Source of the DNA: Gemmatimonadota bacterium
Lineage (GTDB): Bacteria > Gemmatimonadota > Gemmatimonadetes > Longimicrobiales > Gaopeijiaceae
Assembly: GCA_029262115.1 (NCBI GenBank)
Contig: JAJCZZ010000008.1
Location: 1-64,000 of the forward strand
Length of the DNA stretch: 64,000 nucleotides
Direction: 5' to 3'
A program made the translations under genes and the position numbers. A model generated the notes under the pieces. That model saw only the letters and a program-made list of their open reading frames with translations, searched no databases and was not told where the DNA came from. Shown here piece after piece: positions 1 through 64,000 of the stretch; within the stretch, counting starts at the first letter, position 1, and every line of letters begins with the position of its first letter.

Positions 1-609
1 CGCCTGCTTGATCTCCCCCTCGCCCGTGGCTCTCCCGCTCCGGATACCCTGCCCACTCCAGCGTAGCATCCCCCCGGGCCGGGAATCCAGCAGCCTCTTC
101 CCCCATGGGGTAAGGGGCCTGTACCCTGCGCTCACCGTCCGGCACCATTTTCACGCTTTCACAGCCTCATCGTACGCGCGCCTTTCGATCCCGACCTCTC
201 GTGAATAGGCCGGGCTGACATCTCTGAATCAGGGCCTGGCCCCCGAACACTTTGTTTACGCCTGCCTTCAGCCCCTTTGCCCTTCCCGGCGTCTTCTGAG
301 CGTCTAAACTCCCTATCCGTACCAAGTTGAGAGTGCGCATCCGCCGCTCGCCAGATACACTTCGGACGAACACTGCGAGACAATGTGGACTCCGCCCGAC
401 CCACAGGTCGACAGGGAAAAGGCGGCCAGTTTCCCATCAGGGCCCAGCTGCTCACACCTCTGACCCGTGGACGACGACTTGGTAGGTTCGACTACCCTGG
501 CACGGCTCTAGCAGATAATAGGCTGTGGGCAGGGATAAAATGTGGACTGTGGTCCGGCCCGGCGTCGCGTATTCTAGGGCCTTGAAGGCCGGAGCTGAGG
601 TCTCATCTC
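1..609. other. No supported gene; lower-GC leader region
   Basis: No reading frame here shows a recognisable domain, a good ribosome binding site or the strong third-position GC bias of the genes further on. The short open frames on both strands look like chance frames. A hairpin with a GTTCGA loop lies at about 481-496 and resembles a tRNA T-arm, but no complete tRNA fold could be drawn. A GATAAAAT element at about 533-540 could be a -10 box for the regulator starting at 610, without a clear -35 partner. Confidence 0.5.
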
Positions 610-1428
610 ATGTACACGATCTCCCTACTGAGCACGAGATCCCAGACCTCCTTATTGGATCGTACCGTCAGACACACGTTGTCTCCCGGGTTCGGTCTCC
701 GAACTGTGGCGGCGAGCGACTGGGAGGACTTTTTCGGTCAGACTCAGTCGTCAAGGCCATGGCTGGCAGTTGTCGCTATCTCGCGACTGCCGGGCTCTGA
801 ACCGGCGGTAGCCCTACGTCGGGCGGCACCCACAACCACGTTGGTGCTATGGAGCGATTCGGACCTGGGGGACGTGGCCAAGGCGGCCCGCCTCGTCCGA
901 GTTGGCTACGACGGGGTGTACGAGGAGCCGGCCACCCCCTCAGAAGCTCAGAAGACACTAGCCGTCGTACTTCGAGAGGGGATCGCGAGGAGGAGCACCG
1001 TCATGGGGTTTGAAGCGGTCCGCCAAGAGTTGCCCGACATTCTGGGTCAGTTTGTTGAGGAGCTGTGGGTCAGGTGTCGTAGGCCGATAAGCCCTGAGCA
1101 CGCCGCGCAGAGTTATAAGTGGAGTCAATCAACCCTGGGGCGGCACCTCGCGGGCGCCGGCCTCCCTCCGATAGGCAAGTTGATAGTATGGGGAAGGTTG
1201 ATCCATGCTGCCACGCTGATCGGCTCCGCTCACGCGACCGTCGAGGCGACTGCTTCATTCCTTGGTTTCCGCTCAGCAGCGAGTCTCCGAAACCAGTTGA
1301 AGCGCTATGTCGGTGTCGCCACGACGGACATCCGGGCTTCCGGCGCTGAGAGTGTCAACCGCGAGTTCATGCGACGCCTGCTGGACGGCGATTGGTCGGT
1401 GGGCGGGAAGGCGGAGGACGCGAGCTGA
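610..1428 (+). CDS. AraC-type transcriptional regulator with receiver-like N-terminus
   Basis: 272 aa. The C-terminal part, about residues 155-250, has the two helix-turn-helix layout of AraC/XylS DNA-binding domains: a first helix pair around QSTLGRHLAGAGLPPIGKLI and a second around VEATASFLGFRSAASLRNQL followed by KRYVG. The N-terminal half has alternating strands and helices (TTTLVLWSDSDL, then GYDGVYEEPATPSEA) like a degenerate response-regulator receiver, but I see no clear phospho-acceptor Asp. Composition is less GC-biased than most of the window. It lies 110 bases upstream of an exported protein it might control. The ligand is unknown. Confidence 0.7.
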   Translation: MYTISLLSTRSQTSLLDRTVRHTLSPGFGLRTVAASDWEDFFGQTQSSRPWLAVVAISRLPGSEPAVALRRAAPTTTLVLWSDSDLGDVAKAARLVRVGYDGVYEEPATPSEAQKTLAVVLREGIARRSTVMGFEAVRQELPDILGQFVEELWVRCRRPISPEHAAQSYKWSQSTLGRHLAGAGLPPIGKLIVWGRLIHAATLIGSAHATVEATASFLGFRSAASLRNQLKRYVGVATTDIRASGAESVNREFMRRLLDGDWSVGGKAEDAS

Positions 1429-1538
1429 ACCCTCTTGCATGAGAGAGTGCGGATTTGATCGTACCGGTGCTGGCCGAAGCCACCGGCGCCCCTCCAGTTT
1501 CTCAAGACCATCTAACGCATACCTTCTGGGGAGGTCTC

Positions 1539-2903
1539 ATGCCTCTTGGTATCAAGACGATACGCTTTTCCCTCAAAGCGCCTGCCGCGTCACGCGCGGT
1601 TGCTGCTATCGCTCTCATCTTGGGCGGGTGCGCTGATCCGCTTGAGCTAGAGACGGACGGGGCGTACGACTCGTCGCGCTGGTTGATTACCGAACTTCCG
1701 GTCTACCAGTCAGGGGGCCCGTCGTGCCCCGCAGTCTCAAATTGTTCCGTCCAGTTCGAGAGCGGGCAGGAAAGGTGCGTTTGCGAACTCAAGGGTCTGG
1801 ACGTTAGCGCCGCTGGCGGCGATCCGCCGCCCCCACCGCCCGACTGGCCGGAGCCAGCTGGGTGGACCTGGCCGGAACGGGATGTGTATTACGCTGGCGG
1901 GTACTCAACTCCGCCGAATGGCAGTGCTTGCGATCCCAATGCTTTCTATGGTGGTTGCGAGTGGGCAGCGACGGTGTCCTGCCCGACAGGCGTGGCGCGG
2001 GGGAGTTATGTCACTTGCGTGTTTTCGATTGATCTAGCCGGATCCGCGGTTCAAGGCCTGGGTTGGACCTTCCAAGGGAATCATTCGATAACTAGTCCAT
2101 CTGGCTACTATGAGACCACTTGGTCGGGTATAGTGGTGGAATCAGGAAAGGTGGCGTTCCATTTCGTCGCGGGGGGGGCCGAGGCGCGAGCCGTGAGTTA
2201 CATTGAGGTAGTGCCGCGATCGTGGTCATGGGACGGTTCCCGACGCAGTTTCGCCACTGCTGCACCGGGCCAGGTCGACAACTGCATCACCGGGGGATTC
2301 GGTCTCACAGCGGACTACATCGGCTGTAGCGCGGGGCAGGGCGTGGGTGTACTTATCAACCCTGGGATGAACCAAGGTTTCACGATCTCCCCAGCCTCGG
2401 GGCCAAATGCCGGGCTATGGTATGTGACCAACCCGACGACGCGGATGGATCTTCGGGCACAAATGAATCCGAAGTATCGGCAGGATGGCACAAAGCGTTT
2501 GCTCACCGGTGACAGTAACGCGCTGTCAGCATGCCAGTCTGCCTATGCACCGTCCTCGATACCGACGCAGAATACTCACTCTGTAAATACTACTTGTTTC
2601 CAGATAGCAGATTTCTCTTCCATGTCCACCTACACATGGAATCACGAAGGTCAGCACTTGAGCTTGGCTCAGGGAGAGGCTCAGAAATCGGGTAATGATA
2701 TATACAGCCAGTGGGAGGGGATAGTGGAGACGTCTCAAAATGCCGCCTTTACCCTGGCAAATACGACACAAAACGGAATGCATTTGACCGTGACAGACAC
2801 CGCCAATTCTATCCACAATGGACCCCCGCCTATCTATTGGACCTTCTATCGTCACGTAGGCTCGGGCGTCTGGCAGGCCCAGACACTCCAGCCGGCAAAC
2901 TGA
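1539..2903 (+). CDS. Secreted lipoprotein with HEGQH motif (putative metalloprotease, unrecognised family)
   Basis: 454 aa. The start at 1539 is chosen because GGGGAGG sits 5 nt upstream and because it places a basic, hydrophobic signal peptide ending in a lipobox (LGGC, about residues 29-32) at the N-terminus. The mature part is Cys-rich (PSC, SNC, ERCVC, SACD, GGCEW) with a proline run near residue 100, and then looks beta-rich. At residues 369-373 lies HEGQH, matching the HExxH zinc-binding signature. It is followed by an acidic helix (QGEAQ, WEGIVE) that could supply the third ligand. No known protease family was recognised, so the enzymatic role is inferred from this motif alone. Codon use is less GC-rich than in most of the window. 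Confidence 0.7.
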   Translation: MPLGIKTIRFSLKAPAASRAVAAIALILGGCADPLELETDGAYDSSRWLITELPVYQSGGPSCPAVSNCSVQFESGQERCVCELKGLDVSAAGGDPPPPPPDWPEPAGWTWPERDVYYAGGYSTPPNGSACDPNAFYGGCEWAATVSCPTGVARGSYVTCVFSIDLAGSAVQGLGWTFQGNHSITSPSGYYETTWSGIVVESGKVAFHFVAGGAEARAVSYIEVVPRSWSWDGSRRSFATAAPGQVDNCITGGFGLTADYIGCSAGQGVGVLINPGMNQGFTISPASGPNAGLWYVTNPTTRMDLRAQMNPKYRQDGTKRLLTGDSNALSACQSAYAPSSIPTQNTHSVNTTCFQIADFSSMSTYTWNHEGQHLSLAQGEAQKSGNDIYSQWEGIVETSQNAAFTLANTTQNGMHLTVTDTANSIHNGPPPIYWTFYRHVGSGVWQAQTLQPAN

Positions 2904-2931
2904 CATGAATCACCTCGGCAAGGAGGATGTG

Positions 2932-3636
2932 ATGAAGGTGCTATGGACGGCCGCAATGGCTCTTCTTCCAATGGGGTTGCAGGCTCAGAAGGTTCCATCC
3001 GACATACGCGAGATCCCAACGGTGGAGTCGGCGTTGGCAGGAGTCCGGGGTGGCGTTGCCAGCGCGGCTATCGGATATCTCACGCAAGAGGGTATCGCCC
3101 GTACGCCGCGGGAATTGAGCGCGTTGGTGGACAGCTTGGTGGTGGTAGCGGTCAAGTCCCAGAAGGATGGAGCCGAATCGGATCGGCTGGCCGCCCGTGC
3201 AGCTGTGGCTGCGTTGGCCACCTCGGCGCTGGATGGCCACGTGGCATCTCGGGCGGCGTTCCTTTCACAACGCGGTGTGGATGTGCATCCGGTCGTCTTC
3301 TCAGGCGCGTTTGATGCTCTGGAACGGATCTATCACAGTGCCGGCGACGTTGCCGTGCGCGGAGCCATCCTGAGTTCGGTCGCCCGGATCTCCATAGGTA
3401 GGGTGACGGCGTTTTTGGTGAACGTGGCCACCGATCCGGCTCCGCCCGACCGGGCCTCGGCCGCCGAAGCCGTTCGTTTGCTCGCCGCGGAAGACTTGCC
3501 CGGCGGTGTGGACGCCCTCCGACGCCTATACCGCACGGGGGCGGTGTCTGAGCCCAGCGCGGTGGAGATCTTGAACGCGATCGCGGCAAACCGTGGGTGG
3601 CCTGGGGCCCCTGGGGGCTTGGGGTCGCACCATTGA
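2932..3636 (+). CDS. Exported alpha-helical (HEAT-like) protein
   Basis: 234 aa. The ATG at 2932 is preferred over an in-frame ATG at 2905 because AAGGAGG lies 5 nt before it and because it begins directly with a signal peptide, MKVLWTAAMALLPMGLQAQ. The rest is nearly all amphipathic helices with alanine-rich repeats (for example ARAAVAALATSALDGH and ASAAEAVRLLAAEDLPG), like an alpha-solenoid or HEAT-repeat protein. No catalytic motif was seen. It follows the HEGQH lipoprotein by 28 bases on the same strand and is probably cotranscribed with it. A chaperone, scaffold or inhibitor role for the lipoprotein is speculation. Confidence 0.65.
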   Translation: MKVLWTAAMALLPMGLQAQKVPSDIREIPTVESALAGVRGGVASAAIGYLTQEGIARTPRELSALVDSLVVVAVKSQKDGAESDRLAARAAVAALATSALDGHVASRAAFLSQRGVDVHPVVFSGAFDALERIYHSAGDVAVRGAILSSVARISIGRVTAFLVNVATDPAPPDRASAAEAVRLLAAEDLPGGVDALRRLYRTGAVSEPSAVEILNAIAANRGWPGAPGGLGSHH

Positions 3637-3808
3637 AGCCTGCGCTTGATGCCGACCCTTCCGCCATCTACCTACCTGGAGCGAAATGAGTGACGGTTCG
3701 GCGGGAGAAACCCCAGGGGCCAGGGTCAAGTGGGCGCGACGCCCGGTGCGGTAGGTAGGCACGAACAGAGATGTCCGGCGGCCCGTCGGCTCGGGCCCCC
3801 CGCCCGAT

Positions 3809-4495
3809 CTATGACTCGAACCGGTAGCCGATCTTCCAGACCGTGTGGATATGTTCGGGCCGTGCGGGGTCGTTCTCCAGCTTCTGGCGAAGCTCCGACA
3901 CGTGCGAGTCGACCGTGCGGGTAACCACCGCCGCGCGGTGTCCCCATACGTCCATGAGGAGATCCTGGCGTGACATCACCCTACCCTCGTTGGCGATCAG
4001 GGCGAGCAGGAGATCGAAGGCCTTGGGAGTGAGGGAGACCTCGGAGCCCGCCCTGTGGACAGTTCTAGCGGCGGGATCCACCTCGATCACTCCGAACTTC
4101 GACGCCCGGTTCGACTCTCCCGCCCCGTTCGTGCTGGCACGCAGGATTGATCGGATGCGCTCGAGCAGTTCGAGAAGTCCGAACGGCTTCGTCACGTACT
4201 GGTTCGCATCCAGCCGGAAGCCGCGCACTTTGTCCGCTTCTTCACCTCGGGCCGTGAGGAACAGCACCGGCCGGTCGAAGCCCTCCTGGCGCAGGGCGTG
4301 GAGGACCTGGAAGCCGTCCAGGCCCGGCATCATGACGTCCAGAATCAGAAGATCGGGCGCTTCCGCGCGCGCGGCCGCCAGTCCGGACGGCCCGTCCCCC
4401 GCCCAGCGGACCTCGTAGCCCTCGAGCTCGAGGTTGTGACGGATACCGGCCGCCAGGTCTTCGTTGTCCTCGACCAGCAGGATTCGGGCGGTCAT
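3809..4495 (-). CDS. OmpR/PhoB-family response regulator
   Basis: 228 aa. Receiver domain at residues 1-120 with the acidic pocket (VEDNED), phospho-acceptor Asp53 in LLILDVMMPG, the conserved Thr in FLTARG and Lys103 in YVTKPF. A winged-helix DNA-binding domain follows from about residue 130 (TPKAFDLLLALI, SRQDLLMDVWG, RTVDSHVSELRQKLE, IGYRF). It follows the histidine kinase on the same strand after 132 bases, forming a cognate pair. OmpR-type regulators bind tandem direct repeats with about an 11-bp period, and two such repeats occur in this locus (6404-6425 and 8034-8055), suggesting autoregulation. Confidence 0.95.
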   Translation of the reverse strand: MTARILLVEDNEDLAAGIRHNLELEGYEVRWAGDGPSGLAAARAEAPDLLILDVMMPGLDGFQVLHALRQEGFDRPVLFLTARGEEADKVRGFRLDANQYVTKPFGLLELLERIRSILRASTNGAGESNRASKFGVIEVDPAARTVHRAGSEVSLTPKAFDLLLALIANEGRVMSRQDLLMDVWGHRAAVVTRTVDSHVSELRQKLENDPARPEHIHTVWKIGYRFES

Positions 4496-4627
4496 ACCCC
4501 GGCCCTCAAGGAGATCGGGAGCTCAGGCCGCGGCCCTGCGGACGCCGCGCGCTCACAATGCGGCCCTCGGCGACATCGAAGCACTCGTGCCGCGACCGTG
4601 GCCGGCGCAGCCCCCTACGTCGCCGCC

Positions 4628-6367
4628 TCATGCCACACCGGTGGCTGACGCGGACGTGCTCCCCGCATGATCATCCCGCGCGAAATGGAGCGGGGAGGCC
4701 GTTCGCGCTCCGGGAATCTCCAGCACGAAGCGAGCGCCCCCGTTCGGCGCGTCCTCCACCCAGGTCCGCCCTCTGTGCGCCTCCGCGATCTCGCGGACGA
4801 CGGACAACCCGATGCCGCTGCCGGCCACGGCCGTTCCGCCCTGCTGGCCGCCCCGATGAAATGGCTCGAAGACCCGCTGACGCTCTCCCTGGGACACGCC
4901 GGGACCGTCATCGTCGACGTAGATCCGGATACTGTCCCCGAACGCTTCGGCACCCACCACAACCGTTTGGCCTGGGCTGCCGTAGCGCACCGCGTTGTCC
5001 ATGAAGTTGAGAAGGACCTGTCGGATCGAGTCCCGATGGACCTCGGCCAACAGAGGTCGGCCCACGTCGACCGTGAGCGTCCCCTTGCTCTCAGGCACGA
5101 GTGGCGCGAACGCGTCCACGGCCTGACGGATCTCGTCGCCGAGTTCGACGATCTCCCTCTCGGTGGAGGCGACCCCGCGCTCCGAGCGAGAGAAGTGGAG
5201 AATGTTCTCGACGAGATGGGTGAGGCGTACGGTCTCGCGGTCGATGCTCTCGAGCGCCCAGTTCCGCTGTTCCTCCGTTCGAGTGCGTCCAAGCCGCAGG
5301 GTTTCGGTGAACAGGCGCACCTGGGCGAGCGGCGTGCGGAGCTCGTGCGACACGTTCGCGACGAAGTCCTGACGCAGGCGGGCGAGGTGGTTCTCGCGGC
5401 GGAGCTGAACGAGCGCTGCCCCCGCCAGGGCTGTGGCCAGGAGCACGATGAGCAAAAGTACCGGCGTGCGATCGCTGGGCAGACCACCGATGACGAGCCG
5501 ATCCGCCATCTCCGGAACGACCGAAGCCCGGATGACGCCCCCGCCGAGGGACGCGCGGCCCTCCACTTCGGCCGCGAAGGAGTGGTCTTCATCGGGGCGA
5601 GATCGGAAAGCGAAGTCGCCGAAGTCGTCGAGCACGTCAACCCGGACGACCTGCGAATTGTCGAGGCCTTCGGTCAACGATCCGGGAAGGAGGCCCCCTT
5701 TGTTGAGTGCCCACTGGTAGAGGGCGTTGAGTTGGGTTCGATTCACCTCTACGCCGTACAACAGCGTGTCCGCGGCTGCCTCGAGCCCGCTCGTGAGCCT
5801 GGTCGAGGACACCAGCCGCGTGTAGGCGATCAGCGGGCCGTCTTCGACCTGCATGAGGGCGAAGTTCCACCCGTTCTCGTAGCGCTCCCGGGCGTGGTTC
5901 CTCGTGGCCTCCAGGACAGCCGCTTTTGGAAGGTCCGCCGCTGGGCGCCCTCCCCACTCCCCACCGTCGTCGGTCGGCCCGAGGCGCGTGAAGAACGACC
6001 ACGCGCCGGCGAGCCGGGTGGGTGCACAATCGCACTGCTTCGGCCCGGTCGGCCCCAGAAGCAGGGAGAGGCATTCCTGTGTCGCATGTCCCTGTGCGAA
6101 GAGGCGGTTGTTCCGGGACACGGCAAACGTGTTGTTGAACCGCTGCTGGAGCAGTTCGGTCACCCGCTGCTCGAAGCTCAGGGCAGCGAATTCGCCGTAG
6201 TCGCGGAGCACGCCGGTGGCTGCGGCCCGGTGCGAGCGCTCCGCCCGGTACGCCTCCAGGGCGCCGAAGCCAGCCACCGCCAAGCTCAGCCCGAGGAAGG
6301 CGACGGGTATTCCACGCCGCCACCCCGGTCCTCGACCGCCCGATCTACGTCCGCCCCGTCCGTTCAT
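4628..6367 (-). CDS. Membrane sensor histidine kinase
   Basis: 579 aa. One transmembrane helix at about 19-40, an extracytoplasmic sensor domain to about 298 (with a QCDC motif near 111-114), and a second transmembrane helix at about 301-322. The HisKA dimerisation domain carries His342 in FVANVSHELRTPL, and the HATPase domain has an N box (NFMDNAVRYG), G1 (DDDGPG) and G2 (GSGIGLSVV). No HAMP domain is evident. The ATG overlaps the stop of the upstream phosphatase fusion by 4 nt, so the two are translationally coupled. The signal is unknown. The response regulator downstream is the likely partner. Confidence 0.93.
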   Translation of the reverse strand: MNGRGGRRSGGRGPGWRRGIPVAFLGLSLAVAGFGALEAYRAERSHRAAATGVLRDYGEFAALSFEQRVTELLQQRFNNTFAVSRNNRLFAQGHATQECLSLLLGPTGPKQCDCAPTRLAGAWSFFTRLGPTDDGGEWGGRPAADLPKAAVLEATRNHARERYENGWNFALMQVEDGPLIAYTRLVSSTRLTSGLEAAADTLLYGVEVNRTQLNALYQWALNKGGLLPGSLTEGLDNSQVVRVDVLDDFGDFAFRSRPDEDHSFAAEVEGRASLGGGVIRASVVPEMADRLVIGGLPSDRTPVLLLIVLLATALAGAALVQLRRENHLARLRQDFVANVSHELRTPLAQVRLFTETLRLGRTRTEEQRNWALESIDRETVRLTHLVENILHFSRSERGVASTEREIVELGDEIRQAVDAFAPLVPESKGTLTVDVGRPLLAEVHRDSIRQVLLNFMDNAVRYGSPGQTVVVGAEAFGDSIRIYVDDDGPGVSQGERQRVFEPFHRGGQQGGTAVAGSGIGLSVVREIAEAHRGRTWVEDAPNGGARFVLEIPGARTASPLHFARDDHAGSTSASATGVA

Positions 6368-7956
6368 CCATTGATGATGGCTTGGGTAGTGGTGCTACGG
6401 GAAGGGAAAAGTGTTCGGGAAGTGTGGAGGGAGACCTCGGAAGAGCCTCCCAGCGCCTCGAATTCATCGGGTCCGTACCGCCCCAGGATATCCATCTTTC
6501 CGGCGCCTCGTGGGGCCACGACCACACAGTCGCCCTCTCCGATCGAGCCACGCTCGACGTCGAGCGAGCTATAGAGGATTCCTTGGTGGGTCATGAGAAC
6601 GCGGTTGGCGCCATCCGTCGGATTCGTCAGAAGCCTGCGGCGCTCGGCCTTCTGTTCCGGGCGGTTCCCGTACACCAGCGCGTCACTCACCTGGCTCCTG
6701 CCGAAGCCGAGCTCGGCACTGTTCTTCGTACGTGCGTACGGGCTCGTGAAGACCTCGCCTATGGGGACATCCAGCGCGCTGAGGACCTGACCGAGGCGGC
6801 GCGCCTGGGCACGCCCCCTGTCGGAAAGGACGCGCTGAGTGGACGGATCGTCGTAGTCCACTCGGCGGGCGTCGCCACGGCTCCGGTCCGTGATCGCGTG
6901 CCGGCATGCCAACACGAGCCCACCCTCACGGAGCCGGTCCAACACGGCCCGGGAGCCGGGGGTGGTGGTCACGGCATGAAGGGCTTCGACCTCATCCGCC
7001 CGTGTCGGGGCGGGGGCATCGAGAAGGCCGTCCACATACGCCGGGGCTGGCACGGCCTCTACCAGGGCCACACCACGCGACGCGCTCGATCCGACGACGA
7101 CCGCCACCGCCAATACGCCAACGAGAGCGGCGACGGCGGCCGGCCCCGCCAGGGCGCGCGGACGGGCCAGGCGGGCGGCCACGGCCGGTGTCATTGCCAA
7201 GAGTGCGAGAGGCGCGGCATAGCTCCCCGCTCTCTCGACGAACTCCCAGATCGGGGCGCCCGTCACGGGGAAGAGGGCTTCGGTGAATACCTTCCACACG
7301 AGCGCGGTCACCAACAGGGCAGGTGCCGGGCGCGCGACAATCGCCAGGCCGAGCAGGACCTCCCCCCAGCCCATCGCCCCGAGCAAAGACGCACTCATGC
7401 CGACCGTCGCCATGTGCTCCGCCAGCATGGGCTTTCCGACGATGGCCAGACCGCCGTGCCCGACCAACAGCAGCCCGATTGTCCCGCGCAGCACCCAGGC
7501 CACGCGCTCTCGGGTCTCCGGGGTCAGCCGGCCGATCCGAACGGGAGCGAACCAGCCACGCAGTCGACTGCCCCTCAGCGTGAAACCGACCGCCACCAGA
7601 AGGGCGAGCGGCACACCATAGTTGCCCCCCCGTTCGAGCGTCTCGAAGAAGCTCTCGCCGGCAAGGGGCCGGAGAAGGGCGGTCCAGACGGCCCAGACGA
7701 CCATGTACGCGAGCATGAACGGTCGCGGCGACAGCAGCACGGCAATGCCCATCAGAATGTCGACCGTTCCGACGAGCGGCATCAGGACCCACGCCCACGA
7801 CTCCGGGATTCCCGCCACCGCGAAATAGGGAAGCCATGCCTCCTTTCCTATGATGCCGAACGCCCCGTGGCCGATGAAGCAACCGGCCGCGCCCACTCGA
7901 AGAACCGCCTCCAGCACCCGCTCCTGCCTCCCGCCCTCTTTCCACCACCCGAACAT
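6364..7956 (-). CDS. DoxX-like membrane protein fused to histidine phosphatase domain
   Basis: 530 aa from the ATG at 7956, which has GGGAGG about 7 nt upstream. Residues 1-260 hold two tandem DoxX-like four-helix units: FIGHGAFGIIGKE near 27 is repeated as LVGHGGLAIVGKP near 164, and GGNYGVPLALL near 110 as AGSYAAPLALL near 243. A ninth helix (about 270-290) leads to a histidine phosphatase domain with RH at 352-353, TSPYARTKNSAE near 404 and a second His457 in VLMTHQG. Nine helices would put the phosphatase outside the cytoplasm if the N-terminus is inside. Extracytoplasmic members of this superfamily are known; its substrate here is not. It is coupled to the kinase gene by an ATGA overlap. 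Confidence 0.85.
   Translation of the reverse strand: MFGWWKEGGRQERVLEAVLRVGAAGCFIGHGAFGIIGKEAWLPYFAVAGIPESWAWVLMPLVGTVDILMGIAVLLSPRPFMLAYMVVWAVWTALLRPLAGESFFETLERGGNYGVPLALLVAVGFTLRGSRLRGWFAPVRIGRLTPETRERVAWVLRGTIGLLLVGHGGLAIVGKPMLAEHMATVGMSASLLGAMGWGEVLLGLAIVARPAPALLVTALVWKVFTEALFPVTGAPIWEFVERAGSYAAPLALLAMTPAVAARLARPRALAGPAAVAALVGVLAVAVVVGSSASRGVALVEAVPAPAYVDGLLDAPAPTRADEVEALHAVTTTPGSRAVLDRLREGGLVLACRHAITDRSRGDARRVDYDDPSTQRVLSDRGRAQARRLGQVLSALDVPIGEVFTSPYARTKNSAELGFGRSQVSDALVYGNRPEQKAERRRLLTNPTDGANRVLMTHQGILYSSLDVERGSIGEGDCVVVAPRGAGKMDILGRYGPDEFEALGGSSEVSLHTSRTLFPSRSTTTQAIING
6404..6425 (-). promoter_or_regulatory. Tandem 11-bp repeat upstream of histidine kinase (putative response-regulator site)
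   Basis: On the plus strand, GGGAAAAGTGT (6404-6414) is followed directly by TCGGGAAGTGT (6415-6425), so AAGTGT recurs with an 11-bp period. This is the spacing used by OmpR/PhoB-type regulators. It lies 37-58 bases before the kinase ATG, inside the 3' end of the phosphatase fusion gene. It nearly matches the second site at 8034-8055 (shared core GTGTTCGGRAAGTGT). Binding by the adjacent regulator is inferred. Confidence 0.55.
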
Positions 7957-8033
7957 CTGTCGTCCTCCCGATTGGGGTCCTCTCGTTGCATCAACGGTAC
8001 GGGACCGCCCCACGAGATTGGTGGACGAGACGA

Positions 8034-8055
8034 ATCGAAGGTGTTCGGAAAGTGT
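8034..8055 (-). promoter_or_regulatory. Tandem 11-bp repeat upstream of DoxX-phosphatase gene (putative response-regulator site)
   Basis: On the plus strand, ATCGAAGGTGT (8034-8044) is followed directly by TCGGAAAGTGT (8045-8055), again two half-sites with an 11-bp period. It lies 78-99 bases upstream of the ATG at 7956, in the gap between the GH4 gene and the fusion gene. It shares the core GTGTTCGGRAAGTGT with the site in front of the kinase. Confidence 0.55.
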
Positions 8056-8077
8056 TATGGAGGACGGTGGACGCGGG

Positions 8078-9460
8078 TCAGCGCCCTCCCCACTCCAGCT
8101 TCGGAAGGGCACTCCCCTGGACCTCGCACATCCGGTCGATCATCTGAACCGCTTGCCGGTAGGAGGCGCACGTCGGGTCCAGGAGCACGGCCTGGAGAAG
8201 GAGGTCACGCGAGCCGGCCTCGAACGTGTTTACCAGCAGCCGGTTGATGCTGCACTGCGTGCGCAGCAGGGCCAGGACTCCTTCCGGGAGCGGCTCCATC
8301 CGCATGGGGTGGAGCCCCGACGAGTCCGCGACGGCCGGGACCTCCACGACGCTGCCCTCCGGAAGGCCTGGCACCCAATCCGCATTCGGCACGTTGACGG
8401 CGGCCAAGGCGCGCTCTTCGCCGCACGCGACGCCTTCGATGATGGGAATGGCCAACTCGCCGGACGGCCGGAGCGCCTGTTCCTGTCCTTCCCGCACCTC
8501 TCGAGGGGGCTTCAGGCGCTCCGGCACCGCGCCGGGAAACAGCGTCGCGTGGGTCGGATCGTCGTTCAAGTTGTACAGCCAGGTCGGGACCCGACCGGTC
8601 TCCCAGGGGTGCCCCTCGCGCGGATCGTAGAAAAATTGCAACGCGCTACTGGCCAGGAACTCCGGGGCCCACCGCACATACTCGCCGATGTGGTTGGCTC
8701 CCGGCGACGGGTATAGACCGAAGACGCGGAACAGTGTCCGGCTGAGCGCGATCTCATCCCAGTCCGACAGCCAATGCGCCTCGGCCTCACGCTCGCGCAG
8801 CCGGGGATACAGATCCGCGCCCGTGCTCCGGCTGCGCAGGCTCTGGAACCAGGTGAAGTGGTTCAGCCCGCTGGCGTACCCTTCCAGGTCATCCAGGGAG
8901 ATGCCGAGAAGGCGACATACCTGCTCCTTCCCGTGGAACACACCGTGGCACAGGCCGACCACGTGCGTCGACGTCAGTCGAGTTTGGGCCTCGCACAGTT
9001 TGGTCAGCGGGTTGGTGTAGTTGAGCAGCCACGCGTCGGGGCACACACGCTCCATCGTTCGAGCGATCTCGACGCTTGGGCCCATGTTGCGGAGCGCGTG
9101 GAAGAGGCCGCCCGGTCCGCCGTTCTCTCCATAGATCTGTTGAAAGCCGTGCATCCTGGGAATGTGGAAGTCCTGCGCCCAGTAGAAGTAGCGCTGGATT
9201 TCGATGGCCATGACCACGAAGTCGGCGCCCTCGAGCGCGCGCTCCAGCTCCGTGGTCTGATGAACCCGATGTCCGCGGCTCGATCGCTCCGAAAGCACGG
9301 CGGCGTACGCCGCCGTGCGCTCCAGCTCTCTCTCGTCCAGATCCATCAGCCAGATGTCGTGCGGTTCCCGGCCGAGCGGCGCACTGAGGTAGATGTCACG
9401 AAGGGTGGCGGGCCCGAACTCCCGGCTGCCCGCTCCGACCAGCACGATCTTGAGGCTCAC
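8078..9460 (-). CDS. Glycoside hydrolase family 4 (alpha-galactosidase/alpha-glucosidase type)
   Basis: 460 aa, normal for GH4. The NAD-binding loop GAGSREFGP is near residue 8. Other family marks are [12 protein letters not shown], the metal-binding Cys and His region [12 protein letters not shown] near 170 and GLNHFTWF near 205. GH4 enzymes hydrolyse alpha- or beta-glycosides by an NAD+ and Mn2+ dependent oxidation/elimination route, usually in the cytoplasm; no signal peptide is seen. The GTG at 9460 is chosen because the coding sense and Rossmann strand ([10 protein letters not shown]) begin there. It overlaps by 4 nt the stop of a tiny upstream frame. Substrate specificity cannot be read from the sequence. 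No sugar transporter is nearby. Confidence 0.9.
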
Positions 9461-9564
9461 GTCGGGATCTCGACTTCGGCCGCGTCCCGCCGCTCGAAAA
9501 AGCGCGCGGCCCCGACCGCCGCCGCGGCGGCGCCGGTGCGGAATCTCATCATGGTCGGTGTCAT
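9457..9564 (-). CDS. Short frame (35 codons) overlapping the GH4 start, possible leader or coupling peptide
   Basis: The ATG at 9564 has GGAGG 4 nt upstream, better than any ribosome site in front of GH4. The 35-residue product begins [11 protein letters not shown], continues with an alanine run and ends VEIPT. Its stop overlaps the GH4 GTG as GTGA. It may be a real small gene whose translation delivers ribosomes to GH4, or it may be the true N-terminus of GH4 displaced by a frameshift. Nothing in the peptide is recognisable. Confidence 0.35.
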
Positions 9565-9659
9565 CACTCCTCCGGGGTCGAGACGGCGGCAAGGTAGTGG
9601 GCGCCCGCACCTGCCGCACCACGTGGAACCCCCTTCCCGCGATGGGTAGATTCCGCCCC

Positions 9660-12497
9660 ATGACGTACGACCCCATCCGCATCCGCGGCGCGCGCCAGCA
9701 CAACCTCAAGAACATCGACGTGGATATTCCGCGCCGCCGTCTCACGGTGGTCACGGGGCCGTCGGGTTCGGGGAAGAGCTCGCTCGCGCTCGACACGCTC
9801 TTTGCCGAGGGGCAGAGACGGTATGTCGAGTCGCTGTCGACGTACGCGAAGCAGTTTCTGGAGCGGATGGAGAAGCCCCTGGTCGACGCGGTCGAAGGGA
9901 TTTCGCCGGCCGTGGCCATCGAACAGAAGAATCCCACCAAGTCGAGCCGGTCGACCGTGGGCACGTCGACCGAGGTGTACGACTACCTGCGCCTTCTCTG
10001 GGCGCGTGTGGGCAGGACCTACTGCCCGGTGTGTGATCTGCGGGTGCAACCGGACACGGTCAGCGGCGCGGTGGACGCGGTTCTCACGCTGCCAGCCGGC
10101 ACGCGCATCCAGGTGACGTTTCCCCTGCCCATGAGCGAGGAGGTCAACCACCCACTCGTCGTGTCGAACCTTCGGACCATGGGCTTCGTGCGCGTCCTGG
10201 TCGACGGCGAATCGATGGACATCTCGGGTCCGGATGCGGACGAGCCGGCGACCTTCGGGCTCGACCTCTCCGCGCAGTCTGAGGTTCTGGTGGTGGTGGA
10301 CCGGCTGAAGGTTTCCGTGGACGACGCCGAGCGGCTGGCCGACTCCATGGGGACATGCTTCACGGAAGGAGAAGGCGAAGCGGTGATCGTGGTCGCGGAC
10401 CCCCCGAAGGATGTCCCGGAGCGACTTCTGTTCACCGAGCACTTCCGCTGTCCGGACCACCCGGACGTCGAGTTTCTGGAGCCCACACCCCAGCTCTTTT
10501 CCTTCAACAACCCGTACGGCACGTGCCCGGAGTGCACCGGGTTCGGTGCCACGCTCGAGTACGACGAAGGGCTGATCATTCCGAACCCGCAGCGGACGCT
10601 GTCCGACGGCGCCGTCGATCCATGGTCCAAGCCGCGGTACCGCAAGGAGCGGGACAAGCTTCGGGCGTTCGCGACCGATCGGGGCGTGTCCCTCTACAAC
10701 TCCTGGGCGGAGCTTCCTGAGCCATTCCGGCGGGAAGTGCTCGATGGCGTCAAAGGCGGTAAGGGCGTGAAGGCATTCAAAGGCATCATCCCCTTTCTGA
10801 GGTCCCGCGAGAAGAAGCGCTACAAGCAGTATATCCGAGTCTTCTTGCGCCAGTACCAGAGTCCGCGACTTTGTGGTGAATGCGGGGGTGCGCGTATTCA
10901 GGCGCGTGCGCTGAACGTGCGGCTCGGCAGCGACACGATCGCGGACGTGAGTGAGCGTCCCCTCGACGAACTGCAGGAGTGGGTGCACGCGCTTGAGCTC
11001 TCGGAGATGGAGGCGCACATAGCCGAGACGATCCTCCGTGAGATCCTCGCGCGGGTCGCGTTCCTCGTGGATGTGGGACTCGGCTACCTGACGCTGAGCC
11101 GGCAGACCCGAACGCTGTCCGGAGGCGAGGCACAGCGGATCAACCTGGCCAACTCCCTCGGCTCACGGCTGGTCGACACGCTGTACGTCCTCGACGAACC
11201 GACCATCGGCCTTCACCCTCGTGACACCGGCGCCTTGCTCGATCTCCTGGTCAAGCTGCGGAGCGCGGGGAATACGGTGGTCGTGGTCGAGCACGACTCA
11301 CAGGCGATTTCCGCTGCGGACCACATCGTGGAGTTGGGCCCAGCTTCCGGCGAACAGGGCGGGCAGGTCGTCTACGAAGGTCCACCGGCCGACTTGGCTG
11401 GTCGGGATACGGCCACCGGGCGATACCTCGCCGGAGACAGCGGAACCGAGGTGCCCGACGAGCGGCGCAAGGTGCGCGGGCCGTTTCTCATCCTCAAGGG
11501 GGCTCGCCAGCACAACCTGAAGGGCGTGGACGTGGAGATCCCCCTGGGGACGATGACGGCGGTCACCGGTGTGTCCGGATCCGGGAAGTCCACGCTCGTT
11601 CACGATGTGCTGTACCGCGCCGCGGAGCGTGAGTTGGCGGGCGAAACGACCGCCAAGGAGCACCTGGGCGAGGTCGTCGGCGAGTACGAGTCGCTCGCTG
11701 GGCTGTCACACCTGGAGGCGGTGATCCTGGTGGACCAGTCGCCGATTGGCCGGACCCCCCGCTCGAATCCGGTGACGTACATCAAAGCGTGGGATGAGGT
11801 GCGGAAGATCTTCGCGGATCAGCCGCTCGCGCGGGAGCGCGGCTATACCGCCGGCCACTTCTCCTTCAACACGAAGGGCGGGCGCTGCGAGGAGTGTACC
11901 GGAGCCGGCCAGGTCGAGATCGAGATGATCTTCATGGCGGACGTCTACGTTTCGTGTGAAGCGTGCGGGGGTCGCCGCTACGGGCGCGAGATTCTGGACG
12001 TGAAGTACAAGGGGATGACCATCTCCGACGTCCTCGAACTGACCGTCGACGAAGCCATCCGCTTCTTCATCCGCCAGCGGAAGCTCGGAAAGACGCTCTG
12101 GCACCTCCAGCAGGTCGGCCTCGGGTATCTGCGGCTGGGCCAACCCGCGCCGACGCTTTCGGGCGGCGAGGCGCAACGTTTGAAGGTGGCGCGCGAGTTG
12201 GCCGGGGCCGCGGGCAAGAAGGGTCGAAAGCTCTACATCCTGGACGAGCCGACCACGGGTCTGTCGGGCGAGGACGTCGAGAAGCTGGTGTCCGTGCTTC
12301 ATCGCCTCGTGGACGCCGGCAACACGGTGCTCGTCATCGAGCACAATCTGGACGTGATCAAAGTCGCCGACTGGGTCGTGGACATGGGGCCCGGTGCGGG
12401 CATGCGCGGGGGTGAGGTCGTGGCGATGGGCCGGCCGGAAGACGTAGCCCGGGTGCCCGAGAGCGCGACCGGAAGGTATCTGGCGGAAGTGCTGTAG
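9660..12497 (+). CDS. uvrA: Excinuclease ABC subunit A (UvrA)
   Basis: 945 aa from the ATG at 9660, close to the 940 aa of E. coli UvrA; an in-frame ATG at 9642 is possible and neither has a clear ribosome site. UvrA is the damage-recognition ATPase of nucleotide excision repair and loads UvrB. Visible are two ABC ATPase modules with Walker [10 protein letters not shown] near 31 and GVSGSGKST near 638, two LSGGEAQR signatures, two LDEPT Walker B segments and the Cys zinc modules ([39 protein letters not shown]). The adjacent paralogous start motif RGARQHNLK occurs twice. It stands alone, divergent from GH4 and convergent with the VapC gene 3 bases away. Confidence 0.98.
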
Positions 12498-12500
12498 GCG

Positions 12501-12929
12501 TCAGGCCACGATGACCGGCAGGCCCTCGGCACCGGCGGCGTCGAGGAGTCGCCGGTCTCCTGCCACGAACGGATTAGAGGCCCGTCCGAGCCGTCCGTCG
12601 AGGGTCAGGGCGGAGGCGAGTTGAAGTGCATCGCCTGCCCGGAGCGGGTGCCGCCGAAGTAGACCGCGCGCGGTGGCTGTGACTGACGATGTGACTTCCA
12701 CGACGACCCAGCCGCCGAAGTCCACCAGAAACGCGTCGGTCACCCGGTCGCACTGCGGCCCAGTGATCGCCTCCTCCCTTCGGAGGCGGGAGAACGCGGA
12801 CACGACCTCGACCTCCGATAGTCGGCTGACGATGATCCGGTAGTCCACCATCATCCGACGAAGGGCCGCCGACTCCTCTTGCTGGATGTATGCACCGACG
12901 ATCGCGCTGGCGTCGAAGAATCCCGTCAC
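12501..12929 (-). CDS. vapC: PIN-domain ribonuclease toxin (VapC-like)
   Basis: 142 aa, usual PIN toxin length. Acidic active-site residues expected of the family are visible: Asp6 in FFDASAIVG, a central Glu in SEVEVVSAF, Asp in RAGDALQLASA and Asp in FVAGDRRLLDAA. VapC toxins are Mg-dependent RNases that cleave tRNA or rRNA. The GTG start overlaps the stop of the antitoxin gene (GTGA), the normal antitoxin-first operon order. The gene ends only 3 bases from the convergent uvrA stop, so there is no room for a separate terminator. Confidence 0.9.
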   Translation of the reverse strand: MTGFFDASAIVGAYIQQEESAALRRMMVDYRIIVSRLSEVEVVSAFSRLRREEAITGPQCDRVTDAFLVDFGGWVVVEVTSSVTATARGLLRRHPLRAGDALQLASALTLDGRLGRASNPFVAGDRRLLDAAGAEGLPVIVA

Positions 12930-13225
12930 CCGCGTTCGTCTCGGTCCAGGGAAACGGCGTCGGCGGCGGAGCGTCCGTCCGCGGTTCGGATCGGTCGGAA
13001 CGAGGTCAGCGTGTGGCCGTCGGACGGCAACGAGACGACGCCGTCGGCGGCCAACTTCAACAACGCGGCCTGGGTGTCATCCTCAGGCTGGCCAACGGGC
13101 CGCAACTCGGCCACGGGTGTCCCCCGGTCGGTTACAAGGATCGTCTCTCCCTGGCGGACACGCGCAAGGTACGTCCCGAGCCTCGTCTTGAGCTCTCTCG
13201 ATCCGACCACTGACGACTTCTTCAT
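12926..13225 (-). CDS. Phd/YefM-type antitoxin
   Basis: 99 aa. The N-terminal half has the Phd/YefM signature: SSVVGSRELKTRLGTYLARV, then GETILVTDRGTPVAELRP, a fold that binds operator DNA as a dimer. The C-terminal half is disordered and charged, typical of the toxin-neutralising tail. It is paired with VapC through a GTGA overlap. A perfect dyad overlaps the start codon (13224-13244) and is the likely autoregulatory operator. Confidence 0.9.
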   Translation of the reverse strand: MKKSSVVGSRELKTRLGTYLARVRQGETILVTDRGTPVAELRPVGQPEDDTQAALLKLAADGVVSLPSDGHTLTSFRPIRTADGRSAADAVSLDRDERG

Positions 13226-13244
13226 GTGGTTATTGTAGCCACAT
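13224..13244 (-). promoter_or_regulatory. Dyad operator and -10 element at the antitoxin start
   Basis: ATGTGG (13224-13229) and CCACAT (13239-13244) form a perfect 6-bp inverted repeat around a 9-nt centre, overlapping the antitoxin ATG at 13225. On the minus strand the centre contains TACAAT, a -10-like box ending 7 nt before the ATG, so a transcript from it would be nearly leaderless. No good -35 was found. Phd antitoxins commonly repress their own promoter through such dyads. Confidence 0.5.
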
Positions 13245-13386
13245 CACCTATCTTTGGCGACGTTGCTTCCGGCAACAACCAGCGTCCTGTTAGGTGGAGA
13301 CTGGCCGTCACGGCGCCGTCATCGTCTCGTGTCCTCGCAGCGTCCAAAGCGGTTCAACCTGATTCTCGGCAGGCCCTCGTGACTCC

Positions 13387-14451
13387 ATGACCGCCTCCGC
13401 CCCCGAGGTGTCCGTGCTGCTCCCCGTGCGGGACGGCGCTCGCTGGCTCGACGAGGCGATGGCCTCTCTGCAGGCCCAGACGTTTGGCGACTTCGAGATC
13501 ATTGTCGTGGACGACGGCTCGCGAGACGCCACGCCGACGATCCTTTCGGACTGGGCTGACCGCGATGCCCGCGTGCGCGTGGTGTCCACCCCGCCGCGGG
13601 GGATCGTTCCGGCCCTCGAAACCGCTCGCGAGCGCGCCCGCGCTCCGTACCTGGCCCGCATGGACGCGGACGACCGGGCGCACCCGGAGCGCCTGGAGCG
13701 GCAACTCGCCAAAATGCGCGCGGGCAGCGAGCCGTATGCTGGCCGCTCAGGGGTGGGCGATCTGGGGGCTGGGGGTTCGCTCGTCGGATGCGGGTGCGGG
13801 GTCCGCTACGTCCCGGAGTCGGACGTGGCGGGAGGAGCCCAGCGCTACCAGACGTGGATCAACTCGATCGTCACCCCGGACGACATCGATCGCGCCATGT
13901 TCGTCGAGTGCCCCCTCGCGCACCCCACGTTCTTCCTGAACGCCGCCGCGGTCGAGTCGGTCGGCGGGTACCGTGACGAGGGGTGGCCGGAGGACTACGA
14001 CCTGATTCTCAGGCTCTGGGAGGCCGGAGGACGCTTCGCGAAGGTCCCGGACGTGCTGCTCGACTGGCGGGAGCGCCCCGATCGTCTGTCGAGGACGGAT
14101 GATCGTTATTCACCGGCCGCCTTTCGCCGGTGCAAGGTCCACTACCTCGACCGAAGCCTCCTGATGGACCATGACGGTGTCGTTCTCTGGGGCGCGGGTC
14201 CGGTCGGGAAGGCGTTCTCACGCGAACTCCAGGCGCGCGGACACCGTGTACGGGCCTTTGCCGAAGTGGACCCGCGGAAGATCGGCCAGCACATCCACGG
14301 CGCGCCCGTGCTGGACACGACCGCGGCCCTTGGGATGACCCGCGCCCTGCATCTGACGTCGGTCGGCCAACCGGGCGTTCGGGAGCACCTTGGTGCTCTG
14401 CTCTCGGGCGCCGGCTTGGTGAGCGGACGGGACTTCGTGCACGTGGCCTGA
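13387..14451 (+). CDS. Family 2 glycosyltransferase with C-terminal Rossmann-like domain
   Basis: 354 aa. Residues 1-230 are a GT-A fold: VSVLLPVRDGARWLDEAM, the nucleotide-binding IIVVDDGSRD, the metal-binding RMDADDRAHPERL and the acceptor-side GWPEDYDLILRLWEAGG. From about residue 260 a second domain starts with GVVLWGAGPVGKAF, a GxGxxG dinucleotide-type loop. Its likely role is transfer of a sugar from a nucleotide donor for envelope polysaccharide or protein glycosylation, but donor and acceptor are unknown. Between residues 113 and 140 a Gly-rich stretch (RSGVGDLGAGGSLVGCGCG) looks longer than in related enzymes. No sugar-biosynthesis neighbours are present. Confidence 0.85.
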   Translation: MTASAPEVSVLLPVRDGARWLDEAMASLQAQTFGDFEIIVVDDGSRDATPTILSDWADRDARVRVVSTPPRGIVPALETARERARAPYLARMDADDRAHPERLERQLAKMRAGSEPYAGRSGVGDLGAGGSLVGCGCGVRYVPESDVAGGAQRYQTWINSIVTPDDIDRAMFVECPLAHPTFFLNAAAVESVGGYRDEGWPEDYDLILRLWEAGGRFAKVPDVLLDWRERPDRLSRTDDRYSPAAFRRCKVHYLDRSLLMDHDGVVLWGAGPVGKAFSRELQARGHRVRAFAEVDPRKIGQHIHGAPVLDTTAALGMTRALHLTSVGQPGVREHLGALLSGAGLVSGRDFVHVA

Positions 14452-14537
14452 GTGGGTCACCTCGTGGGAGGGCGGAAATCGTTGTCCCACTTCGGGTTTC
14501 CGGGTAGCAGAACAGCGTCGAAACGGTTAGTTTCTCC

Positions 14538-14553
14538 AGAGTCCGGAGACTCT
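14538..14553 (+). terminator. Possible terminator after the glycosyltransferase gene
   Basis: AGAGTC (14538-14543), loop CGGA, GACTCT (14548-14553) form a perfect 6-bp stem followed by TTCTCC. It lies about 87 bases after the glycosyltransferase stop. The stem is short and the following T content modest. Confidence 0.35.
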
Positions 14554-14635
14554 TCTCCGCCCCTCTTGCACGAGACGGGCGCCGCCTGCGGCAGCGGCGT
14601 GGCTTCGATCCACTCCATGAAAGGTCAACGCTGAT

Positions 14636-15028
14636 TTGATACGTCGTGGAATGGGTGTGATCACGTTCCTGCTCGTGGTGTTCGGTCTGGAGCTGTCCAC
14701 GCAGGGGGTTTCGCTCGTGTTGGCCCGCATAAGCGCTGGCGTCTCGGCCGTCTTCGCCGGCGTGGAGTTCCATGTCGGGGCTGCTCGTTTTCTGGTCGGG
14801 TTGACCTTCCTGCTGCTCGGCCTGGTGCTGTGGGCCCTCGGGATCTGGTCCGCGCACGCGCAGGCAAAAGTGGCCGTCGTGGGCGCGGCGTGCCCCCAGT
14901 GTGGAAATGACACGAGGCGTGTGAAACGAAGGGACTGGCAGCGGCTCCTCTCGTTCGTTTGGGGCGAGCGGCTGACGCGTCGTCGCTGCGAGACGTGCCA
15001 CTGGACCGGTCTCTCGCTACGGCACTGA
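14636..15028 (+). CDS. Small membrane protein with C-terminal zinc ribbon
   Basis: 130 aa from a TTG at 14636; the ATG at 14651 (MGVITFLLVV) is an equally good start and neither has a strong ribosome site. Two hydrophobic helices at about 7-27 and 48-72 are followed by a cytoplasmic-looking zinc ribbon with CPQC near 87 and CETC near 118 separated by a basic linker. Function is not recognised. It sits 74 bases before gyrA on the same strand. Confidence 0.6.
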   Translation: MIRRGMGVITFLLVVFGLELSTQGVSLVLARISAGVSAVFAGVEFHVGAARFLVGLTFLLLGLVLWALGIWSAHAQAKVAVVGAACPQCGNDTRRVKRRDWQRLLSFVWGERLTRRRCETCHWTGLSLRH

Positions 15029-15101
15029 TCCCGGCCTGATACCAGAAACGACGTTCCTCCGGCGCTCCAGGGCGGTCGGACCCAACTAGAGGGAAGTTTG
15101 C

Positions 15102-17753
15102 ATGGCAGACGAAGAACTCGACCTGACCGGTGGCGCAGGGGGGCAACGTGTCCTCGCCCGTCTGATCGAAGACGAGATGAAGGAATCGTTCATCGATTAC
15201 TCGATGAGCGTCATCGTGCAGCGAGCGCTTCCCGACGTGCGGGACGGCCTGAAGCCTGTACACAGGCGCATTCTGTACGCGATGAGCGAGGCTGGCCTCG
15301 GCCCAGGTCGTGGCTACAAGAAGTCGGCCACCGTGGTCGGTGATGTGCTGGGTAAGTACCACCCACACGGAGACAGCGCGGTCTACGACTCCATGGTCCG
15401 GATGGCGCAGGACTTCTCGCTCCGATATCCGCTCGTGGACGGCCAGGGCAACTTCGGGTCGATCGACGGGGATTCTGCCGCTGCCTACCGGTACACGGAA
15501 GCGCGGCTCATGCCGTTGGCCGCGGAAATGATCGCGGACATCGAGAAGGAGACCGTCCGCTTCACCCCGAACTTCGACGGCCGGATCATGGAGCCGACGG
15601 TGCTGCCGTCCAAGGTTCCAAATCTGCTGATCAACGGTTCGTCGGGCATCGCGGTCGGGATGGCCACCAACATCCCCCCGCACAACCTCCGCGAGATCGT
15701 GGCCGCCGTGCAGATGCTCGCGGACGATCCCACGGTTCCGCAGGAATTGCTGGAGGCGACGGTCACGGGTCCGGACTTCCCGACCGGGGGATACGTCTGC
15801 GGCACGGAGGGGATTCTCGACGCCTATCGTACGGGCCGCGGCAGGGTCGTCATGCGCGCCCGTGCGGAGATCGAACAGGTGGACGCCAACTCGGAGCGGA
15901 TCGTCGTCAACGAGATCCCGTTCATGGTCAACAAGTCCCGCCTGATCGAGCAGATCGCCCAACTGGTTCGTGACAAGAAGCTCACCGACATCCGGGACAT
16001 GCGGGACGAATCGGACCGGGACGGCATGCGCATCGTCATCGAACTCAAGCGAGACGCCGTTCCGCACATCGTCCTGAACCGCCTCTACAAGCACACCCAG
16101 ATGCAGTCGACCTTCGGGACGATTCTGCTGGCGCTGGTGGACGGCGTTCCGAAGGTGATGTCGCTCCGGGAGATGCTGCTCCACTTCATCGACCACAGGC
16201 TCGTGGTCATCGTGAAGCGGTCGGAGTACGATCTCGCGAAGGCTCAGGATCGGGAGCACATCCTCGAGGGATTGAAGATCGCCGTCGACCGTATCGACGA
16301 GGTCATCAAGATCATCCGGGGCTCGAGCGACACGGAGTCCGCCTCGAACCAGCTCCAGGAGACGTTCGAGCTGTCGGAGCGCCAGGCCAAAGCCATTCTG
16401 GACATGCGTCTGGCGCGGCTCACGGGGCTCGAGATCGACAAGCTCGAGGAGGAGTTGGGCCAGATCCGGGCTCAGATCAGCGAACTGCTCGAGATCCTCG
16501 GTTCGGAGGAGCGCCGTCGCGAGATCATGAAGGAGGAGTTGGACGAGATCGCCGCGAAGTACGGCGACGAACGGCGCACCGAGATCATCGGATCTGTCGG
16601 CGCCTTCAACGTCGAGGATCTCATCGTCGAAGAAGACATGGTGGTCACGATCTCACACCAGGGCTACGTGAAGCGGCTCGCCGTGGACACGTACAAGGCA
16701 CAGCGGCGTGGCGGTCGCGGCCTGCGAGGCATGGACACCAAGGAAGAGGACTGGGTCGAGCACCTCTTCGTCGCGTCGACGCACGACTACCTCATGATCT
16801 TCACGCGCGCGGGCCAGTGCTATTGGCTGAAGGTGTGGGAGATCCCGACGGGTGGACGGAATTCCCGTGGTAAGCCGATCGTCAACGTCCTGAACCTCGA
16901 GGGCAAGGAGGAGATCGCCTCGGTCGTGCCGGTTCGCGAATTCGCCGAGGACAAGCACCTGCTGTTCTGTACCCGGAAGGGGACCGTCAAGAAGACGAGC
17001 CTGGCGGCGTACGGGAACGTCCGGCAGGTCGGGCTCAATGCCATGAACGTCCGCGAGGGTGACTCGCTCATCGACGTTCAGATCACGTCGGAGGGCGACG
17101 AAATCATCCTGGCGACGTCAGGAGGTATGGCCATCCGCTTCCCGGAGGCGGACGCGCGTTCCATGGGTCGCGCGACCGAGGGCGTACGGGGCATTCGGCT
17201 GTCGACGGATGACGTCGTGGTCGGCATGGTCGTTTCCCGCCCGGAGTCGAACCTGCTGGTCGTGACCGAGAAGGGCATGGGCAAGCGGACGGACCCGGAA
17301 GCCTACCGTCTCCAGGGCCGCGGCGGGAAAGGCGTCATCAACCAGAAGCTCTCGGAGCGGACCGGGAAGGTCGTCGCCATCAAGGCCGTGTCCGACGACG
17401 AGCAGTTGATGGTCATCACGAAGAAGGGTGTCGTGAACCGCCAGCGGGTGTCGGACATCTCGCTGATCGGACGGGCGACCCAGGGTGTGAAACTCGTGAA
17501 TCTCGACAAGGGCGATGTCGTGATGGACGTGGCGCGCGTGATCGTCGACGACGACGACATCGAGTACGACGAAGACGGCAACCCGATCGATCCGGTGGAA
17601 TACGACGAAGACGGCAACCCCATCGAGCCTGTCGACGGCGCGGTGGTGAGCGAGGCCGCGGCCGAAGCGGGAGGCGATACCGAGGTGGCGACGGCGCACG
17701 ACGGCGTGGTCGAGGATGATGCCGAGCCCGAAGGAGAGGACGAGGATACATGA
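15102..17753 (+). CDS. gyrA: DNA gyrase subunit A
   Basis: 883 aa. GAGGGA lies 7 nt before the ATG. The breakage-reunion domain has the active-site Tyr131 in [10 protein letters not shown]. The quinolone-determining segment around [12 protein letters not shown] keeps the sensitive Ser92 and Asp96 (E. coli Ser83 and Asp87 equivalents). The GyrA box QRRGGRG near 540 marks it as gyrase rather than topoisomerase IV, followed by the six-bladed DNA-wrapping domain. The last about 70 residues are a strongly acidic tail beginning with two copies of a 12-residue unit (YDEDGNPI plus four residues). Gyrase introduces negative supercoils with GyrB, which is not in this window. The stop overlaps the next gene (ATGA). 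Confidence 0.97.
17565..17636 (+). repeat. 36-bp in-frame tandem repeat in the gyrA tail
   Basis: Unit 1 (17565-17600) and unit 2 (17601-17636) each start TACGACGAAGACGGCAACCC and encode YDEDGNPI followed by DPVE or EPVD. The length is a multiple of three, so copy number can change without breaking the frame. Confidence 0.9.
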
Positions 17754-18718
17754 GTTGGATCGAGGGAGAGGGGCTGGTCGGTCTCCCGGAAATCGAGGCC
17801 GCGGCTCGCCGGCTCGCCGGTGTGGCGGTGCGTACGCCCCTGCTCCCTTCGGATGCGGTGTCCGAGCGCGTGGACGCCGAAGTCAGGCTCAAGTGTGAGA
17901 ACGTGCAGCGCACGGGCTCGTTCAAGATTCGGGGTGCGTTCAACTACGTCTCGCAGCTCTCCGACGATCAGGTCCGGGGTGGGATCATTACGTATTCGTC
18001 CGGAAATCACGCCCAGGCAGTGGCGTTGGCTGGCAAGCTGCGGAATATTCGATCGGTCGTGGTGATGCCCACGGACGCTCCCCGCGTGAAGAGAGCGGGT
18101 GCGGAGGCGCTCGGCGCCGAGATCCACTTCGCCGGCACGACATCGGTGGAGCGTAAGGCACGCGCCGAGGAGCTGGCGGAGGCGGAAGGGCTGGCCATGG
18201 TGCCGCCGTTCGATCATCGCCACATCATTGCCGGCCAGGGGACGGTTGGCCTCGAGATCGCCCGAGAGTGGAGCGATGTCGATCTGGTTCTCGCTCCGAT
18301 CGGGGGAGGCGGGCTGTCGAGCGGCGTCGCCGCCGCGATCAAGCGAATCCTTCCGTCCGCGCGGGTCGTGGGAGTTGAGCCCGAAGGGGCGGCGTCGATG
18401 CGTGCGGCGCTCGACGCAGGCGGTCCGACGATGTTGGAGTCCGTGAACACGATCGCCGACGGACTGAAGCCGGTCATCGCGGGTGAGTTGACCTTCCGTC
18501 ACGCGGACGCGCTTTTCGACGACGTGGTCACCGTGGACGATCGCTGGATCCGGGAGGCCACGTCTCTGCTGGTCGGCCACCAGAAGCTGGTGGTCGAGTT
18601 CAGCGGTGCCGCCACGACGGCGGCGCTCCTGTCCGGTGCTGTCTCCCCCGTCGGGGGCCGTGTGGCTGCAGTCGTCAGTGGGGGCAACCTCGACCCGGCG
18701 CTTCTGGCCACGCTCTGA
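17750..18718 (+). CDS. Threonine/serine dehydratase-like PLP enzyme
   Basis: 322 aa, fold-type II PLP enzyme without a C-terminal ACT regulatory domain, like catabolic TdcB, serine racemase or hydroxyaspartate ammonia-lyase. The Schiff-base Lys is in [11 protein letters not shown] near 57, the substrate loop is [10 protein letters not shown] near 84, the phosphate-binding glycine loop is GGGGLSSG near 185, and VSGGNLD lies near the end. These enzymes deaminate Thr or Ser to 2-oxo acids and ammonia, or racemise Ser; the exact activity is not decidable here. Its ATG overlaps the gyrA stop by 4 nt and its stop overlaps the next ATG by one base, so all three genes are coupled. Confidence 0.88.
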
Positions 18719-19401
18719 TGAAGCGGCTCCTGCTGTTCGACATCGACGGCACGCTCGTGTCCGGCGGCCCCGCCAAGTCGGCCTTCGAGGACGCACTGGC
18801 AGAGACCTTCGGCACGACGGGACCCGAGGGGTCCACCGACTACTCCGGGAAGACGGACTGTCAGATCGCCCGAGAGCTACTGCGCGCGGTGGGCATGAGC
18901 GACGCGGACATCGATCGAGGGCTCCCCACGATGATCGAGCGCTATCTGAGCGTCCTGGAGCGACAGCTCGACTCGAATCCGATGACCGTTCTTCCCGGGG
19001 TCCATGCGCTGGTCGATGCGTTGCGAGAGCGAGACGACCTGGCTCTGGGTCTCCTGACCGGGAACGTAGAGGGCGGGGCCCGCCTGAAGTTGTCGGCGTC
19101 GGGACTTTACGACCGGTTCGCCGTCGGCAGCTACGGCTCCGACAGCGAGTTCCGGGACGATCTGCCCGCCGTCGCAGTGTCCAGGGCGCGGAGCACGTGG
19201 GGGGTTTCGTTCCCACCCGACGAGATCTTCGTGATCGGAGACACCCCGCGCGATGTGTCCTGCGGGCAAGCCCACGGCGCGCGCACACTTGCCGTCGCCA
19301 CCGGCCGTTTCGACGCCCGGCAGCTCGGGCAGGCGGGAGCGGACCACGTGCTCCAGGACTTCCGGGAAACCGCGCGGGTCGTGGAGTTGCTGGCGGGGTA
19401 G
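18718..19401 (+). CDS. HAD-superfamily hydrolase (phosphoglycolate phosphatase-like)
   Basis: 227 aa. HAD motif I LLFDIDGTLV with both Asp residues near 7-11, motif II Thr in LGLLTGNVEG near 111, motif III region PDEIFVIGDTPRDV with the acidic pair near 175, and a helical cap domain between. GxxG-type Gph/PhnX members dephosphorylate small metabolites; substrate unknown. It starts in a TGATG overlap with the dehydratase. Confidence 0.88.
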   Translation: MKRLLLFDIDGTLVSGGPAKSAFEDALAETFGTTGPEGSTDYSGKTDCQIARELLRAVGMSDADIDRGLPTMIERYLSVLERQLDSNPMTVLPGVHALVDALRERDDLALGLLTGNVEGGARLKLSASGLYDRFAVGSYGSDSEFRDDLPAVAVSRARSTWGVSFPPDEIFVIGDTPRDVSCGQAHGARTLAVATGRFDARQLGQAGADHVLQDFRETARVVELLAG

Positions 19402-19602
19402 AGAACACGGGTTGAGGTTGGGTCGTTTCCCGGCCGGGCCACCCGGTGAAATCGTGGGGCGCCTCGCGGAGTACCAGAATACGATGGCGCGGATCATCAT
19501 ACGGTCGACCCGGATTTCGCTTGATCCAGACTCCGACCGGAAGCATCTTCCTGTAACATTGTCCAGAGGTCGTTTTTCGCGGCCGGCAACATGGAGGACC
19601 AG

Positions 19603-20376
19603 GTGTCCAATAGAGCCCAGAAGCGTAGAGAGAGCCGCGATTCCGGCGGATCCGAGATGAAGAAGCTGTACATTGTCCTCGGAGTGGTTGCCATTGTGGC
19701 AATCGCGGCCGTCGGCTATTCGGTGGGCTCGGCCAGCACCGGGTCGACGGCGCTCGAGCCGCTCGAGATCGAAGGTCTCGATGACATGGAGACGCTGGTC
19801 GAGATGGCGCAGGGGGTCACGACGGGTGATCCCGATGCCCCGATCACCGTGGTGGAATTCGGTGACTACCAGTGCCCCGGCTGCGGCGCGTTCGCCATGA
19901 GCGTCAAGCCTCAGATCGACCTGAACCTGATCCAGAGCGGCCGGGCAAACTTCGTTTTCTACGACCTGCCCCTCTCGGCAATCCACCCCCATGCGTTCGT
20001 GGCGGCCCGCTCCGCTCGCTGCGCGGGTGATCAGGGTAAGTACTGGGAGTACCACTCCGAGATCTTTCGGAACCAGACGAACTGGACGTCGCAGCCGTCG
20101 CCGATCAACTCCTTCGTGAACTACGCCGAAGCTGTGGGCCTCGACGGCGATCAGTTCGAGTCGTGCGTCCGGAGCCAGGAGCACGCCGAGGTGGTCACGG
20201 CCAACATGCGCCTCGCGTACGAGTTGGGCGTGAGCGGGACACCGACGGTCATGGTGAGTCAGGGGAGGGGGATGGCACGTCGTCTTCCGTCCAATGACTT
20301 TCGCACGATTCTCGGGGTCGTCGAGTCGCTCGAGGCCGAGGCCGCCGAGGCTGCGCCTGCCGGAACCGGTAATTGA
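19603..20376 (+). CDS. DsbA-family thiol-disulfide oxidoreductase, membrane-anchored
   Basis: 257 aa from the GTG at 19603, chosen because GGAGG (19593-19597) lies 5 nt before it; an ATG at 19591 would sit on top of that site. A basic cytoplasmic tail (SNRAQKRRESR) and one hydrophobic helix (about 22-42) are followed by a thioredoxin-fold domain with EFGDYQCPGCGAF, a CPGC active site near 92, and the cis-Pro region GVSGTPTVMV near 219. Such proteins introduce or shuffle disulfides in exported proteins; no DsbB or VKOR partner is in view. A Glu/Ala-rich tail overlaps the next small gene (TTGA). Confidence 0.9.
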   Translation: MSNRAQKRRESRDSGGSEMKKLYIVLGVVAIVAIAAVGYSVGSASTGSTALEPLEIEGLDDMETLVEMAQGVTTGDPDAPITVVEFGDYQCPGCGAFAMSVKPQIDLNLIQSGRANFVFYDLPLSAIHPHAFVAARSARCAGDQGKYWEYHSEIFRNQTNWTSQPSPINSFVNYAEAVGLDGDQFESCVRSQEHAEVVTANMRLAYELGVSGTPTVMVSQGRGMARRLPSNDFRTILGVVESLEAEAAEAAPAGTGN

Positions 20377-20588
20377 GCGACACGGTAACCGTTCGCCTCC
20401 TCTTCGTGGACGAGGGGGCGTACCATCATGAGAATGTGTCCGTCCCCGCCGCATCGGTCGACGGGTATGATCGTCTGATCGATTGCGTCCGGGAGGATCC
20501 GGCCGTGCTCAAGCGGACGTATGTGGATGTCGAACGCCTCTGCTCCGCGCACGTGGTGGACTCCGCGCATGTGGTGGACGACGAGTAG
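20373..20588 (+). CDS. Small hypothetical protein coupled to the DsbA-like gene
   Basis: 71 aa, starting with TTG overlapping the preceding stop (TTGA). A compact alpha/beta core (TVRLLFVDEGAYHHENVSVP, then VDGYDRLIDCVREDP) precedes a C-terminal stretch in which SAHVVD occurs twice in succession. One Cys in the core and one in the tail. No motif suggests a function. The coupling implies coexpression with the thiol oxidoreductase. The DNA around and after the stop is repetitive (see 20547-20718). Confidence 0.6.
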   Translation: MSDTVTVRLLFVDEGAYHHENVSVPAASVDGYDRLIDCVREDPAVLKRTYVDVERLCSAHVVDSAHVVDDE

Positions 20589-20718
20589 GAGGAGCGAGGA
20601 CTCCGAGCGATGACTCCGAGCGAGGACTCCGAGGGGGTCGTCGCACGTGTGGTAGACGACGATTAAGGGGAGTGGGCACGCCGCCGCCGACCCTACTTCC
20701 CCGCGCACGTGGTGGGGG
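20547..20718. repeat. Degenerate repeats of the gene 3' end plus a 13-bp tandem repeat
   Basis: Four imperfect copies of a GCGCACGTGGTGGACGACGA-like unit occur: 20547-20560, 20565-20588 (which contains the stop), 20641-20666 (again ending in a stop, GACGACGATTAA) and 20701-20718. Between the second and third, GGACTCCGAGCGA is repeated in tandem (20598-20610, 20611-20623 and partly 20624-20634). The pattern looks like local duplication of the gene end. Confidence 0.7.
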
Positions 20719-20821
20719 CGGTGGGAGGGTTCAGGGTCCGCGTGAGTTCGGACGACGGTGTACGGATCGGCCGCCGCTCCCGTATAGTGTCTGACCGGCC
20801 CTTCCGCCCCGAGGTCTGCAC

Positions 20822-21694
20822 TTGCCCCAGCGTCGTCACCTACTGATTACGTGTCTACTCGTGGCAGCCAGCGCCGCTCCGCTGCGGGCACAGGTTATAC
20901 AGGGTTACGTGTTCGACGACGAGACGGGGCACCCGATGGTCGGGGCGGAGATCATCGTCCTCAACCATCGCGACGAGCCGCGAGTTCGCGGGTTCAGCGA
21001 CACGTCGGGCGGTTTCGTCATCGACGTCCATCAGGAAGGCGACTACAAGCTGCGTGTGACCCATATCGGGTACGAAGCCTTCCTGTCCAGGGACATGTGG
21101 GTGCCCGCTGGCGAGACGGTGGACATCCGCGTGCGACTCGGCGTGAACGCCATCCCCCTGGAACCGCTGGTCGTTCTGGCGCGCATGACGCCCGAGGAGG
21201 CGCACCTGGGCGCGTTCAATCGAAGGCGCCTCAACCCGGGCCGCGTCGGGGGGCACTTCCTGACCCGTGACGAGGTCGCGTCCCGTCCGAACGCAACCCC
21301 TACGCAACTTCTCCTCACCGTTCCGGGTGTAACCCTGCAACGCGTCAACAACTCGGCCGCCTTCTCGTTGGACCGGAGCATCATTCGGTTCCCCGGCGGG
21401 ATCGGTGGAGGGTGCCGGGCCAGCGTCTACGTCGATGGTTCGCCGGTGTCACAGAGCGAGTCGAGCACGATCGACGACATGCTGGATCAGAGTCTGATTG
21501 GCGGCGTTGAAGTTTATGCGCGTGCTACGGAGGCCCCGGTCGAGTACCAACGCAACATGGGGTGTGGGGTGGTCCTCTACTGGACGCGCCGCCCCCGCGG
21601 GGGAAAGCGGGTTCCGGGTCCCGTCCGCTGGATCGCCGGGACGGGTGTGATCGTCGGGCTCTTCATCGCCGTTTTCAGCGCGGTGGTGGGGTAG
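20822..21694 (+). CDS. Exported carboxypeptidase-regulatory-like / TonB plug-like protein
   Basis: 290 aa from a TTG at 20822. A signal peptide (LITCLLVAASAAPLRAQ) precedes a carboxypeptidase-regulatory-like beta sandwich (IQGYVFDDETGHPMVGAEI, FVIDVHQEGDYKLRVTHIGYE). Next comes a segment resembling the plug of TonB-dependent receptors (FLTRDEVASRPNATPTQLLL, then CRASVYVDGSPV, GGVEVYARA). The receptor barrel is missing; instead there is a C-terminal hydrophobic helix. Proteins of this layout are frequent in Gemmatimonadota-like genomes; function unknown. It overlaps the convergent DUF402 gene by 20 bases. Confidence 0.75.
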   Translation: MPQRRHLLITCLLVAASAAPLRAQVIQGYVFDDETGHPMVGAEIIVLNHRDEPRVRGFSDTSGGFVIDVHQEGDYKLRVTHIGYEAFLSRDMWVPAGETVDIRVRLGVNAIPLEPLVVLARMTPEEAHLGAFNRRRLNPGRVGGHFLTRDEVASRPNATPTQLLLTVPGVTLQRVNNSAAFSLDRSIIRFPGGIGGGCRASVYVDGSPVSQSESSTIDDMLDQSLIGGVEVYARATEAPVEYQRNMGCGVVLYWTRRPRGGKRVPGPVRWIAGTGVIVGLFIAVFSAVVG

Positions 21695-22259
21695 GCTCCA
21701 GCACATCCCGGCATCGCTTCACCGTCCACTCATGGACGAGCGCGGGCGGCCATCCATCCTCTCCCGCCTTCGCGACGAGAGAATCGACTTCGTTGCGGGC
21801 GCGGGTCGCGGTCATATCGTCCAGGGCCCCCGACGCCACAGCCTCGTCGAACTCGTCTTCGTCAAGCACCCGTGGGGGGGCACCGCCATCGTCCAGCCAG
21901 ACGTCGAGGAAGAGGTCGGTGGTGTCCCATTCGAGCGTCTCCACGCCCCGGACGGGCGTGAGAACGTTGGCGTAGAGGCCAGTGAACGTGCCGTCGAGCA
22001 GGTGGAAGCGACCGATGTCGTGCCACACATCCGGGAATGTGAACCACACGGCGTCCGCCCCGGGCTCGAGTACCGTTCTCCCGTCGACCCTCACCGGCTC
22101 TTCCAGATGCACGCCCGCCGCGAGCGTGACCACGACCCGCTCGTCGGTGTGGACGACCCGTTGCCGAAACGTCTGCGTGCGATTCGGTGGGCGATGATAT
22201 CGGATCCGGACCTCGGCTCCGACGCTCGTTCGTCCGGCGCGGGCGGATCGGCCGCTCAC
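21675..22259 (-). CDS. DUF402 domain protein
   Basis: 194 aa from the GTG at 22259, which overlaps the preceding stop (GTGA). The DUF402 fold is indicated by AVWFTFPDVWHDIGRFH, TGLYANVLTPVRG, WDTTDLFLDVWL and VLDEDEFDEAVASG, the last including acidic residues expected to bind a metal. Characterised DUF402 proteins hydrolyse nucleoside phosphates or act in RNA-linked reactions. It is the last gene of the fadJ/MocA/XdhC operon. Confidence 0.8.
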   Translation of the reverse strand: MSGRSARAGRTSVGAEVRIRYHRPPNRTQTFRQRVVHTDERVVVTLAAGVHLEEPVRVDGRTVLEPGADAVWFTFPDVWHDIGRFHLLDGTFTGLYANVLTPVRGVETLEWDTTDLFLDVWLDDGGAPPRVLDEDEFDEAVASGALDDMTATRARNEVDSLVAKAGEDGWPPALVHEWTVKRCRDVLEPTPPPR

Positions 22260-22600
22260 CGGTTGCGTCGTTCCGGGCGGACCGCCTCCACGAAGACGTC
22301 CATCGTGCCGCCACACACTGCCGGGCTCCACGAGAGGAAGTCCTCGGTCAGGTCGACTCGGACGCGCTCGGGAGCTCCGCTCTCCAGCACCCGGTGGGCG
22401 GCCTCGATCACTTCCGCTTCGCCGCAGCCACCGCCGATTGTTCCTGTCAGCCCGGCGGCCGGGTCGACTACCATTCGGGCTCCAACCTTCCGGGGCGTGG
22501 ATCCGCGCGTGGATACGACCGTAGCAAGTACGCAGGACCGGCCCGCCTGTACGGCGGCTGAGAGAGCTTCCGTGATGACACGGTCGTCCTGATGGGTCAC
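22256..22600 (-). CDS. XdhC/CoxI-family N-terminal domain protein
   Basis: 114 aa. It carries the CoxI-type block: AGRSCVLATVVSTRGSTPRK, MVVDPAAGLTGTIGGGCGE with its conserved Cys, and a later Cys in AVCGGTMDVFVEAV. XdhC/CoxI proteins deliver or sulfurate the molybdenum cofactor of xanthine dehydrogenase or CO dehydrogenase-type hydroxylases. It begins in an ATGA overlap with the longer XdhC gene and ends in a GTGA overlap with DUF402. Here the N-terminal module is a separate polypeptide. Confidence 0.85.
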   Translation of the reverse strand: MTHQDDRVITEALSAAVQAGRSCVLATVVSTRGSTPRKVGARMVVDPAAGLTGTIGGGCGEAEVIEAAHRVLESGAPERVRVDLTEDFLSWSPAVCGGTMDVFVEAVRPERRNR

Positions 22601-23460
22601 GGCACGGCCTCCGGGAAAAACCGTTCGGCGACGCGCTCCACGTCCCGTAACGGCACGCCTGTTCCCCCTCTGTGGAGCATCACCAACTCCGCTGCGACGG
22701 CCACGGCGATCTCCTCGGGCGTCTCCGCCCGGATGTCCAGCCCGACCGGTGCGTGGATCGCGTCGAGCGCTTCACGGGGAATACCTTCCTCGATCAACTG
22801 TGCATACGTAGCGCGCACTCTCCTTCGGCTTCCGATCATACCGACGTACATTGGCGCCGGTGTCGTCTTCAGGAGCCGGACGAGGCATTCGTAGTCGTAC
22901 TTGTGCCCTCGGGTAACGAGCAGCACGTGTGACCGGTCGTGAATCTGCACGTCTGCGAACGGATCCGAGAAATCGGTGCGAACCAGGCGGTCGGCGTCGG
23001 GGAAGCGTTCGCGGGTCGCGAACGCGGGACGGTCGTCGACCACGACCACCCGGTAGCCGAGAAGGGCACCGAGGGTCGAGAGCGGGCGGGCGACGTGCCC
23101 GGCACCGACGATGACCAGGTCGCGGATCGGCCGGCGCACCTCGATGTACACTTCGGGGCCGTCGTTGCCGTCACCGTCGGGGTGGTCGTCGTCCGCCAGG
23201 CTGAGCTGCGTGGTCGCGTCGCCTCGGCGCGGATCGTCGAGCGCCGCGCGTGCCGCCTCGGTGGCGCGGTCCTGCCCGAGCGGCAGGGTGCCGACTACCT
23301 CCTCGCTGCCGTCGGGCTCCCGGATGAGAAGGAGTCTACGCCCCACGGCTTCACGATCCGCCGATTCGACCACCATGACCAGTGCCGTGGACGCGCCCGC
23401 TTCGACGGCGCCGAGCACACGCCGAGCCGCGGCCTCCGCGCCGAGTTCCACTCCGTTCAC
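22597..23460 (-). CDS. XdhC-family molybdenum hydroxylase maturation protein
   Basis: 287 aa from the GTG at 23460, in a GTGA overlap with the MocA-like gene. The N-terminal part resembles the XdhC/CoxI module but has lost the usual Cys motif. The C-terminal Rossmann domain is clear: DLVIVGAGHVARPLSTLG, VVVVDDRPAFATRERFPDAD, LLVTRGHKYDYECL, MIGSRRRVRAT and GLDIRAETPEEIAVAVAAEL. Role by family: binding Mo cofactor for insertion into a xanthine-oxidase-family enzyme. No such enzyme is encoded in this window. Confidence 0.88.
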   Translation of the reverse strand: MNGVELGAEAAARRVLGAVEAGASTALVMVVESADREAVGRRLLLIREPDGSEEVVGTLPLGQDRATEAARAALDDPRRGDATTQLSLADDDHPDGDGNDGPEVYIEVRRPIRDLVIVGAGHVARPLSTLGALLGYRVVVVDDRPAFATRERFPDADRLVRTDFSDPFADVQIHDRSHVLLVTRGHKYDYECLVRLLKTTPAPMYVGMIGSRRRVRATYAQLIEEGIPREALDAIHAPVGLDIRAETPEEIAVAVAAELVMLHRGGTGVPLRDVERVAERFFPEAVP

Positions 23461-24107
23461 GGCCGGGCAGTGGAGGCTGGAAACGCCGCCCGGTACTCTT
23501 CGGGCGTGTCGACGTCGAGCAGCACGCCCGCGTCGTCGACCTCCACCAGTTCCGCCTCGTCGAGGTGGGCGTGAACCACGGTGCGGGCGCCCCCCTCCAG
23601 ACCGGTGTCGCGGAGTTCCGAAAACACGGTGCGGCGAAAGATGACCGGGTGCCCGCGCGAGCCGTCGTGAACGGGCAGGACGAGAGGAGCGGAGCCCGCC
23701 AAGAAGGTGCTCACCAGCCGTTGAACCGTTTCGGGTCGAACACGCGGGTGGTCGACCGGCAGATACGCCACCCCTTCGGCCGCCCCCTCCAACAGGGCGA
23801 GGCCGAGCCGGAGCGAGGCGATGGGTCCGTCGCCTGGTTCGGGATTGACCACCGGGATCGCACCCGCGGCCTTGGCGCGTCGCTCTTCGTCGTCCATGCC
23901 CTCTCGCAGGACGACGACGACCGGGTCGCACCCACCGGCCACGAGTGAGCCGACGACGGCGGCCAGGAAGGAGCGTCCACCCGCATCGAGGAGCGCCTTG
24001 GGTGTTCCCATCCGCCTCGAATCTCCGGCGCAGGGTACCACCGCTGCCACCACATTGGGCGGCGGCGGGACCTCACGTTTCTTCTTCATGAACGGCCACA
24101 ACGCCAT
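23457..24107 (-). CDS. MobA/MocA-like nucleotidyltransferase
   Basis: 216 aa. Nucleotidyltransferase signature AGDSRRMGTPKALLDAGG near 27, VVVLREGMDDEE, VAYLPVDHPRVRPETV and RGHPVIFRR. MocA attaches CMP to molybdopterin to make the cytosine dinucleotide cofactor of XdhC-assisted hydroxylases. The XdhC neighbours make MocA more likely than MobA, though the leading motif has PCAG instead of LAGG. It follows the fadJ-like stop by 8 bases and overlaps XdhC. Confidence 0.8.
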   Translation of the reverse strand: MALWPFMKKKREVPPPPNVVAAVVPCAGDSRRMGTPKALLDAGGRSFLAAVVGSLVAGGCDPVVVVLREGMDDEERRAKAAGAIPVVNPEPGDGPIASLRLGLALLEGAAEGVAYLPVDHPRVRPETVQRLVSTFLAGSAPLVLPVHDGSRGHPVIFRRTVFSELRDTGLEGGARTVVHAHLDEAELVEVDDAGVLLDVDTPEEYRAAFPASTARP

Positions 24108-24115
24108 GACGCCGC

Positions 24116-26284
24116 CTACCCCGCAAACGCTTCGTAGAACGTCTCCCCGCGCTTCGCGAGGCGCTCGAGCGCGGGTGCGGGCTGGAAGCGCAGTCCGTGC
24201 GCTTCCGCCAGGTCACGGAGTCCGCCGAGAACGACCTCCACGCCGAGAGCGTCGGCATACCGGAGGAGGCCGCCAAGGAACGGAGGGAAGCCCGTTCCCA
24301 TGATCATGCCGAGATCGACGTCGGCCGCCGTCCGAACGATGCCATCGTCCAGAATACGCGCGGCTTCGTTGATCATCTGGTAGACGAGACGACGCTCGAT
24401 CTCGTCGTTGCTGACGGCGCCTGCCCGGTCGGGCTTCTCGCCTCCGATATCGGAGTAGACCGAGTCGTCGACCCTCTGCTCCTTACCGTTCTCGTAGACG
24501 TAGAAGCCCCGCCCCCCCTTCCGGCCGAGGCGGTCGGTTTCTCCGAGAGCGGACAGCGCGCGGGACGGCTCGAAGCGGTCGCCGAGCCCGTCGTGGAGCG
24601 CCGTACCGGCATGGCGAGACACGTCGATGCCGACCTCGTCCACGAGCCGCAACGGTCCCATCGGCATACCGAAACGCTTCGCTGCTCGGTCGACGTCCTC
24701 GATCGATGCCCCGCCGTCCAGGAGGAAGCCGGCCTCGTTCAAATACGGACCGAGGATCCTGTTCACAAGGAAGCCCGGCCCGTCCTTCACGACCACCGGC
24801 ACCTTTCCGAAGCGAAGCGCCAGCGCGTAGGTGGTGGCGATTGTCGTGTCGTCGGTCGCGGCGCCGCGTACCACCTCGATCAGCGGCATCTTGTGCACTG
24901 GATTGAAGAAGTGCATGCCGCAAAAACGGGTTGGATCCCCGAGCGCGCCCGCCATGAGGTCGACGGACAGCGACGACGTGTTGGTGGCGAGCACGCACGT
25001 CTCCGCCACCTGCTCCTCGAGTTCGGCGAGCACCGCGCGCTTCACGTCCATCCGTTCGACCACGGCCTCCACGACGAGGTCGCAGGCAGAGAAGCCGGAG
25101 TAGTCCACTCCGCCCGAGATCCGCTCCATCATCTGGGCGGCGTCACGGTGCCGGAGCTTGTGTCGCTCGACCGCCTTGTCGAACAGTTGTCGAGCATGCT
25201 GAAGCCCACTGGCCACCGCTTCGTGGCGGATATCCTTTATCCGCACGCGGATTCCATTGAAGGCGGCCAACTGCGCGATCCCGCCACCCATCACGCCGGC
25301 GCCCACCACGCCGAGCGTGTCGATGTCTCTCTCCCTCACGTCGGTTGCGACGCCGAGCCCTTTCCGCGCCGCCTCCCTCATGTGGAAGACATGGATGAGG
25401 TTCTTGGAGACGTCGGAGGTGACCAGCTCCGCCGCAAGGCGGGCCTCGGCGTCCAGGCTGCGTTGGACGCTCGACCCGAGGTGATCCGACAGGAGGTCGA
25501 GGATCGTCATGGGCGCCGGGTAGTGTCCGCCCGTCGTCGCCTTCACCTTCTTTCGAGCTGTGGCCAGGACCACCCGGCGTCCGAGCGAAGTATCGTCGAC
25601 CATTCTCGCCAGAAAGCCCCGCTTCTTCAGCGACGAGCCCGCCGGCAGGTCCTTCGCGCCCAACGCGAAGTCGGCCACCGCCTCTTCGAACAGATCCGCG
25701 GGGACGACCTGACCCGCGAAACCCACCCGTTCGGCTTTACGGGCGTTCATCGGCTTACCCGTGAGGAGCAGGTCGAGCGCGGGGCGGAGGCCGATGAGGC
25801 GCGGGAGGCGGGTGGTGCCGCCCCAAGCCGGGAGGATGCCGAGTTGCACCTCGGGTAGGCCGATCTTCGTGCGGTCGTCATCGGAGACGACCCGGTGTGT
25901 GCAGGCCAGCGACAGCTCCGTTCCGCCACCCATGCACGTGCCGTGGATCGCGGCGACGGTCGGGACCGGGAGGGTTTCCAGCTCCATGTAGATCGCCTGG
26001 CCTTCCCGGATGCGGGCCTCGGCGACCTGGGCGTCCGTGATTTCGGCGATGGCGTCGACGTCCGCCCCGACGATGAACGACCCGGACTTTCCGCTACGTA
26101 CCACGACCACTTCGATCCGATCGTCGGCGGCGGCGGATCGGGCTTCCGTAAGCGCCAGGGCGAGCCGCTCCATCACCGGCTCCGTGAGGACGTTCGCGCG
26201 CCGGTCGGGGTCGTCGAACGTGATCCAGCCGATGCCTCGGGGATCGACCTCGAAAGTGGGGCTGGCCGAAGGGGACCCGTCCAT
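24116..26284 (-). CDS. fadJ: Fused enoyl-CoA hydratase / 3-hydroxyacyl-CoA dehydrogenase
   Basis: 722 aa from the ATG at 26284, close to E. coli FadJ (714). The crotonase domain (about 10-190) has the oxyanion-hole segment HGTCMGGGTELSLAC and the second acidic residue in GLPEVQLGILPAWGGTTRLP. The dehydrogenase NAD domain starts near 320 with GVVGAGVMGGGIAQLAAFNG and holds the catalytic region CGMHFFNPVHKMPLIEVV. Two C-terminal 3HCDH helical units follow. It performs hydration and oxidation in fatty acid beta-oxidation. The thiolase partner is not in the window. It heads an operon-like run into MocA/XdhC/CoxI/DUF402. Confidence 0.93.
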   Translation of the reverse strand: MDGSPSASPTFEVDPRGIGWITFDDPDRRANVLTEPVMERLALALTEARSAAADDRIEVVVVRSGKSGSFIVGADVDAIAEITDAQVAEARIREGQAIYMELETLPVPTVAAIHGTCMGGGTELSLACTHRVVSDDDRTKIGLPEVQLGILPAWGGTTRLPRLIGLRPALDLLLTGKPMNARKAERVGFAGQVVPADLFEEAVADFALGAKDLPAGSSLKKRGFLARMVDDTSLGRRVVLATARKKVKATTGGHYPAPMTILDLLSDHLGSSVQRSLDAEARLAAELVTSDVSKNLIHVFHMREAARKGLGVATDVRERDIDTLGVVGAGVMGGGIAQLAAFNGIRVRIKDIRHEAVASGLQHARQLFDKAVERHKLRHRDAAQMMERISGGVDYSGFSACDLVVEAVVERMDVKRAVLAELEEQVAETCVLATNTSSLSVDLMAGALGDPTRFCGMHFFNPVHKMPLIEVVRGAATDDTTIATTYALALRFGKVPVVVKDGPGFLVNRILGPYLNEAGFLLDGGASIEDVDRAAKRFGMPMGPLRLVDEVGIDVSRHAGTALHDGLGDRFEPSRALSALGETDRLGRKGGRGFYVYENGKEQRVDDSVYSDIGGEKPDRAGAVSNDEIERRLVYQMINEAARILDDGIVRTAADVDLGMIMGTGFPPFLGGLLRYADALGVEVVLGGLRDLAEAHGLRFQPAPALERLAKRGETFYEAFAG

Positions 26285-26357
26285 GTGCGACTCGATCAGA
26301 GGGTGGAAGTGAGGGTACACCCGAAGCTCACACCGAACGGCCAGCCGGGAAATGCGA

Positions 26358-26390
26358 ACGCCGCCCCGGCACAGCGTGCCGGGGCGGCGT
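26358..26390 (-). terminator. Terminator-like hairpin after the coiled-coil lipoprotein gene
   Basis: ACGCCGCCCCGGCAC (26358-26372) and its perfect complement (26376-26390) form a 15-bp stem with a 3-nt loop. It lies 28 bases beyond the minus-strand stop at 26418 and before the fadJ-like start. In the minus direction only a weak ATTT follows, typical for GC-rich genomes. Confidence 0.7.
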
Positions 26391-26417
26391 CGACCGACCG
26401 AGAACCGACCAGCGGCC

Positions 26418-27188
26418 TCAGAACTTGATGCGTTCCTCGGCGTTTTCTCGAGTGAGCCGCACCTGCTCAGGATCACCGCGATCGAGCGTCACCGGCACGT
26501 TCCAGTACAACTCCGAGTAGGGCAGTTCGTACCGGGCGTGCACCCAGTAGTTCCCGGGCGGGGCCTGGATCCGGACCATGCCCGTCGAATCGGTGGTGTC
26601 TACCACCGCCTGGAGCCCTACCTCCTGTGCTTTGACCGTGAAGACGTCGAAGGCATCGGAGAACGCCTCGTCCGCCCAGTTGTCGATCTGGATGCGCATC
26701 GAGTCGGATCGCTGGATCGTGGCGTTCTGAACCTCCGTGAACGCCGCAAACGCCCGGTTCATCTCCCTCTCGACGCGCCCGTACTGGGACTCCAGATCCT
26801 GGAACTCCCGGAAGAGAAGGCGGTAGCGGGCCTCCCCGCGATTGAACTGCTCCATCGCGGCGGTGATCGTTTGAAGCGTGTCACGGAGAGTGTTCCACTG
26901 GTCCTCGGCCGCCCGCCACGCCTGCTGGGCGCGCTGGACCTCGGCCCGCGCCTGGATCAGGTCGGCCGGAGGGGTCGGCTCAGGCCTCCCGAACGCTGCC
27001 TCGAGCGAATCGAAGACCTGGTCCCGATCGTACGGGAGCAACTGGACTTCCATGTCACCCAGGATGATCGCGCCGGCCTCGCCTTCAGCGGGATCGCCGG
27101 TGAGCTCCATGTTCACGATGAGCTCGGCCGGACCGCAGGCACCGGCAGCCGTCAAAAGGGCTACTGCAAACGGACGTAAAAGCCGCAT
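26418..27188 (-). CDS. Coiled-coil lipoprotein
   Basis: 256 aa. Signal peptide with lipobox-like AGAC (residues 15-18), then a short beta region and a long coiled coil, about 75-165 (QARAEVQRAQQAWRAAEDQW and ESQYGRVEREMNRAFAAF). The C-terminal beta-sandwich contains VRIQAPPGNYWVHARYELP, resembling carboxypeptidase-regulatory-like or transthyretin-like folds. No catalytic motif. Probably an envelope structural or regulatory protein; function not recognised. Confidence 0.65.
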   Translation of the reverse strand: MRLLRPFAVALLTAAGACGPAELIVNMELTGDPAEGEAGAIILGDMEVQLLPYDRDQVFDSLEAAFGRPEPTPPADLIQARAEVQRAQQAWRAAEDQWNTLRDTLQTITAAMEQFNRGEARYRLLFREFQDLESQYGRVEREMNRAFAAFTEVQNATIQRSDSMRIQIDNWADEAFSDAFDVFTVKAQEVGLQAVVDTTDSTGMVRIQAPPGNYWVHARYELPYSELYWNVPVTLDRGDPEQVRLTRENAEERIKF

Positions 27189-27315
27189 TCGAAGCTCCGT
27201 CTTTGATCAAAAAGGTGCGAAACGCCCGAAGGTAGTATGGCCCCCGGGGGGCATCAAGTTTTTCTGGAAGCGCGCAACGTAACGGGGCACGCCCCACTCT
27301 GGCGAGGTGGCCGCG

Positions 27316-28590
27316 TCAGCGGGGCACGAGATCGGGGCCGAGCCGAAGCACCCTCGGTTCGCCGAGTGCGCCGGCGGTCTCCTGTACCGTGTGCGCGTTC
27401 AACTCCCAGATGTCCTTCAATAGATCCCTGGGCCCGACGCCACGCGCCAGATCGGCGGCCGTCCGAGCGGCCTCGACCTCCGGTCTCGATTCCCCGAGGA
27501 GGAGGGACGTACGAAAGCGTCGACGTCGCCACTGGAAGAAGTCGTTGGGTATGGGTTCCTCGGCGAGGCCAGATACCACGTCCTGAATCCGTTCCTCCCA
27601 CCGGTCGGCCGCCTCGGGCAGCACCGAGACATCCACGACGAGAACCACGCCCCGGGGGACCTGCTCCAGACGCACGTCGACGTTGAAGCGGTCGGGCGAC
27701 GGTGGAACCGGATCCAGCTCTTCGTCGATCAGGTGCGCCACCATCTCGACAGCGGTCTGCGATGTGCCTGCGGGCACCGGGTAGGCGACCGTGATCCACG
27801 TACTCGTCACCTCCCGATCGAGGAGAGTGCGGTCGCCCAGGTACCAAGCCTGGGCGACCGTGCCCCGGGGGATGTCGTTGGGGCGGACTGGACCGTCGGG
27901 GACCGGGCCCACCAGGGCGGCTACCGCCTGATCACGTCGAAGATGCCGTCCTTTCCAGGCGCTCAGGCCCTCGATGTCGAGGGAATCAACCGATGCGAGG
28001 GTGCCCCGGACCGGACGGGCCCACTCGCTCCCCGGGTCGCCGAGCACGGAGGCAGCCTCTCGCCGGAAGTCCATGGCGGGAGAACCGGCCTCAAAGACCA
28101 GTCGCCCCTGAAGGCGGGCTCGCTGGCGCTCGAGGGCGTCAGGCTGGATCTGGCCTCTGAACAAGAGATCGGCGACGCGGTCCCAGGCGGAGTGCCAGGC
28201 GTTGGGCACCGCAAGGAGGGAGAAGGTCGTATGTCCTCGGTCGACCTCGACCGTGAGGACGGCGTCCGCGGGATCGAGAAGTTCGTCCGCCTGCGCGATC
28301 AGGGTGCGAGCCAGGAGCCAGGCCGTACCCTCGGCACCGACGGGGTCGTCCGCTGAACCGGTGGGGAACCGAACCGAGAGCGCCACCATGGTGCCGTCGT
28401 TGTGGCTCCGCACGGCGGCGTCGGCGAATCCCTCCAACCCGAACGCGCTCATCGTTGGCGCGACCGGGGCGGGAGCGGTTTGTGACAGAATCGGAGCGCC
28501 CGTCATGGCCAGGAGCCCACCCCAGAGCACCGCGTGGCCGACGGCGGTGCGGACCCGTGGGGAACCGGTCGCCTGACCGGGGCGCCTCAT
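27316..28590 (-). CDS. M16-peptidase-like protein without zinc site
   Basis: 424 aa with an N-terminal hydrophobic signal (AVLWGGLLAMTGAPILS). The body follows the M16 (insulinase/PqqL) lobe pattern: MVALSVRFPTGSADDPVGAEGTAWLL and later a second M16-type lobe (DREVTSTWITVAYPVPAG, VVLVVDVSVLPEAADRWEE). Where active enzymes have HxxEH in GTAHLLEHM it has GTAWLLARTL, so zinc ligands and general base are lost. It starts in an ATGA overlap with a second M16-like gene. Likely a periplasmic structural or binding subunit; partner unknown. Confidence 0.75.
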   Translation of the reverse strand: MRRPGQATGSPRVRTAVGHAVLWGGLLAMTGAPILSQTAPAPVAPTMSAFGLEGFADAAVRSHNDGTMVALSVRFPTGSADDPVGAEGTAWLLARTLIAQADELLDPADAVLTVEVDRGHTTFSLLAVPNAWHSAWDRVADLLFRGQIQPDALERQRARLQGRLVFEAGSPAMDFRREAASVLGDPGSEWARPVRGTLASVDSLDIEGLSAWKGRHLRRDQAVAALVGPVPDGPVRPNDIPRGTVAQAWYLGDRTLLDREVTSTWITVAYPVPAGTSQTAVEMVAHLIDEELDPVPPSPDRFNVDVRLEQVPRGVVLVVDVSVLPEAADRWEERIQDVVSGLAEEPIPNDFFQWRRRRFRTSLLLGESRPEVEAARTAADLARGVGPRDLLKDIWELNAHTVQETAGALGEPRVLRLGPDLVPR

Positions 28591-29840
28591 GGTCGGACCT
28601 CCGCTTCGACGAAGCCGCCCGCGACCATGTCGCTGAGAAAGCGTTCGACCGCGGCCGAATCGATGCGGTCGAGTGCGTCGACGTACCGGGCGGCAGTTTC
28701 CGGGCGCCCGGTGCTATCCAGTCCCCGCCCGACCATCGCGACCCGGCCACCCGGCGTCCGCGCCCCGAGCAGGACGTCACGCCGGACACGGGCGACGGCG
28801 TGCGTCACTTCCGCCTCCGTGAGACCGTCCTTGGTGGCGATCACGGCGTTCGCAACCGAAGCGCGCAGGCGACTGATGTCGGCCCGGTACGCGGCTCCCA
28901 GGACGGCGACCGACCACCGGTCCTGCAACTCCCAGAGCTCAACGCCCGCTTCGAAGCCGTCGGCCTGTGCCGCCACCGTCTCGGCAATCAGGAGCGCCGC
29001 TACCGGGCCCACGGGGTCCGACGGCGATCCTGCCCACCAGGCGCGACCGTACCACCTCCGAAGGGTGTCGATTCGCGGGTCGCCGTCCCTCGGCGCGGGC
29101 GCGGCGGAGGGCTTCGATCCGGCCTGTGCAGGCGCACCGAGCCCCCGGGTGCTCGCCAGGACCACCTCGAGCGGTACCGCGGCCGCGACCACGATGTACA
29201 TCACATCGGCCTGGTGGCTCCTGGCCCAGACATCGCGGATCCTCCCGGCATCGAGGGTCGCCACGGAGGAGGGTGTCCCCCTCGCAGCCGTCTGATTCGG
29301 GGCCACCCGTCGGCGAAGGAGGTCCAGGATACGCGGGCCGGGCGCCTCTCTCACACGCGCGATGTCGGCCTGTGCTCGTTGACGGGCCGCCCCCAGGCTG
29401 ATCGGGCTGAGATTCGGCTCCCCTGCGCCTTCACGCAGCAGGTAGGCGAGATACTCGAGGTCGGCGACGGCGCCTTCGACCGCGTAGGCCAGTCCTCTTG
29501 GTGTACGAGTCACCGACGTGCGGGCGCCGATGGGCCGGGCGAGGCCCTCCATCCGGCTCTGGGCCAGGTTCCGGAGGAGTTCTCCCGCGCCCCCCTCGGA
29601 CGGCCCCTCCGTCAGTGGCACCGAAAGCCGCAGGGCCGCCACCCCGCTCGACGAAGGCGTGAGCATGACGATCATCGGTCCCCCCGGCGGGCTGATGACG
29701 GTATCCGCCAGGAACACGCTCGCCGGGGTCGGTTGTGCCCGAAGTTCATGGGAGGACCCCGTGCAGATGACGAATGCCGCCAGCACCACCGGTGTCACCC
29801 GGCAGGATCGAGCACGCGAGGGGGTACGGAGTGGGACCAT
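28587..29840 (-). CDS. Second M16-peptidase-like protein without zinc site
   Basis: 417 aa from the ATG at 29840; a GTG at 29885 would overlap the upstream hairpin and neither start has a good ribosome site. Signal peptide VTPVVLAAFVICTGSSHELRAQ. The M16-like N lobe has SVPLTEGPSEGGAGELLRNLA where the zinc motif should be, so HxxEH is absent here as well. Later VMYIVVAAAVPLEVVLA and VSVAVLG-like strands fit the M16 fold. M16 enzymes often occur as one catalytic and one inactive subunit; here both partners are inactive by sequence. Confidence 0.7.
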   Translation of the reverse strand: MVPLRTPSRARSCRVTPVVLAAFVICTGSSHELRAQPTPASVFLADTVISPPGGPMIVMLTPSSSGVAALRLSVPLTEGPSEGGAGELLRNLAQSRMEGLARPIGARTSVTRTPRGLAYAVEGAVADLEYLAYLLREGAGEPNLSPISLGAARQRAQADIARVREAPGPRILDLLRRRVAPNQTAARGTPSSVATLDAGRIRDVWARSHQADVMYIVVAAAVPLEVVLASTRGLGAPAQAGSKPSAAPAPRDGDPRIDTLRRWYGRAWWAGSPSDPVGPVAALLIAETVAAQADGFEAGVELWELQDRWSVAVLGAAYRADISRLRASVANAVIATKDGLTEAEVTHAVARVRRDVLLGARTPGGRVAMVGRGLDSTGRPETAARYVDALDRIDSAAVERFLSDMVAGGFVEAEVRP

Positions 29841-29846
29841 AGGATA

Positions 29847-29866
29847 AAGGCGCCAGACGGCGCCTT
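29847..29866 (-). terminator. Terminator after the M23 peptidase gene
   Basis: AAGGCGCC (29847-29854), loop AGAC, GGCGCCTT (29859-29866) is a perfect 8-bp stem. On the minus strand it is followed by TTTATCC, a short T-run. It lies 44 bases past the M23 stop and just before the start of the M16-like gene. Confidence 0.6.
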
Positions 29867-29909
29867 CGGTGGTTGAGCGGAGCACTGAGTCGTCAGGGAC
29901 GACGTGAGC

Positions 29910-30839
29910 CTATGGTACCGCTTCCGGCAGGATGAAGTTCGCCGGGTTCTGAGGAATACCGTTCACACGGACCTCGTAGTGCAGATTGGTCGACGTCGTG
30001 ATTCCGGTGCTGCCCACCTGTGCGATCACGTCGCCACGGGCAACTTCCTGGCCCTGGCGCACGAGGAGCTTCGATGCGTGACCGTAGAGGGTCGTATATC
30101 CGAAGCCGTGATCGATCTCAACCGTCATCCCATACCCCACGATCCAACCCGCCCGAATGATACGGCCCTTTGCGGCAGCGTGGATCGGAGTTCCCTTGTT
30201 CGCCGCGATGTCGACCCCTTCGTGCGGGAGGGGCCGGTTATGCACCGGGTGCATCCGTGACTTGGAAAAGGCGCTGGACAGCCATCCCACAGTCGGAAGA
30301 ATGGAGGGCGTGGACTCCAGAAGGTCCCGGTGCGCTTCGAGAGAGTCGGTAGCCTCGTCGAGACTCTCGGACAACAAGCGAGCCCGCCGCTCGAGCGCAC
30401 CCAGATCGTACGTCAGCGCGTACGCCTCGCTGGACGCCTGGGGATCGACTCCGTACAGAGGGTACTCCTCAGGCGCGCCGAGTCCCGGTCCACCGATCCC
30501 GACCTCCAGAACCTCGGGGTCGAGTGATTCTAGGCCCGCGAGGTTCCGAATCCGTGCATCCCGCGATGCGAGACCATCCACGAGGCCTTCGAGACCGTCC
30601 ACGCGTTGCTGGAAAGACTCGAGTTCCAACCGGAGAGCCTGATTCCGCTGCTCCAGCCGCTGCGTGTGCACGCCGGACGCACCGCCCAACATCAAAAAGG
30701 CGATCACCCCGAATAGTCCTACTCCCGCGGTCGCAGCCAACCCCGCCGTCCGCCGCAGCATCCGCAAGGAGAGCGAATACTGCTTGACCGGCACATCCTC
30801 GTCTCCAACCACGAGAATGGTCCACCTGTCTCCACTCAT
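29910..30839 (-). CDS. M23-family (LytM) peptidoglycan endopeptidase, membrane-anchored
   Basis: 309 aa. A cytoplasmic N-terminus, one transmembrane helix at about 32-52, a coiled coil (QRLEQRNQALRLELESFQQR) and a C-terminal M23 domain with PLPHEGVDIAA near 215 and LHYEVRVNG near 290, containing the His/Asp and HxH-type zinc ligands. Members cleave peptide cross-links or, as EnvC/NlpD-like factors, activate amidases. With the metal residues intact, activity is likely. A terminator-like hairpin follows. Confidence 0.9.
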   Translation of the reverse strand: MSGDRWTILVVGDEDVPVKQYSLSLRMLRRTAGLAATAGVGLFGVIAFLMLGGASGVHTQRLEQRNQALRLELESFQQRVDGLEGLVDGLASRDARIRNLAGLESLDPEVLEVGIGGPGLGAPEEYPLYGVDPQASSEAYALTYDLGALERRARLLSESLDEATDSLEAHRDLLESTPSILPTVGWLSSAFSKSRMHPVHNRPLPHEGVDIAANKGTPIHAAAKGRIIRAGWIVGYGMTVEIDHGFGYTTLYGHASKLLVRQGQEVARGDVIAQVGSTGITTSTNLHYEVRVNGIPQNPANFILPEAVP

Positions 30840-31014
30840 TCAGAGCCCGGGGTACCGGTACACAAGGAGCCCTCCGAGACATGGCGTCGTTGCCGTCTGG
30901 GAGGGGGGGTAAACATATGACTACTGCTGGGAACCGGACCAAAGTACGTCGGAAACGGAGTGGCCGTCAACCCGTTCGTGAAGAAGGGTGCAAGCATGTT
31001 CCCCGCGCCGGGCG

Positions 31015-32583
31015 TCAATCGGCGCCGGTGTCGGTGCTCGACCAGGGCGAATCGATACGGGGGAAGAGGGGGTCCCCTTTCGTGGCGGAGAGGCCGGCGA
31101 CGGGCAGGGCCACGGCTTGGTCCAGTGTTGGCACTTCACCCAAGCCGAGTCGGCTCACCAGTTCTTCCATTTTCTTCGGCGCGACAGGTTGAAAGAGGGC
31201 GCACAGCGCCACGAGTGACCGGCACAGGCTGGCGAGCGTCTCGTCCAATCCTTCCTGGTCCTCCGACGACTTCGCCTGACTCCAGGGTTGCCGCTCTTCC
31301 ACATACCCGTTGGCGGCACGGGCGAGGTCCATGGCCGCGGCCATCGCATCATGGACCTTGTACGCCCCCATGGCGGTCCGTGCGTCGGCGAAGGCGGTCT
31401 GGATGGAGGCGTCCAGTCCGATGCCCGGGGCGGCCGGAACGACGCCGCCCCGGTACTTCCCGACCATCGACATCACCCGACTCGCGAGGTTGCCGAGGAC
31501 GTTCGCGAGCTCGTCGTACCGTGTGAGGAACCGTTCCGGGGTGAACGAAGCGTCTCCACCCGTTGGCATCTCCCGCATGAGATACCACCGTACCGCGTCG
31601 GTCCCGAACGTCTCCCGCAGCGCCATGGGATCGATCACGTTGCCGAGCGACTTCGACATCTTGGTGTCACCGACGACCCACCATCCGTGCGCCAAGATCT
31701 GCCTCTGCACCGGGAGGCCGACGGCCATGAGCAGCGTGGGCCAATACACGGCGTGGGTGGTGATGATGTCCTTGCCCATGATGTGCAAATCTGCGGGCCA
31801 CCACGAACCGGTCGTATCCTCGAAGCCCTGCTGGCCTACCGGCGCGTCAGGTCGGATCGCTCCGGATGCGGTCAGATAGTTGATCAGGGCGTCGACCCAG
31901 ACGTAGGCGACGTGCTGATCGTCGAACGGCAGCGGAATCCCCCAGGACACACGTGCCCTCGGGCGCGAGATCGACAGGTCGCCGAGAGGCTGCTGGAGGA
32001 ACCCGATGATCTCGTTGCGCCTCATTTCGGGGACGATCCAGTCAGGGTTCTCCTCGATGTGGCGGAGGAGGTCATCCTGGAAGGCGCTCATGCGGAAGAA
32101 GTAGTTGGATTCCTCCACGTACCGGACCGGCCGCCCACAATCGGGACACGTGTTGTCTGGACCCAGATCTTTCTCCGTCCAGTAGCGCTCTTCGTGGATG
32201 CAGTACCAGCCCGAGTATTCCCCCTGGTATATGTGACCCAGGTCGGCCAGGCGTTGGACGAACGCGGTGACCACCGCGATGTGCTCCGCCTCGGTGGTAC
32301 GGATGAAGCGGTCGTGCGAAATGTCCAGCCGCTCCCACGCTGCTTGGAAGCGCTCCGCCATGAGGTCGCATAGCTCAATGGGCGCGAGGCCCCGCCGCTC
32401 GGCTTCCTCCTGGATCTTCGGTCCGTGCTCGTCCGTGCCGGTCAGGAAGAGGACCTCGGCCCCGTCCTGCCGATGGAACCGGGCGAGCACGTCCGCCAGG
32501 ACGGTCGTGTAGGCGTGGCCGATGTGTGGGTCGCCCGAGGCATAATAGATGGGCGTGGTCAAGTAGGTACGTCGGGGCGTCAC
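31015..32583 (-). CDS. metG: Methionyl-tRNA synthetase
   Basis: 522 aa from the GTG at 32583, which overlaps the ricT stop (GTGA). Class I signature HIGH in DPHIGHAYTTV near 21 and KMSKSLGN near 303. A zinc knuckle lies near 146-149 (CPDCGRP) with an upstream Cys in GWYCIHEERYWTEKDL. The C-terminal helical anticodon domain is present; there is no additional tRNA-binding Trbp111-like domain. It charges tRNA-Met in the cytoplasm. It is the third gene of accA-ricT-metG. Confidence 0.97.
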   Translation of the reverse strand: MTPRRTYLTTPIYYASGDPHIGHAYTTVLADVLARFHRQDGAEVLFLTGTDEHGPKIQEEAERRGLAPIELCDLMAERFQAAWERLDISHDRFIRTTEAEHIAVVTAFVQRLADLGHIYQGEYSGWYCIHEERYWTEKDLGPDNTCPDCGRPVRYVEESNYFFRMSAFQDDLLRHIEENPDWIVPEMRRNEIIGFLQQPLGDLSISRPRARVSWGIPLPFDDQHVAYVWVDALINYLTASGAIRPDAPVGQQGFEDTTGSWWPADLHIMGKDIITTHAVYWPTLLMAVGLPVQRQILAHGWWVVGDTKMSKSLGNVIDPMALRETFGTDAVRWYLMREMPTGGDASFTPERFLTRYDELANVLGNLASRVMSMVGKYRGGVVPAAPGIGLDASIQTAFADARTAMGAYKVHDAMAAAMDLARAANGYVEERQPWSQAKSSEDQEGLDETLASLCRSLVALCALFQPVAPKKMEELVSRLGLGEVPTLDQAVALPVAGLSATKGDPLFPRIDSPWSSTDTGAD

Positions 32584-33425
32584 GCTGGAGACCCCCGTTG
32601 GGCGTCGACTTCGGCCTTCAGGGCGTCCAGACCGATCGTGCGGTGCTGCCCGTTTTCGTCGCGGAGCGTCACCGTGTCCCGCCAGATGTCCACCCCCGTC
32701 ACCCTCTCCTCGCCATTGCCCGCCCGCAACGTCTTCCCTTCACGTGGGAAGCGACGCCGCGCCTCCACGTAGGTTCGATGCTCGTACATCAGGCAACACA
32801 TGAGGCGCCCGCAGCACCCGGAGATCTGTGCCGGATTGAGCGAAAGGCGTTGGTCCTTGGCGAGTTGTAAGCTGACCGGGCGTAGCTCCGGGAGCCAGGT
32901 GGAACAGCACAGTTCCCGCCCGCACCTTCCTACACCACCCAGGAGGGCGGCCTCGTCGCGCACGCCGATCTGACGAAGTTCGATCCGGGTGCGGAAGGTG
33001 CGCGCCAGATCGCGGACGAGCTGTCGGAAGTCGACCCGACGGTCCGCGGTGAAGTAGATCAGCAGCTTGTTGCGGTCGAACTGCCACTCGGTCGCGGTCA
33101 CCTTCATCTTGAGCTTGTGCCGTTCGACGAGTGCGCGTGCCTCGGTCCGAACCCGCTCTTCGTCCGAGCGCAGCTCGTCGAGTGCCCCGGTTTCGGACTC
33201 TGTTGCGATCCTCAGCACCCTCTGCTCGGGCGTCGGGGTGGCACACCCGCCCGACGAAGAGCACTTCCGTTCCGCGACGACCCCTACTGCGGAGACCGTC
33301 CCCAGATCTTCCCCGCGGTCGGCCTCGACCACTACGGGCTGGCCCGGACGCAGGTCGAGATCTCCGCCGTACGTGAAGTACTCCTTTCTCGTCCCCTTGA
33401 AGCGGACCTCCGCGAAGCCCCCCAT
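32580..33425 (-). CDS. ricT: PSP1-domain protein RicT (YaaT-like)
   Basis: 281 aa. The ATG at 33425 lies in a TGATG overlap with the accA stop. The hallmark cysteines are complete: GRCGRELCCSTWLPE near 165 and ISGCCGRLMCCLMYEHR near 200. They bind Fe-S in the RicA-RicF-RicT complex that modulates RNase Y and sporulation or competence in Bacillus. PSP1 proteins in diderms are associated with replication and tRNA functions, but their role is less clear. Location next to metG is a common arrangement. Confidence 0.9.
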   Translation of the reverse strand: MGGFAEVRFKGTRKEYFTYGGDLDLRPGQPVVVEADRGEDLGTVSAVGVVAERKCSSSGGCATPTPEQRVLRIATESETGALDELRSDEERVRTEARALVERHKLKMKVTATEWQFDRNKLLIYFTADRRVDFRQLVRDLARTFRTRIELRQIGVRDEAALLGGVGRCGRELCCSTWLPELRPVSLQLAKDQRLSLNPAQISGCCGRLMCCLMYEHRTYVEARRRFPREGKTLRAGNGEERVTGVDIWRDTVTLRDENGQHRTIGLDALKAEVDAQRGSPA

Positions 33426-34390
33426 CAGGCCTGCTCCCTCCACGCCCCCATCGCCTCGAATTTGGCCCACCGTGCTTGGCGCAGCTCGTCCACCGGAAGC
33501 TCACTCAGCGTCTCGAGGTTCCGCACGAGTGCTTCCTTGAGCGCCCGCGCCGTCTGATCCCAATCGGAATGGGCTCCACCCGCTGGCTCACGGACGATCT
33601 CGTCGCAGACGCCGAGGGCCGTCAGGTTGGCCGAGGTCATCTTCAACGCGTCGGCGGCAGCTTCCCGGTGTTCGGCCGAGCGCCACAGGATGGCAGCGCA
33701 CCCCTCCGGTGAGATGACGGAGTAGACGGCATGCTCGAGCATGAGGATGCGGTCCGTCACACCGAGCGCGAGCGCGCCTCCCGAGCCCCCCTCGCCGATG
33801 ACCACGCTCACGAGGGGCACCTTCAAGCGTGCCATCTCCCTGAGATTCATGGCGATGGCCTCGCCTTGACCCCGCTCCTCCGCCCCGAGGCCTGGATAGG
33901 CACCGGGCGTATCGATGAAGGTGATGATCGGGCGTCTGAACTTTTCCGCTTGGCGCATGAGGCGGAGCGCCTTGCGGTACCCTTCGGGGTGGGGCATTCC
34001 GAAATTCCGGCGCAGGTTCTCCTTCATGTCCCGGCCCTTCTGATGGCCGATGACCATGACCGAGTGGTTCTCCAGGTGGGCCCAACCACCCACGATGGCC
34101 TCGTCTTCCCGGAACGCCCGATCGCCGTGTAGCTCGATCCAGTCGGTGAAGATCCGGGTGATGTAGTCGAGGGTGTACGGCCGCTGGGGATGCCGTGCGA
34201 CCAGCACTTGCTCGATCGGCCTCAGGTTGTCGTACGTCCGTTCCTTCAGTGTATGCAGTTTGTCACGGAGCCCGCTCAGTTCACCGGACACGTCGATCTG
34301 CTTACGGTCAGCCAGGTCCAGAAGCTTGTCGATCTGGTTCTGGATCTCGACGATGTCGCGTTCGAATTCCAAATGGGGGGCACTGGCCAC
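33425..34390 (-). CDS. accA: Acetyl-CoA carboxylase carboxyltransferase subunit alpha
   Basis: 321 aa, standard length. The family pattern is continuous: LEFERDIVEIQNQIDKL, ARHPQRPYTLDYI, WIELHGDRAFREDEAIVGG, ENLRRNFGMPHPEGYRKALR, FIDTPGAYPGLGAEERGQ, the oxyanion glycine loop GEGGSGGALALG and SVISPEGCAAILWR. The start is GTG. AccA with AccD transfers the carboxyl group from carboxybiotin to acetyl-CoA, the first committed step of fatty acid synthesis; accD is not in this window. It heads the operon with ricT and metG. Confidence 0.97.
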   Translation of the reverse strand: MASAPHLEFERDIVEIQNQIDKLLDLADRKQIDVSGELSGLRDKLHTLKERTYDNLRPIEQVLVARHPQRPYTLDYITRIFTDWIELHGDRAFREDEAIVGGWAHLENHSVMVIGHQKGRDMKENLRRNFGMPHPEGYRKALRLMRQAEKFRRPIITFIDTPGAYPGLGAEERGQGEAIAMNLREMARLKVPLVSVVIGEGGSGGALALGVTDRILMLEHAVYSVISPEGCAAILWRSAEHREAAADALKMTSANLTALGVCDEIVREPAGGAHSDWDQTARALKEALVRNLETLSELPVDELRQARWAKFEAMGAWREQA

Positions 34391-34454
34391 GTTGTAGTCC
34401 GTCTGATGTGGATCGATGGGTAACGTCGCCGCCTACGCGGATCGTTGGCAAGGC

Positions 34455-34470
34455 GAGGTGCCTCCACCTC
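34455..34470 (-). terminator. Possible terminator at the end of the M1 peptidase gene
   Basis: GAGGTG (34455-34460), loop CCTC, CACCTC (34465-34470) is a perfect 6-bp stem that begins at the M1 stop codon. It sits between the M1 gene and accA, both on the minus strand. There is no T-run. Confidence 0.35.
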
Positions 34471-36244
34471 ACCGGTAGGTGACGTCGCCCTTCAGGATCC
34501 ATCCATCGGGGTCGAGAACCACCCGCTCGGGTTCGCGGTCCGCGTCGACTCGGACGGTGGTAACGGCGCCGGACAGCTCGATGTCCCTGCGCACGTCCGC
34601 GCCCCGCGTGACCAGCGCGACCGTTGCCGGCATGCGAAAGCGCGGCCACGCGGCCCGCTGCGTCTGCCGGATCGTCAGCTCGACCTGACCGGCGGATCCC
34701 GACCCGGAGGGCAACCACCGGTGGCTGACCTCGAAGGTCGGGTGCCCGGGCTTCCGGATCCACTGGTCGAAGAACCAGTCGAGATCGCTCCCGTGGGCGG
34801 CCGTCATCACGGCTTGCAGATCCCCGGTCAGGGCGTTCCCGTGCGCGTACCTCCCGTAGTAGCGCCGGATGCCTTCGAAGAACGCGTCGTCACCCATGAC
34901 CCCGCGCAGCATGTGGAGGACGAGTCCCCCCTTCTGGTAGCTGTTGCGATTGAGGAGGTCGAAGAGCTGATCGTAGTCCGCGACGACCGGGCGGTCGACG
35001 TCGTCCGAGGTGATGTACGCTTGGCGCGCCAGCTCGAGGCGCTCACGGAAGTCCTCCACCCCTTCGGCATGCTCGAAGAAGAGGGCACCGAAGTAGGTCG
35101 CGAAGCCCTCGGACAGCCAGATGTGACTCCAGAGGCCTTCCGTGACCGAATCGCCGAACCACTGGTGCGCGATTTCGTGCGCGACCGTGCCTTCGCCAAG
35201 CGTGCCGGCCGAGATGCCCTGGCCGGTATAGAAGATGGCCGAACTGTTCTCCATTCCGCCGAATTGCGTTGCGGACTGCACGTTGGCCAGCTTCTCGTAG
35301 GGGAAGGGACCGATCAGGTCGGCGTAGTAGTCCACCATGTCCGCAGCGCGGGCGAAGATCCTGCGCGCCTGGGCGGTGTCCTGCGGAAAGGCCATCCACG
35401 ACACCGCGACGCACCCGTCATCGTCCTGAGAGGCCGGCGCCTTGCCACACGCGGCCCGGCCAACGGACGCGTGGTCCATACGGGCCGCGCCCACGACCAT
35501 CGTGTAGGTCGGGATCGGCTCGACCGTATCCCACACCCAGGTCTGCCGTGGGCCCGACGCGGGTCCGAGGGCCTCCCGGCTCGCCGGTCGCGGCTGCGCG
35601 GTCATGTATCCGTTCGCGATGACGTGCCAGTCTTCCGGGGCGTGGATCGTGAAGCGCACCAGCGCTTTGTCCGAGGGGTGGTCGACGGTGGGCATCCAGA
35701 AGCGGGTCCGGTTGGGCCAGTTGTCGACGAACGCCGACGGGGCGCCGTGAATGTTCGGACCGATGAACAGACCGTCGTCCGGCGTCCCATGGTAGTCGAC
35801 GCGGACCGAGACGTTGGAGCCCCCACCAATATGCGCGAGATCCACGCCCAACACGCCGTTCTCATACGTCGTGCGGGCCGGGACGCCTTCGACCCAGACG
35901 CCGTCGACCGCGAGGCCGGTGAAGTCGAGGGGGAGCCAGACGTCCGCGCCCGTGACCTGCAGCCGGATGACGGAGCGTCCTGCGAACGAGGCCGACCGAT
36001 CCGATAGGCCGAGTTCGACGTCGTAGCGCCTCACGTCGACGCCCTGCGCATACGGCCCGATCCCCGTGGGAGCCAGCCCTCGCTCGATCGGGGCCGGCTC
36101 GGGGTACGAAACGGGCGTGTCGGGCGCGTTCACGGGAGCGGTCGGGGCGGGTCCGCCGCCAGCGCCGCCGCATGCACTCAGGGCGAGCAAGATCGCGGTC
36201 CCCGACGGGGTGGATCGGAGCCATGGAGTGGTTGGCTTTCTCAT
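34469..36244 (-). CDS. M1-family aminopeptidase, lipoprotein
   Basis: 591 aa from the ATG at 36244, which leads into a signal peptide with lipobox LSAC (about residues 22-25). M1 signature: the exopeptidase motif in QFGGMENSSAIFY and zinc site HEIAHQWFGD (His356, Glu357, His360) with the third ligand Glu379 in LSEGFATYF, exactly HExxH-18-E. A catalytic Tyr is expected about 60 residues on (NSYQKGGLVLHMLRG). It probably removes N-terminal residues from peptides at the envelope surface or in the periplasm. Confidence 0.95.
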   Translation of the reverse strand: MRKPTTPWLRSTPSGTAILLALSACGGAGGGPAPTAPVNAPDTPVSYPEPAPIERGLAPTGIGPYAQGVDVRRYDVELGLSDRSASFAGRSVIRLQVTGADVWLPLDFTGLAVDGVWVEGVPARTTYENGVLGVDLAHIGGGSNVSVRVDYHGTPDDGLFIGPNIHGAPSAFVDNWPNRTRFWMPTVDHPSDKALVRFTIHAPEDWHVIANGYMTAQPRPASREALGPASGPRQTWVWDTVEPIPTYTMVVGAARMDHASVGRAACGKAPASQDDDGCVAVSWMAFPQDTAQARRIFARAADMVDYYADLIGPFPYEKLANVQSATQFGGMENSSAIFYTGQGISAGTLGEGTVAHEIAHQWFGDSVTEGLWSHIWLSEGFATYFGALFFEHAEGVEDFRERLELARQAYITSDDVDRPVVADYDQLFDLLNRNSYQKGGLVLHMLRGVMGDDAFFEGIRRYYGRYAHGNALTGDLQAVMTAAHGSDLDWFFDQWIRKPGHPTFEVSHRWLPSGSGSAGQVELTIRQTQRAAWPRFRMPATVALVTRGADVRRDIELSGAVTTVRVDADREPERVVLDPDGWILKGDVTYR

Positions 36245-36432
36245 AGGGTTCCCCGGAGGGTCTCGAAGGCTTCGACTTCGGTGAAGTTGTGGAGGCGGCC
36301 CAAGTAGCGGGCGTGGGAGTTCTGCGGCCTCCAACGTACCGACCGCGTCGATCCTTCGCGACGTGGTTGCAACCATGGTGCCCGACCCTCTGTCCAAGGC
36401 CTTGTACGACGGGAGACCAATACGGGGGGACC

Positions 36433-37260
36433 ATGAGACGATGGATCGCGGTGGCGGGAATCGGCCTGTTGGCTACGGCTGGGTCGGGGGTGCATGGGGC
36501 GGCGCAGGCGGATTGGACGCGGGGAGGGGAAGGGTGGTGCGATGAGCAGTGGGCGTCGTCGGACCGCGACCGGTTCTGCGAGGTCCGCACCGCGTCGGTC
36601 GAAGCCCCCGCTCGAATCGAAGTGGATGGCGGGATGAATGGCGGCGTCTCGGTCGTGGGATGGGACCGCAGCACCGTTGGGGTGGAAGCCCGCGTGTGGG
36701 CCAACGCCGGCTCCGAGTCACGCGCGGAGGAGCTCGTCGGACAGGTGCGGATCAGCGTCGTCGGGGGCCGGATTTCCGCGGACGGTCCACAGACCGGCCG
36801 GCGGGAGAACTGGGGCGTCAGCTACTACGTCCAGGTGCCGCGGTCCATGGATCTGGACCTGCGGACGCACAATGGCGGAATCTCGGTCGAAGAGGTTTCG
36901 GGGGATATCCGTTTCGACGCGGTGAACGGAGGTGTAGACCTCGCCTCGGTGGGCGGTGACGTCCGTGGCGAGACGACCAACGGCGGCCTGCGGATCGAGC
37001 TGGACGGCGACCGATGGGCCGGAGCCGGGCTGGATGTGGAAACCACGAACGGTGGGGTGAGGTTGATGGTCCCGGAAGGATATTCCGCGGATTTGATTAC
37101 GGGAACCGTCAACGGAGGCTTCGACATCGACTTCCCGATCACGGTGCAAGGCCGGATCGGGCGGCGCCTCGAAACCACTCTGGGGGCGGGCGGACCGACG
37201 ATCCGGGCCACAACGACGAACGGCGGTGTGAAGATCGAGCGGCGAAGCGTGCTGCGATAG
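36433..37260 (+). CDS. Exported DUF4097-type beta-helix protein
   Basis: 275 aa from the ATG at 36433, preceded by GGGGGGA. Signal peptide MRRWIAVAGIGLLATAGSGV. The body is a repeated beta arch with the recurrent NGG turn typical of DUF4097 (MNGGVSV, HNGGISV, VNGGVDL, TNGGLRI, TNGGVRL, VNGGFDI, TNGGVKI). Such right-handed beta solenoids occur as putative adhesins or envelope-stress-linked proteins. Two Cys near the N-terminus could pair. Divergent from the M1 peptidase. Confidence 0.85.
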   Translation: MRRWIAVAGIGLLATAGSGVHGAAQADWTRGGEGWCDEQWASSDRDRFCEVRTASVEAPARIEVDGGMNGGVSVVGWDRSTVGVEARVWANAGSESRAEELVGQVRISVVGGRISADGPQTGRRENWGVSYYVQVPRSMDLDLRTHNGGISVEEVSGDIRFDAVNGGVDLASVGGDVRGETTNGGLRIELDGDRWAGAGLDVETTNGGVRLMVPEGYSADLITGTVNGGFDIDFPITVQGRIGRRLETTLGAGGPTIRATTTNGGVKIERRSVLR

Positions 37261-37302
37261 GGATGGGTGGTGGGGTGGTGACGCGCCCGATTATGGCGCG
37301 GG

Positions 37303-37328
37303 GGGCGGGCTCGGCAACGGGCCCGCCC
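37303..37328. terminator. Bidirectional terminator between convergent genes
   Basis: GGGCGGGCTCG (37303-37313), loop GCAA, CGGGCCCGCCC (37318-37328) form an 11-bp stem with one G-T wobble and a GNRA-type tetraloop. It lies in the 76-base gap between the stops of the DUF4097 gene and the MFS gene. Confidence 0.7.
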
Positions 37329-37336
37329 TCCGCTGT

Positions 37337-38599
37337 TCAGGCCGCAGGGGCGCCGACCGGGTCGGTCTCGACAAGGACATCTGGTGTCCTCGGGGCGGCG
37401 GGTCCGCCCCCGTCGACCTTCGGTTCCGGAATCAGGAACCATACGATGAGGCCCATGGCCAGAACGGACGCGGCGCCAAAGATCGCGTTCGACAAGTAGC
37501 CCACGCGGGCGAACAAGAGGCCGGCCACCGCAGCTCCCGCGGCGAATCCCACCTGGCCGAGCGCCACTGTCAGGCTCATGAGGGAGCCACGGCGCTCGTC
37601 CGTCACGAGCGCGGTCAGCAGAGCTGAGAAGGGGCTGATGCGCATGGCCACCAGCACCATCGTGAGGAAGAACATCGGGTAGGCGACCCAGAGGCTCGTC
37701 ACGAGCAACGGCGTGGCGACCATCACGATGGAGAGCCCGACGCACGCCAGCAGGATGATGGCCTTTCGTCCGATCCGGTCGGACAGCTTTCCGGCCTGCG
37801 GGCCGGTGACGACGTTCGCGATACCACCGACCAGGAACATGAGCGCGATCTGATCGCCGGTGGCGCCGAGGCTGCGCTCCAGCCAGGTCGGCAGGTAGAC
37901 GACGAACAGCGAGACGCCGAGGAACATCATGAAGAAGGCCGACGCCGCCCACGCGACTTCGGGTCGCCCCAGCATGGCTCGATAGTCCGCCGCGGCCTTC
38001 CGGACCGTCAGCGGCCCCTTGGTCCGCTGGACGTCGGGCTGCGGCACGCCGAACCAGAGCATGAAGACGGTCACCGTCATGGTGGCGGCGAAGAGGTAGA
38101 ACGGAGACCGGAAACCCCACCGTTCGGCCATGAAGATCCCCATCGGAATTCCGATGATCTGGCCGAAGGCGGCGCCGCTCATAACCCACCCGGTGGCCCA
38201 ACCCCGCCGATTGTAGGGGAAGTAGTCACCGATGTAGGAGACGGCCGCGCCGCTGAGCACGCCGCCCGCGATGCCGGCGGCCACTCGAACCGCCAGGAAC
38301 GAAGCGTACCCCGTCACGAAGCCGTGAAGGGTCAACGCCACCGTCATGAGGACGGTGCCCAGCAGGAGAATCCGCCGCCGACCGATCTTGTCCGAGATGG
38401 GACCCGCGATGATCGCGAAGAAGCCTACCATGAGCGAGTAGGCGGAGATCAAGGTGCCGAGAACCGAGTCCGCGATTCCGAGTTCCTCGCCGATCCGCGG
38501 AAGGATCGGGGAGATGATCATGATCTGGCTGGCCGAACTGAAGACGAGCAGCCAGAGCGTCAGGAGAACGACGAACGACGTTCGGTCGTTCGGCTTCAA
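37337..38599 (-). CDS. MFS transporter
   Basis: 420 aa from the TTG at 38599, overlapping the SDR stop (TTGA). Twelve hydrophobic helices are apparent. The MFS loop 2-3 motif is GPISDKIGRRRILLLGT near 65 and its second-half counterpart is GKLSDRIGRKAIIL near 255. The C-terminal tail is Pro/Gly-rich. Substrate unknown; the drug or sugar-phosphate branches cannot be separated by eye. Coupled to the short-chain dehydrogenase upstream. Confidence 0.88.
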   Translation of the reverse strand: MKPNDRTSFVVLLTLWLLVFSSASQIMIISPILPRIGEELGIADSVLGTLISAYSLMVGFFAIIAGPISDKIGRRRILLLGTVLMTVALTLHGFVTGYASFLAVRVAAGIAGGVLSGAAVSYIGDYFPYNRRGWATGWVMSGAAFGQIIGIPMGIFMAERWGFRSPFYLFAATMTVTVFMLWFGVPQPDVQRTKGPLTVRKAAADYRAMLGRPEVAWAASAFFMMFLGVSLFVVYLPTWLERSLGATGDQIALMFLVGGIANVVTGPQAGKLSDRIGRKAIILLACVGLSIVMVATPLLVTSLWVAYPMFFLTMVLVAMRISPFSALLTALVTDERRGSLMSLTVALGQVGFAAGAAVAGLLFARVGYLSNAIFGAASVLAMGLIVWFLIPEPKVDGGGPAAPRTPDVLVETDPVGAPAA

Positions 38600-39372
38600 C
38601 CGCCGGCCCGGTGCAGGAGCATGGCGTGGCGCTGGTCGGTGGGCATGAGCACGAGGTTGATGACGTCGACGTGGGGGGGCGTGTTGGCCACGTAGAGAAC
38701 GGCGTCGGCCACGTCCGCCCCGGTCAGGGGCGTCGTGTCGGAGTAGACCGACTCCGCCCTCTCGGTATCCCCATGGAACCGCACTTCGCTGAACTCCGTC
38801 TCGGTGAGCCCGGGATCCACACTGGACACGCGTACCTGCGTATGGAGAAGGTCCATGTTCATGCCCTCGTTGAGCGCCCAGACGGCGAACTTCGTCGCGT
38901 TGTACACAGCGCCCTTGGGATACACCCAACGTCCCGCGATCGACCCGATGTTGATGACGTGGCCCCGGTTCCGTTCGACCATGTGGGGGACGACCGCGCG
39001 GGTCATGTACAGCAGGCCTTTGACGTTCGTGTCGATCATCTCGTCCCAGTCGTCGGGGTCGCCCTCATGGAGGGTAGCCAGTCCGCGCGCCTTACCGGCG
39101 TTGTTGACCAGAACGTCGACGGGGAAGCCGCCTTCCCCGAGCGACTGGACGTAGCCCTCCACGGCTGCGCGATCCGTCACGTCGAGTCCGTCCGCACGGA
39201 CCTCCACCCCGTGGGCCTCGGAAAGTTCGGCCGCGAGCGACTCCACCCGCTCCACACGACGGGCGGAGATGGCCAGGTGCGCGCCCTGAGCGGCAAAGGC
39301 CCGGGCGCACTCCATTCCGATGCCGGCGGAGGCTCCGGTGATGACGACTCGAGCACCGAACAGTCGATTCAT
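38596..39372 (-). CDS. Short-chain dehydrogenase/reductase
   Basis: 258 aa from the ATG at 39372. Cofactor loop TGASAGIGMECARAF near 9, an Arg pair ISARRVERV that suggests NADP(H), NNAG, the catalytic Ser in IGSIAGR and YNATK with Tyr and Lys near 150. Length and the VDPGLTETEF segment fit the YdfG-type 3-hydroxy acid dehydrogenase group. The stop overlaps the MFS TTG, so the two may act on a related compound. Confidence 0.9.
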   Translation of the reverse strand: MNRLFGARVVITGASAGIGMECARAFAAQGAHLAISARRVERVESLAAELSEAHGVEVRADGLDVTDRAAVEGYVQSLGEGGFPVDVLVNNAGKARGLATLHEGDPDDWDEMIDTNVKGLLYMTRAVVPHMVERNRGHVINIGSIAGRWVYPKGAVYNATKFAVWALNEGMNMDLLHTQVRVSSVDPGLTETEFSEVRFHGDTERAESVYSDTTPLTGADVADAVLYVANTPPHVDVINLVLMPTDQRHAMLLHRAGG

Positions 39373-39583
39373 GAGAGGCCGCGTTGTGGGGAGAACGTGG
39401 AGCGCGTGCAGCATCGCCAGAGGGGAGGGGGCACGCAACCGTCGAGTGCGGTGCGCCGTTCCGCGGCCTGGCGAGAGCATCCACGACCACCTACCGTCTC
39501 CGCTGAAACGGCGCCCACGACGAACGCCGGACGCCTCCCTACCGAGGGTCTTCTGACGCTCCCTCTCCTCCAGGCCCTTCCCG

Positions 39584-40807
39584 ATGGATCGTAAACAGGT
39601 CGGCGCCTGGGCGCTCTTCGACTTCGCCAACTCGGTGTATCCGGCCGTCATCCAGACGGCTGTGTTCTCCGTGTACTACACGTCGGTCATCGTTGGGAAC
39701 GAGACCGGGCAGGGGACGTGGTGGTGGGGTCGGGCCGTTTCCATCTCGGTCCTGATCGTGGCTGTGTCGGCGCCGCTCCTGGGGGCCATCGCGGATCGGA
39801 GCGGGGTTCGCAAGAAGTTCATGCTGGCGTTCACCGCCATGTGCCTCGTCGGCCTCAGCCTGTTCACGCTGCTCGAACCGGGCATGGCCCTGGCGGGCAT
39901 GCTCTTCTACATCGTCGCCAATGTCGGGTTCGAGGGCGCCCTGGTCTTCTACAACGCGTATCTCCCTGACCTCGTGCCGCGTGACAAGCAGGGATGGGTG
40001 TCGGGACTCGGCTTCGGAATCGGGTATCTGGGATCGGTGGTGGGGTTGCTCATGGCCCTCGTGTTCGTCCCGGACCGGATGGATCTCGTCTGGCTGAGCA
40101 CCGCCGCCTTCTTCGCCCTGTTCTCGATTCCCACCTTCTTGTTTCTCCCGGCCGATCGCGCCACGGGGGTGACCCTCGGGTCGGCGGCGGCCTGGGGCGT
40201 ATCGAACTTCCGGACCATCGTCGGTGAGGTTCTGGCCGAACGTGAGCTCACGCGCTTCCTGCTCGCGTTCTTCTTCTATATCGACGGTATCCTCACCGTC
40301 ATCGTCATGGCGGGGCCCTTCGCGGAGGCCGAGTTCGGCTTCGGGCCGCGGGAAGCCATTCAGCTCTTCCTGGTCGTCCAGTTCAGCGCCCTGGCGGGCG
40401 CATTCGCTTTGGCGAAGCCGACCGACCGTTTCGGTCCGAAGCGGGTCCTGACCGCGACCATATCCCTGTGGATCGTGCTGGCCTTCGCGGTCGCCCTCGT
40501 GCGGAGCCCTGCGGTCTTCTTCGGGCTGGCAGTCGTCGCGGGCTTCGGTCTCGGATCGACGCAGGCGGCCAGTCGGGCCCTCATGGCGTCTCTGGTGCCC
40601 GATGGCAAAGAGGCCGAGATGTTCGGCTTCTACGCATTCTGCGGGAAGTCGAGCTCCATCATAGGCCCGGCGCTGTTCGGCCTGATCGCGGCCGCCACGG
40701 GGGGCGATCAGCGGATGAGCGCGGCTGCCCTGGGCCTGCTCATGCTGATCGGTCTCGTCCTGCTGCAACGCGTCTCAGGCCCGAAAAGCACGGCCGAGCA
40801 GGCGTAG
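39584..40807 (+). CDS. UMF1 (Atg22-like) family MFS transporter
   Basis: 407 aa, about twelve transmembrane segments. The start QVGAWALFDFANSVYPAVI and FYNAYLPDLVPRD are typical of the UMF1/Atg22 group, which in yeast exports amino acids from the vacuole; bacterial members are uncharacterised. ADRSGVRKKFML is the loop motif. Divergent from the SDR gene, 211 bases apart, and convergent with the antiporter. Confidence 0.88.
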   Translation: MDRKQVGAWALFDFANSVYPAVIQTAVFSVYYTSVIVGNETGQGTWWWGRAVSISVLIVAVSAPLLGAIADRSGVRKKFMLAFTAMCLVGLSLFTLLEPGMALAGMLFYIVANVGFEGALVFYNAYLPDLVPRDKQGWVSGLGFGIGYLGSVVGLLMALVFVPDRMDLVWLSTAAFFALFSIPTFLFLPADRATGVTLGSAAAWGVSNFRTIVGEVLAERELTRFLLAFFFYIDGILTVIVMAGPFAEAEFGFGPREAIQLFLVVQFSALAGAFALAKPTDRFGPKRVLTATISLWIVLAFAVALVRSPAVFFGLAVVAGFGLGSTQAASRALMASLVPDGKEAEMFGFYAFCGKSSSIIGPALFGLIAAATGGDQRMSAAALGLLMLIGLVLLQRVSGPKSTAEQA

Positions 40808-40850
40808 GGAGCCTCACCGGTTCGAAGGGTCTTCCGAGGATCTCCCGTCC

Positions 40851-41921
40851 TCACGCAGCCGGGTCTGACCGCCTCTTCGCGCTCCATTCCCGTCCGGCCG
40901 ACAGGACGAGTGTAGTCAGGGTCAGAGGTCCTGCAAAGTACAGAATGGCCGAGCGGATCGCGTGCTCGGCCGCGTGATTCGACAGGTGGAAGAACAGGTA
41001 GGTCACGTACGCCACGTAGAAGAGGACGAACACGGCGCCCTCCGCTCGGGACACGGACCAGCCCGTGAAGAAGATCGGGAGGCACGCGAGCGTTGCGCCG
41101 ATCATGATCGGGAGGTCGAAGGTCATCACGCCCGACGGTACGGGAATCCCGTCCGGGGCGAGTACGCCGGCGAGCCCGAGGACGAAGAATACGTTGAAGA
41201 CGTTGCTCCCGATGACGTTGCCCACGGCCAACTCGCGCTGGCCACGGCGAAGTGCCGCGAGCGATGTCGCGAGTTCCGGAAGCGACGTGCCGGCGGCTAC
41301 GACCGTGAGGCCTATGACCAGTTGGGTGGCTCCCAACGCGGTCGCGATCGCGGTCGCGCCGCTGACCAGGAGGCGGGCGCCAACGACCAGAAGGGCCGCC
41401 CCGGCCGCCACGAGGACGAGGTTCCGAAGCGTGCCGCCCTTTCCACCGACGGGGTCATGGCCCCATCGGGCGCCGGGGCGCTTCACGAGCACGAACAGCA
41501 CTCCGGCGTACAGGCCGCCGAGCGCAGCCAGAGCGAATCCGTCCGCCATTCCAATCAGTTGGTCGTAGGCGACGATCGGGACGAGGGCCGAGGCCGCGAT
41601 CATGACCGGAACGTCGAATCGAATCAGTTGGCGATCGACGACCAGCGGTCGGACCAGGGCCGCGACGCCGAGCACGATCAGGACGTTGAAGATGTTCGAC
41701 CCGATCACATTGCCGAGCGCGACCGAGCCCTGGCCCGCGACGGCCGCGTTCGCGGAGACGGCGACCTCCGGCAGGCTGGTGCCGAGGGCTACGACGGTGA
41801 GTCCGATCACCAGCGGGGAGATGCCGAGGCGCAGCGCGAGGGTCGTGGCCCCCCGCACCAGAAGATCCGCACCGAATGTGAGAAGTGCCACGCCGACCGC
41901 GACCGACATGATGGCTAGCAT
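40851..41921 (-). CDS. Calcium/sodium antiporter (YrbG-like, CaCA superfamily)
   Basis: 356 aa from the ATG at 41921; a TTG at 41927 adds two residues. Two alpha repeats carry the ion-binding signature: GLTVVALGTSLPEVAVS with GNVIGSNIFNVLIVLG near 43-80 and GLTVVAAGTSLPELATS with GNVIGSNVFNVFFVLG near 210-250. Ten or so helices. It exchanges cations across the inner membrane. Nine bases after the M20 stop, so probably cotranscribed. Confidence 0.93.
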   Translation of the reverse strand: MLAIMSVAVGVALLTFGADLLVRGATTLALRLGISPLVIGLTVVALGTSLPEVAVSANAAVAGQGSVALGNVIGSNIFNVLIVLGVAALVRPLVVDRQLIRFDVPVMIAASALVPIVAYDQLIGMADGFALAALGGLYAGVLFVLVKRPGARWGHDPVGGKGGTLRNLVLVAAGAALLVVGARLLVSGATAIATALGATQLVIGLTVVAAGTSLPELATSLAALRRGQRELAVGNVIGSNVFNVFFVLGLAGVLAPDGIPVPSGVMTFDLPIMIGATLACLPIFFTGWSVSRAEGAVFVLFYVAYVTYLFFHLSNHAAEHAIRSAILYFAGPLTLTTLVLSAGREWSAKRRSDPAA

Positions 41922-41930
41922 AAGCAACAG

Positions 41931-43298
41931 TCAGTCGCCCCCGGGTGGCGATCGGTCGAGCGTGAGCAGGGTCTGGAGCAAGACGTTCGCACCGTTTTCG
42001 ATGTCGGAGGGTTCGGTGAACTCTTCCGGAGCATGACTCACGCCGTCGCGGCTGGGCACGAAGATCATCCCGACCGGCCCGAAGACGGCAATCGACTGGG
42101 CGTCGTGCCCTGCCCCCGACGGCATCCGCCGGTTCGACAGCCCCAACTCCGTGGCGGCCATCTCGACCACGTCACGGATGTGGGGATGGGTAGGGGCGGC
42201 GCCGCTCGTGTAGAAGCGTTCGAAAGAGAGCGTAGTGCGAGTCTCCTGTCCGATTGCCTCCGCCCGTCGAGCGATGGCCGCAAAGACCGTATCGATCCCC
42301 TCCATCGACAGGTCGCGGATCTCCAGGCTGAGGGTGGCCCTGCCCGGAATGACGTTCGGCGCGCCGGGCTCCACCGCGATCCGGCCGACGGTGGCGACCT
42401 GGCGACCCGGGATGGAGCGGGCCGTGGTGTGGATGGCGTCCACGAGACGCGCGGCGGCGAGGAGCGCGTCCGAGCGCCGATCCATTGGCGTCGTGCCCGC
42501 GTGATTCGTCGTCCCCACGACGTCCACCGTCCAACGCTTGATACCCACGATTCCTTCGACGACGCCGATGTCCACGCCATCCGTGTCCAGGACGCCGCCC
42601 TGCTCCACGTGGAGTTCCAAGAAGGCCGCCACTGATCCCACGTTGCGTCGTGCCTCAGCCAGGCGAGCGGGATCACCGCCCAAGCGCCGCAAACCCTCGC
42701 CGATGGTATGACCGGACGCCGTCACGATGTCCAACTCCATGCGCTCGACCTGCCCGGCCAGCGCCCGGCTGCCCGTCTTTCCGCCCTCTTCGTTGGGGAA
42801 GATCACGAAGTCCAGGGGATGGCGGGTCTGCACCTCGTGCGCGTGCAGAGTCGCCGCCACCTCAGTGGCGCCCATCGAGCCGACCTGGCCGTCGAAGTTG
42901 CCCCCGCCCGGTACCGAGTCGATATGCGAGCCCAGCATCAACGGCGGCGCGGTCGCGTCGGTACCCGGCCGGCGCCCCCACAGATTCCCCGCGACGTCGG
43001 TCGAGGTGTCCAGACCCGCTTCGGTCCACAGGCCGCGCACCCACGCGCGAGCATCGAGATCCGCCTGGCTGAAGGCCACCCGGTCGATCCCACCGGCCGC
43101 GTTGGCCCCGAAGCGCGCGAGTTCACGCATGCGGGCTTCGAGGCGACGCCCGTCGATGCGTAGGGTCGATGTCGGGCCCGATGGCCTCGTGCCTCCCGAA
43201 ATTACTCTGGCGGACGCCGCGGGTGCGACGGCGCACCCGGAGAGGGCCGCTCCGAAGAATCCCGCGCCCGTGAGCCGGGTAAAATGTCGTCGTTGCAT
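41931..43298 (-). CDS. M20-family amidohydrolase (N-carbamoyl-amino-acid hydrolase/allantoate amidohydrolase type), exported
   Basis: 455 aa. The N-terminus has a twin-arginine motif (RRHFTRLTGAG) and a lipobox-like LSGC (19-22), so export of a folded, metallated enzyme is likely. Metal and substrate motifs: LMLGSHIDSVPGGGNFDGQVG, PNEEGGKTGSRALAGQVE, LHVEQGGVLD, TNHAGTTPMDRRSDALLAAA and GAGHDAQSIA. The family cleaves C-N bonds in carbamoyl-amino acids, allantoate or similar. An exported member is unusual because characterised ones are cytoplasmic. Confidence 0.9.
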   Translation of the reverse strand: MQRRHFTRLTGAGFFGAALSGCAVAPAASARVISGGTRPSGPTSTLRIDGRRLEARMRELARFGANAAGGIDRVAFSQADLDARAWVRGLWTEAGLDTSTDVAGNLWGRRPGTDATAPPLMLGSHIDSVPGGGNFDGQVGSMGATEVAATLHAHEVQTRHPLDFVIFPNEEGGKTGSRALAGQVERMELDIVTASGHTIGEGLRRLGGDPARLAEARRNVGSVAAFLELHVEQGGVLDTDGVDIGVVEGIVGIKRWTVDVVGTTNHAGTTPMDRRSDALLAAARLVDAIHTTARSIPGRQVATVGRIAVEPGAPNVIPGRATLSLEIRDLSMEGIDTVFAAIARRAEAIGQETRTTLSFERFYTSGAAPTHPHIRDVVEMAATELGLSNRRMPSGAGHDAQSIAVFGPVGMIFVPSRDGVSHAPEEFTEPSDIENGANVLLQTLLTLDRSPPGGD

Positions 43299-43359
43299 GC
43301 CCTAGATTCGCCCTACTTTCGAGGGAAAGCCAGTCATCCGCCGCCTCATTCTGGCAGTT

Positions 43360-44076
43360 GTGCTTCTCGTGCTCGTTGCGCCCGTGCTCCTTTTGCTGTC
43401 GCAGCCGTCTCCCTGGGTGCTGCGCTGGGCGCGACCCGGCTCGACCTCGTTCATGCTGTATCGGAAACGCGAGGCACGCCGCGCCGGCGAGGCCCTCGAA
43501 GTCGAGCACACGTGGGTGCCGCTCGAAGCCGTGGCACCCGCGCTGGTCCGGGCGGTCCTGGTTGCGGAAGACGATCGTTTCCGGACCCATCGGGGGGTCG
43601 ACTGGAAGGCGATGGGAGAGGAGGTACGGTACCGGGGTGACAACTCGTTCTCGTGGTCCGACGCCGTCGATCGCACGGCGCTGATGGCCGCCATACGGTA
43701 CGGGATCGAGAACCGCGACAAGATCCGGGGCCGCAGTACGATCACCCAGCAGTTGGCTCGCAACCTCTTCTTCACGCCCGAGCGGAGCCTCGTCCGCAAA
43801 GCGATGGAGTTGCCCGCGGCGTGGCAGTTGGAGTTCTGGCTGTCGAAGGACCGGATCCTGGAGATCTATTTGAACAGTGCGGAGCTCGGGACGGGCGTCT
43901 TCGGAGTCGAGGCTGCGGCTCAGCACTATTTCGGTGTTTCAGCCGCGAAGCTAACCAGGGTCCAAGCGGCTTCACTCGCTGCGACGCTGCCCCATCCGAG
44001 GACGTCGAATCCCGGGTACCGGCCAGCCAGGATGGAGGCCCGACGGGCACAGATCCTCGGGAGGATGGGCCGATGA
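43360..44076 (+). CDS. mtgA: Monofunctional peptidoglycan transglycosylase
   Basis: 238 aa from the GTG at 43360. Family 51 motifs: VAEDDRFRTHRGVDW with the catalytic Glu, RGRSTITQQLARNLFFTPER, KDRILEIYLNSAELGTGVFG and AAQHYFG. An N-terminal hydrophobic anchor is present. The frame stays open back to 43306 and encodes KPVIRRLILAV before the GTG, which would make a better anchor start, but no canonical start codon exists there; GAGGG at 43321-43325 could serve an ATC at 43336. It polymerises lipid II glycan strands without cross-linking. Confidence 0.92.
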   Translation: MLLVLVAPVLLLLSQPSPWVLRWARPGSTSFMLYRKREARRAGEALEVEHTWVPLEAVAPALVRAVLVAEDDRFRTHRGVDWKAMGEEVRYRGDNSFSWSDAVDRTALMAAIRYGIENRDKIRGRSTITQQLARNLFFTPERSLVRKAMELPAAWQLEFWLSKDRILEIYLNSAELGTGVFGVEAAAQHYFGVSAAKLTRVQAASLAATLPHPRTSNPGYRPARMEARRAQILGRMGR

Positions 44077-44124
44077 AGACGACCGGTGGTCGTCGACGTT
44101 CCAAGAGCCCAGCTTAAAAGCTCC

Positions 44125-44730
44125 CTAAGGAATCCTTAGTGTGAACGGGTTCGACACCCGGTGCTCCAACGGAATCTGCGGCCCGAATGGAAGCGTGTCG
44201 GCGAAGGAGGAGAGCGCCTGTACCCAGTTGAGGCGGAACGTTGCCGAGTCGCGCGACCACTCGATCTGATTGAACGAGAGGTTCCCGTCGATTCCCGCCG
44301 CGAAGCGAAGGGTGTCCGCGTAGCTCGCGCCGCTCTCGATCACGATCGGGAGAGAGAGACATCCGTTCATCTCGGGCGACCAAGCCAGGCTCCACCGGTC
44401 GTCGTCGTACCGATCCAGCGACGGAGACACGTCCCCATTGCAGTTCACGACGTACACGGGGGCGCCGGTCCGGTTGGTGAACCGGTACGGGATGTCGGCG
44501 CGATAGTATGGGCCGTCCGCCAACGAGAGGGTGAAGCTGTCCGTATCCGTCTGAAGCATGAACCGTGAGTTGGGAAGCGCGTCGGGCGAGTTGACGGAGG
44601 GTGGGTCGCGATCCGCCTCGCTCCCTACGTCTTCGGGGTCATCAGCCGGCTGGGCACAAGCGACGGAGAGCAGGAGCGCAGACAGTGCAGCAGACCTCGA
44701 AATCGTCCCTCTCCCCACACGCCCCCCCAC
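44125..44730 (-). CDS. Hypothetical lipoprotein
   Basis: 201 aa from a GTG at 44730; a GTG at 44718 is equally possible. Signal peptide ending LSVAC (lipobox). The mature part begins with an acidic linker, then a beta-sandwich with ADIPYRFTNRTGAPVYVVNC and two Cys that may pair (NCNGD and NGCLSLP). It resembles small exported Ig-like or BsuPI-type domains; function not recognised. First seen of five consecutive minus-strand genes for small exported or NTF2-like proteins. Confidence 0.6.
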   Translation of the reverse strand: MGGRVGRGTISRSAALSALLLSVACAQPADDPEDVGSEADRDPPSVNSPDALPNSRFMLQTDTDSFTLSLADGPYYRADIPYRFTNRTGAPVYVVNCNGDVSPSLDRYDDDRWSLAWSPEMNGCLSLPIVIESGASYADTLRFAAGIDGNLSFNQIEWSRDSATFRLNWVQALSSFADTLPFGPQIPLEHRVSNPFTLRIP

Positions 44731-44742
44731 CGTTGGGATTCG

Positions 44743-45132
44743 CTACGCGCCTTCGAACGGTTCGAAGCTGGCGCTCATGCCGCCGCACTCCATGTACATC
44801 GTCCCGGATGGCACTCCGAACCAGCCGAAAAGCTGGACTTCAGCGCGGTATTGCTGAATCGGCTCGCGGCCGTCCATTGCCTGATCGGGGCAGTGCCCGG
44901 GTGCCAGCTCAACGGCTTCGACCCTCCGGGCCCGGTACCAGATCCGGTCGAAAGGATGGTCCAACATCGACCCGGATAACTCGTACGCTTCCCCCGCCAC
45001 CCAGAACTCCTGATCGGCCTCGAATCGGTCCAGGCCGTCGGCGACGAGCGCGTCGGGGGCACCCACCGCCAGGTACGGGAGCGACGTCAGGGTGAGGAGC
45101 GAAAGAGCGGCGGCGAGCACGGAAGTCTTCAT
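44743..45132 (-). CDS. Small exported hypothetical protein
   Basis: 129 aa from the ATG at 45132, preceded by AGAGGT. Signal peptide MKTSVLAAALSLLTLTSLPY. Two Cys in the mature chain (GHCPDQ and MECGGMS). No family recognised. It ends 12 bases before the next lipoprotein gene on the same strand. Confidence 0.55.
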   Translation of the reverse strand: MKTSVLAAALSLLTLTSLPYLAVGAPDALVADGLDRFEADQEFWVAGEAYELSGSMLDHPFDRIWYRARRVEAVELAPGHCPDQAMDGREPIQQYRAEVQLFGWFGVPSGTMYMECGGMSASFEPFEGA

Positions 45133-45236
45133 ACCTCTACTACAAAGCAAGTCCGGTGCCATGAAATCGGAATTCGCTTGCTGCTCGTCGGCCGCCACCG
45201 ACGCAGGGTCACGCTCAGCGCTCCAGTTGGGTCCGG

Positions 45237-46265
45237 CTACCGATTCCCATTGTCGATATCGGCGGAAATCCGCCAGGTTCCCTCGGACCCCCGGCGGAGC
45301 GTGAGCACGAATTTTCCGACGGGATCGTTCGTCCCGTAGGCGTATCCGCCGACGATCGTAGCCAGGTCACCGGAGCGTTCGACGCCGTACGCGAAAAGCC
45401 TCAGATTCCCACCGGTCGACGCGTAGGATTCACGGATCCGGCCATGCCCTCGAACGGGCTCGTGCCTCGGCCGCAGGACGAAGCCGTCCTCCGTGAACAG
45501 GGCGGTCAGCGCGTCCGGGTCACCGGCCGCCCACGCGACCTCGTAGGCGCGCAGGACGCGAGCCAGAGGGGCGGGAAGATCGATGGCGGTCGGGCCCTGG
45601 CCGCTCGCCGCCCGGCTCTCGGAGGGTTGGACCTCCGCGCCCCAAGGTAAGGGCGGCGGAGAAATCGGGTTCGCCAGGTCGAACTCCGCCCGGAACGACC
45701 GCTCCGTCCCCTCACGGCGGAGTGCGTACACGAACGACCCTCCGGGCACGAATGCCAGAGTCCACACGTTCGTGGAGGCGGCTGGGACCAGGCCCGCCGT
45801 GTATGCATCGGCTGGGAACTCCTGACGGTCGGCCGACCCCTCGCCTTGGGTCCCGCCGCCGTACAGAGTCACCGCGTCATGGGTGCCGTCATCGTGGCGA
45901 TGGTCGTGCGCCAGGTGCAGGCCGTCCTCCTCGATTCCGATGACCCATGTCCGCGATCGGTCGTCGCCGACGTGGAAGGGGATCCGGATTTCACTGCCCT
46001 CGCAGGACCGCACGTGCATGACCAGCCGGGCCGCTTCGAACGCCGGGTCAGGTGGCACGCTCTCGGTAACGCTGCCCTCGAATGCCTGTCCGCACAGCGT
46101 CCGTAGCGATTCGATGAACGCGGCCCGTGGGGACTCCGACGCGAGGCGTGAGTCGGAGGCGTCTTCATTTCGCTCGGGCGCTTCTCCGCCCGTGGGCCCG
46201 CAGCCGGCGACGGCGAACACGAAGCCGCATGCCGACAGGGCGAGCTTTCGAGCCCCCAGGCTCAC
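45237..46265 (-). CDS. Lipoprotein with C-terminal NTF2/SnoaL-like domain
   Basis: 342 aa from the GTG at 46265, overlapping the previous stop (GTGA). Lipobox VAGC at about 19-22. The C-terminal part, about 225-342, has a SnoaL/DUF4440 layout: VLRAYEVAWAAGDPDALTAL, FTEDGFVLRPRHEPVRGHG, IVGGYAYGTNDPVGKFVLTL and WRISADI. The N-terminal part is a separate beta domain with two Cys and a His-rich turn (HLAHDHRHDDGTH). DUF4440 domains bind small ligands or act as isomerases; substrate unknown. Confidence 0.7.
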   Translation of the reverse strand: MSLGARKLALSACGFVFAVAGCGPTGGEAPERNEDASDSRLASESPRAAFIESLRTLCGQAFEGSVTESVPPDPAFEAARLVMHVRSCEGSEIRIPFHVGDDRSRTWVIGIEEDGLHLAHDHRHDDGTHDAVTLYGGGTQGEGSADRQEFPADAYTAGLVPAASTNVWTLAFVPGGSFVYALRREGTERSFRAEFDLANPISPPPLPWGAEVQPSESRAASGQGPTAIDLPAPLARVLRAYEVAWAAGDPDALTALFTEDGFVLRPRHEPVRGHGRIRESYASTGGNLRLFAYGVERSGDLATIVGGYAYGTNDPVGKFVLTLRRGSEGTWRISADIDNGNR

Positions 46266-46777
46266 GGCCGCCGCTCGACCCGATCCGAGTAGAACCGGAG
46301 TTCACCGAGGAGGGAGAAGGTCGGGACGAACGCCTCTTCGTCCGGCTGCCCCGCCGGGAACTCGGCTTCGAAGACCGTGATCTCGTTTCCGTCGATGGTG
46401 CCGTAGTACATCGTGCCGGGGCCGGCCCGTGAGGACGCGATCGCGAAGGCCGCGTCCGTTGGAATGCCGAGATCCGCCCGGGTCTCCGCGGCAAGGACCT
46501 CGCATCCGCCAGCCTGCACGAGGAAAACCGGCTCCGGCCAACCGTTCACGTCGAGGTGGACGTCGGTCACGGGAGCCCCATTTCCTGCCGTTTCCGGAGA
46601 GCCACACCGAAGCTGTACGTCCGCTGGCGTCAAGAAGAGGGGGTTCGCCGAGGGCGCACCCACCGAATCCGTGAGCGCAGGATCTCCGCCCACCTCGTCG
46701 ACGTCGACCCGGTCGGCCCCGCACCCGATCGCTAGAGTGGCGAAAAAGGGGGTGACGGCCCTGAGCGCGTAGTTCAC
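46262..46777 (-). CDS. Hypothetical lipoprotein
   Basis: 171 aa from the GTG at 46777, which has GAGGA 8 nt upstream. Signal peptide ending LAIGC. The mature part is beta-rich with two Cys (RCGSPE and GGCEVLA) and the segment GTMYYGTIDGNEITVFEAEF. No family recognised. Coupled by GTGA to the NTF2-domain lipoprotein. Confidence 0.6.
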   Translation of the reverse strand: MNYALRAVTPFFATLAIGCGADRVDVDEVGGDPALTDSVGAPSANPLFLTPADVQLRCGSPETAGNGAPVTDVHLDVNGWPEPVFLVQAGGCEVLAAETRADLGIPTDAAFAIASSRAGPGTMYYGTIDGNEITVFEAEFPAGQPDEEAFVPTFSLLGELRFYSDRVERRP

Positions 46778-46858
46778 GATGCTATCCTCGGAGAGTCTGG
46801 CGAGACGAGCCGTACACGGAGGCAGCAAGACGGATGCCCGCGGGCCGCCACACCCACC

Positions 46859-47230
46859 CTACATCGCGTAGAAGAACTCCTCGCGCGTGATCTTACCGTC
46901 GTCGACCGTATAGACGGCGACTTCGGTCATCTGGAACCTCTGGCCGGCTTCCTTGTTCGTCGCGTCGAGCTCGAAGAGCACCGCGAATCGGTCGTCGCCA
47001 TGCGGGAACGGGCCCTTCACCGAGTTGCTGTGCACCTCGTGACTGTTCCCCCACCACTCCGTCTTCCCGCGAACCGCCTGCTTCCCGGACATCGTTCGCG
47101 GCATCGGGCCATCGGCCTCGGCAGCCTCCACCGAGACGACATCCTCTCCGTAGAGCTCATCGATGGCGTCGAGGTGCTTGCCTTCCGAACAAAGATCACA
47201 CAGACGCTGTCCCACTTCTGCTGCCGACAT
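46859..47230 (-). CDS. SnoaL/NTF2-like protein
   Basis: 123 aa from the ATG at 47230, with GGGAGGG upstream; no signal peptide. The sequence follows the NTF2 cone fold: AIDELYGEDVVSVEAAE, GKQAVRGKTEWWGNSHEVH, FAVLFELDATNKEAGQRF and VAVYTVDDGKITREEFFY. Proteins of this form are cyclases, isomerases or simple binding proteins. It lies downstream of tctA behind a small hairpin. Confidence 0.75.
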   Translation of the reverse strand: MSAAEVGQRLCDLCSEGKHLDAIDELYGEDVVSVEAAEADGPMPRTMSGKQAVRGKTEWWGNSHEVHSNSVKGPFPHGDDRFAVLFELDATNKEAGQRFQMTEVAVYTVDDGKITREEFFYAM

Positions 47231-47261
47231 TCTGCACCCTCCCCCACTCAGGTTCACGGAC

Positions 47262-47278
47262 GACGCTCCCGTAGCGTC
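47262..47278 (-). terminator. Possible terminator after tctA
   Basis: GACGCT (47262-47267), loop CCCGT, AGCGTC (47273-47278) is a perfect 6-bp stem about 97 bases past the tctA stop and 32 bases upstream of the NTF2-like start. No T-run. Confidence 0.35.
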
Positions 47279-47374
47279 CCTATCCTACGCCTGCGCGAAC
47301 CCCACGATTGCACTTCGCGTTCCCTTTGGCCGCAGTTGGAATGCGGTGGAACCGCGGCGGAACTGGACGGCGCA

Positions 47375-48877
47375 CTACCGCGTGGCCGATCCACGCGCCC
47401 CTCGGCGCGCCAGGATGGGGGGGATGGTCAGGCTCGCGATTGCCATGATCCAGAGCGTGATGGCCACCGGGCTGTCGAACAGAACGGCCCACTCGCCCCC
47501 GGAAAGCGCCATGGCCCGGCGGAGATTCTTCTCCATCAGCGGGCCGAGCACGAGCCCCAGGATGACCGGCGCCAGCGGGAAACGCAGTTTGCGCATCAGG
47601 TAACCGAGCACTCCGAACGCCGTCATCAGGACCAGGTCGAAGCCGCTCTGGTTGACCGCGTACACGGCTACAAACGAGAGCGCCGCCACGCCCGGGATCA
47701 GGAACCACTGCGGCAGGCGGAGTGCCCGCACGAAGACGCCGACGAGCGGCAGGTTGAGGAGCAGCAGGAAGACGTTGCCGACATACATCGACGCCGCCAG
47801 CCCCCAGAAGAGATCGGGTTCCTCCGTGATGAGCAGGGGCCCGGGCGTGATGCCGAGTCCCAGAAGCGCCCCGAGCAACACGGCCGTGGTGCCGCTTCCC
47901 GGGACGCCCAACGTCAGGAGCGGGATCATGGCGCCCGTGGCGGCTGCGTTGTTGGCTGCCTCCGGCGCCGCGACCCCACGGATGTCTCCCGTCCCGAAGG
48001 TCCCCTCCCGGTCGACGATCCGCTGCTCCGTCGAGTAGGCGAGGAACGACGCGATCGTCCCGCCCGCTCCCGGGAGCACCCCCACGAAGAAGCCGAGGAC
48101 GCTCCCGCGCAACATGGTCCAGAACATGTGGGCGAACTCGCGCGCGCTGATCATCACGCGCCCGTAGCCTTGCAGGGCCGCGGAGCCGGCACCGGTGCGC
48201 TCGAGCAATTGAAGCACCTCGCTCACCGCGAAGAGCCCGATCGTCACGACCACGAAGTCCATGCCGTCCAGAAGCTTGAGCTGCCCGAAGGTGTACCGGG
48301 GGATGGCACTGTTGGGGTCGAGGCCAACCGTAGCCAGAAGGAGTCCGAGCGCCGTGCTCGCCAGTCCGCGGAGCAAGCTGTCTCCCGCCAGACTGGACAG
48401 GGCCGAGAACGCGAAGATCATGAGCGCGAAGTACTCGGCCGGGCCGAAGCGGACGGCCCACTGCGCCAGTAACGGCGCGAAGAGGACGAGCCCGAAGATG
48501 GAGATCGTCCCCCCGAAGAACGAGGCGATCGCGGCGGTCGCGAGGGCCGGGCCGCCGCGCCCCTGCTTCGTCATCTCGTGACCGTCGAGCGCGGTGACCA
48601 CCGCCGACGCGGTGCCGGGCACGTTCAGCAGGATCGTGCTGATCGAGTTGCCGTACTGACTACCGTAGTAGATGCCCGACAGAAGGATCAACGCCGACTC
48701 CGGCGGAATGCCGGCCGCGAAGGTGATCGGGATCAGGATGGCGATGGCGTTGATGGGCCCGATGCCCGGCAGCATTCCCACGAACGTCCCGACCAGCACG
48801 CCCACGAAGGCGAGGCCCAGATTGATGGGCTGGAGCGCGACGGCAAAGCCGCCCATCAGGTGGCTCAGCGCGTCCAC
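47375..48877 (-). CDS. tctA: Tripartite tricarboxylate transporter, large membrane subunit TctA
   Basis: 500 aa from the GTG at 48877, the usual TctA length; the N-terminus DALSHLMGGFAVALQPINL aligns with family starts and the GTG lies within the tctB end. About twelve helices. Conserved glycine-rich signatures GMLPGIGPINAIAILIP near 35 and GVLPGAGGTIASFLAYS near 330. TctA is the channel for carboxylates delivered by the TctC binding protein, driven by the sodium or proton gradient. Confidence 0.95.
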   Translation of the reverse strand: MDALSHLMGGFAVALQPINLGLAFVGVLVGTFVGMLPGIGPINAIAILIPITFAAGIPPESALILLSGIYYGSQYGNSISTILLNVPGTASAVVTALDGHEMTKQGRGGPALATAAIASFFGGTISIFGLVLFAPLLAQWAVRFGPAEYFALMIFAFSALSSLAGDSLLRGLASTALGLLLATVGLDPNSAIPRYTFGQLKLLDGMDFVVVTIGLFAVSEVLQLLERTGAGSAALQGYGRVMISAREFAHMFWTMLRGSVLGFFVGVLPGAGGTIASFLAYSTEQRIVDREGTFGTGDIRGVAAPEAANNAAATGAMIPLLTLGVPGSGTTAVLLGALLGLGITPGPLLITEEPDLFWGLAASMYVGNVFLLLLNLPLVGVFVRALRLPQWFLIPGVAALSFVAVYAVNQSGFDLVLMTAFGVLGYLMRKLRFPLAPVILGLVLGPLMEKNLRRAMALSGGEWAVLFDSPVAITLWIMAIASLTIPPILARRGARGSATR

Positions 48878-49320
48878 AGGTCCCCGATCGGCAGAGGGAG
48901 TCCGAGTCCGTACACGAAGCCGAACCACATGGCGGTCGCCAGAGCGGCGGCGGCTCCGAACGCGTACCGCGGGCGGGCGCCGAAGAGCGTGGACAGTGTG
49001 CCCACGACGGCTGTTGTGGCCGTGAAGAAACCAAGGGGCGCGAGGGCACCGGCATACGCGAGGAACGCGGCGACGGAGCCCGCCATGCGCAGCAGGATCC
49101 GACGCTCGGGCCAGATCACGCCGTGCTGTGGCCGGAGCGCCAGGATGGTGCCGGCCAGGACGAAGATGGCGGCCGCAAGGAGCGGGAGCGCCTTGGGTCC
49201 GATCGGGTCGACCATGAAGAACACATCGAAGGTCATGGCTTCGGCGCCGGCGGCCAGGCCGGCGACGACGATAACCACGCCCGCGATGCGTTCGGAGCGT
49301 TCGGAGCGTCGGTCCTTCAC
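48865..49320 (-). CDS. tctB: Tripartite tricarboxylate transporter, small membrane subunit TctB
   Basis: 151 aa, four hydrophobic helices, GTG start overlapping the tctC stop (GTGA) and an end overlapping the tctA start. The segment VDPIGPKALPLLAAAIFVLAG with its central Gly/Pro is typical of TctB. It is the poorly conserved second membrane component of the TTT system. Confidence 0.9.
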   Translation of the reverse strand: MKDRRSERSERIAGVVIVVAGLAAGAEAMTFDVFFMVDPIGPKALPLLAAAIFVLAGTILALRPQHGVIWPERRILLRMAGSVAAFLAYAGALAPLGFFTATTAVVGTLSTLFGARPRYAFGAAAALATAMWFGFVYGLGLPLPIGDLWTR

Positions 49321-50297
49321 CGCGACAGTCCGATCTCGCGTGCCATTGTACGGAAGTCGAGAACCTGCTGGCGCACGAACGCGTCGAACTCCTCACCCAC
49401 CAGGAAAAACGGCTGGAGGCGATTGCGCTGCCGGGCTTCCGCCCACTCGGGGGACTGCCCGACGCGGCGCAGCGTCTCCACCCACTCGTCGTAGCGCTCG
49501 TCGCTGATGTCGCTCGGCACGAAGAAGCCCCGCCACGTGATCCAGTCGACGTCGATGCCCGACTCCCGGGCGGTCGGAACCTCGGCCAGGAAGCCCTCCA
49601 ACCTCTGAGGGGCGAGGACCGTGAGGACCCGCATGCGGCCCGCGCGCACCTGTCCCTCGACTTCGGACGCCTCTCCCGAGAAGATCTGGACGAAGCCGCC
49701 GAGCAGGGCGGTCATGGCCTCGCCACCCCCGTCGAAGGGCACGTAGCGGATCCGCCGTGGATCGATGCCTGCTCTCTGGACGAGGAGGAGCACCTTCATG
49801 TGGTCCTGGCCCGCCGCCGCGCTGCCACCGCTCACCACGATGACCCCCGGGTCTGCCCGCCAGTCGTCCATGAGCTCGCCCAGGTTGCTCCACGGCGCGT
49901 CCTCGGCCACGGCCAGCACGCCGTACTCGGCGCCGATGGCCCCGAGCCAGCGCACGTCGTCCTCGGTAAGGCCCCCGTAGATGTTCTGCGCGAGCAGGAG
50001 GGTGGTGCCGGGGCTCGCCGCGATGAGCACGTTCGGATCGCTGGCTCGACGTGTCACGGCGTGCGCGTAGGCCACGCCCCCACCCGCCCCTGGCATGTTG
50101 GTGGTCCGGACCAGTCCCGGCGAGAGATCGAGCTCCCGGAGGACGCGCCCCACCGAGCGGCACGTCATGTCCCATCCTCCGCCGGCGTTCGCCGGAGCGA
50201 TGCACTCCCAACCTCGGGAGGACTCCGGCTGCGTGCAGCCGGCGGCAAGGACGGCGAGGAGGCAGAGCGGGAGGAGGGCGCGAGGGAGGAGATCCAG
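49317..50297 (-). CDS. tctC: Tripartite tricarboxylate transporter substrate-binding protein TctC, lipoprotein
   Basis: 326 aa, family length. TctC fold signs: ECIAPANAGGGWDMTCR with the glycine-rich ligand loop, RTTNMPGAGGGVAYAHAV, IYGGLTEDDVRWLG and RYVPFDGGGEAMTALLGG. The signal peptide PRALLPLCLLAVLAAGC ends in a lipobox. No ATG, GTG or TTG is available in frame at a suitable place. The start is set at CTG 50297 (CTG-GAT-CTC), which is unusual and may instead be an upstream ATC or a sequence error. It binds a small carboxylate in the periplasm and hands it to TctAB. Confidence 0.85.
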   Translation of the reverse strand: MDLLPRALLPLCLLAVLAAGCTQPESSRGWECIAPANAGGGWDMTCRSVGRVLRELDLSPGLVRTTNMPGAGGGVAYAHAVTRRASDPNVLIAASPGTTLLLAQNIYGGLTEDDVRWLGAIGAEYGVLAVAEDAPWSNLGELMDDWRADPGVIVVSGGSAAAGQDHMKVLLLVQRAGIDPRRIRYVPFDGGGEAMTALLGGFVQIFSGEASEVEGQVRAGRMRVLTVLAPQRLEGFLAEVPTARESGIDVDWITWRGFFVPSDISDERYDEWVETLRRVGQSPEWAEARQRNRLQPFFLVGEEFDAFVRQQVLDFRTMAREIGLSR

Positions 50298-50440
50298 CGG
50301 GATGGAAGGGGTGGGCGTTGGAACTGCAGAGTTCGGCCGACCGATCGCGCTATGGACGCGACCCTTGGCGGGGCCTTGTTTCGTCCAACCCGGGGGGTGG
50401 GGTAGCGGTGGCGTGGACCGGCGGCAGCCCGCCCACGCGG

Positions 50441-51898
50441 TCAACGCACGCCCACCCAACCGCGTACCGAGTCGAACAGGCCCGGGGAGTCGTATGCGAC
50501 CCCGTCCTTCCAGACGATCGTCATGGTCCGCAGTGCCGACTCGTCCTGCGTCAGGTCGCCGCGCATCATCACGAGGTCGGCTCGCTTTCCGACTTCGATG
50601 GTGCCGATCTCCTCCGCCATCTCCAGATACTCCGCGCCGTTCTTCGTCGCGACCTCGATGGCCTGCTCCGTCGTCAGACCGATTTCCATCAGGAGTTGGA
50701 CGACGCGCTGGTTGGCGTAACCCGGCACGGCGTCGCCCGCGCCCGTCGGATCGGTGCCGACCACCAGGTGGCCGCCGCGGTCGTAGAACACTTTCTCCAT
50801 GTCCATATACCGGCGGAGGAGCTCGGCTGGGCGGCGTTGGCCGGCCGCCCCGCGAGCGACCGCGCCCATGACCGATTCCCGGAGTTGCGGCAACATGGCG
50901 GCCTGGGCCCCGGCAGGGGGCGGCGGACGGTCCGGTGCGCCCCGCTCGACCACCGTGAGGGTCGAGGTCAGAGCGACGCCCCGTTCGATCAACCTGTCGA
51001 CGACGTCCAGGAAGGGGCGGCCGGCCAGATCGAGCGCCATGTAGGAAGCGTCTCCGCCACGCACGCACTGATCCGGCTGTTTGCCCTCCACCCAGTCGGT
51101 CGCAGCGAAGAAGCCGTGTTCTAGATTGTCGATCCCGAGATCGGCGGCCTCGGCGTATGTGATCGAGCACAGGTGGCCCGTGACTTTGGCGCCCCTCGCG
51201 TGGGCGGCGTCGATGGCGGCCTTCAGGGTGGACCGGTCGATCAGGTTGTACGCCTTGAAGGACGTCACTCCCTGGTCCATCCAGAAGTTCACGTGGGCTC
51301 GCGCCTGCTCCGGAGTGGCCAGTTGGGGGAAGGAGCGGATGAAGCCGCCCGGGCCCTCCAGGTAGGGACCGGTCACGTCCATGTGCGGGCCGACGATCCG
51401 TCCCGCCTCGATGAGCCGCCGTGTGCTGAGGTCGGAGTACGGATCGACGCTACCCCCGGTCCGCATGGTGGTGACCCCGCCTGCCAGGTAGAGAGGCGGA
51501 AACGACTGCTCGTTCGTGTTGTACCGGGCCTGACCGGACGGATAGAACATATGCTCGTGCAGCATGACGAGGCCCGGGATGAGCGTGTGCCCGCGTCCGT
51601 CCACGACCTCGGCCCCGCTCGCCGGGCGGGTCGCTCCGGCGGGAGTCACGGCCACGATCCGTCCGGCCCGGATCTCGACTGTCATGTCGTGTCGTGCGGG
51701 AGCGCCGGTTCCGTCGACCAACACCACGTTGGTGATGACAAAGTGGTCGGCCTCGCTCGCGACGAACTCACGTACCTGCGGAGACAGATCGTCGAACGCC
51801 TGTGTCGTGGCCGGCCGTGGAGCCACGAGTGCGCCCATCACAAGTGCGGCGAGAGCAACGTGTCGGCGTGAGATCGGCGCCCCGCCCCTCCCTCTCAT
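50441..51898 (-). CDS. Exported amidohydrolase (imidazolonepropionase-like)
   Basis: 485 aa with a signal peptide (VALAALVMGALVAPRPATTQA). Amidohydrolase superfamily: LIPGLVMLHEHMFYPSG (HxH variant, HEH) near 118, FKAYNLIDRSTLKAAIDAA with the Lys region, GHLCSITYAEAADLGIDNLEHG with further His ligands near 240-258, and VVGTDPTGAGDAVPG with the catalytic Asp near 395. It probably hydrolyses a cyclic amide, ester or imidazolone-like compound in the periplasm. Its ATG overlaps the RidA stop (ATGA). Confidence 0.88.
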   Translation of the reverse strand: MRGRGGAPISRRHVALAALVMGALVAPRPATTQAFDDLSPQVREFVASEADHFVITNVVLVDGTGAPARHDMTVEIRAGRIVAVTPAGATRPASGAEVVDGRGHTLIPGLVMLHEHMFYPSGQARYNTNEQSFPPLYLAGGVTTMRTGGSVDPYSDLSTRRLIEAGRIVGPHMDVTGPYLEGPGGFIRSFPQLATPEQARAHVNFWMDQGVTSFKAYNLIDRSTLKAAIDAAHARGAKVTGHLCSITYAEAADLGIDNLEHGFFAATDWVEGKQPDQCVRGGDASYMALDLAGRPFLDVVDRLIERGVALTSTLTVVERGAPDRPPPPAGAQAAMLPQLRESVMGAVARGAAGQRRPAELLRRYMDMEKVFYDRGGHLVVGTDPTGAGDAVPGYANQRVVQLLMEIGLTTEQAIEVATKNGAEYLEMAEEIGTIEVGKRADLVMMRGDLTQDESALRTMTIVWKDGVAYDSPGLFDSVRGWVGVR

Positions 51899-52473
51899 CC
51901 GCGCACCTCCCAGAAGGTCTCCACCTCGACGGCCATGCCGCCGGGCAGCGACGACATCCCGACCGCGGCTCGCGTTCCCTTGCCGGCATCCTGTCCGAAG
52001 ACGTCGACCATCAGGTCGCTGAAGCCGTTGATCACCTGGGGATGGCTGGAGAAGTGGGGCGCGGCGTTGACCATTCCCAATGTGCGAACAAGACGGACGA
52101 CGTCGTCCAGGCTCCCGAGGGTGCTGCGCACCGTCGCGAGAATGTTCAGGCCCACCTGGCGGGCCGCCGCCCGACCTTCGTCGACCGAGAGGTTCTGCCC
52201 CACCTTCCCGAGGTGGGAGGGGGAGCCGTCCGGCAGGCGGGGGGTGTGGCCGGCCACGTAGAGGATCGATCCGACCCGAACCGCCGGGACATACGTCGCC
52301 ACCGGCGCGACCGGGGTGGCCAGTTCGATGCCCAACTCGCGCAGGCGGGCCTCGGGGCTGACCTGTCGATTCCAGAAAGCGGATCGGGCGGCCGTGAGCC
52401 TGCGTGGAAGCAGAAGCGCGGCGGCCGCCGCCGCGCTGCCGCCGAAGAAACCGCGTCGTGTGGGGTCGTGCAA
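51895..52473 (-). CDS. Tat-exported RidA-family protein (YjgF endoribonuclease-like subfamily)
   Basis: 192 aa from the TTG at 52473. GGAGG ends 9 nt before it, whereas the GTG at 52482 would touch that site. A twin-arginine signal TRRGFFGGSAAAAAALLLP is clear. The body matches the longer YjgF-like subfamily: YVPAVRVGSILYVAGHTP, GLNILATVRSTLGSLDDVVR, NGFSDLMVDVFG and KGTRAAVGMSSLP, the last containing the Arg equivalent to E. coli RidA Arg105. RidA deaminates reactive enamine/imine intermediates. Export by Tat is unusual for this family. First gene of the amidohydrolase-tctCBA operon. Confidence 0.88.
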   Translation of the reverse strand: MHDPTRRGFFGGSAAAAAALLLPRRLTAARSAFWNRQVSPEARLRELGIELATPVAPVATYVPAVRVGSILYVAGHTPRLPDGSPSHLGKVGQNLSVDEGRAAARQVGLNILATVRSTLGSLDDVVRLVRTLGMVNAAPHFSSHPQVINGFSDLMVDVFGQDAGKGTRAAVGMSSLPGGMAVEVETFWEVRG

Positions 52474-52575
52474 AGCGAGCACCTCCGAGAGTTGAGTCTG
52501 AACGGGCTCATTATCCCGGGGTCACGGGTACCTCCGCCAGAGCACGCCTCTTCCGAACGCCCCAGTGACGACACG

Positions 52576-53013
52576 ATGAACCCCACCTCGCCCGCGATCC
52601 GGGACCCGAGCGACGAGCCGCTCGCCCGTCGCGTCGGGCGCTGGGCATTGGCCCTCCTGTTCATCCTGGCCGGGATGAACCACTTCCTGAATCCGGACTT
52701 CTACGTCCGGATCATGCCGCCGTATCTGCCGTTTCACCGGGAGCTCGTGTGGATCAGTGGCGTGTTCGAGATCCTTGCGGGCGCGGGTCTCCTGGTCGAC
52801 CGGTGGCGCTCCGCCGCGGGGTGGGGGGTGATCCTGCTGTTGCTGGCGGTCTTTCCCGCCAATCTCCATATGGCGCTCAACCCGGACGACTTCGATTTCC
52901 CGGCGTGGGCACTCTACCTGCGTCTCCCCTTGCAGGCGGTGTTCATTGCGTGGGCGTGGTGGGCATCACGAAGTTCGACCAACCCCCGTCATCTCCAGGA
53001 GAAGCACCCGTGA
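52576..53013 (+). CDS. DoxX-family membrane protein
   Basis: 145 aa from the ATG at 52576. Four hydrophobic helices with the family segment LALLFILAGMNHFLNPDFYV near 25-45 and FEILAGAGLLVDRWR. DoxX-like proteins are small quinone-, thiol- or redox-linked membrane proteins with poorly defined roles. It opens the plus-strand operon and its stop overlaps the next GTG (GTGA). Confidence 0.8.
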   Translation: MNPTSPAIRDPSDEPLARRVGRWALALLFILAGMNHFLNPDFYVRIMPPYLPFHRELVWISGVFEILAGAGLLVDRWRSAAGWGVILLLLAVFPANLHMALNPDDFDFPAWALYLRLPLQAVFIAWAWWASRSSTNPRHLQEKHP

Positions 53014-54743
53014 ATCGGTTCCCCCTGTCCGCGCTCGTCGCGGTCGCCGTACTCGTACTCTCCTCGTGTGTGACGGACGGGAGCGGCCCGGACGACCCTG
53101 CGGACATCGTGTTCATCGACGGCAAGGTGCTCACCGCGGACGATGCGATTCCGGAGGCGGAGGCCGTTGCGGTTCGTGGCCAGCGTATTCTCGCGGTCGG
53201 CTCCACCGAGGAGATCCTCCGCCACGCCGGTCCCGATACGCGGGTGGTGGAGCTCGGTGACCGCGTCGTCGCGCCGGGCTTCATCGAGGGCCACGGACAC
53301 TATATACGCCTCGGGGAGTCGAAGCTGATTCTCGATCTGAGCGCCACTGAGACGTGGCGGGAGATGGTGGACATTGTGGCCGACGCCGTACTACAGGCGG
53401 AACCCGGCTCGTGGATCGAAGGGCACGGCTGGCACCAGGAGCGCTGGCGCGATGTGCCCCAGCCCGCGGTGGATGGTGTGCCGCTCCACACGAGCCTGTC
53501 TGCGGTGTCACCGAACAATCCTGTGTTCCTTACCCACGCGAGTGGGCACGCGGCGTTCGCGAACGCGCGCGCGATGGAGTTGGCGGGAATCGGTCGTAGC
53601 ACCGCGGATCCGGAGGGTGGCACGATCGTTCGCGACGCGAGCGGCGCCGCGACGGGTCTGTTACGCGAGAATGCGGATGCGTTGGTGGGGAGTGTGCTGG
53701 CCGAGGCACGAGCGGGCCGGTCCGAAGCGGACCGGCAGACCCGCTTTCGCCTGGTGGTCCAGTTGGCCGGTCAGGAGGCGCTCTCGAAGGGCGTCACGAC
53801 GTTCCATGACGCCGGCTCGGACTTCGCAACGATCGAGGGGCTGAGGGAGATGGCGGCGGCAGGCTATCTTCCGGTGCGCCTGTACGTCATGGTGAGGTTC
53901 GAGACCAACGACGCCATGCGGGAGCGGCTTCCCGACTATCGGATGGTCGGCTTCGGCGACAATCATCTGACCGTTCGGTCGATCAAACGTCAGATCGACG
54001 GCGCGCTCGGGTCGCACGGGGCGTGGATGCTCGATCCGTATGCGGATATGAACACGACGGGGTTGGCCGTCGAGCCGCCGGCCGACATTGCCGAGACCGC
54101 TGCCATCGCGCTGCGGCACGACTTCCAGTTGAACACGCACGCGATCGGCGACCGAGCGAACCGTGAGGTCTTGAGCATCTACCGTCAGACGTTCGACCTG
54201 GCCAGCGAGCAGGATCCGGGCCGACTGCGCTGGCGGATCGAGCATGCGCAGCATGTCCACCCCGACGACGTGGAGCAGTTCGCGGACATGGGCATCATTG
54301 CTTCCATGCAGGGCGTCCACGCGACATCCGACGCGCCGTGGGTCTTCCGTCGCCTGGGGCCTCAGCGAGCGGAGAGCGGCGCCTACCTCTGGCGCACGTT
54401 TATGGACGCCGGGGTCCTGGTGACCAACGGAACGGACGTGCCGGTGGAGGACATCTCGCCGATGGCATCGTTCTACTCGTCCGTGGTTCGGAAGGACCGG
54501 GACGGGAACGACTTCTTCCCTGGTCAGCGGATGACCCGGGAAGAAGCCTTGAAGAGTTACACGATCAACAACGCGTATGCCGCGTTCGAAGAGAGCCTGA
54601 AGGGAAGCGTCACGCCGGGGAAGTTGGCCGATCTGGTCGTCCTCGATCGCGACATCATGACCGTCGGAGATGACGACCTTCTCCAGACCCGGGTCGACAT
54701 GACGCTCGTGGGCGGGGAAGTGCGCTTCGAGCGTCCGCGATGA
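53010..54743 (+). CDS. Exported amidohydrolase family 3 (YtcJ-like), lipoprotein
   Basis: 577 aa from the GTG at 53010, with AGGAG about 8 nt upstream. Signal peptide with lipobox LSSC. Amidohydrolase-3 layout: VFIDGKVLTADDAIPEAEAV, RVVAPGFIEGHGHYIRLGES (HGH metal pair near 96), GHGWHQERW, ASGHAAFANARAMELAG, NTHAIGDRANREVL and RIEHAQHVHPDD with later His ligands, then NGTDVPVEDISPMASFY. Family members hydrolyse N-substituted formamides or similar; most are unassigned. Coupled to DoxX before and RidA after. Confidence 0.9.
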   Translation: MNRFPLSALVAVAVLVLSSCVTDGSGPDDPADIVFIDGKVLTADDAIPEAEAVAVRGQRILAVGSTEEILRHAGPDTRVVELGDRVVAPGFIEGHGHYIRLGESKLILDLSATETWREMVDIVADAVLQAEPGSWIEGHGWHQERWRDVPQPAVDGVPLHTSLSAVSPNNPVFLTHASGHAAFANARAMELAGIGRSTADPEGGTIVRDASGAATGLLRENADALVGSVLAEARAGRSEADRQTRFRLVVQLAGQEALSKGVTTFHDAGSDFATIEGLREMAAAGYLPVRLYVMVRFETNDAMRERLPDYRMVGFGDNHLTVRSIKRQIDGALGSHGAWMLDPYADMNTTGLAVEPPADIAETAAIALRHDFQLNTHAIGDRANREVLSIYRQTFDLASEQDPGRLRWRIEHAQHVHPDDVEQFADMGIIASMQGVHATSDAPWVFRRLGPQRAESGAYLWRTFMDAGVLVTNGTDVPVEDISPMASFYSSVVRKDRDGNDFFPGQRMTREEALKSYTINNAYAAFEESLKGSVTPGKLADLVVLDRDIMTVGDDDLLQTRVDMTLVGGEVRFERPR

Positions 54744-55306
54744 ATACCCACACCACCGGAGAGATGATGTCCGCTGTCAGGACCCGAATGTTTCGCCGCG
54801 CCACGTTTTGCGTGCCCGCAGCCCTCGTCGCGCTGGGTACCGGGGGATGTTCGATCGAGACGCGGACGGACAGCGCGGTGCTGTCCGATCGTACCACGCC
54901 GGTGGTGTCGTCTCGAAAGCGGATCGTGCAGCCGGAAGGGGTTGCCGCGCTCCCCGTCTTTTCGACGGCCGTTCGCTCCGGCAACCTACTGTTTCTGTCT
55001 GGTCAGATCGGTACCCGCCCCGGTGTTGATCCCCCGCAGTTGATCGCGGGGGGCATCGAGCCTGAGACCCGGCGGACGATCCAGAACATCAATGCGGTGC
55101 TGGCCTCCGAGGGACTCACGCTCCAGGACCTGGTGAAATGCACGGTCTTCCTTGCGGATATCGCGGACTACGCGGCCGTGAACGAAGTCTACCTGCGCTA
55201 CTTCCCGAGCGACCCTCCCGCTCGTTCGGCCATGGCCGGGAGTGGGCTGGCGCTTGGCGCACTGGTCGAGATCGAGTGCATCGCCGCGTATCCGGAGGGG
55301 CGATAG
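54740..55306 (+). CDS. Exported RidA-family lipoprotein
   Basis: 188 aa, starting in an ATGA overlap with the amidohydrolase. The N-terminal signal ends in a lipobox-like GTGGC. The body is canonical RidA: LFLSGQIGTRPG, TIQNINAVLASEGLTLQDLV, CTVFLADIADYAAVNEVYL and PPARSAMAGSGLALGALVEI, keeping the Arg of the catalytic pocket (ARS). Cytosolic RidA deaminates 2-aminoacrylate-type imines. An envelope-anchored copy next to an exported amidohydrolase implies that reactive imines arise outside the cytoplasm. Confidence 0.88.
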   Translation: MNTHTTGEMMSAVRTRMFRRATFCVPAALVALGTGGCSIETRTDSAVLSDRTTPVVSSRKRIVQPEGVAALPVFSTAVRSGNLLFLSGQIGTRPGVDPPQLIAGGIEPETRRTIQNINAVLASEGLTLQDLVKCTVFLADIADYAAVNEVYLRYFPSDPPARSAMAGSGLALGALVEIECIAAYPEGR

Positions 55307-55320
55307 GGTACTCTGCGAAG

Positions 55321-55354
55321 AGCGGGCCGCCCCCCTCACGAGGGGTGGCCCGCT
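55321..55354. terminator. Bidirectional terminator between convergent genes
   Basis: AGCGGGCCGCCCC (55321-55333) pairs with GGGGTGGCCCGCT (55342-55354) through 13 bp including one G-T wobble, with an 8-nt loop. It lies in the gap between the stops of the RidA gene (plus) and the lipoprotein gene (minus). Confidence 0.7.
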
Positions 55355-55428
55355 ACGTTCGCGACATCCTTCCTGTGTTCGCTGGCTGATGTCCGTGTTC
55401 GGGCCTACCGCACCGTCGGCGTCGGTCC

Positions 55429-56010
55429 CTACTTCACCTGGATGTTACCGGCGCTGACCGGCCACGTGCGGGCATTCCCGTCCGGCCAGATGGCAGCGTC
55501 GCAGTACTCCTGAGACGTGATGATGCCGCCGCCGCCCTCGAATCCGACAAAGGTTGTGCGGTCCTCGGTGCCCTGACCCTCTCCATCGTCAAGGACTCTG
55601 AACCAGATGTCCTTGCCCACTTGGAAGATGTCTCCGCTCGCGTAGGGCTCACGGACGGACTTGTTCTTGGTGATGACGCCGCCGATCCAGGCCCGACCGT
55701 TCGCCTCATCGACGGCCACGCAGGTGACCGATCCATGGAACTCGACGTGCTCCCCGAACAGCTCCAGTGTGTAGCGGAGTTGGCCGGTGACGTTGCCGTT
55801 GGGCAGGTCGTTGGCGGCGAATGAGAAGCCTCCCGGCATGGCGTCCCCACCGAGCGTGACGGTGTACTGACCACCACCGGAGGTTTGGGATAGGCCGGCC
55901 GCTTGAGAGAGCGTGACCTGCGGCTCGAGGGGAGTCTCGACAACGGTCGAGTCACAACCGGACGCGACGATGGCCATCAGGGTGAGGCATGCGGACGTTC
56001 GAGCATTCAT
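55429..56010 (-). CDS. Hypothetical lipoprotein
   Basis: 193 aa from the ATG at 56010, with GAGGA about 7 nt upstream. Lipobox VASGC (residues 15-19). A beta-rich chain with GGGQYTVTLGGDAMPGGFSF, HGSVTCVAVDEANGRAWIGG and DIWFRVLDDGEGQG. Two further Cys (VTCVA and EYCDA). No family recognised. Divergent from the AraC regulator with two hairpins between them. Confidence 0.6.
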   Translation of the reverse strand: MNARTSACLTLMAIVASGCDSTVVETPLEPQVTLSQAAGLSQTSGGGQYTVTLGGDAMPGGFSFAANDLPNGNVTGQLRYTLELFGEHVEFHGSVTCVAVDEANGRAWIGGVITKNKSVREPYASGDIFQVGKDIWFRVLDDGEGQGTEDRTTFVGFEGGGGIITSQEYCDAAIWPDGNARTWPVSAGNIQVK

Positions 56011-56137
56011 GGGTGGGTCCTCTTCACATGGGGTAGAATGATGGATGGGCCGACAAAGTGAGTGCCGTTCCCACCATGGTCTTGGACGTCGCTTCGTCGT
56101 TTGTACGAGACGTGCGACGGCGACATCGCGGGGCGGG

Positions 56138-56202
56138 TTGATCCCGGCACCTATCGGGGGGTGCAATCCCCCGCCACACGATCCGTAGGGTTGTCCCCTA
56201 CG
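56138..56202 (+). promoter_or_regulatory. Promoter with two dyads upstream of the AraC gene
   Basis: TTGATC (56138-56143) and TGCAAT (56162-56167) have the -35/-10 arrangement with an 18-bp spacer. The -10 lies inside the inverted repeat CGGGGG (56155-56160), GTGCAAT, CCCCCG (56168-56173). A second dyad, CGTAGGG (56184-56190), TTGTC, CCCTACG (56196-56202), falls in the 5' leader 17 bases before the ATG. Either could be an operator for the regulator or its divergent neighbour. Confidence 0.4.
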
Positions 56203-56218
56203 TCGGAGACGAGCCGTC

Positions 56219-57043
56219 ATGGCGCAGAAGGCAGAACCCATCTCCCTCGGTAGCCCTCGCTTCACCACCGTAGCGCTTCCGGGGATCGAGATCACTGACG
56301 TTTGGTTCCCGCCCAATTCGCTCATCCCCCATCACATCCATGCCCGACCCGTGTTCGCGGTGGCCCTGGGGGGCGCGATCGATTCACGTATCGTAGGTCG
56401 TCGGCTCGAGTGCGAACGGGACTCGGTGTGGACGGAGCCCGCGGGAGAGGGGCACGAGAATCGGGTCGGTCCGGACGGTGCGCGTATCATGGTGGTTTTG
56501 CCCGATCAGAGCGCCGATCCCCAGGCGAGGTCGTGTGGACCACTGCTCGACGAGGTTCACCAGTTCAAGCATGGCGGCGTGCGGGACCTCGCGGAGCGGA
56601 TGGCCATCGAGTTGCGTGAACCCGACGACGCGGGTCAGCTCGCCCTGCATGGGTTGGCCCTGGAGGGGCTGGCGTTAGGCCTTCGGACCGCCCCGATCGG
56701 GGGGAGGCTCGAAGGGGTCACGCCTTGGCTGCGCACGGCGCGGGACCTCATCAACGACCGCTTCCGCGAGCGGATGAGCATTCACGACATCGCGGAGACG
56801 GTGGGCGTCGACGCCTCGACTCTGGCCCGCTCGTTCCGGACCCACTTCGGCGTACCGCTCGGCACCTATCAACGAAGCCTGCGGCTGCAGTGGGTTGCCC
56901 GACAACTCGTGGAGACGGACATCGATCTCAGCAAGGTGGCGCTTCGAGCCGGGTTCTACGACCAGGCGCACATGACCCGGCACTTCCGGAGGCGGTGGGG
57001 ATTGCCACCAGGGGCGTACCGGAAGGCGCACAAAGTGCAGTAG
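56219..57043 (+). CDS. AraC-family transcriptional regulator
   Basis: 274 aa. N-terminal cupin-like sensor domain (TDVWFPPNSLIPHHIHARPV near 26, a beta-barrel to about 105). The C-terminal AraC DNA-binding domain, about 170-270, has MSIHDIAETVGVDASTLARS for the first helix-turn-helix and DLSKVALRAGFYDQAHMTRH followed by FRRRWGLPPGAYR for the second. The His pair in HHIHARP suggests a metal- or acid-binding cupin. Effector unknown; the divergent lipoprotein is a possible target. Confidence 0.9.
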   Translation: MAQKAEPISLGSPRFTTVALPGIEITDVWFPPNSLIPHHIHARPVFAVALGGAIDSRIVGRRLECERDSVWTEPAGEGHENRVGPDGARIMVVLPDQSADPQARSCGPLLDEVHQFKHGGVRDLAERMAIELREPDDAGQLALHGLALEGLALGLRTAPIGGRLEGVTPWLRTARDLINDRFRERMSIHDIAETVGVDASTLARSFRTHFGVPLGTYQRSLRLQWVARQLVETDIDLSKVALRAGFYDQAHMTRHFRRRWGLPPGAYRKAHKVQ

Positions 57044-57066
57044 GGCGGCCAGGCTGTCGCCGGATC

Positions 57067-59724
57067 TCAGGTCGACCGGAACGACTCGCCCGGGTCGATC
57101 GTCGCCGCTTGGCGGGCCGGCCACCAACTGGCTACCCCAGCGACGATCAGAGCGCCGGCGGACACTATGAAGAACAGATCGAGCGCGAAGCTCTCCGCTC
57201 CGAACAGCACTGCGGCCATGGCTCGTTGGGTCAGGAATGCTCCGACGAGCGCCAACGGAATCGCGGTGGCCACCATCGCCAGACTCTCACGGACCACCTG
57301 CCTTATGACCTGGGCCGGGGCGGCTCCGAGGGCCATTCGGACTCCGATTTCCCCGGAACGCCGAGAGACTCCGAACGCGAGGGTCGCGTAGATTCCCCCG
57401 GCGGCCAGCAGAGTTGCCACGCTCGCGAAGATGGTGAAGAGCGTGAGGGCGAACGTGCGGCGAGCGAGCGTCCGTGCCCTCCGGCTCGTCATCGTCGCGA
57501 TGTCGTGAGTCGGTATCGTTGAATCGAGTCGGCCGAGCACGGCGCGGGCCGGTTCGATCAGCGCATCTGGATCACCAGCCGTGCGCGCGATGAGAGCCGC
57601 TTCCCGGAGCGGGGACTGTAGATGCGCTTGGTAGAGCTGCGGCTCCATGTCCGCGTCCGCGTCGAGGTACTGTACGTCGGGCACGACCCCGATCACGGTC
57701 AACCAGTCGTCCTCGGACGGCTCGCGCCGAAATGTCACGCGCTGGCCCGCGCCGGGCCCGGTCGGAAAGAGACGGCGTGCGAGGCTTTCGGAGACGACGA
57801 GGAGGCCCGGACCATCCGGGTCCTCCGTCCCGTCGAACACCCGTCCCTCGATCGGGGCGAGCTGGAGCGCGGAGAAGAGCCCGGGTGTAGCGGTGAGCTG
57901 GAGAGAGCCGAATCCCTCGGTGTCGCCAGCGCGTACCTGCTGCTCGGACCGGAGCGTAGCAACGGAACCTCGCCCGCTGAACGGCAAGTCGCCTCCCGCC
58001 CCCACCACGCGTACACCGGGGAGCCCCTCCAACTCGATGACGTATCGATCGAGAAAGGCGTTGACCTCGGGACCGCTCGGATATCGTGCCGATGGGATCG
58101 AAATGCGGAACGTGAGCAAGCCGGTGGGATCGAAGCCGGCATCGCGCTCACGGAGAGTCTCGACCGTCCGGACGAGGAGCGCGGCCCCGAGCGTGAGCGT
58201 CAGGGCCAGGGCGACCTCCGTCACCACGAGTCCCCGGATGAGAGGCTGCGATCCCGCCCCAGCGCCCACTCCGCGCGCCGTGCGTTGGGCCGCGCCTCCC
58301 AGCCGTGAGGCGTGGAGGGCCGGCATGACGCCGAAGACGATCCCGGCGGCGAGGGTGACCGCCGCGGTAAAGGCCGTCACGATGGGATCAAGCGCGACCT
58401 CGTCCAGTCTGGGGATCTCCGGGGGTGCCATTGCCACGAGAGCGCGGACCCCGGCGCTTCCGATGACGAGTCCAGCCAGGCCTCCGAGGCCGGCTAGGAC
58501 GAGCGACTCCAGGATCAGCTGTCGCGTCAGCCGGGAGCGCCCGGCGCCGAGGGCCACACGCACCCTCAGTTCCCGAAGGCGGGTGACCCCCCGAACGAGG
58601 CTGAGGTTGGCGACGTTCACCGAGGCGATGCCCAGAAGAACGACGACCGCCCCGAAGATCAGCCAGAGAAGTCGATCGACTTCGCCGATGACCATGTCCT
58701 GCAGCGGCTCGATGGTCGTGGTCCAGCCCGAGCTCCGCCGATCGCCCGGTCGGTCCGCCACCACCTGCACGGCGCGCCCCACCTCCTCGGCCGCTCGGTC
58801 CTCCGTTACGTTGGGCCGCGTCTTCACGAAGACGTCCAGCCACCGCCCGATCCAACCCGACGTACCGAGCGTGAACGGGACGAACAGCGCGGCGCTGGAG
58901 CCTGACACGTGCCGGTACCGCCTGGGCAGAACTCCGATCACCTCGAACGGGTCTCCTCCGACCTTGATGGTCGATCCCACCACGGTGGGGTCGGCGGTCA
59001 GGCGATTCGTCCAGAACTCGTGCGAGACGACGGTGACGAGCGCGTCGCCGCTCGCGATCTCGGACGCGGACATCAGCCGACCCAGCGCGGGTTGGACCCC
59101 GAACACGTCAAAGAACCCGGCCGTGATCATGCGCGCCCCGATCTGCGTGGGCTCGCCGCTCGGCGTCACGACGGTCACCGTGAAGGGGAACTCCGCTCCG
59201 ACGGCCGAGAACGTGCCGGTCCGACCGGCCAGAACCTCCAGTTCGGCCACTCGGAACGAGAAGTCGCGCACGTCCCCTTCGTCCCGGTGTGTCCACGCAC
59301 GGAAGATCCGATCGGCCTCCGGGTAGGGAAGCTCGGACAGGACCACGCTGTGCAGGACCGAGAAAAGCGCGGAGTTGGCGCCGATCGCCACGGCGAGGGT
59401 GACCACCACGACGAGGGAGTGCATCGGGTGGCGTGGGATCTGCCTGACCGCGTTGGCCAGATCCGATCCCCACCCGGAGTCACGGCCCCGGGTGCCCGTC
59501 CATCCGTCCCGGCCGCGCGCTCGTTCCCTTCGTCGTGCCGCCAGATGTGGCAACGCGCGTATCACTTGAAGCCACAGCCAAATGGTCGCCCTCGTGCGGC
59601 CCCGGGCGGCGCGTTGAAAGTCCTCGTATTCGTGTTCGAGATCCGCCAGGACGGCGTCGGCCGACTCTCGGGAGCCGGACACGCTCCTGAGAAGGGCTCG
59701 TAGGAAATGCCGCGGGCTAGGCAT
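57067..59724 (-). CDS. Orphan MacB/FtsX-type permease (ADOP family)
   Basis: 885 aa. An N-terminal cytoplasmic helical segment (RESADAVLADLEHEYEDFQR) precedes two MacB-like units. Each has a transmembrane helix, a periplasmic MacB_PCD domain (FAVGAEFPFTVTV-like strands; TVVSHEFWTNRL, GDPFEVIGVLPRRYRH) and an FtsX domain (VLLGIASVNVANLSLVRG; GEIGVRMALGAAPAQVIRQV). This is the duplicated permease without its own ATPase called ADOP, frequent in Acidobacteriota and Gemmatimonadota and usually next to PadR. Role uncertain: mechanotransmission or export with a shared ATPase. It overlaps the PadR gene by 8 bases. Confidence 0.9.
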   Translation of the reverse strand: MPSPRHFLRALLRSVSGSRESADAVLADLEHEYEDFQRAARGRTRATIWLWLQVIRALPHLAARRRERARGRDGWTGTRGRDSGWGSDLANAVRQIPRHPMHSLVVVVTLAVAIGANSALFSVLHSVVLSELPYPEADRIFRAWTHRDEGDVRDFSFRVAELEVLAGRTGTFSAVGAEFPFTVTVVTPSGEPTQIGARMITAGFFDVFGVQPALGRLMSASEIASGDALVTVVSHEFWTNRLTADPTVVGSTIKVGGDPFEVIGVLPRRYRHVSGSSAALFVPFTLGTSGWIGRWLDVFVKTRPNVTEDRAAEEVGRAVQVVADRPGDRRSSGWTTTIEPLQDMVIGEVDRLLWLIFGAVVVLLGIASVNVANLSLVRGVTRLRELRVRVALGAGRSRLTRQLILESLVLAGLGGLAGLVIGSAGVRALVAMAPPEIPRLDEVALDPIVTAFTAAVTLAAGIVFGVMPALHASRLGGAAQRTARGVGAGAGSQPLIRGLVVTEVALALTLTLGAALLVRTVETLRERDAGFDPTGLLTFRISIPSARYPSGPEVNAFLDRYVIELEGLPGVRVVGAGGDLPFSGRGSVATLRSEQQVRAGDTEGFGSLQLTATPGLFSALQLAPIEGRVFDGTEDPDGPGLLVVSESLARRLFPTGPGAGQRVTFRREPSEDDWLTVIGVVPDVQYLDADADMEPQLYQAHLQSPLREAALIARTAGDPDALIEPARAVLGRLDSTIPTHDIATMTSRRARTLARRTFALTLFTIFASVATLLAAGGIYATLAFGVSRRSGEIGVRMALGAAPAQVIRQVVRESLAMVATAIPLALVGAFLTQRAMAAVLFGAESFALDLFFIVSAGALIVAGVASWWPARQAATIDPGESFRST

Positions 59725-60064
59725 CGGACACCCCAGACCGGAGACCCCGAATGTCGACGGTCTTCCACATCCTGTCCCTGACGGTCCAGGTATGCCCGAG
59801 GGCCCGGGTTCCGGCTTCGGTCACGCGGAAGTAGCGGCGGGGCCTGCCTGGAGTGGAGCGAGGGCGCGTCCCCGATCCCGATTCGACCATACCCTTCTCC
59901 ACGAGCCGCTCCAGCGTCGCGTGTACGGCCCCGATCGACACATCGGTGCCGGTCACCTCCGCAAGCTCACGACGTACGCTGGTCCCGTATCCGTCCCCGG
60001 CCTGCCTCGTGACCGACAGGAGAACGAGTTCTTCGAACGCTCCGAGAATTCCACTTCCACCCAT
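59717..60064 (-). CDS. PadR-family transcriptional regulator
   Basis: 115 aa. The winged-helix PadR domain is clear: ILGAFEELVLLSVTRQAGDG, GTSVRRELAEVTG, SIGAVHATLERLVEKGMVES and RPRRYFRVTEAGTRALG. It is the usual partner of ADOP permeases and overlaps that gene by 8 bases. A promoter with an overlapping dyad lies just upstream (60104-60134). Confidence 0.95.
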   Translation of the reverse strand: MGGSGILGAFEELVLLSVTRQAGDGYGTSVRRELAEVTGTDVSIGAVHATLERLVEKGMVESGSGTRPRSTPGRPRRYFRVTEAGTRALGHTWTVRDRMWKTVDIRGLRSGVSDA

Positions 60065-60103
60065 TCGCCATCCCCCCGAAGTCTCTGCCGCTGAATCTAT
60101 TAA

Positions 60104-60134
60104 ATCTATATTGTAGATATACGACTCCCGTCAA
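60104..60134 (-). promoter_or_regulatory. PadR promoter with overlapping dyad operator
   Basis: On the minus strand TTGACG (60129-60134) and TATAGA (60105-60110) are separated by 18 bp, a good sigma-70-like promoter about 40 bases before the PadR ATG. The dyad ATCTA (60104-60108), TATTG, TAGAT (60114-60118) covers the -10 and spacer. PadR proteins typically repress themselves through such sites. The stretch is strikingly AT-rich for this window. Confidence 0.6.
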
Positions 60135-60220
60135 GGATCCTGTACCTCGACGCCGTGGCCGAGTAGGATTATCGGAGTCCATCGGGCTGCTTCCGGGTAC
60201 TTTCGAGGAGCCGCTTCGGT

Positions 60221-61339
60221 GTGCCGTTGGATCGCGGGGTGGTGTTGGGAAGACTCTGGCAGGATGCTGCTTTGTTCACTCGCTGTCTCTTTTGCCACAA
60301 ACCGTTCCCTGAGAACGGTCAACTGGCCTACATGAGCCGTGGCCATCGGATCGCCTTCGATCCGGTCGAGGGACGGCTGTGGACGGTTTGCGACGGGTGC
60401 CATCGGTGGAACCTATGCCCGATGGAGTCCCGCGAGGCCGCGTTGTACGAACTGGAGCGGGTGGTCCGGGATCACGCCAAGCCCATGGCGCACACCGCCA
60501 ACATCCAGCTCTTCCAGGCGGGTACGCTCACGCTCATCCGTGTAGGCCGAGCCAGCCTCGTGGAGCAGGCCTGGTGGCGCTACGGCCGGGAGTTGAGGAA
60601 GCGTAAGGACTCCTTCGAGAGCCGTCGCTCGCGGGCGACGGCGTACACGTTTGGAGCGCTCGCCTTCCTGGGCGACATCGTCGGGTTCAACGACGGTGAC
60701 GTGTCCATCGATTGGGAGGACACGCCCGTGGCGGACGTCCTCCGCTGGCGGCGGTTCGGCTATGCGGCCTGGCGCGGTCGAGAGACGTGTCCCTACTGCA
60801 ACAGCACCCTGGTCGCGCTCCGCTACGACATGTCCTGGTGGGTCTACCCATTGCGTGGTGCCGACGGACGACTGGGAGTCGGGATTCCGTGCCAGCGGTG
60901 CGATCCCTGGACGCCGGACAAGGTGTACGAGCTTCAAGGCGATGTCGCGGAGAATACCCTCCGCCGTGTTCTCGCCTACCAGAACATCACGGGTGCCAGC
61001 GAGCGGAAGATCACCGACGCGGCCCAGGCGATCGAGCACGCCGGGTCGGCGGGCGAATTCACGCTGACCGCGACGACGTCCCGAAGCTCCCTGTGGAAGA
61101 TGGGTGCGACGAGCACGATCGCCCTGGAGATCGCGCTCAACGAGAGCGTCGAGCGCCGGATGCTCGACCTCGAGGTACGCGCCCTGGAATTCCTCTGGAA
61201 GAAAGAGGAGGAGCTGGCGCGCATCATCGATGCGGAGTTGACCCCCCGCCGCATACTCGAGGCCCACCTCCGACACCTGCCCATCAAGCTTCGGCCCCGG
61301 ATCGCGGCCCTGTTACCCGGTGTGGAAGGGGTGCGGTAG
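60221..61339 (+). CDS. Unrecognised protein with multiple CxxC zinc motifs
   Basis: 372 aa from a GTG at 60221; a later TTG near 60272 (before FTRCLFCHKPF) is possible. Four CxxC pairs form two likely zinc ribbons: CLFCHKPFPENGQ near 22 with CDGCHRWNLC near 57, and CPYCNSTL near 191 with CQRCDPW near 229. Between them is a mixed helical region (EQAWWRYGRELRKRKDSFES) with a hydrophobic patch GALAFLGDIVGF. The C-terminus is helical and charged (LEFLWKKEEELARIIDAEL, LRHLPIKLRPRI). No signal peptide. I do not recognise the family. Confidence 0.65.
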   Translation: MPLDRGVVLGRLWQDAALFTRCLFCHKPFPENGQLAYMSRGHRIAFDPVEGRLWTVCDGCHRWNLCPMESREAALYELERVVRDHAKPMAHTANIQLFQAGTLTLIRVGRASLVEQAWWRYGRELRKRKDSFESRRSRATAYTFGALAFLGDIVGFNDGDVSIDWEDTPVADVLRWRRFGYAAWRGRETCPYCNSTLVALRYDMSWWVYPLRGADGRLGVGIPCQRCDPWTPDKVYELQGDVAENTLRRVLAYQNITGASERKITDAAQAIEHAGSAGEFTLTATTSRSSLWKMGATSTIALEIALNESVERRMLDLEVRALEFLWKKEEELARIIDAELTPRRILEAHLRHLPIKLRPRIAALLPGVEGVR

Positions 61340-61380
61340 GGGGACCGTTCCCAGCCTCCGGGACGATTGCGGGCCAAGAA

Positions 61381-61398
61381 CTACTATGGTACTAGTAG
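61381..61398 (+). promoter_or_regulatory. AT-rich dyad upstream of the DinB-like gene
   Basis: CTACTA (61381-61386), TGGTAC, TAGTAG (61393-61398) is a perfect 6-bp inverted repeat 38 bases before the DinB-like ATG and 41 bases after the preceding stop, standing out from GC-rich surroundings. It could be an operator. Confidence 0.35.
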
Positions 61399-61436
61399 TC
61401 GGTGTCTTCGATTTCCGCGGATGGGGAGGGGGGACG

Positions 61437-61982
61437 ATGGGATCGATCGATCGGCGGGCGTTCGTTGCGGCGGGCATGTCCACGGCCGTCCCGGTGCTTC
61501 GCACGGGCACCCGCGATTTCGCGGAGGACTTCGAGCTGTTCTGGAACCGAACGTGGACGTACACCCTCGAGGTGGCCGACGCGATGCCGCCCGAGGAGTA
61601 CGGCTTTCGGCCGGTTCCGGAGATCCGATCGTTCGGAGAACAGCTCGCGCACATCGCCCAGGGGCACTTCAACTGGGCCGGCACGATCGACGGCGCGCCG
61701 GTTCCGGACCCGCCCGACTTCACCACCTTGTCGGCGGTCGACGCGGTCGCCATCCGGTCGGTGCTCGACCGCTCGTTCGACGTCCTCTTGCGTGCGGTCC
61801 TCGCCCGGTCGGATGCGGAACTCGACCGACGAGTCCAGTGGGGCCGGCGCCTCGGCGTCCAGAAGTCGCATTCCTTGCGCGGTGTCGCGCTGACGGCGTG
61901 GCACCATACCGCGCACCATCGCGGTCAGTGCATCATCTATCTCCGGCTGAAAAGCATTGTGCCACCGGGATACGTCGACTGA
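61437..61982 (+). CDS. DinB-superfamily protein with Tat-like leader
   Basis: 181 aa from the ATG at 61437, preceded by GGGGAGGGGGG. The N-terminus DRRAFVAAGMSTAVPVL resembles a twin-arginine leader. The four-helix DinB body has EQLAHIAQGHFNWAG near 66 and AWHHTAHHRGQCIIYLRLK near 156, supplying the three-His metal site of DinB/YfiT thiol transferases. These use mycothiol, bacillithiol or other thiols. Substrate unknown; an exported member would be uncommon. Confidence 0.8.
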   Translation: MGSIDRRAFVAAGMSTAVPVLRTGTRDFAEDFELFWNRTWTYTLEVADAMPPEEYGFRPVPEIRSFGEQLAHIAQGHFNWAGTIDGAPVPDPPDFTTLSAVDAVAIRSVLDRSFDVLLRAVLARSDAELDRRVQWGRRLGVQKSHSLRGVALTAWHHTAHHRGQCIIYLRLKSIVPPGYVD

Positions 61983-62003
61983 CGGACCGTCCCGGCCCTC
62001 CCT

Positions 62004-62465
62004 TCAGCCCTCCGGCGCGAAGTCCCTCAGGCGGCTCCGCAGCGAGTCAGCCAGCGTATTGTGGCCGATCACGAGGTTTCGGCAGCGCTGCTCCATGGTC
62101 CGCAGCGCCTCTGCCCGACCTTCCCAGGAAGCGACCGAGTCGTTGTATCCCGCAAAGCGGTCGAGGTACTCGTCGTAGACCTCCTCGGGCACGCCGCCCT
62201 GCTCCGCTTCCTCGTAGCTCCGGACATCCACGCCGAGGGAGTCGACGATCGAGTTGAAGCGCCGAAAGCGCATCTCCTCGTAGGCCAGCTCGTTCCGGCA
62301 CGCGTCGGCCGAGACACGCGCATCGTAGACCTCGGCCCGGAGCGTGGTGATCTCGTCGATCAGCCGACGCTCCTCCCGGTAGGACCGGAGCGCCAGAACC
62401 GTGACCGCGGTGACGACCGCGAGCACGACCAGGACGGCCACCCGCGCGAGCGGAGAGCCGGGCAA
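62004..62465 (-). CDS. Membrane-anchored coiled-coil protein
   Basis: 153 aa from a TTG at 62465. One transmembrane helix (VAVLVVLAVVTAVTVLAL, about 9-26) precedes a heptad-rich region (REERRLIDEITTLRAEVYDA, NELAYEEMRFRRFNSIVDSL) extending almost to the end. Two Cys. No catalytic motif. It starts 13 bases after the multicopper oxidase stop and is probably cotranscribed. Confidence 0.6.
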   Translation of the reverse strand: MPGSPLARVAVLVVLAVVTAVTVLALRSYREERRLIDEITTLRAEVYDARVSADACRNELAYEEMRFRRFNSIVDSLGVDVRSYEEAEQGGVPEEVYDEYLDRFAGYNDSVASWEGRAEALRTMEQRCRNLVIGHNTLADSLRSRLRDFAPEG

Positions 62466-62478
62466 TGACGCGATGCGG

Positions 62479-64000
62479 CTACTCCTCCACCACGAAGCTG
62501 AACATCATGCCCGAGTGCAGGTGCTCGGCGATGTGGCAGTGCGCCATCCAGGTGCCCGGATTCGACATGTCGACGAGGATGTCCATGGTGGAGCCGACGG
62601 GCACGATGGCGGTGTCTTTCCAGACGAGGTTGGGGTTCTCCACCCCGTCCATCGCCACGACGAGGAAGCGCTGTCCGTGAACGTGGAACGGATGGCTCAT
62701 CGGGTGGAACGACCGGGGCGTGTTGAACACGCGGATCTTGACCACGTCTCCGACCCGGAACCTCCAGTCGATATCGCCGTTTTCCTTCCCCGTGGCGACG
62801 TCACGAAGGATCCACTCCACCTGCTCGCCCGTCGACAGCCAATTCATCATCGGCATGGCGTCGTTCCACTCCATGGGCGGCACGTACAGCGTGTCCATCT
62901 CCATGGATTGGATGATCGGTACGGGCAGATCCTGGATGCGTACCGTCGTCACCAACTCCTTGTCGGGCGCCCGGTCGAAGTACGGCCGGAAGGCGTCGAT
63001 GTCCTCCACGACAGCGGCGTGCGTACGGAGGGTGGCAAACGCCCCCACCAGATCGTTGGCCACGGGCTCGTCGGCCACGGATACCAAGGCCAGCGTATCG
63101 ACCTGCGGATAGAATTCGCCGCGCACGTGGTTCACTGCCTGAATCGTATTGGCGATGGCGATGGTGCCGGCTTCCGCGAAGCGGACGTCCACCACATATC
63201 GTTCGGCCGGAGCGATGACTACGCTCTCGACCCACTGCTCCCGTTCGTACCGGCCCACGTCGGAGGCCACCACCTTCACGCGCGCCCCTCCGAACGTCAC
63301 GTTGAAGGTCCGCGTGTTTGCCACGTTGGTCAGGTAGAACCGGACGACCTCACCGCGCTGGGCGCTGAGCCGGTAGTCGGTGGCGCCGTTGACCATCAGG
63401 ACGTTCCCGAAGCGCCCCATGAGCGCATGGGTCGGCGCGCTATCTCCATAGGGAAGAAGCCCCTGGGCGTCGAACAGCATGTCGTCGAGGACGAAGACCT
63501 CCTCGCGGTTCGCGGGCCCGTAGTAGTCGGGCTCCGGCGACGTGACCAGGAGATTGCCAAAGAGCCCCAGATCCTGCTGGACGTCCTCACGCATGTGGGG
63601 ATGGTACCAGAACATACCCGCGTCGGGCACGTGGACCTCGTAGGTGAAGCTCTCGCCGCGCTCAATCGGGTCCTGCGTCACGCCGGGCACCCCGTCGAAC
63701 GCGTTCTCCAAGCGGATACCGTGCCAGTGGATGGTGGTCGGCATCTGGATCTCGTTGGTGACACGGATAACCAGCGTCGACCCCTGAGGCCCCTGGATGA
63801 GCGGCCCCGGATACTGACCGTTGTAGCCGAACATGATGGTCTCGTGCCCCGCGATTGTGCGGCGGACCATACTCACCGAAATGTCGAGGGTGTCGCCGTC
63901 GGTGAGCGCCACGACCTCGGAAGGGCGCGCCTCCGGCACCATGGCCGGGTCCATCCCCTGGCCGGGAAGGAAGGGCCCCACGACCGGGACGATCCCCTCC
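62479..64000 (-). CDS. Multicopper oxidase, 5' end cut by the window
   Basis: At least 506 codons; the frame remains open to the window edge, so the signal peptide and start are missing. All four copper motifs are present: TIHWHGIRL, MFWYHPHMRED, FHPMSHPFHVHGQRF and AHCHIAEHLHSGMM, the last placing a Met at the type-1 copper axial position. Three cupredoxin domains are expected. Family members oxidise phenols, Cu(I), Fe(II) or Mn(II) with reduction of oxygen to water, usually in the periplasm. Met-rich substrate loops (MEMDTLYVPPMEWNDAMPMM) hint at cuprous oxidase activity. Confidence 0.93.
   Translation of the reverse strand, partial: EGIVPVVGPFLPGQGMDPAMVPEARPSEVVALTDGDTLDISVSMVRRTIAGHETIMFGYNGQYPGPLIQGPQGSTLVIRVTNEIQMPTTIHWHGIRLENAFDGVPGVTQDPIERGESFTYEVHVPDAGMFWYHPHMREDVQQDLGLFGNLLVTSPEPDYYGPANREEVFVLDDMLFDAQGLLPYGDSAPTHALMGRFGNVLMVNGATDYRLSAQRGEVVRFYLTNVANTRTFNVTFGGARVKVVASDVGRYEREQWVESVVIAPAERYVVDVRFAEAGTIAIANTIQAVNHVRGEFYPQVDTLALVSVADEPVANDLVGAFATLRTHAAVVEDIDAFRPYFDRAPDKELVTTVRIQDLPVPIIQSMEMDTLYVPPMEWNDAMPMMNWLSTGEQVEWILRDVATGKENGDIDWRFRVGDVVKIRVFNTPRSFHPMSHPFHVHGQRFLVVAMDGVENPNLVWKDTAIVPVGSTMDILVDMSNPGTWMAHCHIAEHLHSGMMFSFVVEE

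Follow-up and report, generated by a model that had tools for sequence, protein, structure and literature searches.

A gene pair for apparently exported proteins with the predicted M16B protease fold and no detectable catalytic site, and its possible role as a binding chamber in a Gemmatimonadota bacterium

The window considered here, the whole stretch of 64,000 nucleotides analysed from a Gemmatimonadota bacterium, carries two adjoining genes, P1 and P2, that lie between the gene of an M23 endopeptidase and that of a putative lipoprotein (Table 1). Both open reading frames (ORFs) of the overlapping pair announced in a preliminary description of this DNA are present, and they share an ATGA that holds the stop of P1 and the start of P2 and suggests translational coupling. 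At the same junction in 56 ORF pairs checked, P1 ends in ATGA (30 pairs), GTGA (12), CTGA (12), TTGA (1) or GTAG (1). Position 29840, given earlier as the end of the pair, is an in-frame ATG within P1, at residue 16. Judged by eye, the N termini of both proteins look like signal peptides. Because P1 and P2 recur as neighbouring genes in relatives throughout the order, they are not a chance reading of the sequence.

Table 1. The gene pair, its motif columns and its neighbours in the window
Feature	Position	Strand	Basis or remark
metG (methionyl-tRNA synthetase), upstream neighbour	31015..32583	-	PF09334, E=3.3e-98
M23 (LytM) endopeptidase, N-terminal part hydrophobic and coiled-coil, immediately upstream of P1	29910..30839	-	PF01551, E=4.6e-33
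P1, apparently exported M16B-fold protein, zinc site lost	28587..29885	-	432 aa from GTG
HxxEH columns in P1, residues 102-106 (ELLRN)	29568..29582	-	Alignment with f3 HxxQH and f5 HFLEH homologues; coordinates hand-counted
ATGA overlap, P1 stop/P2 start	28587..28590	-	4 bases
P2, apparently exported M16B-fold partner subunit, no HxxEH	27316..28590	-	424 aa
HxxEH columns in P2, residues 91-95 (WLLAR)	28306..28320	-	Alignment; coordinates hand-counted
Coiled-coil putative lipoprotein, directly downstream of P2	26418..27188	-	No Pfam family above cut-off
fadJ-like enoyl-CoA hydratase/3-hydroxyacyl-CoA dehydrogenase, downstream neighbour	24116..26476	-	Pfam scan

M16 pairs are known as one active and one inactive half. 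The M16 identity of P1 and P2 is weak by single sequence and clear by profile and predicted structure. As a single sequence P1 matched no M16 model in Pfam, and P2 matched PF00675 at E=0.018 with 15.4 bits, under the gathering cut-off of 22.3; by gathering cut-off neither protein belongs to PF00675 or PF05193. Eight further proteins (four P1, two P2 and two candidate P2 of diverged genera) were all unmatched in Pfam at E<=0.01, an NCBIfam scan of P1 and P2 returned no family for either, and phmmer searches of the PDB with the single P1 and P2 sequences gave weak matches only, mostly to M16. Both subunits of a homologous locus in another family, f5 (L102), exceed the cut-offs of the two Pfam models. 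Profiles were then the more telling instrument: A1 for P1 and A2 for P2 were built from 23 sequences each, the window sequence included, and against the PDB the best A1 match stood at 2.9e-12 (about 1e-10 for bc1 core protein 2) and the best A2 match at 6.4e-19 (6.6e-16 for 3amj_B, an inactive zinc peptidase subunit), the matches listed (best 60 of 81 for A1, best 60 of 67 for A2) being M16-fold chains. AlphaFold2 models of P1 and P2 (mean pLDDT 87.8 and 88.8, pTM 0.84 and 0.83) align with 3eoq_B (VIA Z 35.2, rmsd 2.4, 359 residues) and 3eoq_A (VIA Z 32.4, rmsd 3.2, 357 residues), respectively. For both models the best structural matches, over about 340-380 aligned residues, are 3eoq, a Thermus zinc protease subunit and presumably TTHA1264, together with the TTHA1264/TTHA1265 complex and the bc1 core proteins. 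Models and profiles give P1 and P2 alike the two-domain fold of an M16 subunit, which upholds the M16-like identity first proposed for both genes.

The catalytic features are another matter. The preliminary description had both genes lacking the zinc site, with ELLRNLA and TAWLLARTL in place of HxxEH, and in the alignment both strings do sit at the columns of the HxxEH helix, while HxxEH is absent along the full length of P1 and P2 in the window. The P1 model has one unbroken helix, residues 100-119, at the motif position. Some 75 residues past the motif, the distal Glu column that provides the third zinc ligand holds Asp in the P1 of the window. The eight residues directly after the motif are missing in 21/21 P1 and 16/16 P2 rows aligned with f5. 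The Arg column of the R/Y pair falls inside a six-residue gap in 16/16 P2 rows aligned, in an alignment that is uncertain here, since in some f3 rows a different Arg stands a few residues ahead of the Tyr; the Tyr column holds Tyr in 11 of these 16 rows and Phe in the P2 of the window. Of the features that mark an active M16B pair, namely HxxEH in one subunit, the third zinc ligand and the R/Y pair, the window pair has none: it has the M16B fold, yet it is outside the active M16B peptidases by the features tested.

The loss is conserved in relatives. Among distinct ORFs of the extracted loci that score over 100, with fragments and the window included, HxxEH occurs in 0/74 P1 and in 4/66 P2, and in none of the latter at the motif helix. 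Considered as a displaced zinc motif, the four P2 strings were rejected, since none belongs to the motif helix: those of L071 and L072 come just ahead of the motif, that of L310 follows it, and that of L172 is in the out-of-frame head of an over-long ORF. The alignment thus reveals no displaced but intact zinc motif of the kind that would have overturned the first description, and none of the examined genes of the order is an active P1 or P2 by motif. In P1 rows outside family f3, the first motif His column holds His in 0/51 rows with a letter, the second-His column in 1/51 (L173), and the catalytic Glu column holds Glu in 0/51 and Gln in 14/51, four further such rows being gapped at the motif columns. 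Glu stands in the distal column of 20/20 f3 rows and 15/52 other P1 rows.

The same operon slot is found in three states. In f5, a family of the same class, it holds an ordinary pair, in which HFLEH is present in all four loci with the gene on the contig (L102, L222, L223, L224) and the partner subunit carries the R/Y pair as LREK..LAY or LREK..LGY. The neighbours are those of the window: metG, M23, the pair, the lipoprotein and fadJ are all present in L102 and L224; L223 has metG, M23, the pair and fadJ, with the lipoprotein unmatched; in L222, whose contig stops short of M23, the pair is followed by the lipoprotein; and the fifth locus, L221, is cut ahead of the first M16 gene. In f3, a family of the same order as the window, P1 has HxxQH in 20/20 genomes with a match, with CAG as the Gln codon in every one. 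The second His and the distal Glu are 75 residues apart in L102 and 67 in L095 (f3), a difference that matches the eight-residue gap. Given that f3 keeps HxxQH and the distal Glu while its catalytic Glu is Gln, its P1 looks, by sequence, able to bind zinc and unable to cut. In f1, the family of the window, and in f2, rows that cover the motif have neither HxxEH nor HxxQH, and we infer an order of catalytic losses across these states. An ordinary arrangement with an active partner, which the preliminary description allowed might explain the locus, therefore exists in the f5 slot, but the window pair is all-inactive. Because f5 holds an active subunit and its partner in this very slot, the window pair seems to descend, its activity lost, from an ordinary pair and not to be a new assembly.

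Whether such proteins might still be proteases with an altered catalytic site, using zinc with Gln in f3, for example, and other residues in f1, deserves consideration in light of the three zinc ligands that are invariant in f3 (20/20). However, the general base is Gln in the same 20/20, the window lacks both motif histidines, the aligned R/Y arginine and the post-motif loop are missing in f3 and in the family of the window, and the PDB contains E-to-Q M16 mutants, one of them titled 'inactive mutant'; retained proteolysis is accordingly very unlikely. Within the family of the window, seven loci (L093, L099, L100, L101, L103, L156 and L157, of genera g2, g7 and g17) have a very diverged P1, with A1 scores of 114-143 bits, and in L093 and L101 a gene of partner size follows it, perhaps a fast-evolving P2.

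In the tree, the P1 rows fall on one side of a branch (support 100) and the P2 rows likewise (98). In the best tree the f5 genes stand next to neither P1 nor P2; constraining them with P1/P2 gave AU p values of 0.433 and 0.415, so that the constraint is not rejected. Because the tree leaves the f5 genes apart without rejecting that constraint, descent from the f5 pair rests on gene order and on the ranking of profile matches. In four f5 genomes the active gene of the slot is the top A1 match (85.3, 64.2, 60.8 and 57.7 bits), the next-best being the slot partner at 41.6 bits in G007, matches of 23.4 bits in G003 and 22.6 bits in G023, and none in G015; in G019, an f5 genome whose slot is cut, the top A1 match is another gene, at 35.4 bits. 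When 395 genomes of the phylum were searched with A1 at E<=1e-15, with at most four candidates scored per genome, the matches outside the order were three f5 slot genes only. P1 probably descended from an active, zinc-bearing subunit of the f5 type. The A2 profile did not single out the f5 partner and, because it does not discriminate, the probable descent of P2 from the partner subunit rests on gene order.

The pair is dispensable. An A1 match at E<=1e-10 is present in 80/154 genomes of the order; in the class sample P1 alone matches 41/198 genomes and P2 54/198, both counts including some ordinary M16 genes of other families; and both genes are missing from 49 of 80 named loci, a few or more of which are truncated. 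Absence from many relatives, together with an interrupted P1 in one of them, is what might be seen if these were two functionless genes on the way to loss. Substitution rates point elsewhere. Across 15 pairs from six close genomes of genus g5, dN/dS was 0.09-0.25 for P1 (median 0.18), 0.18-0.36 for P2 (median 0.27, over the last 380 codons, some ORFs being over-long at the start) and 0.15-0.25 for M23 (median 0.20); across 15 pairs from one f3 genus it was 0.10-0.52 for P1. Values below 1 throughout are expected of genes in use and speak against decay. With dN/dS low and near that of the neighbouring M23 gene (within g5, six genomes), a fold predicted with confidence and retention in those 80 genomes of the order, impending loss is a very unlikely account of the pair. 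The interrupted gene is that of L083 (G183), in which stops split P1 into several frames while P2 and the neighbours remain, through either decay or an assembly fault.

If the pair is in use, its neighbours may indicate for what. Of 74 P1 loci, the window included and many of them cut by contig ends, 64 have M23, 62 have P2, 59 have metG, 50 have the lipoprotein and 39 have fadJ. Five P1 loci that have upstream sequence show no M23 match (L076, L079, L139, L158, L169), and the remaining five without a match are cut loci. In f3, M23 is present in 18/20 loci; the lipoprotein adjoins P2 in 1/20, lies 2.4-5 kb off in 5 and is absent from the fetched stretch in 14. In five genomes (G018, G029, G153, G179, G193) the best lipoprotein match is on a different contig from P1. 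Members of the lipoprotein family, which served as an anchor to find loci, occur in 131/198 genomes of the class. At many loci the lipoprotein gene comes straight after that of M23, and many loci that lack the pair have these two genes as neighbours. Ties of either protein to the pair are suggested by gene order, with exceptions, and the lipoprotein tie is weaker than the M23 tie, which is itself not strict. Given that M23 occurs without the pair in many genomes and that a few loci have the pair without an adjoining M23, any regulatory or scaffolding part played by the pair would be an optional one.

Two other ideas about these neighbours were set aside. In f9 and f6, the longer operon-strand ORFs between M23 and the lipoprotein, candidates for diverged M16 genes, are unlike M16 by eye. 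The M23 protein of the window has Asn for the first His of HxH (NLH), a position taken by Asn in 16/132 distinct M23 rows and by Ser or Thr in two others, most of them from loci that lack the dead pair. With f5 loci counted as 'without', the change is commoner in loci that lack the pair (14 Asn and 1 Thr among 67 rows) than in those that have it (2 Asn and 1 Ser among 65 rows, one other of which is cut), and no tie between the dead pair and a degenerate M23 was found.

The genome also has M16 genes on six other contigs, each with an HxxEH gene, so the search for an active M16 gene that the preliminary description advised finds several. In one such place (L104, contig C9), four M16 genes stand in tandem, two with HLFEH alternating with two without. 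In three named loci of relatives (L305, L308 and L309) the opposite strand carries one more M16-like gene, about 9-10 kb downstream of the pair and running off the stretch. P1 and P2 could then serve as decoy or regulatory subunits for an active M16 enzyme encoded elsewhere, for example by pairing with its active subunit, and both the additional HxxEH genes of this genome and the nearby M16 gene of those three loci would be suited to it. Yet P1 and P2 stay each other's adjacent partners throughout the order, and the HxxEH genes of contig C9, alternating as they do with HxxEH-less genes, seem already to have partners. A decoy or regulatory function of this kind is unlikely.

Three roles had been proposed at the outset for an all-inactive pair, and a binding chamber or scaffold fits best. 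P1 and P2 would form an exported, non-cutting M16B clam shell of ordinary, active ancestry that serves as a periplasmic binding chamber or scaffold for a peptide or protein, a reading to which we give a probability of about one half. A binding or scaffold role would be the simplest fit to the fold, the paired genes and the selection that have been kept while the catalytic chemistry was lost. In mechanistic terms, an ordinary active pair in the same operon slot would have given rise to P1 from its zinc-bearing subunit and to P2 from the partner; the catalytic Glu, the zinc ligands, the R/Y arginine and the post-motif loop would have been lost, and the fold, the adjacency of the genes and selection on their sequence retained; and the clam shell would now hold a peptide or protein in the envelope without cleaving it. 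Heterodimer formation, the periplasmic location and ligand binding are what we infer for P1 and P2. Candidate partners would be the M23 endopeptidase first, because it is the most constant envelope neighbour, and the coiled-coil lipoprotein second. The third role, a factor for outer-membrane protein assembly or a chaperone, could draw on the apparent export and on the putative lipoprotein encoded alongside in the window; nothing pointing specifically to it was found, however, and there is no assembly gene among the eight Pfam-scanned proteins (the pair plus six of its neighbours), which leaves it highly improbable. A more specific and decidedly speculative elaboration of the binding chamber would have an envelope protease turned into a receptor through stages that are still extant, active in f5, a zinc-bearing, non-cutting trap with a fixed E-to-Q change in f3 and a metal-free chamber in the family of the window, the chamber sensing or clamping a peptide so as to steer the adjoining M23 enzyme.

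Ordinary forms, forms with zinc ligands and a fixed E-to-Q change, and forms without the zinc histidines share one operon position within one bacterial class, and so graded a series allows the passage from protease to binding protein to be tested on natural homologues. Further, because Pfam missed 10/10 members scanned, similar pairs may go overlooked elsewhere. In the open-licence literature of PubMed Central, the titles and abstract openings listed mention no bacterial all-inactive M16 pair, searches for HXXQH with zinc and for Longimicrobium with insulinase gave nothing, and a search for Gemmatimonadetes peptidase M16 gave nothing related by title.

Among known systems, the M16B heterodimers TTHA1264/TTHA1265 of Thermus and SPH2681/SPH2682 of Sphingomonas are like P1/P2 in fold (about 355-365 residues) and in being encoded by two adjacent genes. 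Both are described as active heterodimers (PMC12731061), and they have HxxEH in one subunit, whereas P1/P2 have none and are without the aligned R/Y arginine and the post-motif loop. The E-to-Q change that is natural in f3 P1 (20/20) corresponds to that in the laboratory mutants yeast MPP beta E73Q and hydrogenosomal HPP E56Q, as named in PDB titles; those are made mutants of active enzymes, whereas f3 is also without the aligned partner arginine and the loop. For an all-inactive M16-fold pair, the known precedent is mitochondrial complex III (PMC12731061). Its bc1 core proteins I and II form an M16B-fold pair like P1/P2 and are among the best fold matches of our models; yeast core I is without HxxEH; and no bc1 gene is among the eight proteins Pfam-scanned at the locus. 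The core proteins are usually not proteolytic and are assumed to be structural, and QCR9 is bound in their cavity (PMC12731061 and PMC11266112). The bc1 core proteins belong to a mitochondrial respiratory complex, whereas P1 and P2 come from bacteria, look exported and usually have their genes downstream of one for an M23 endopeptidase.
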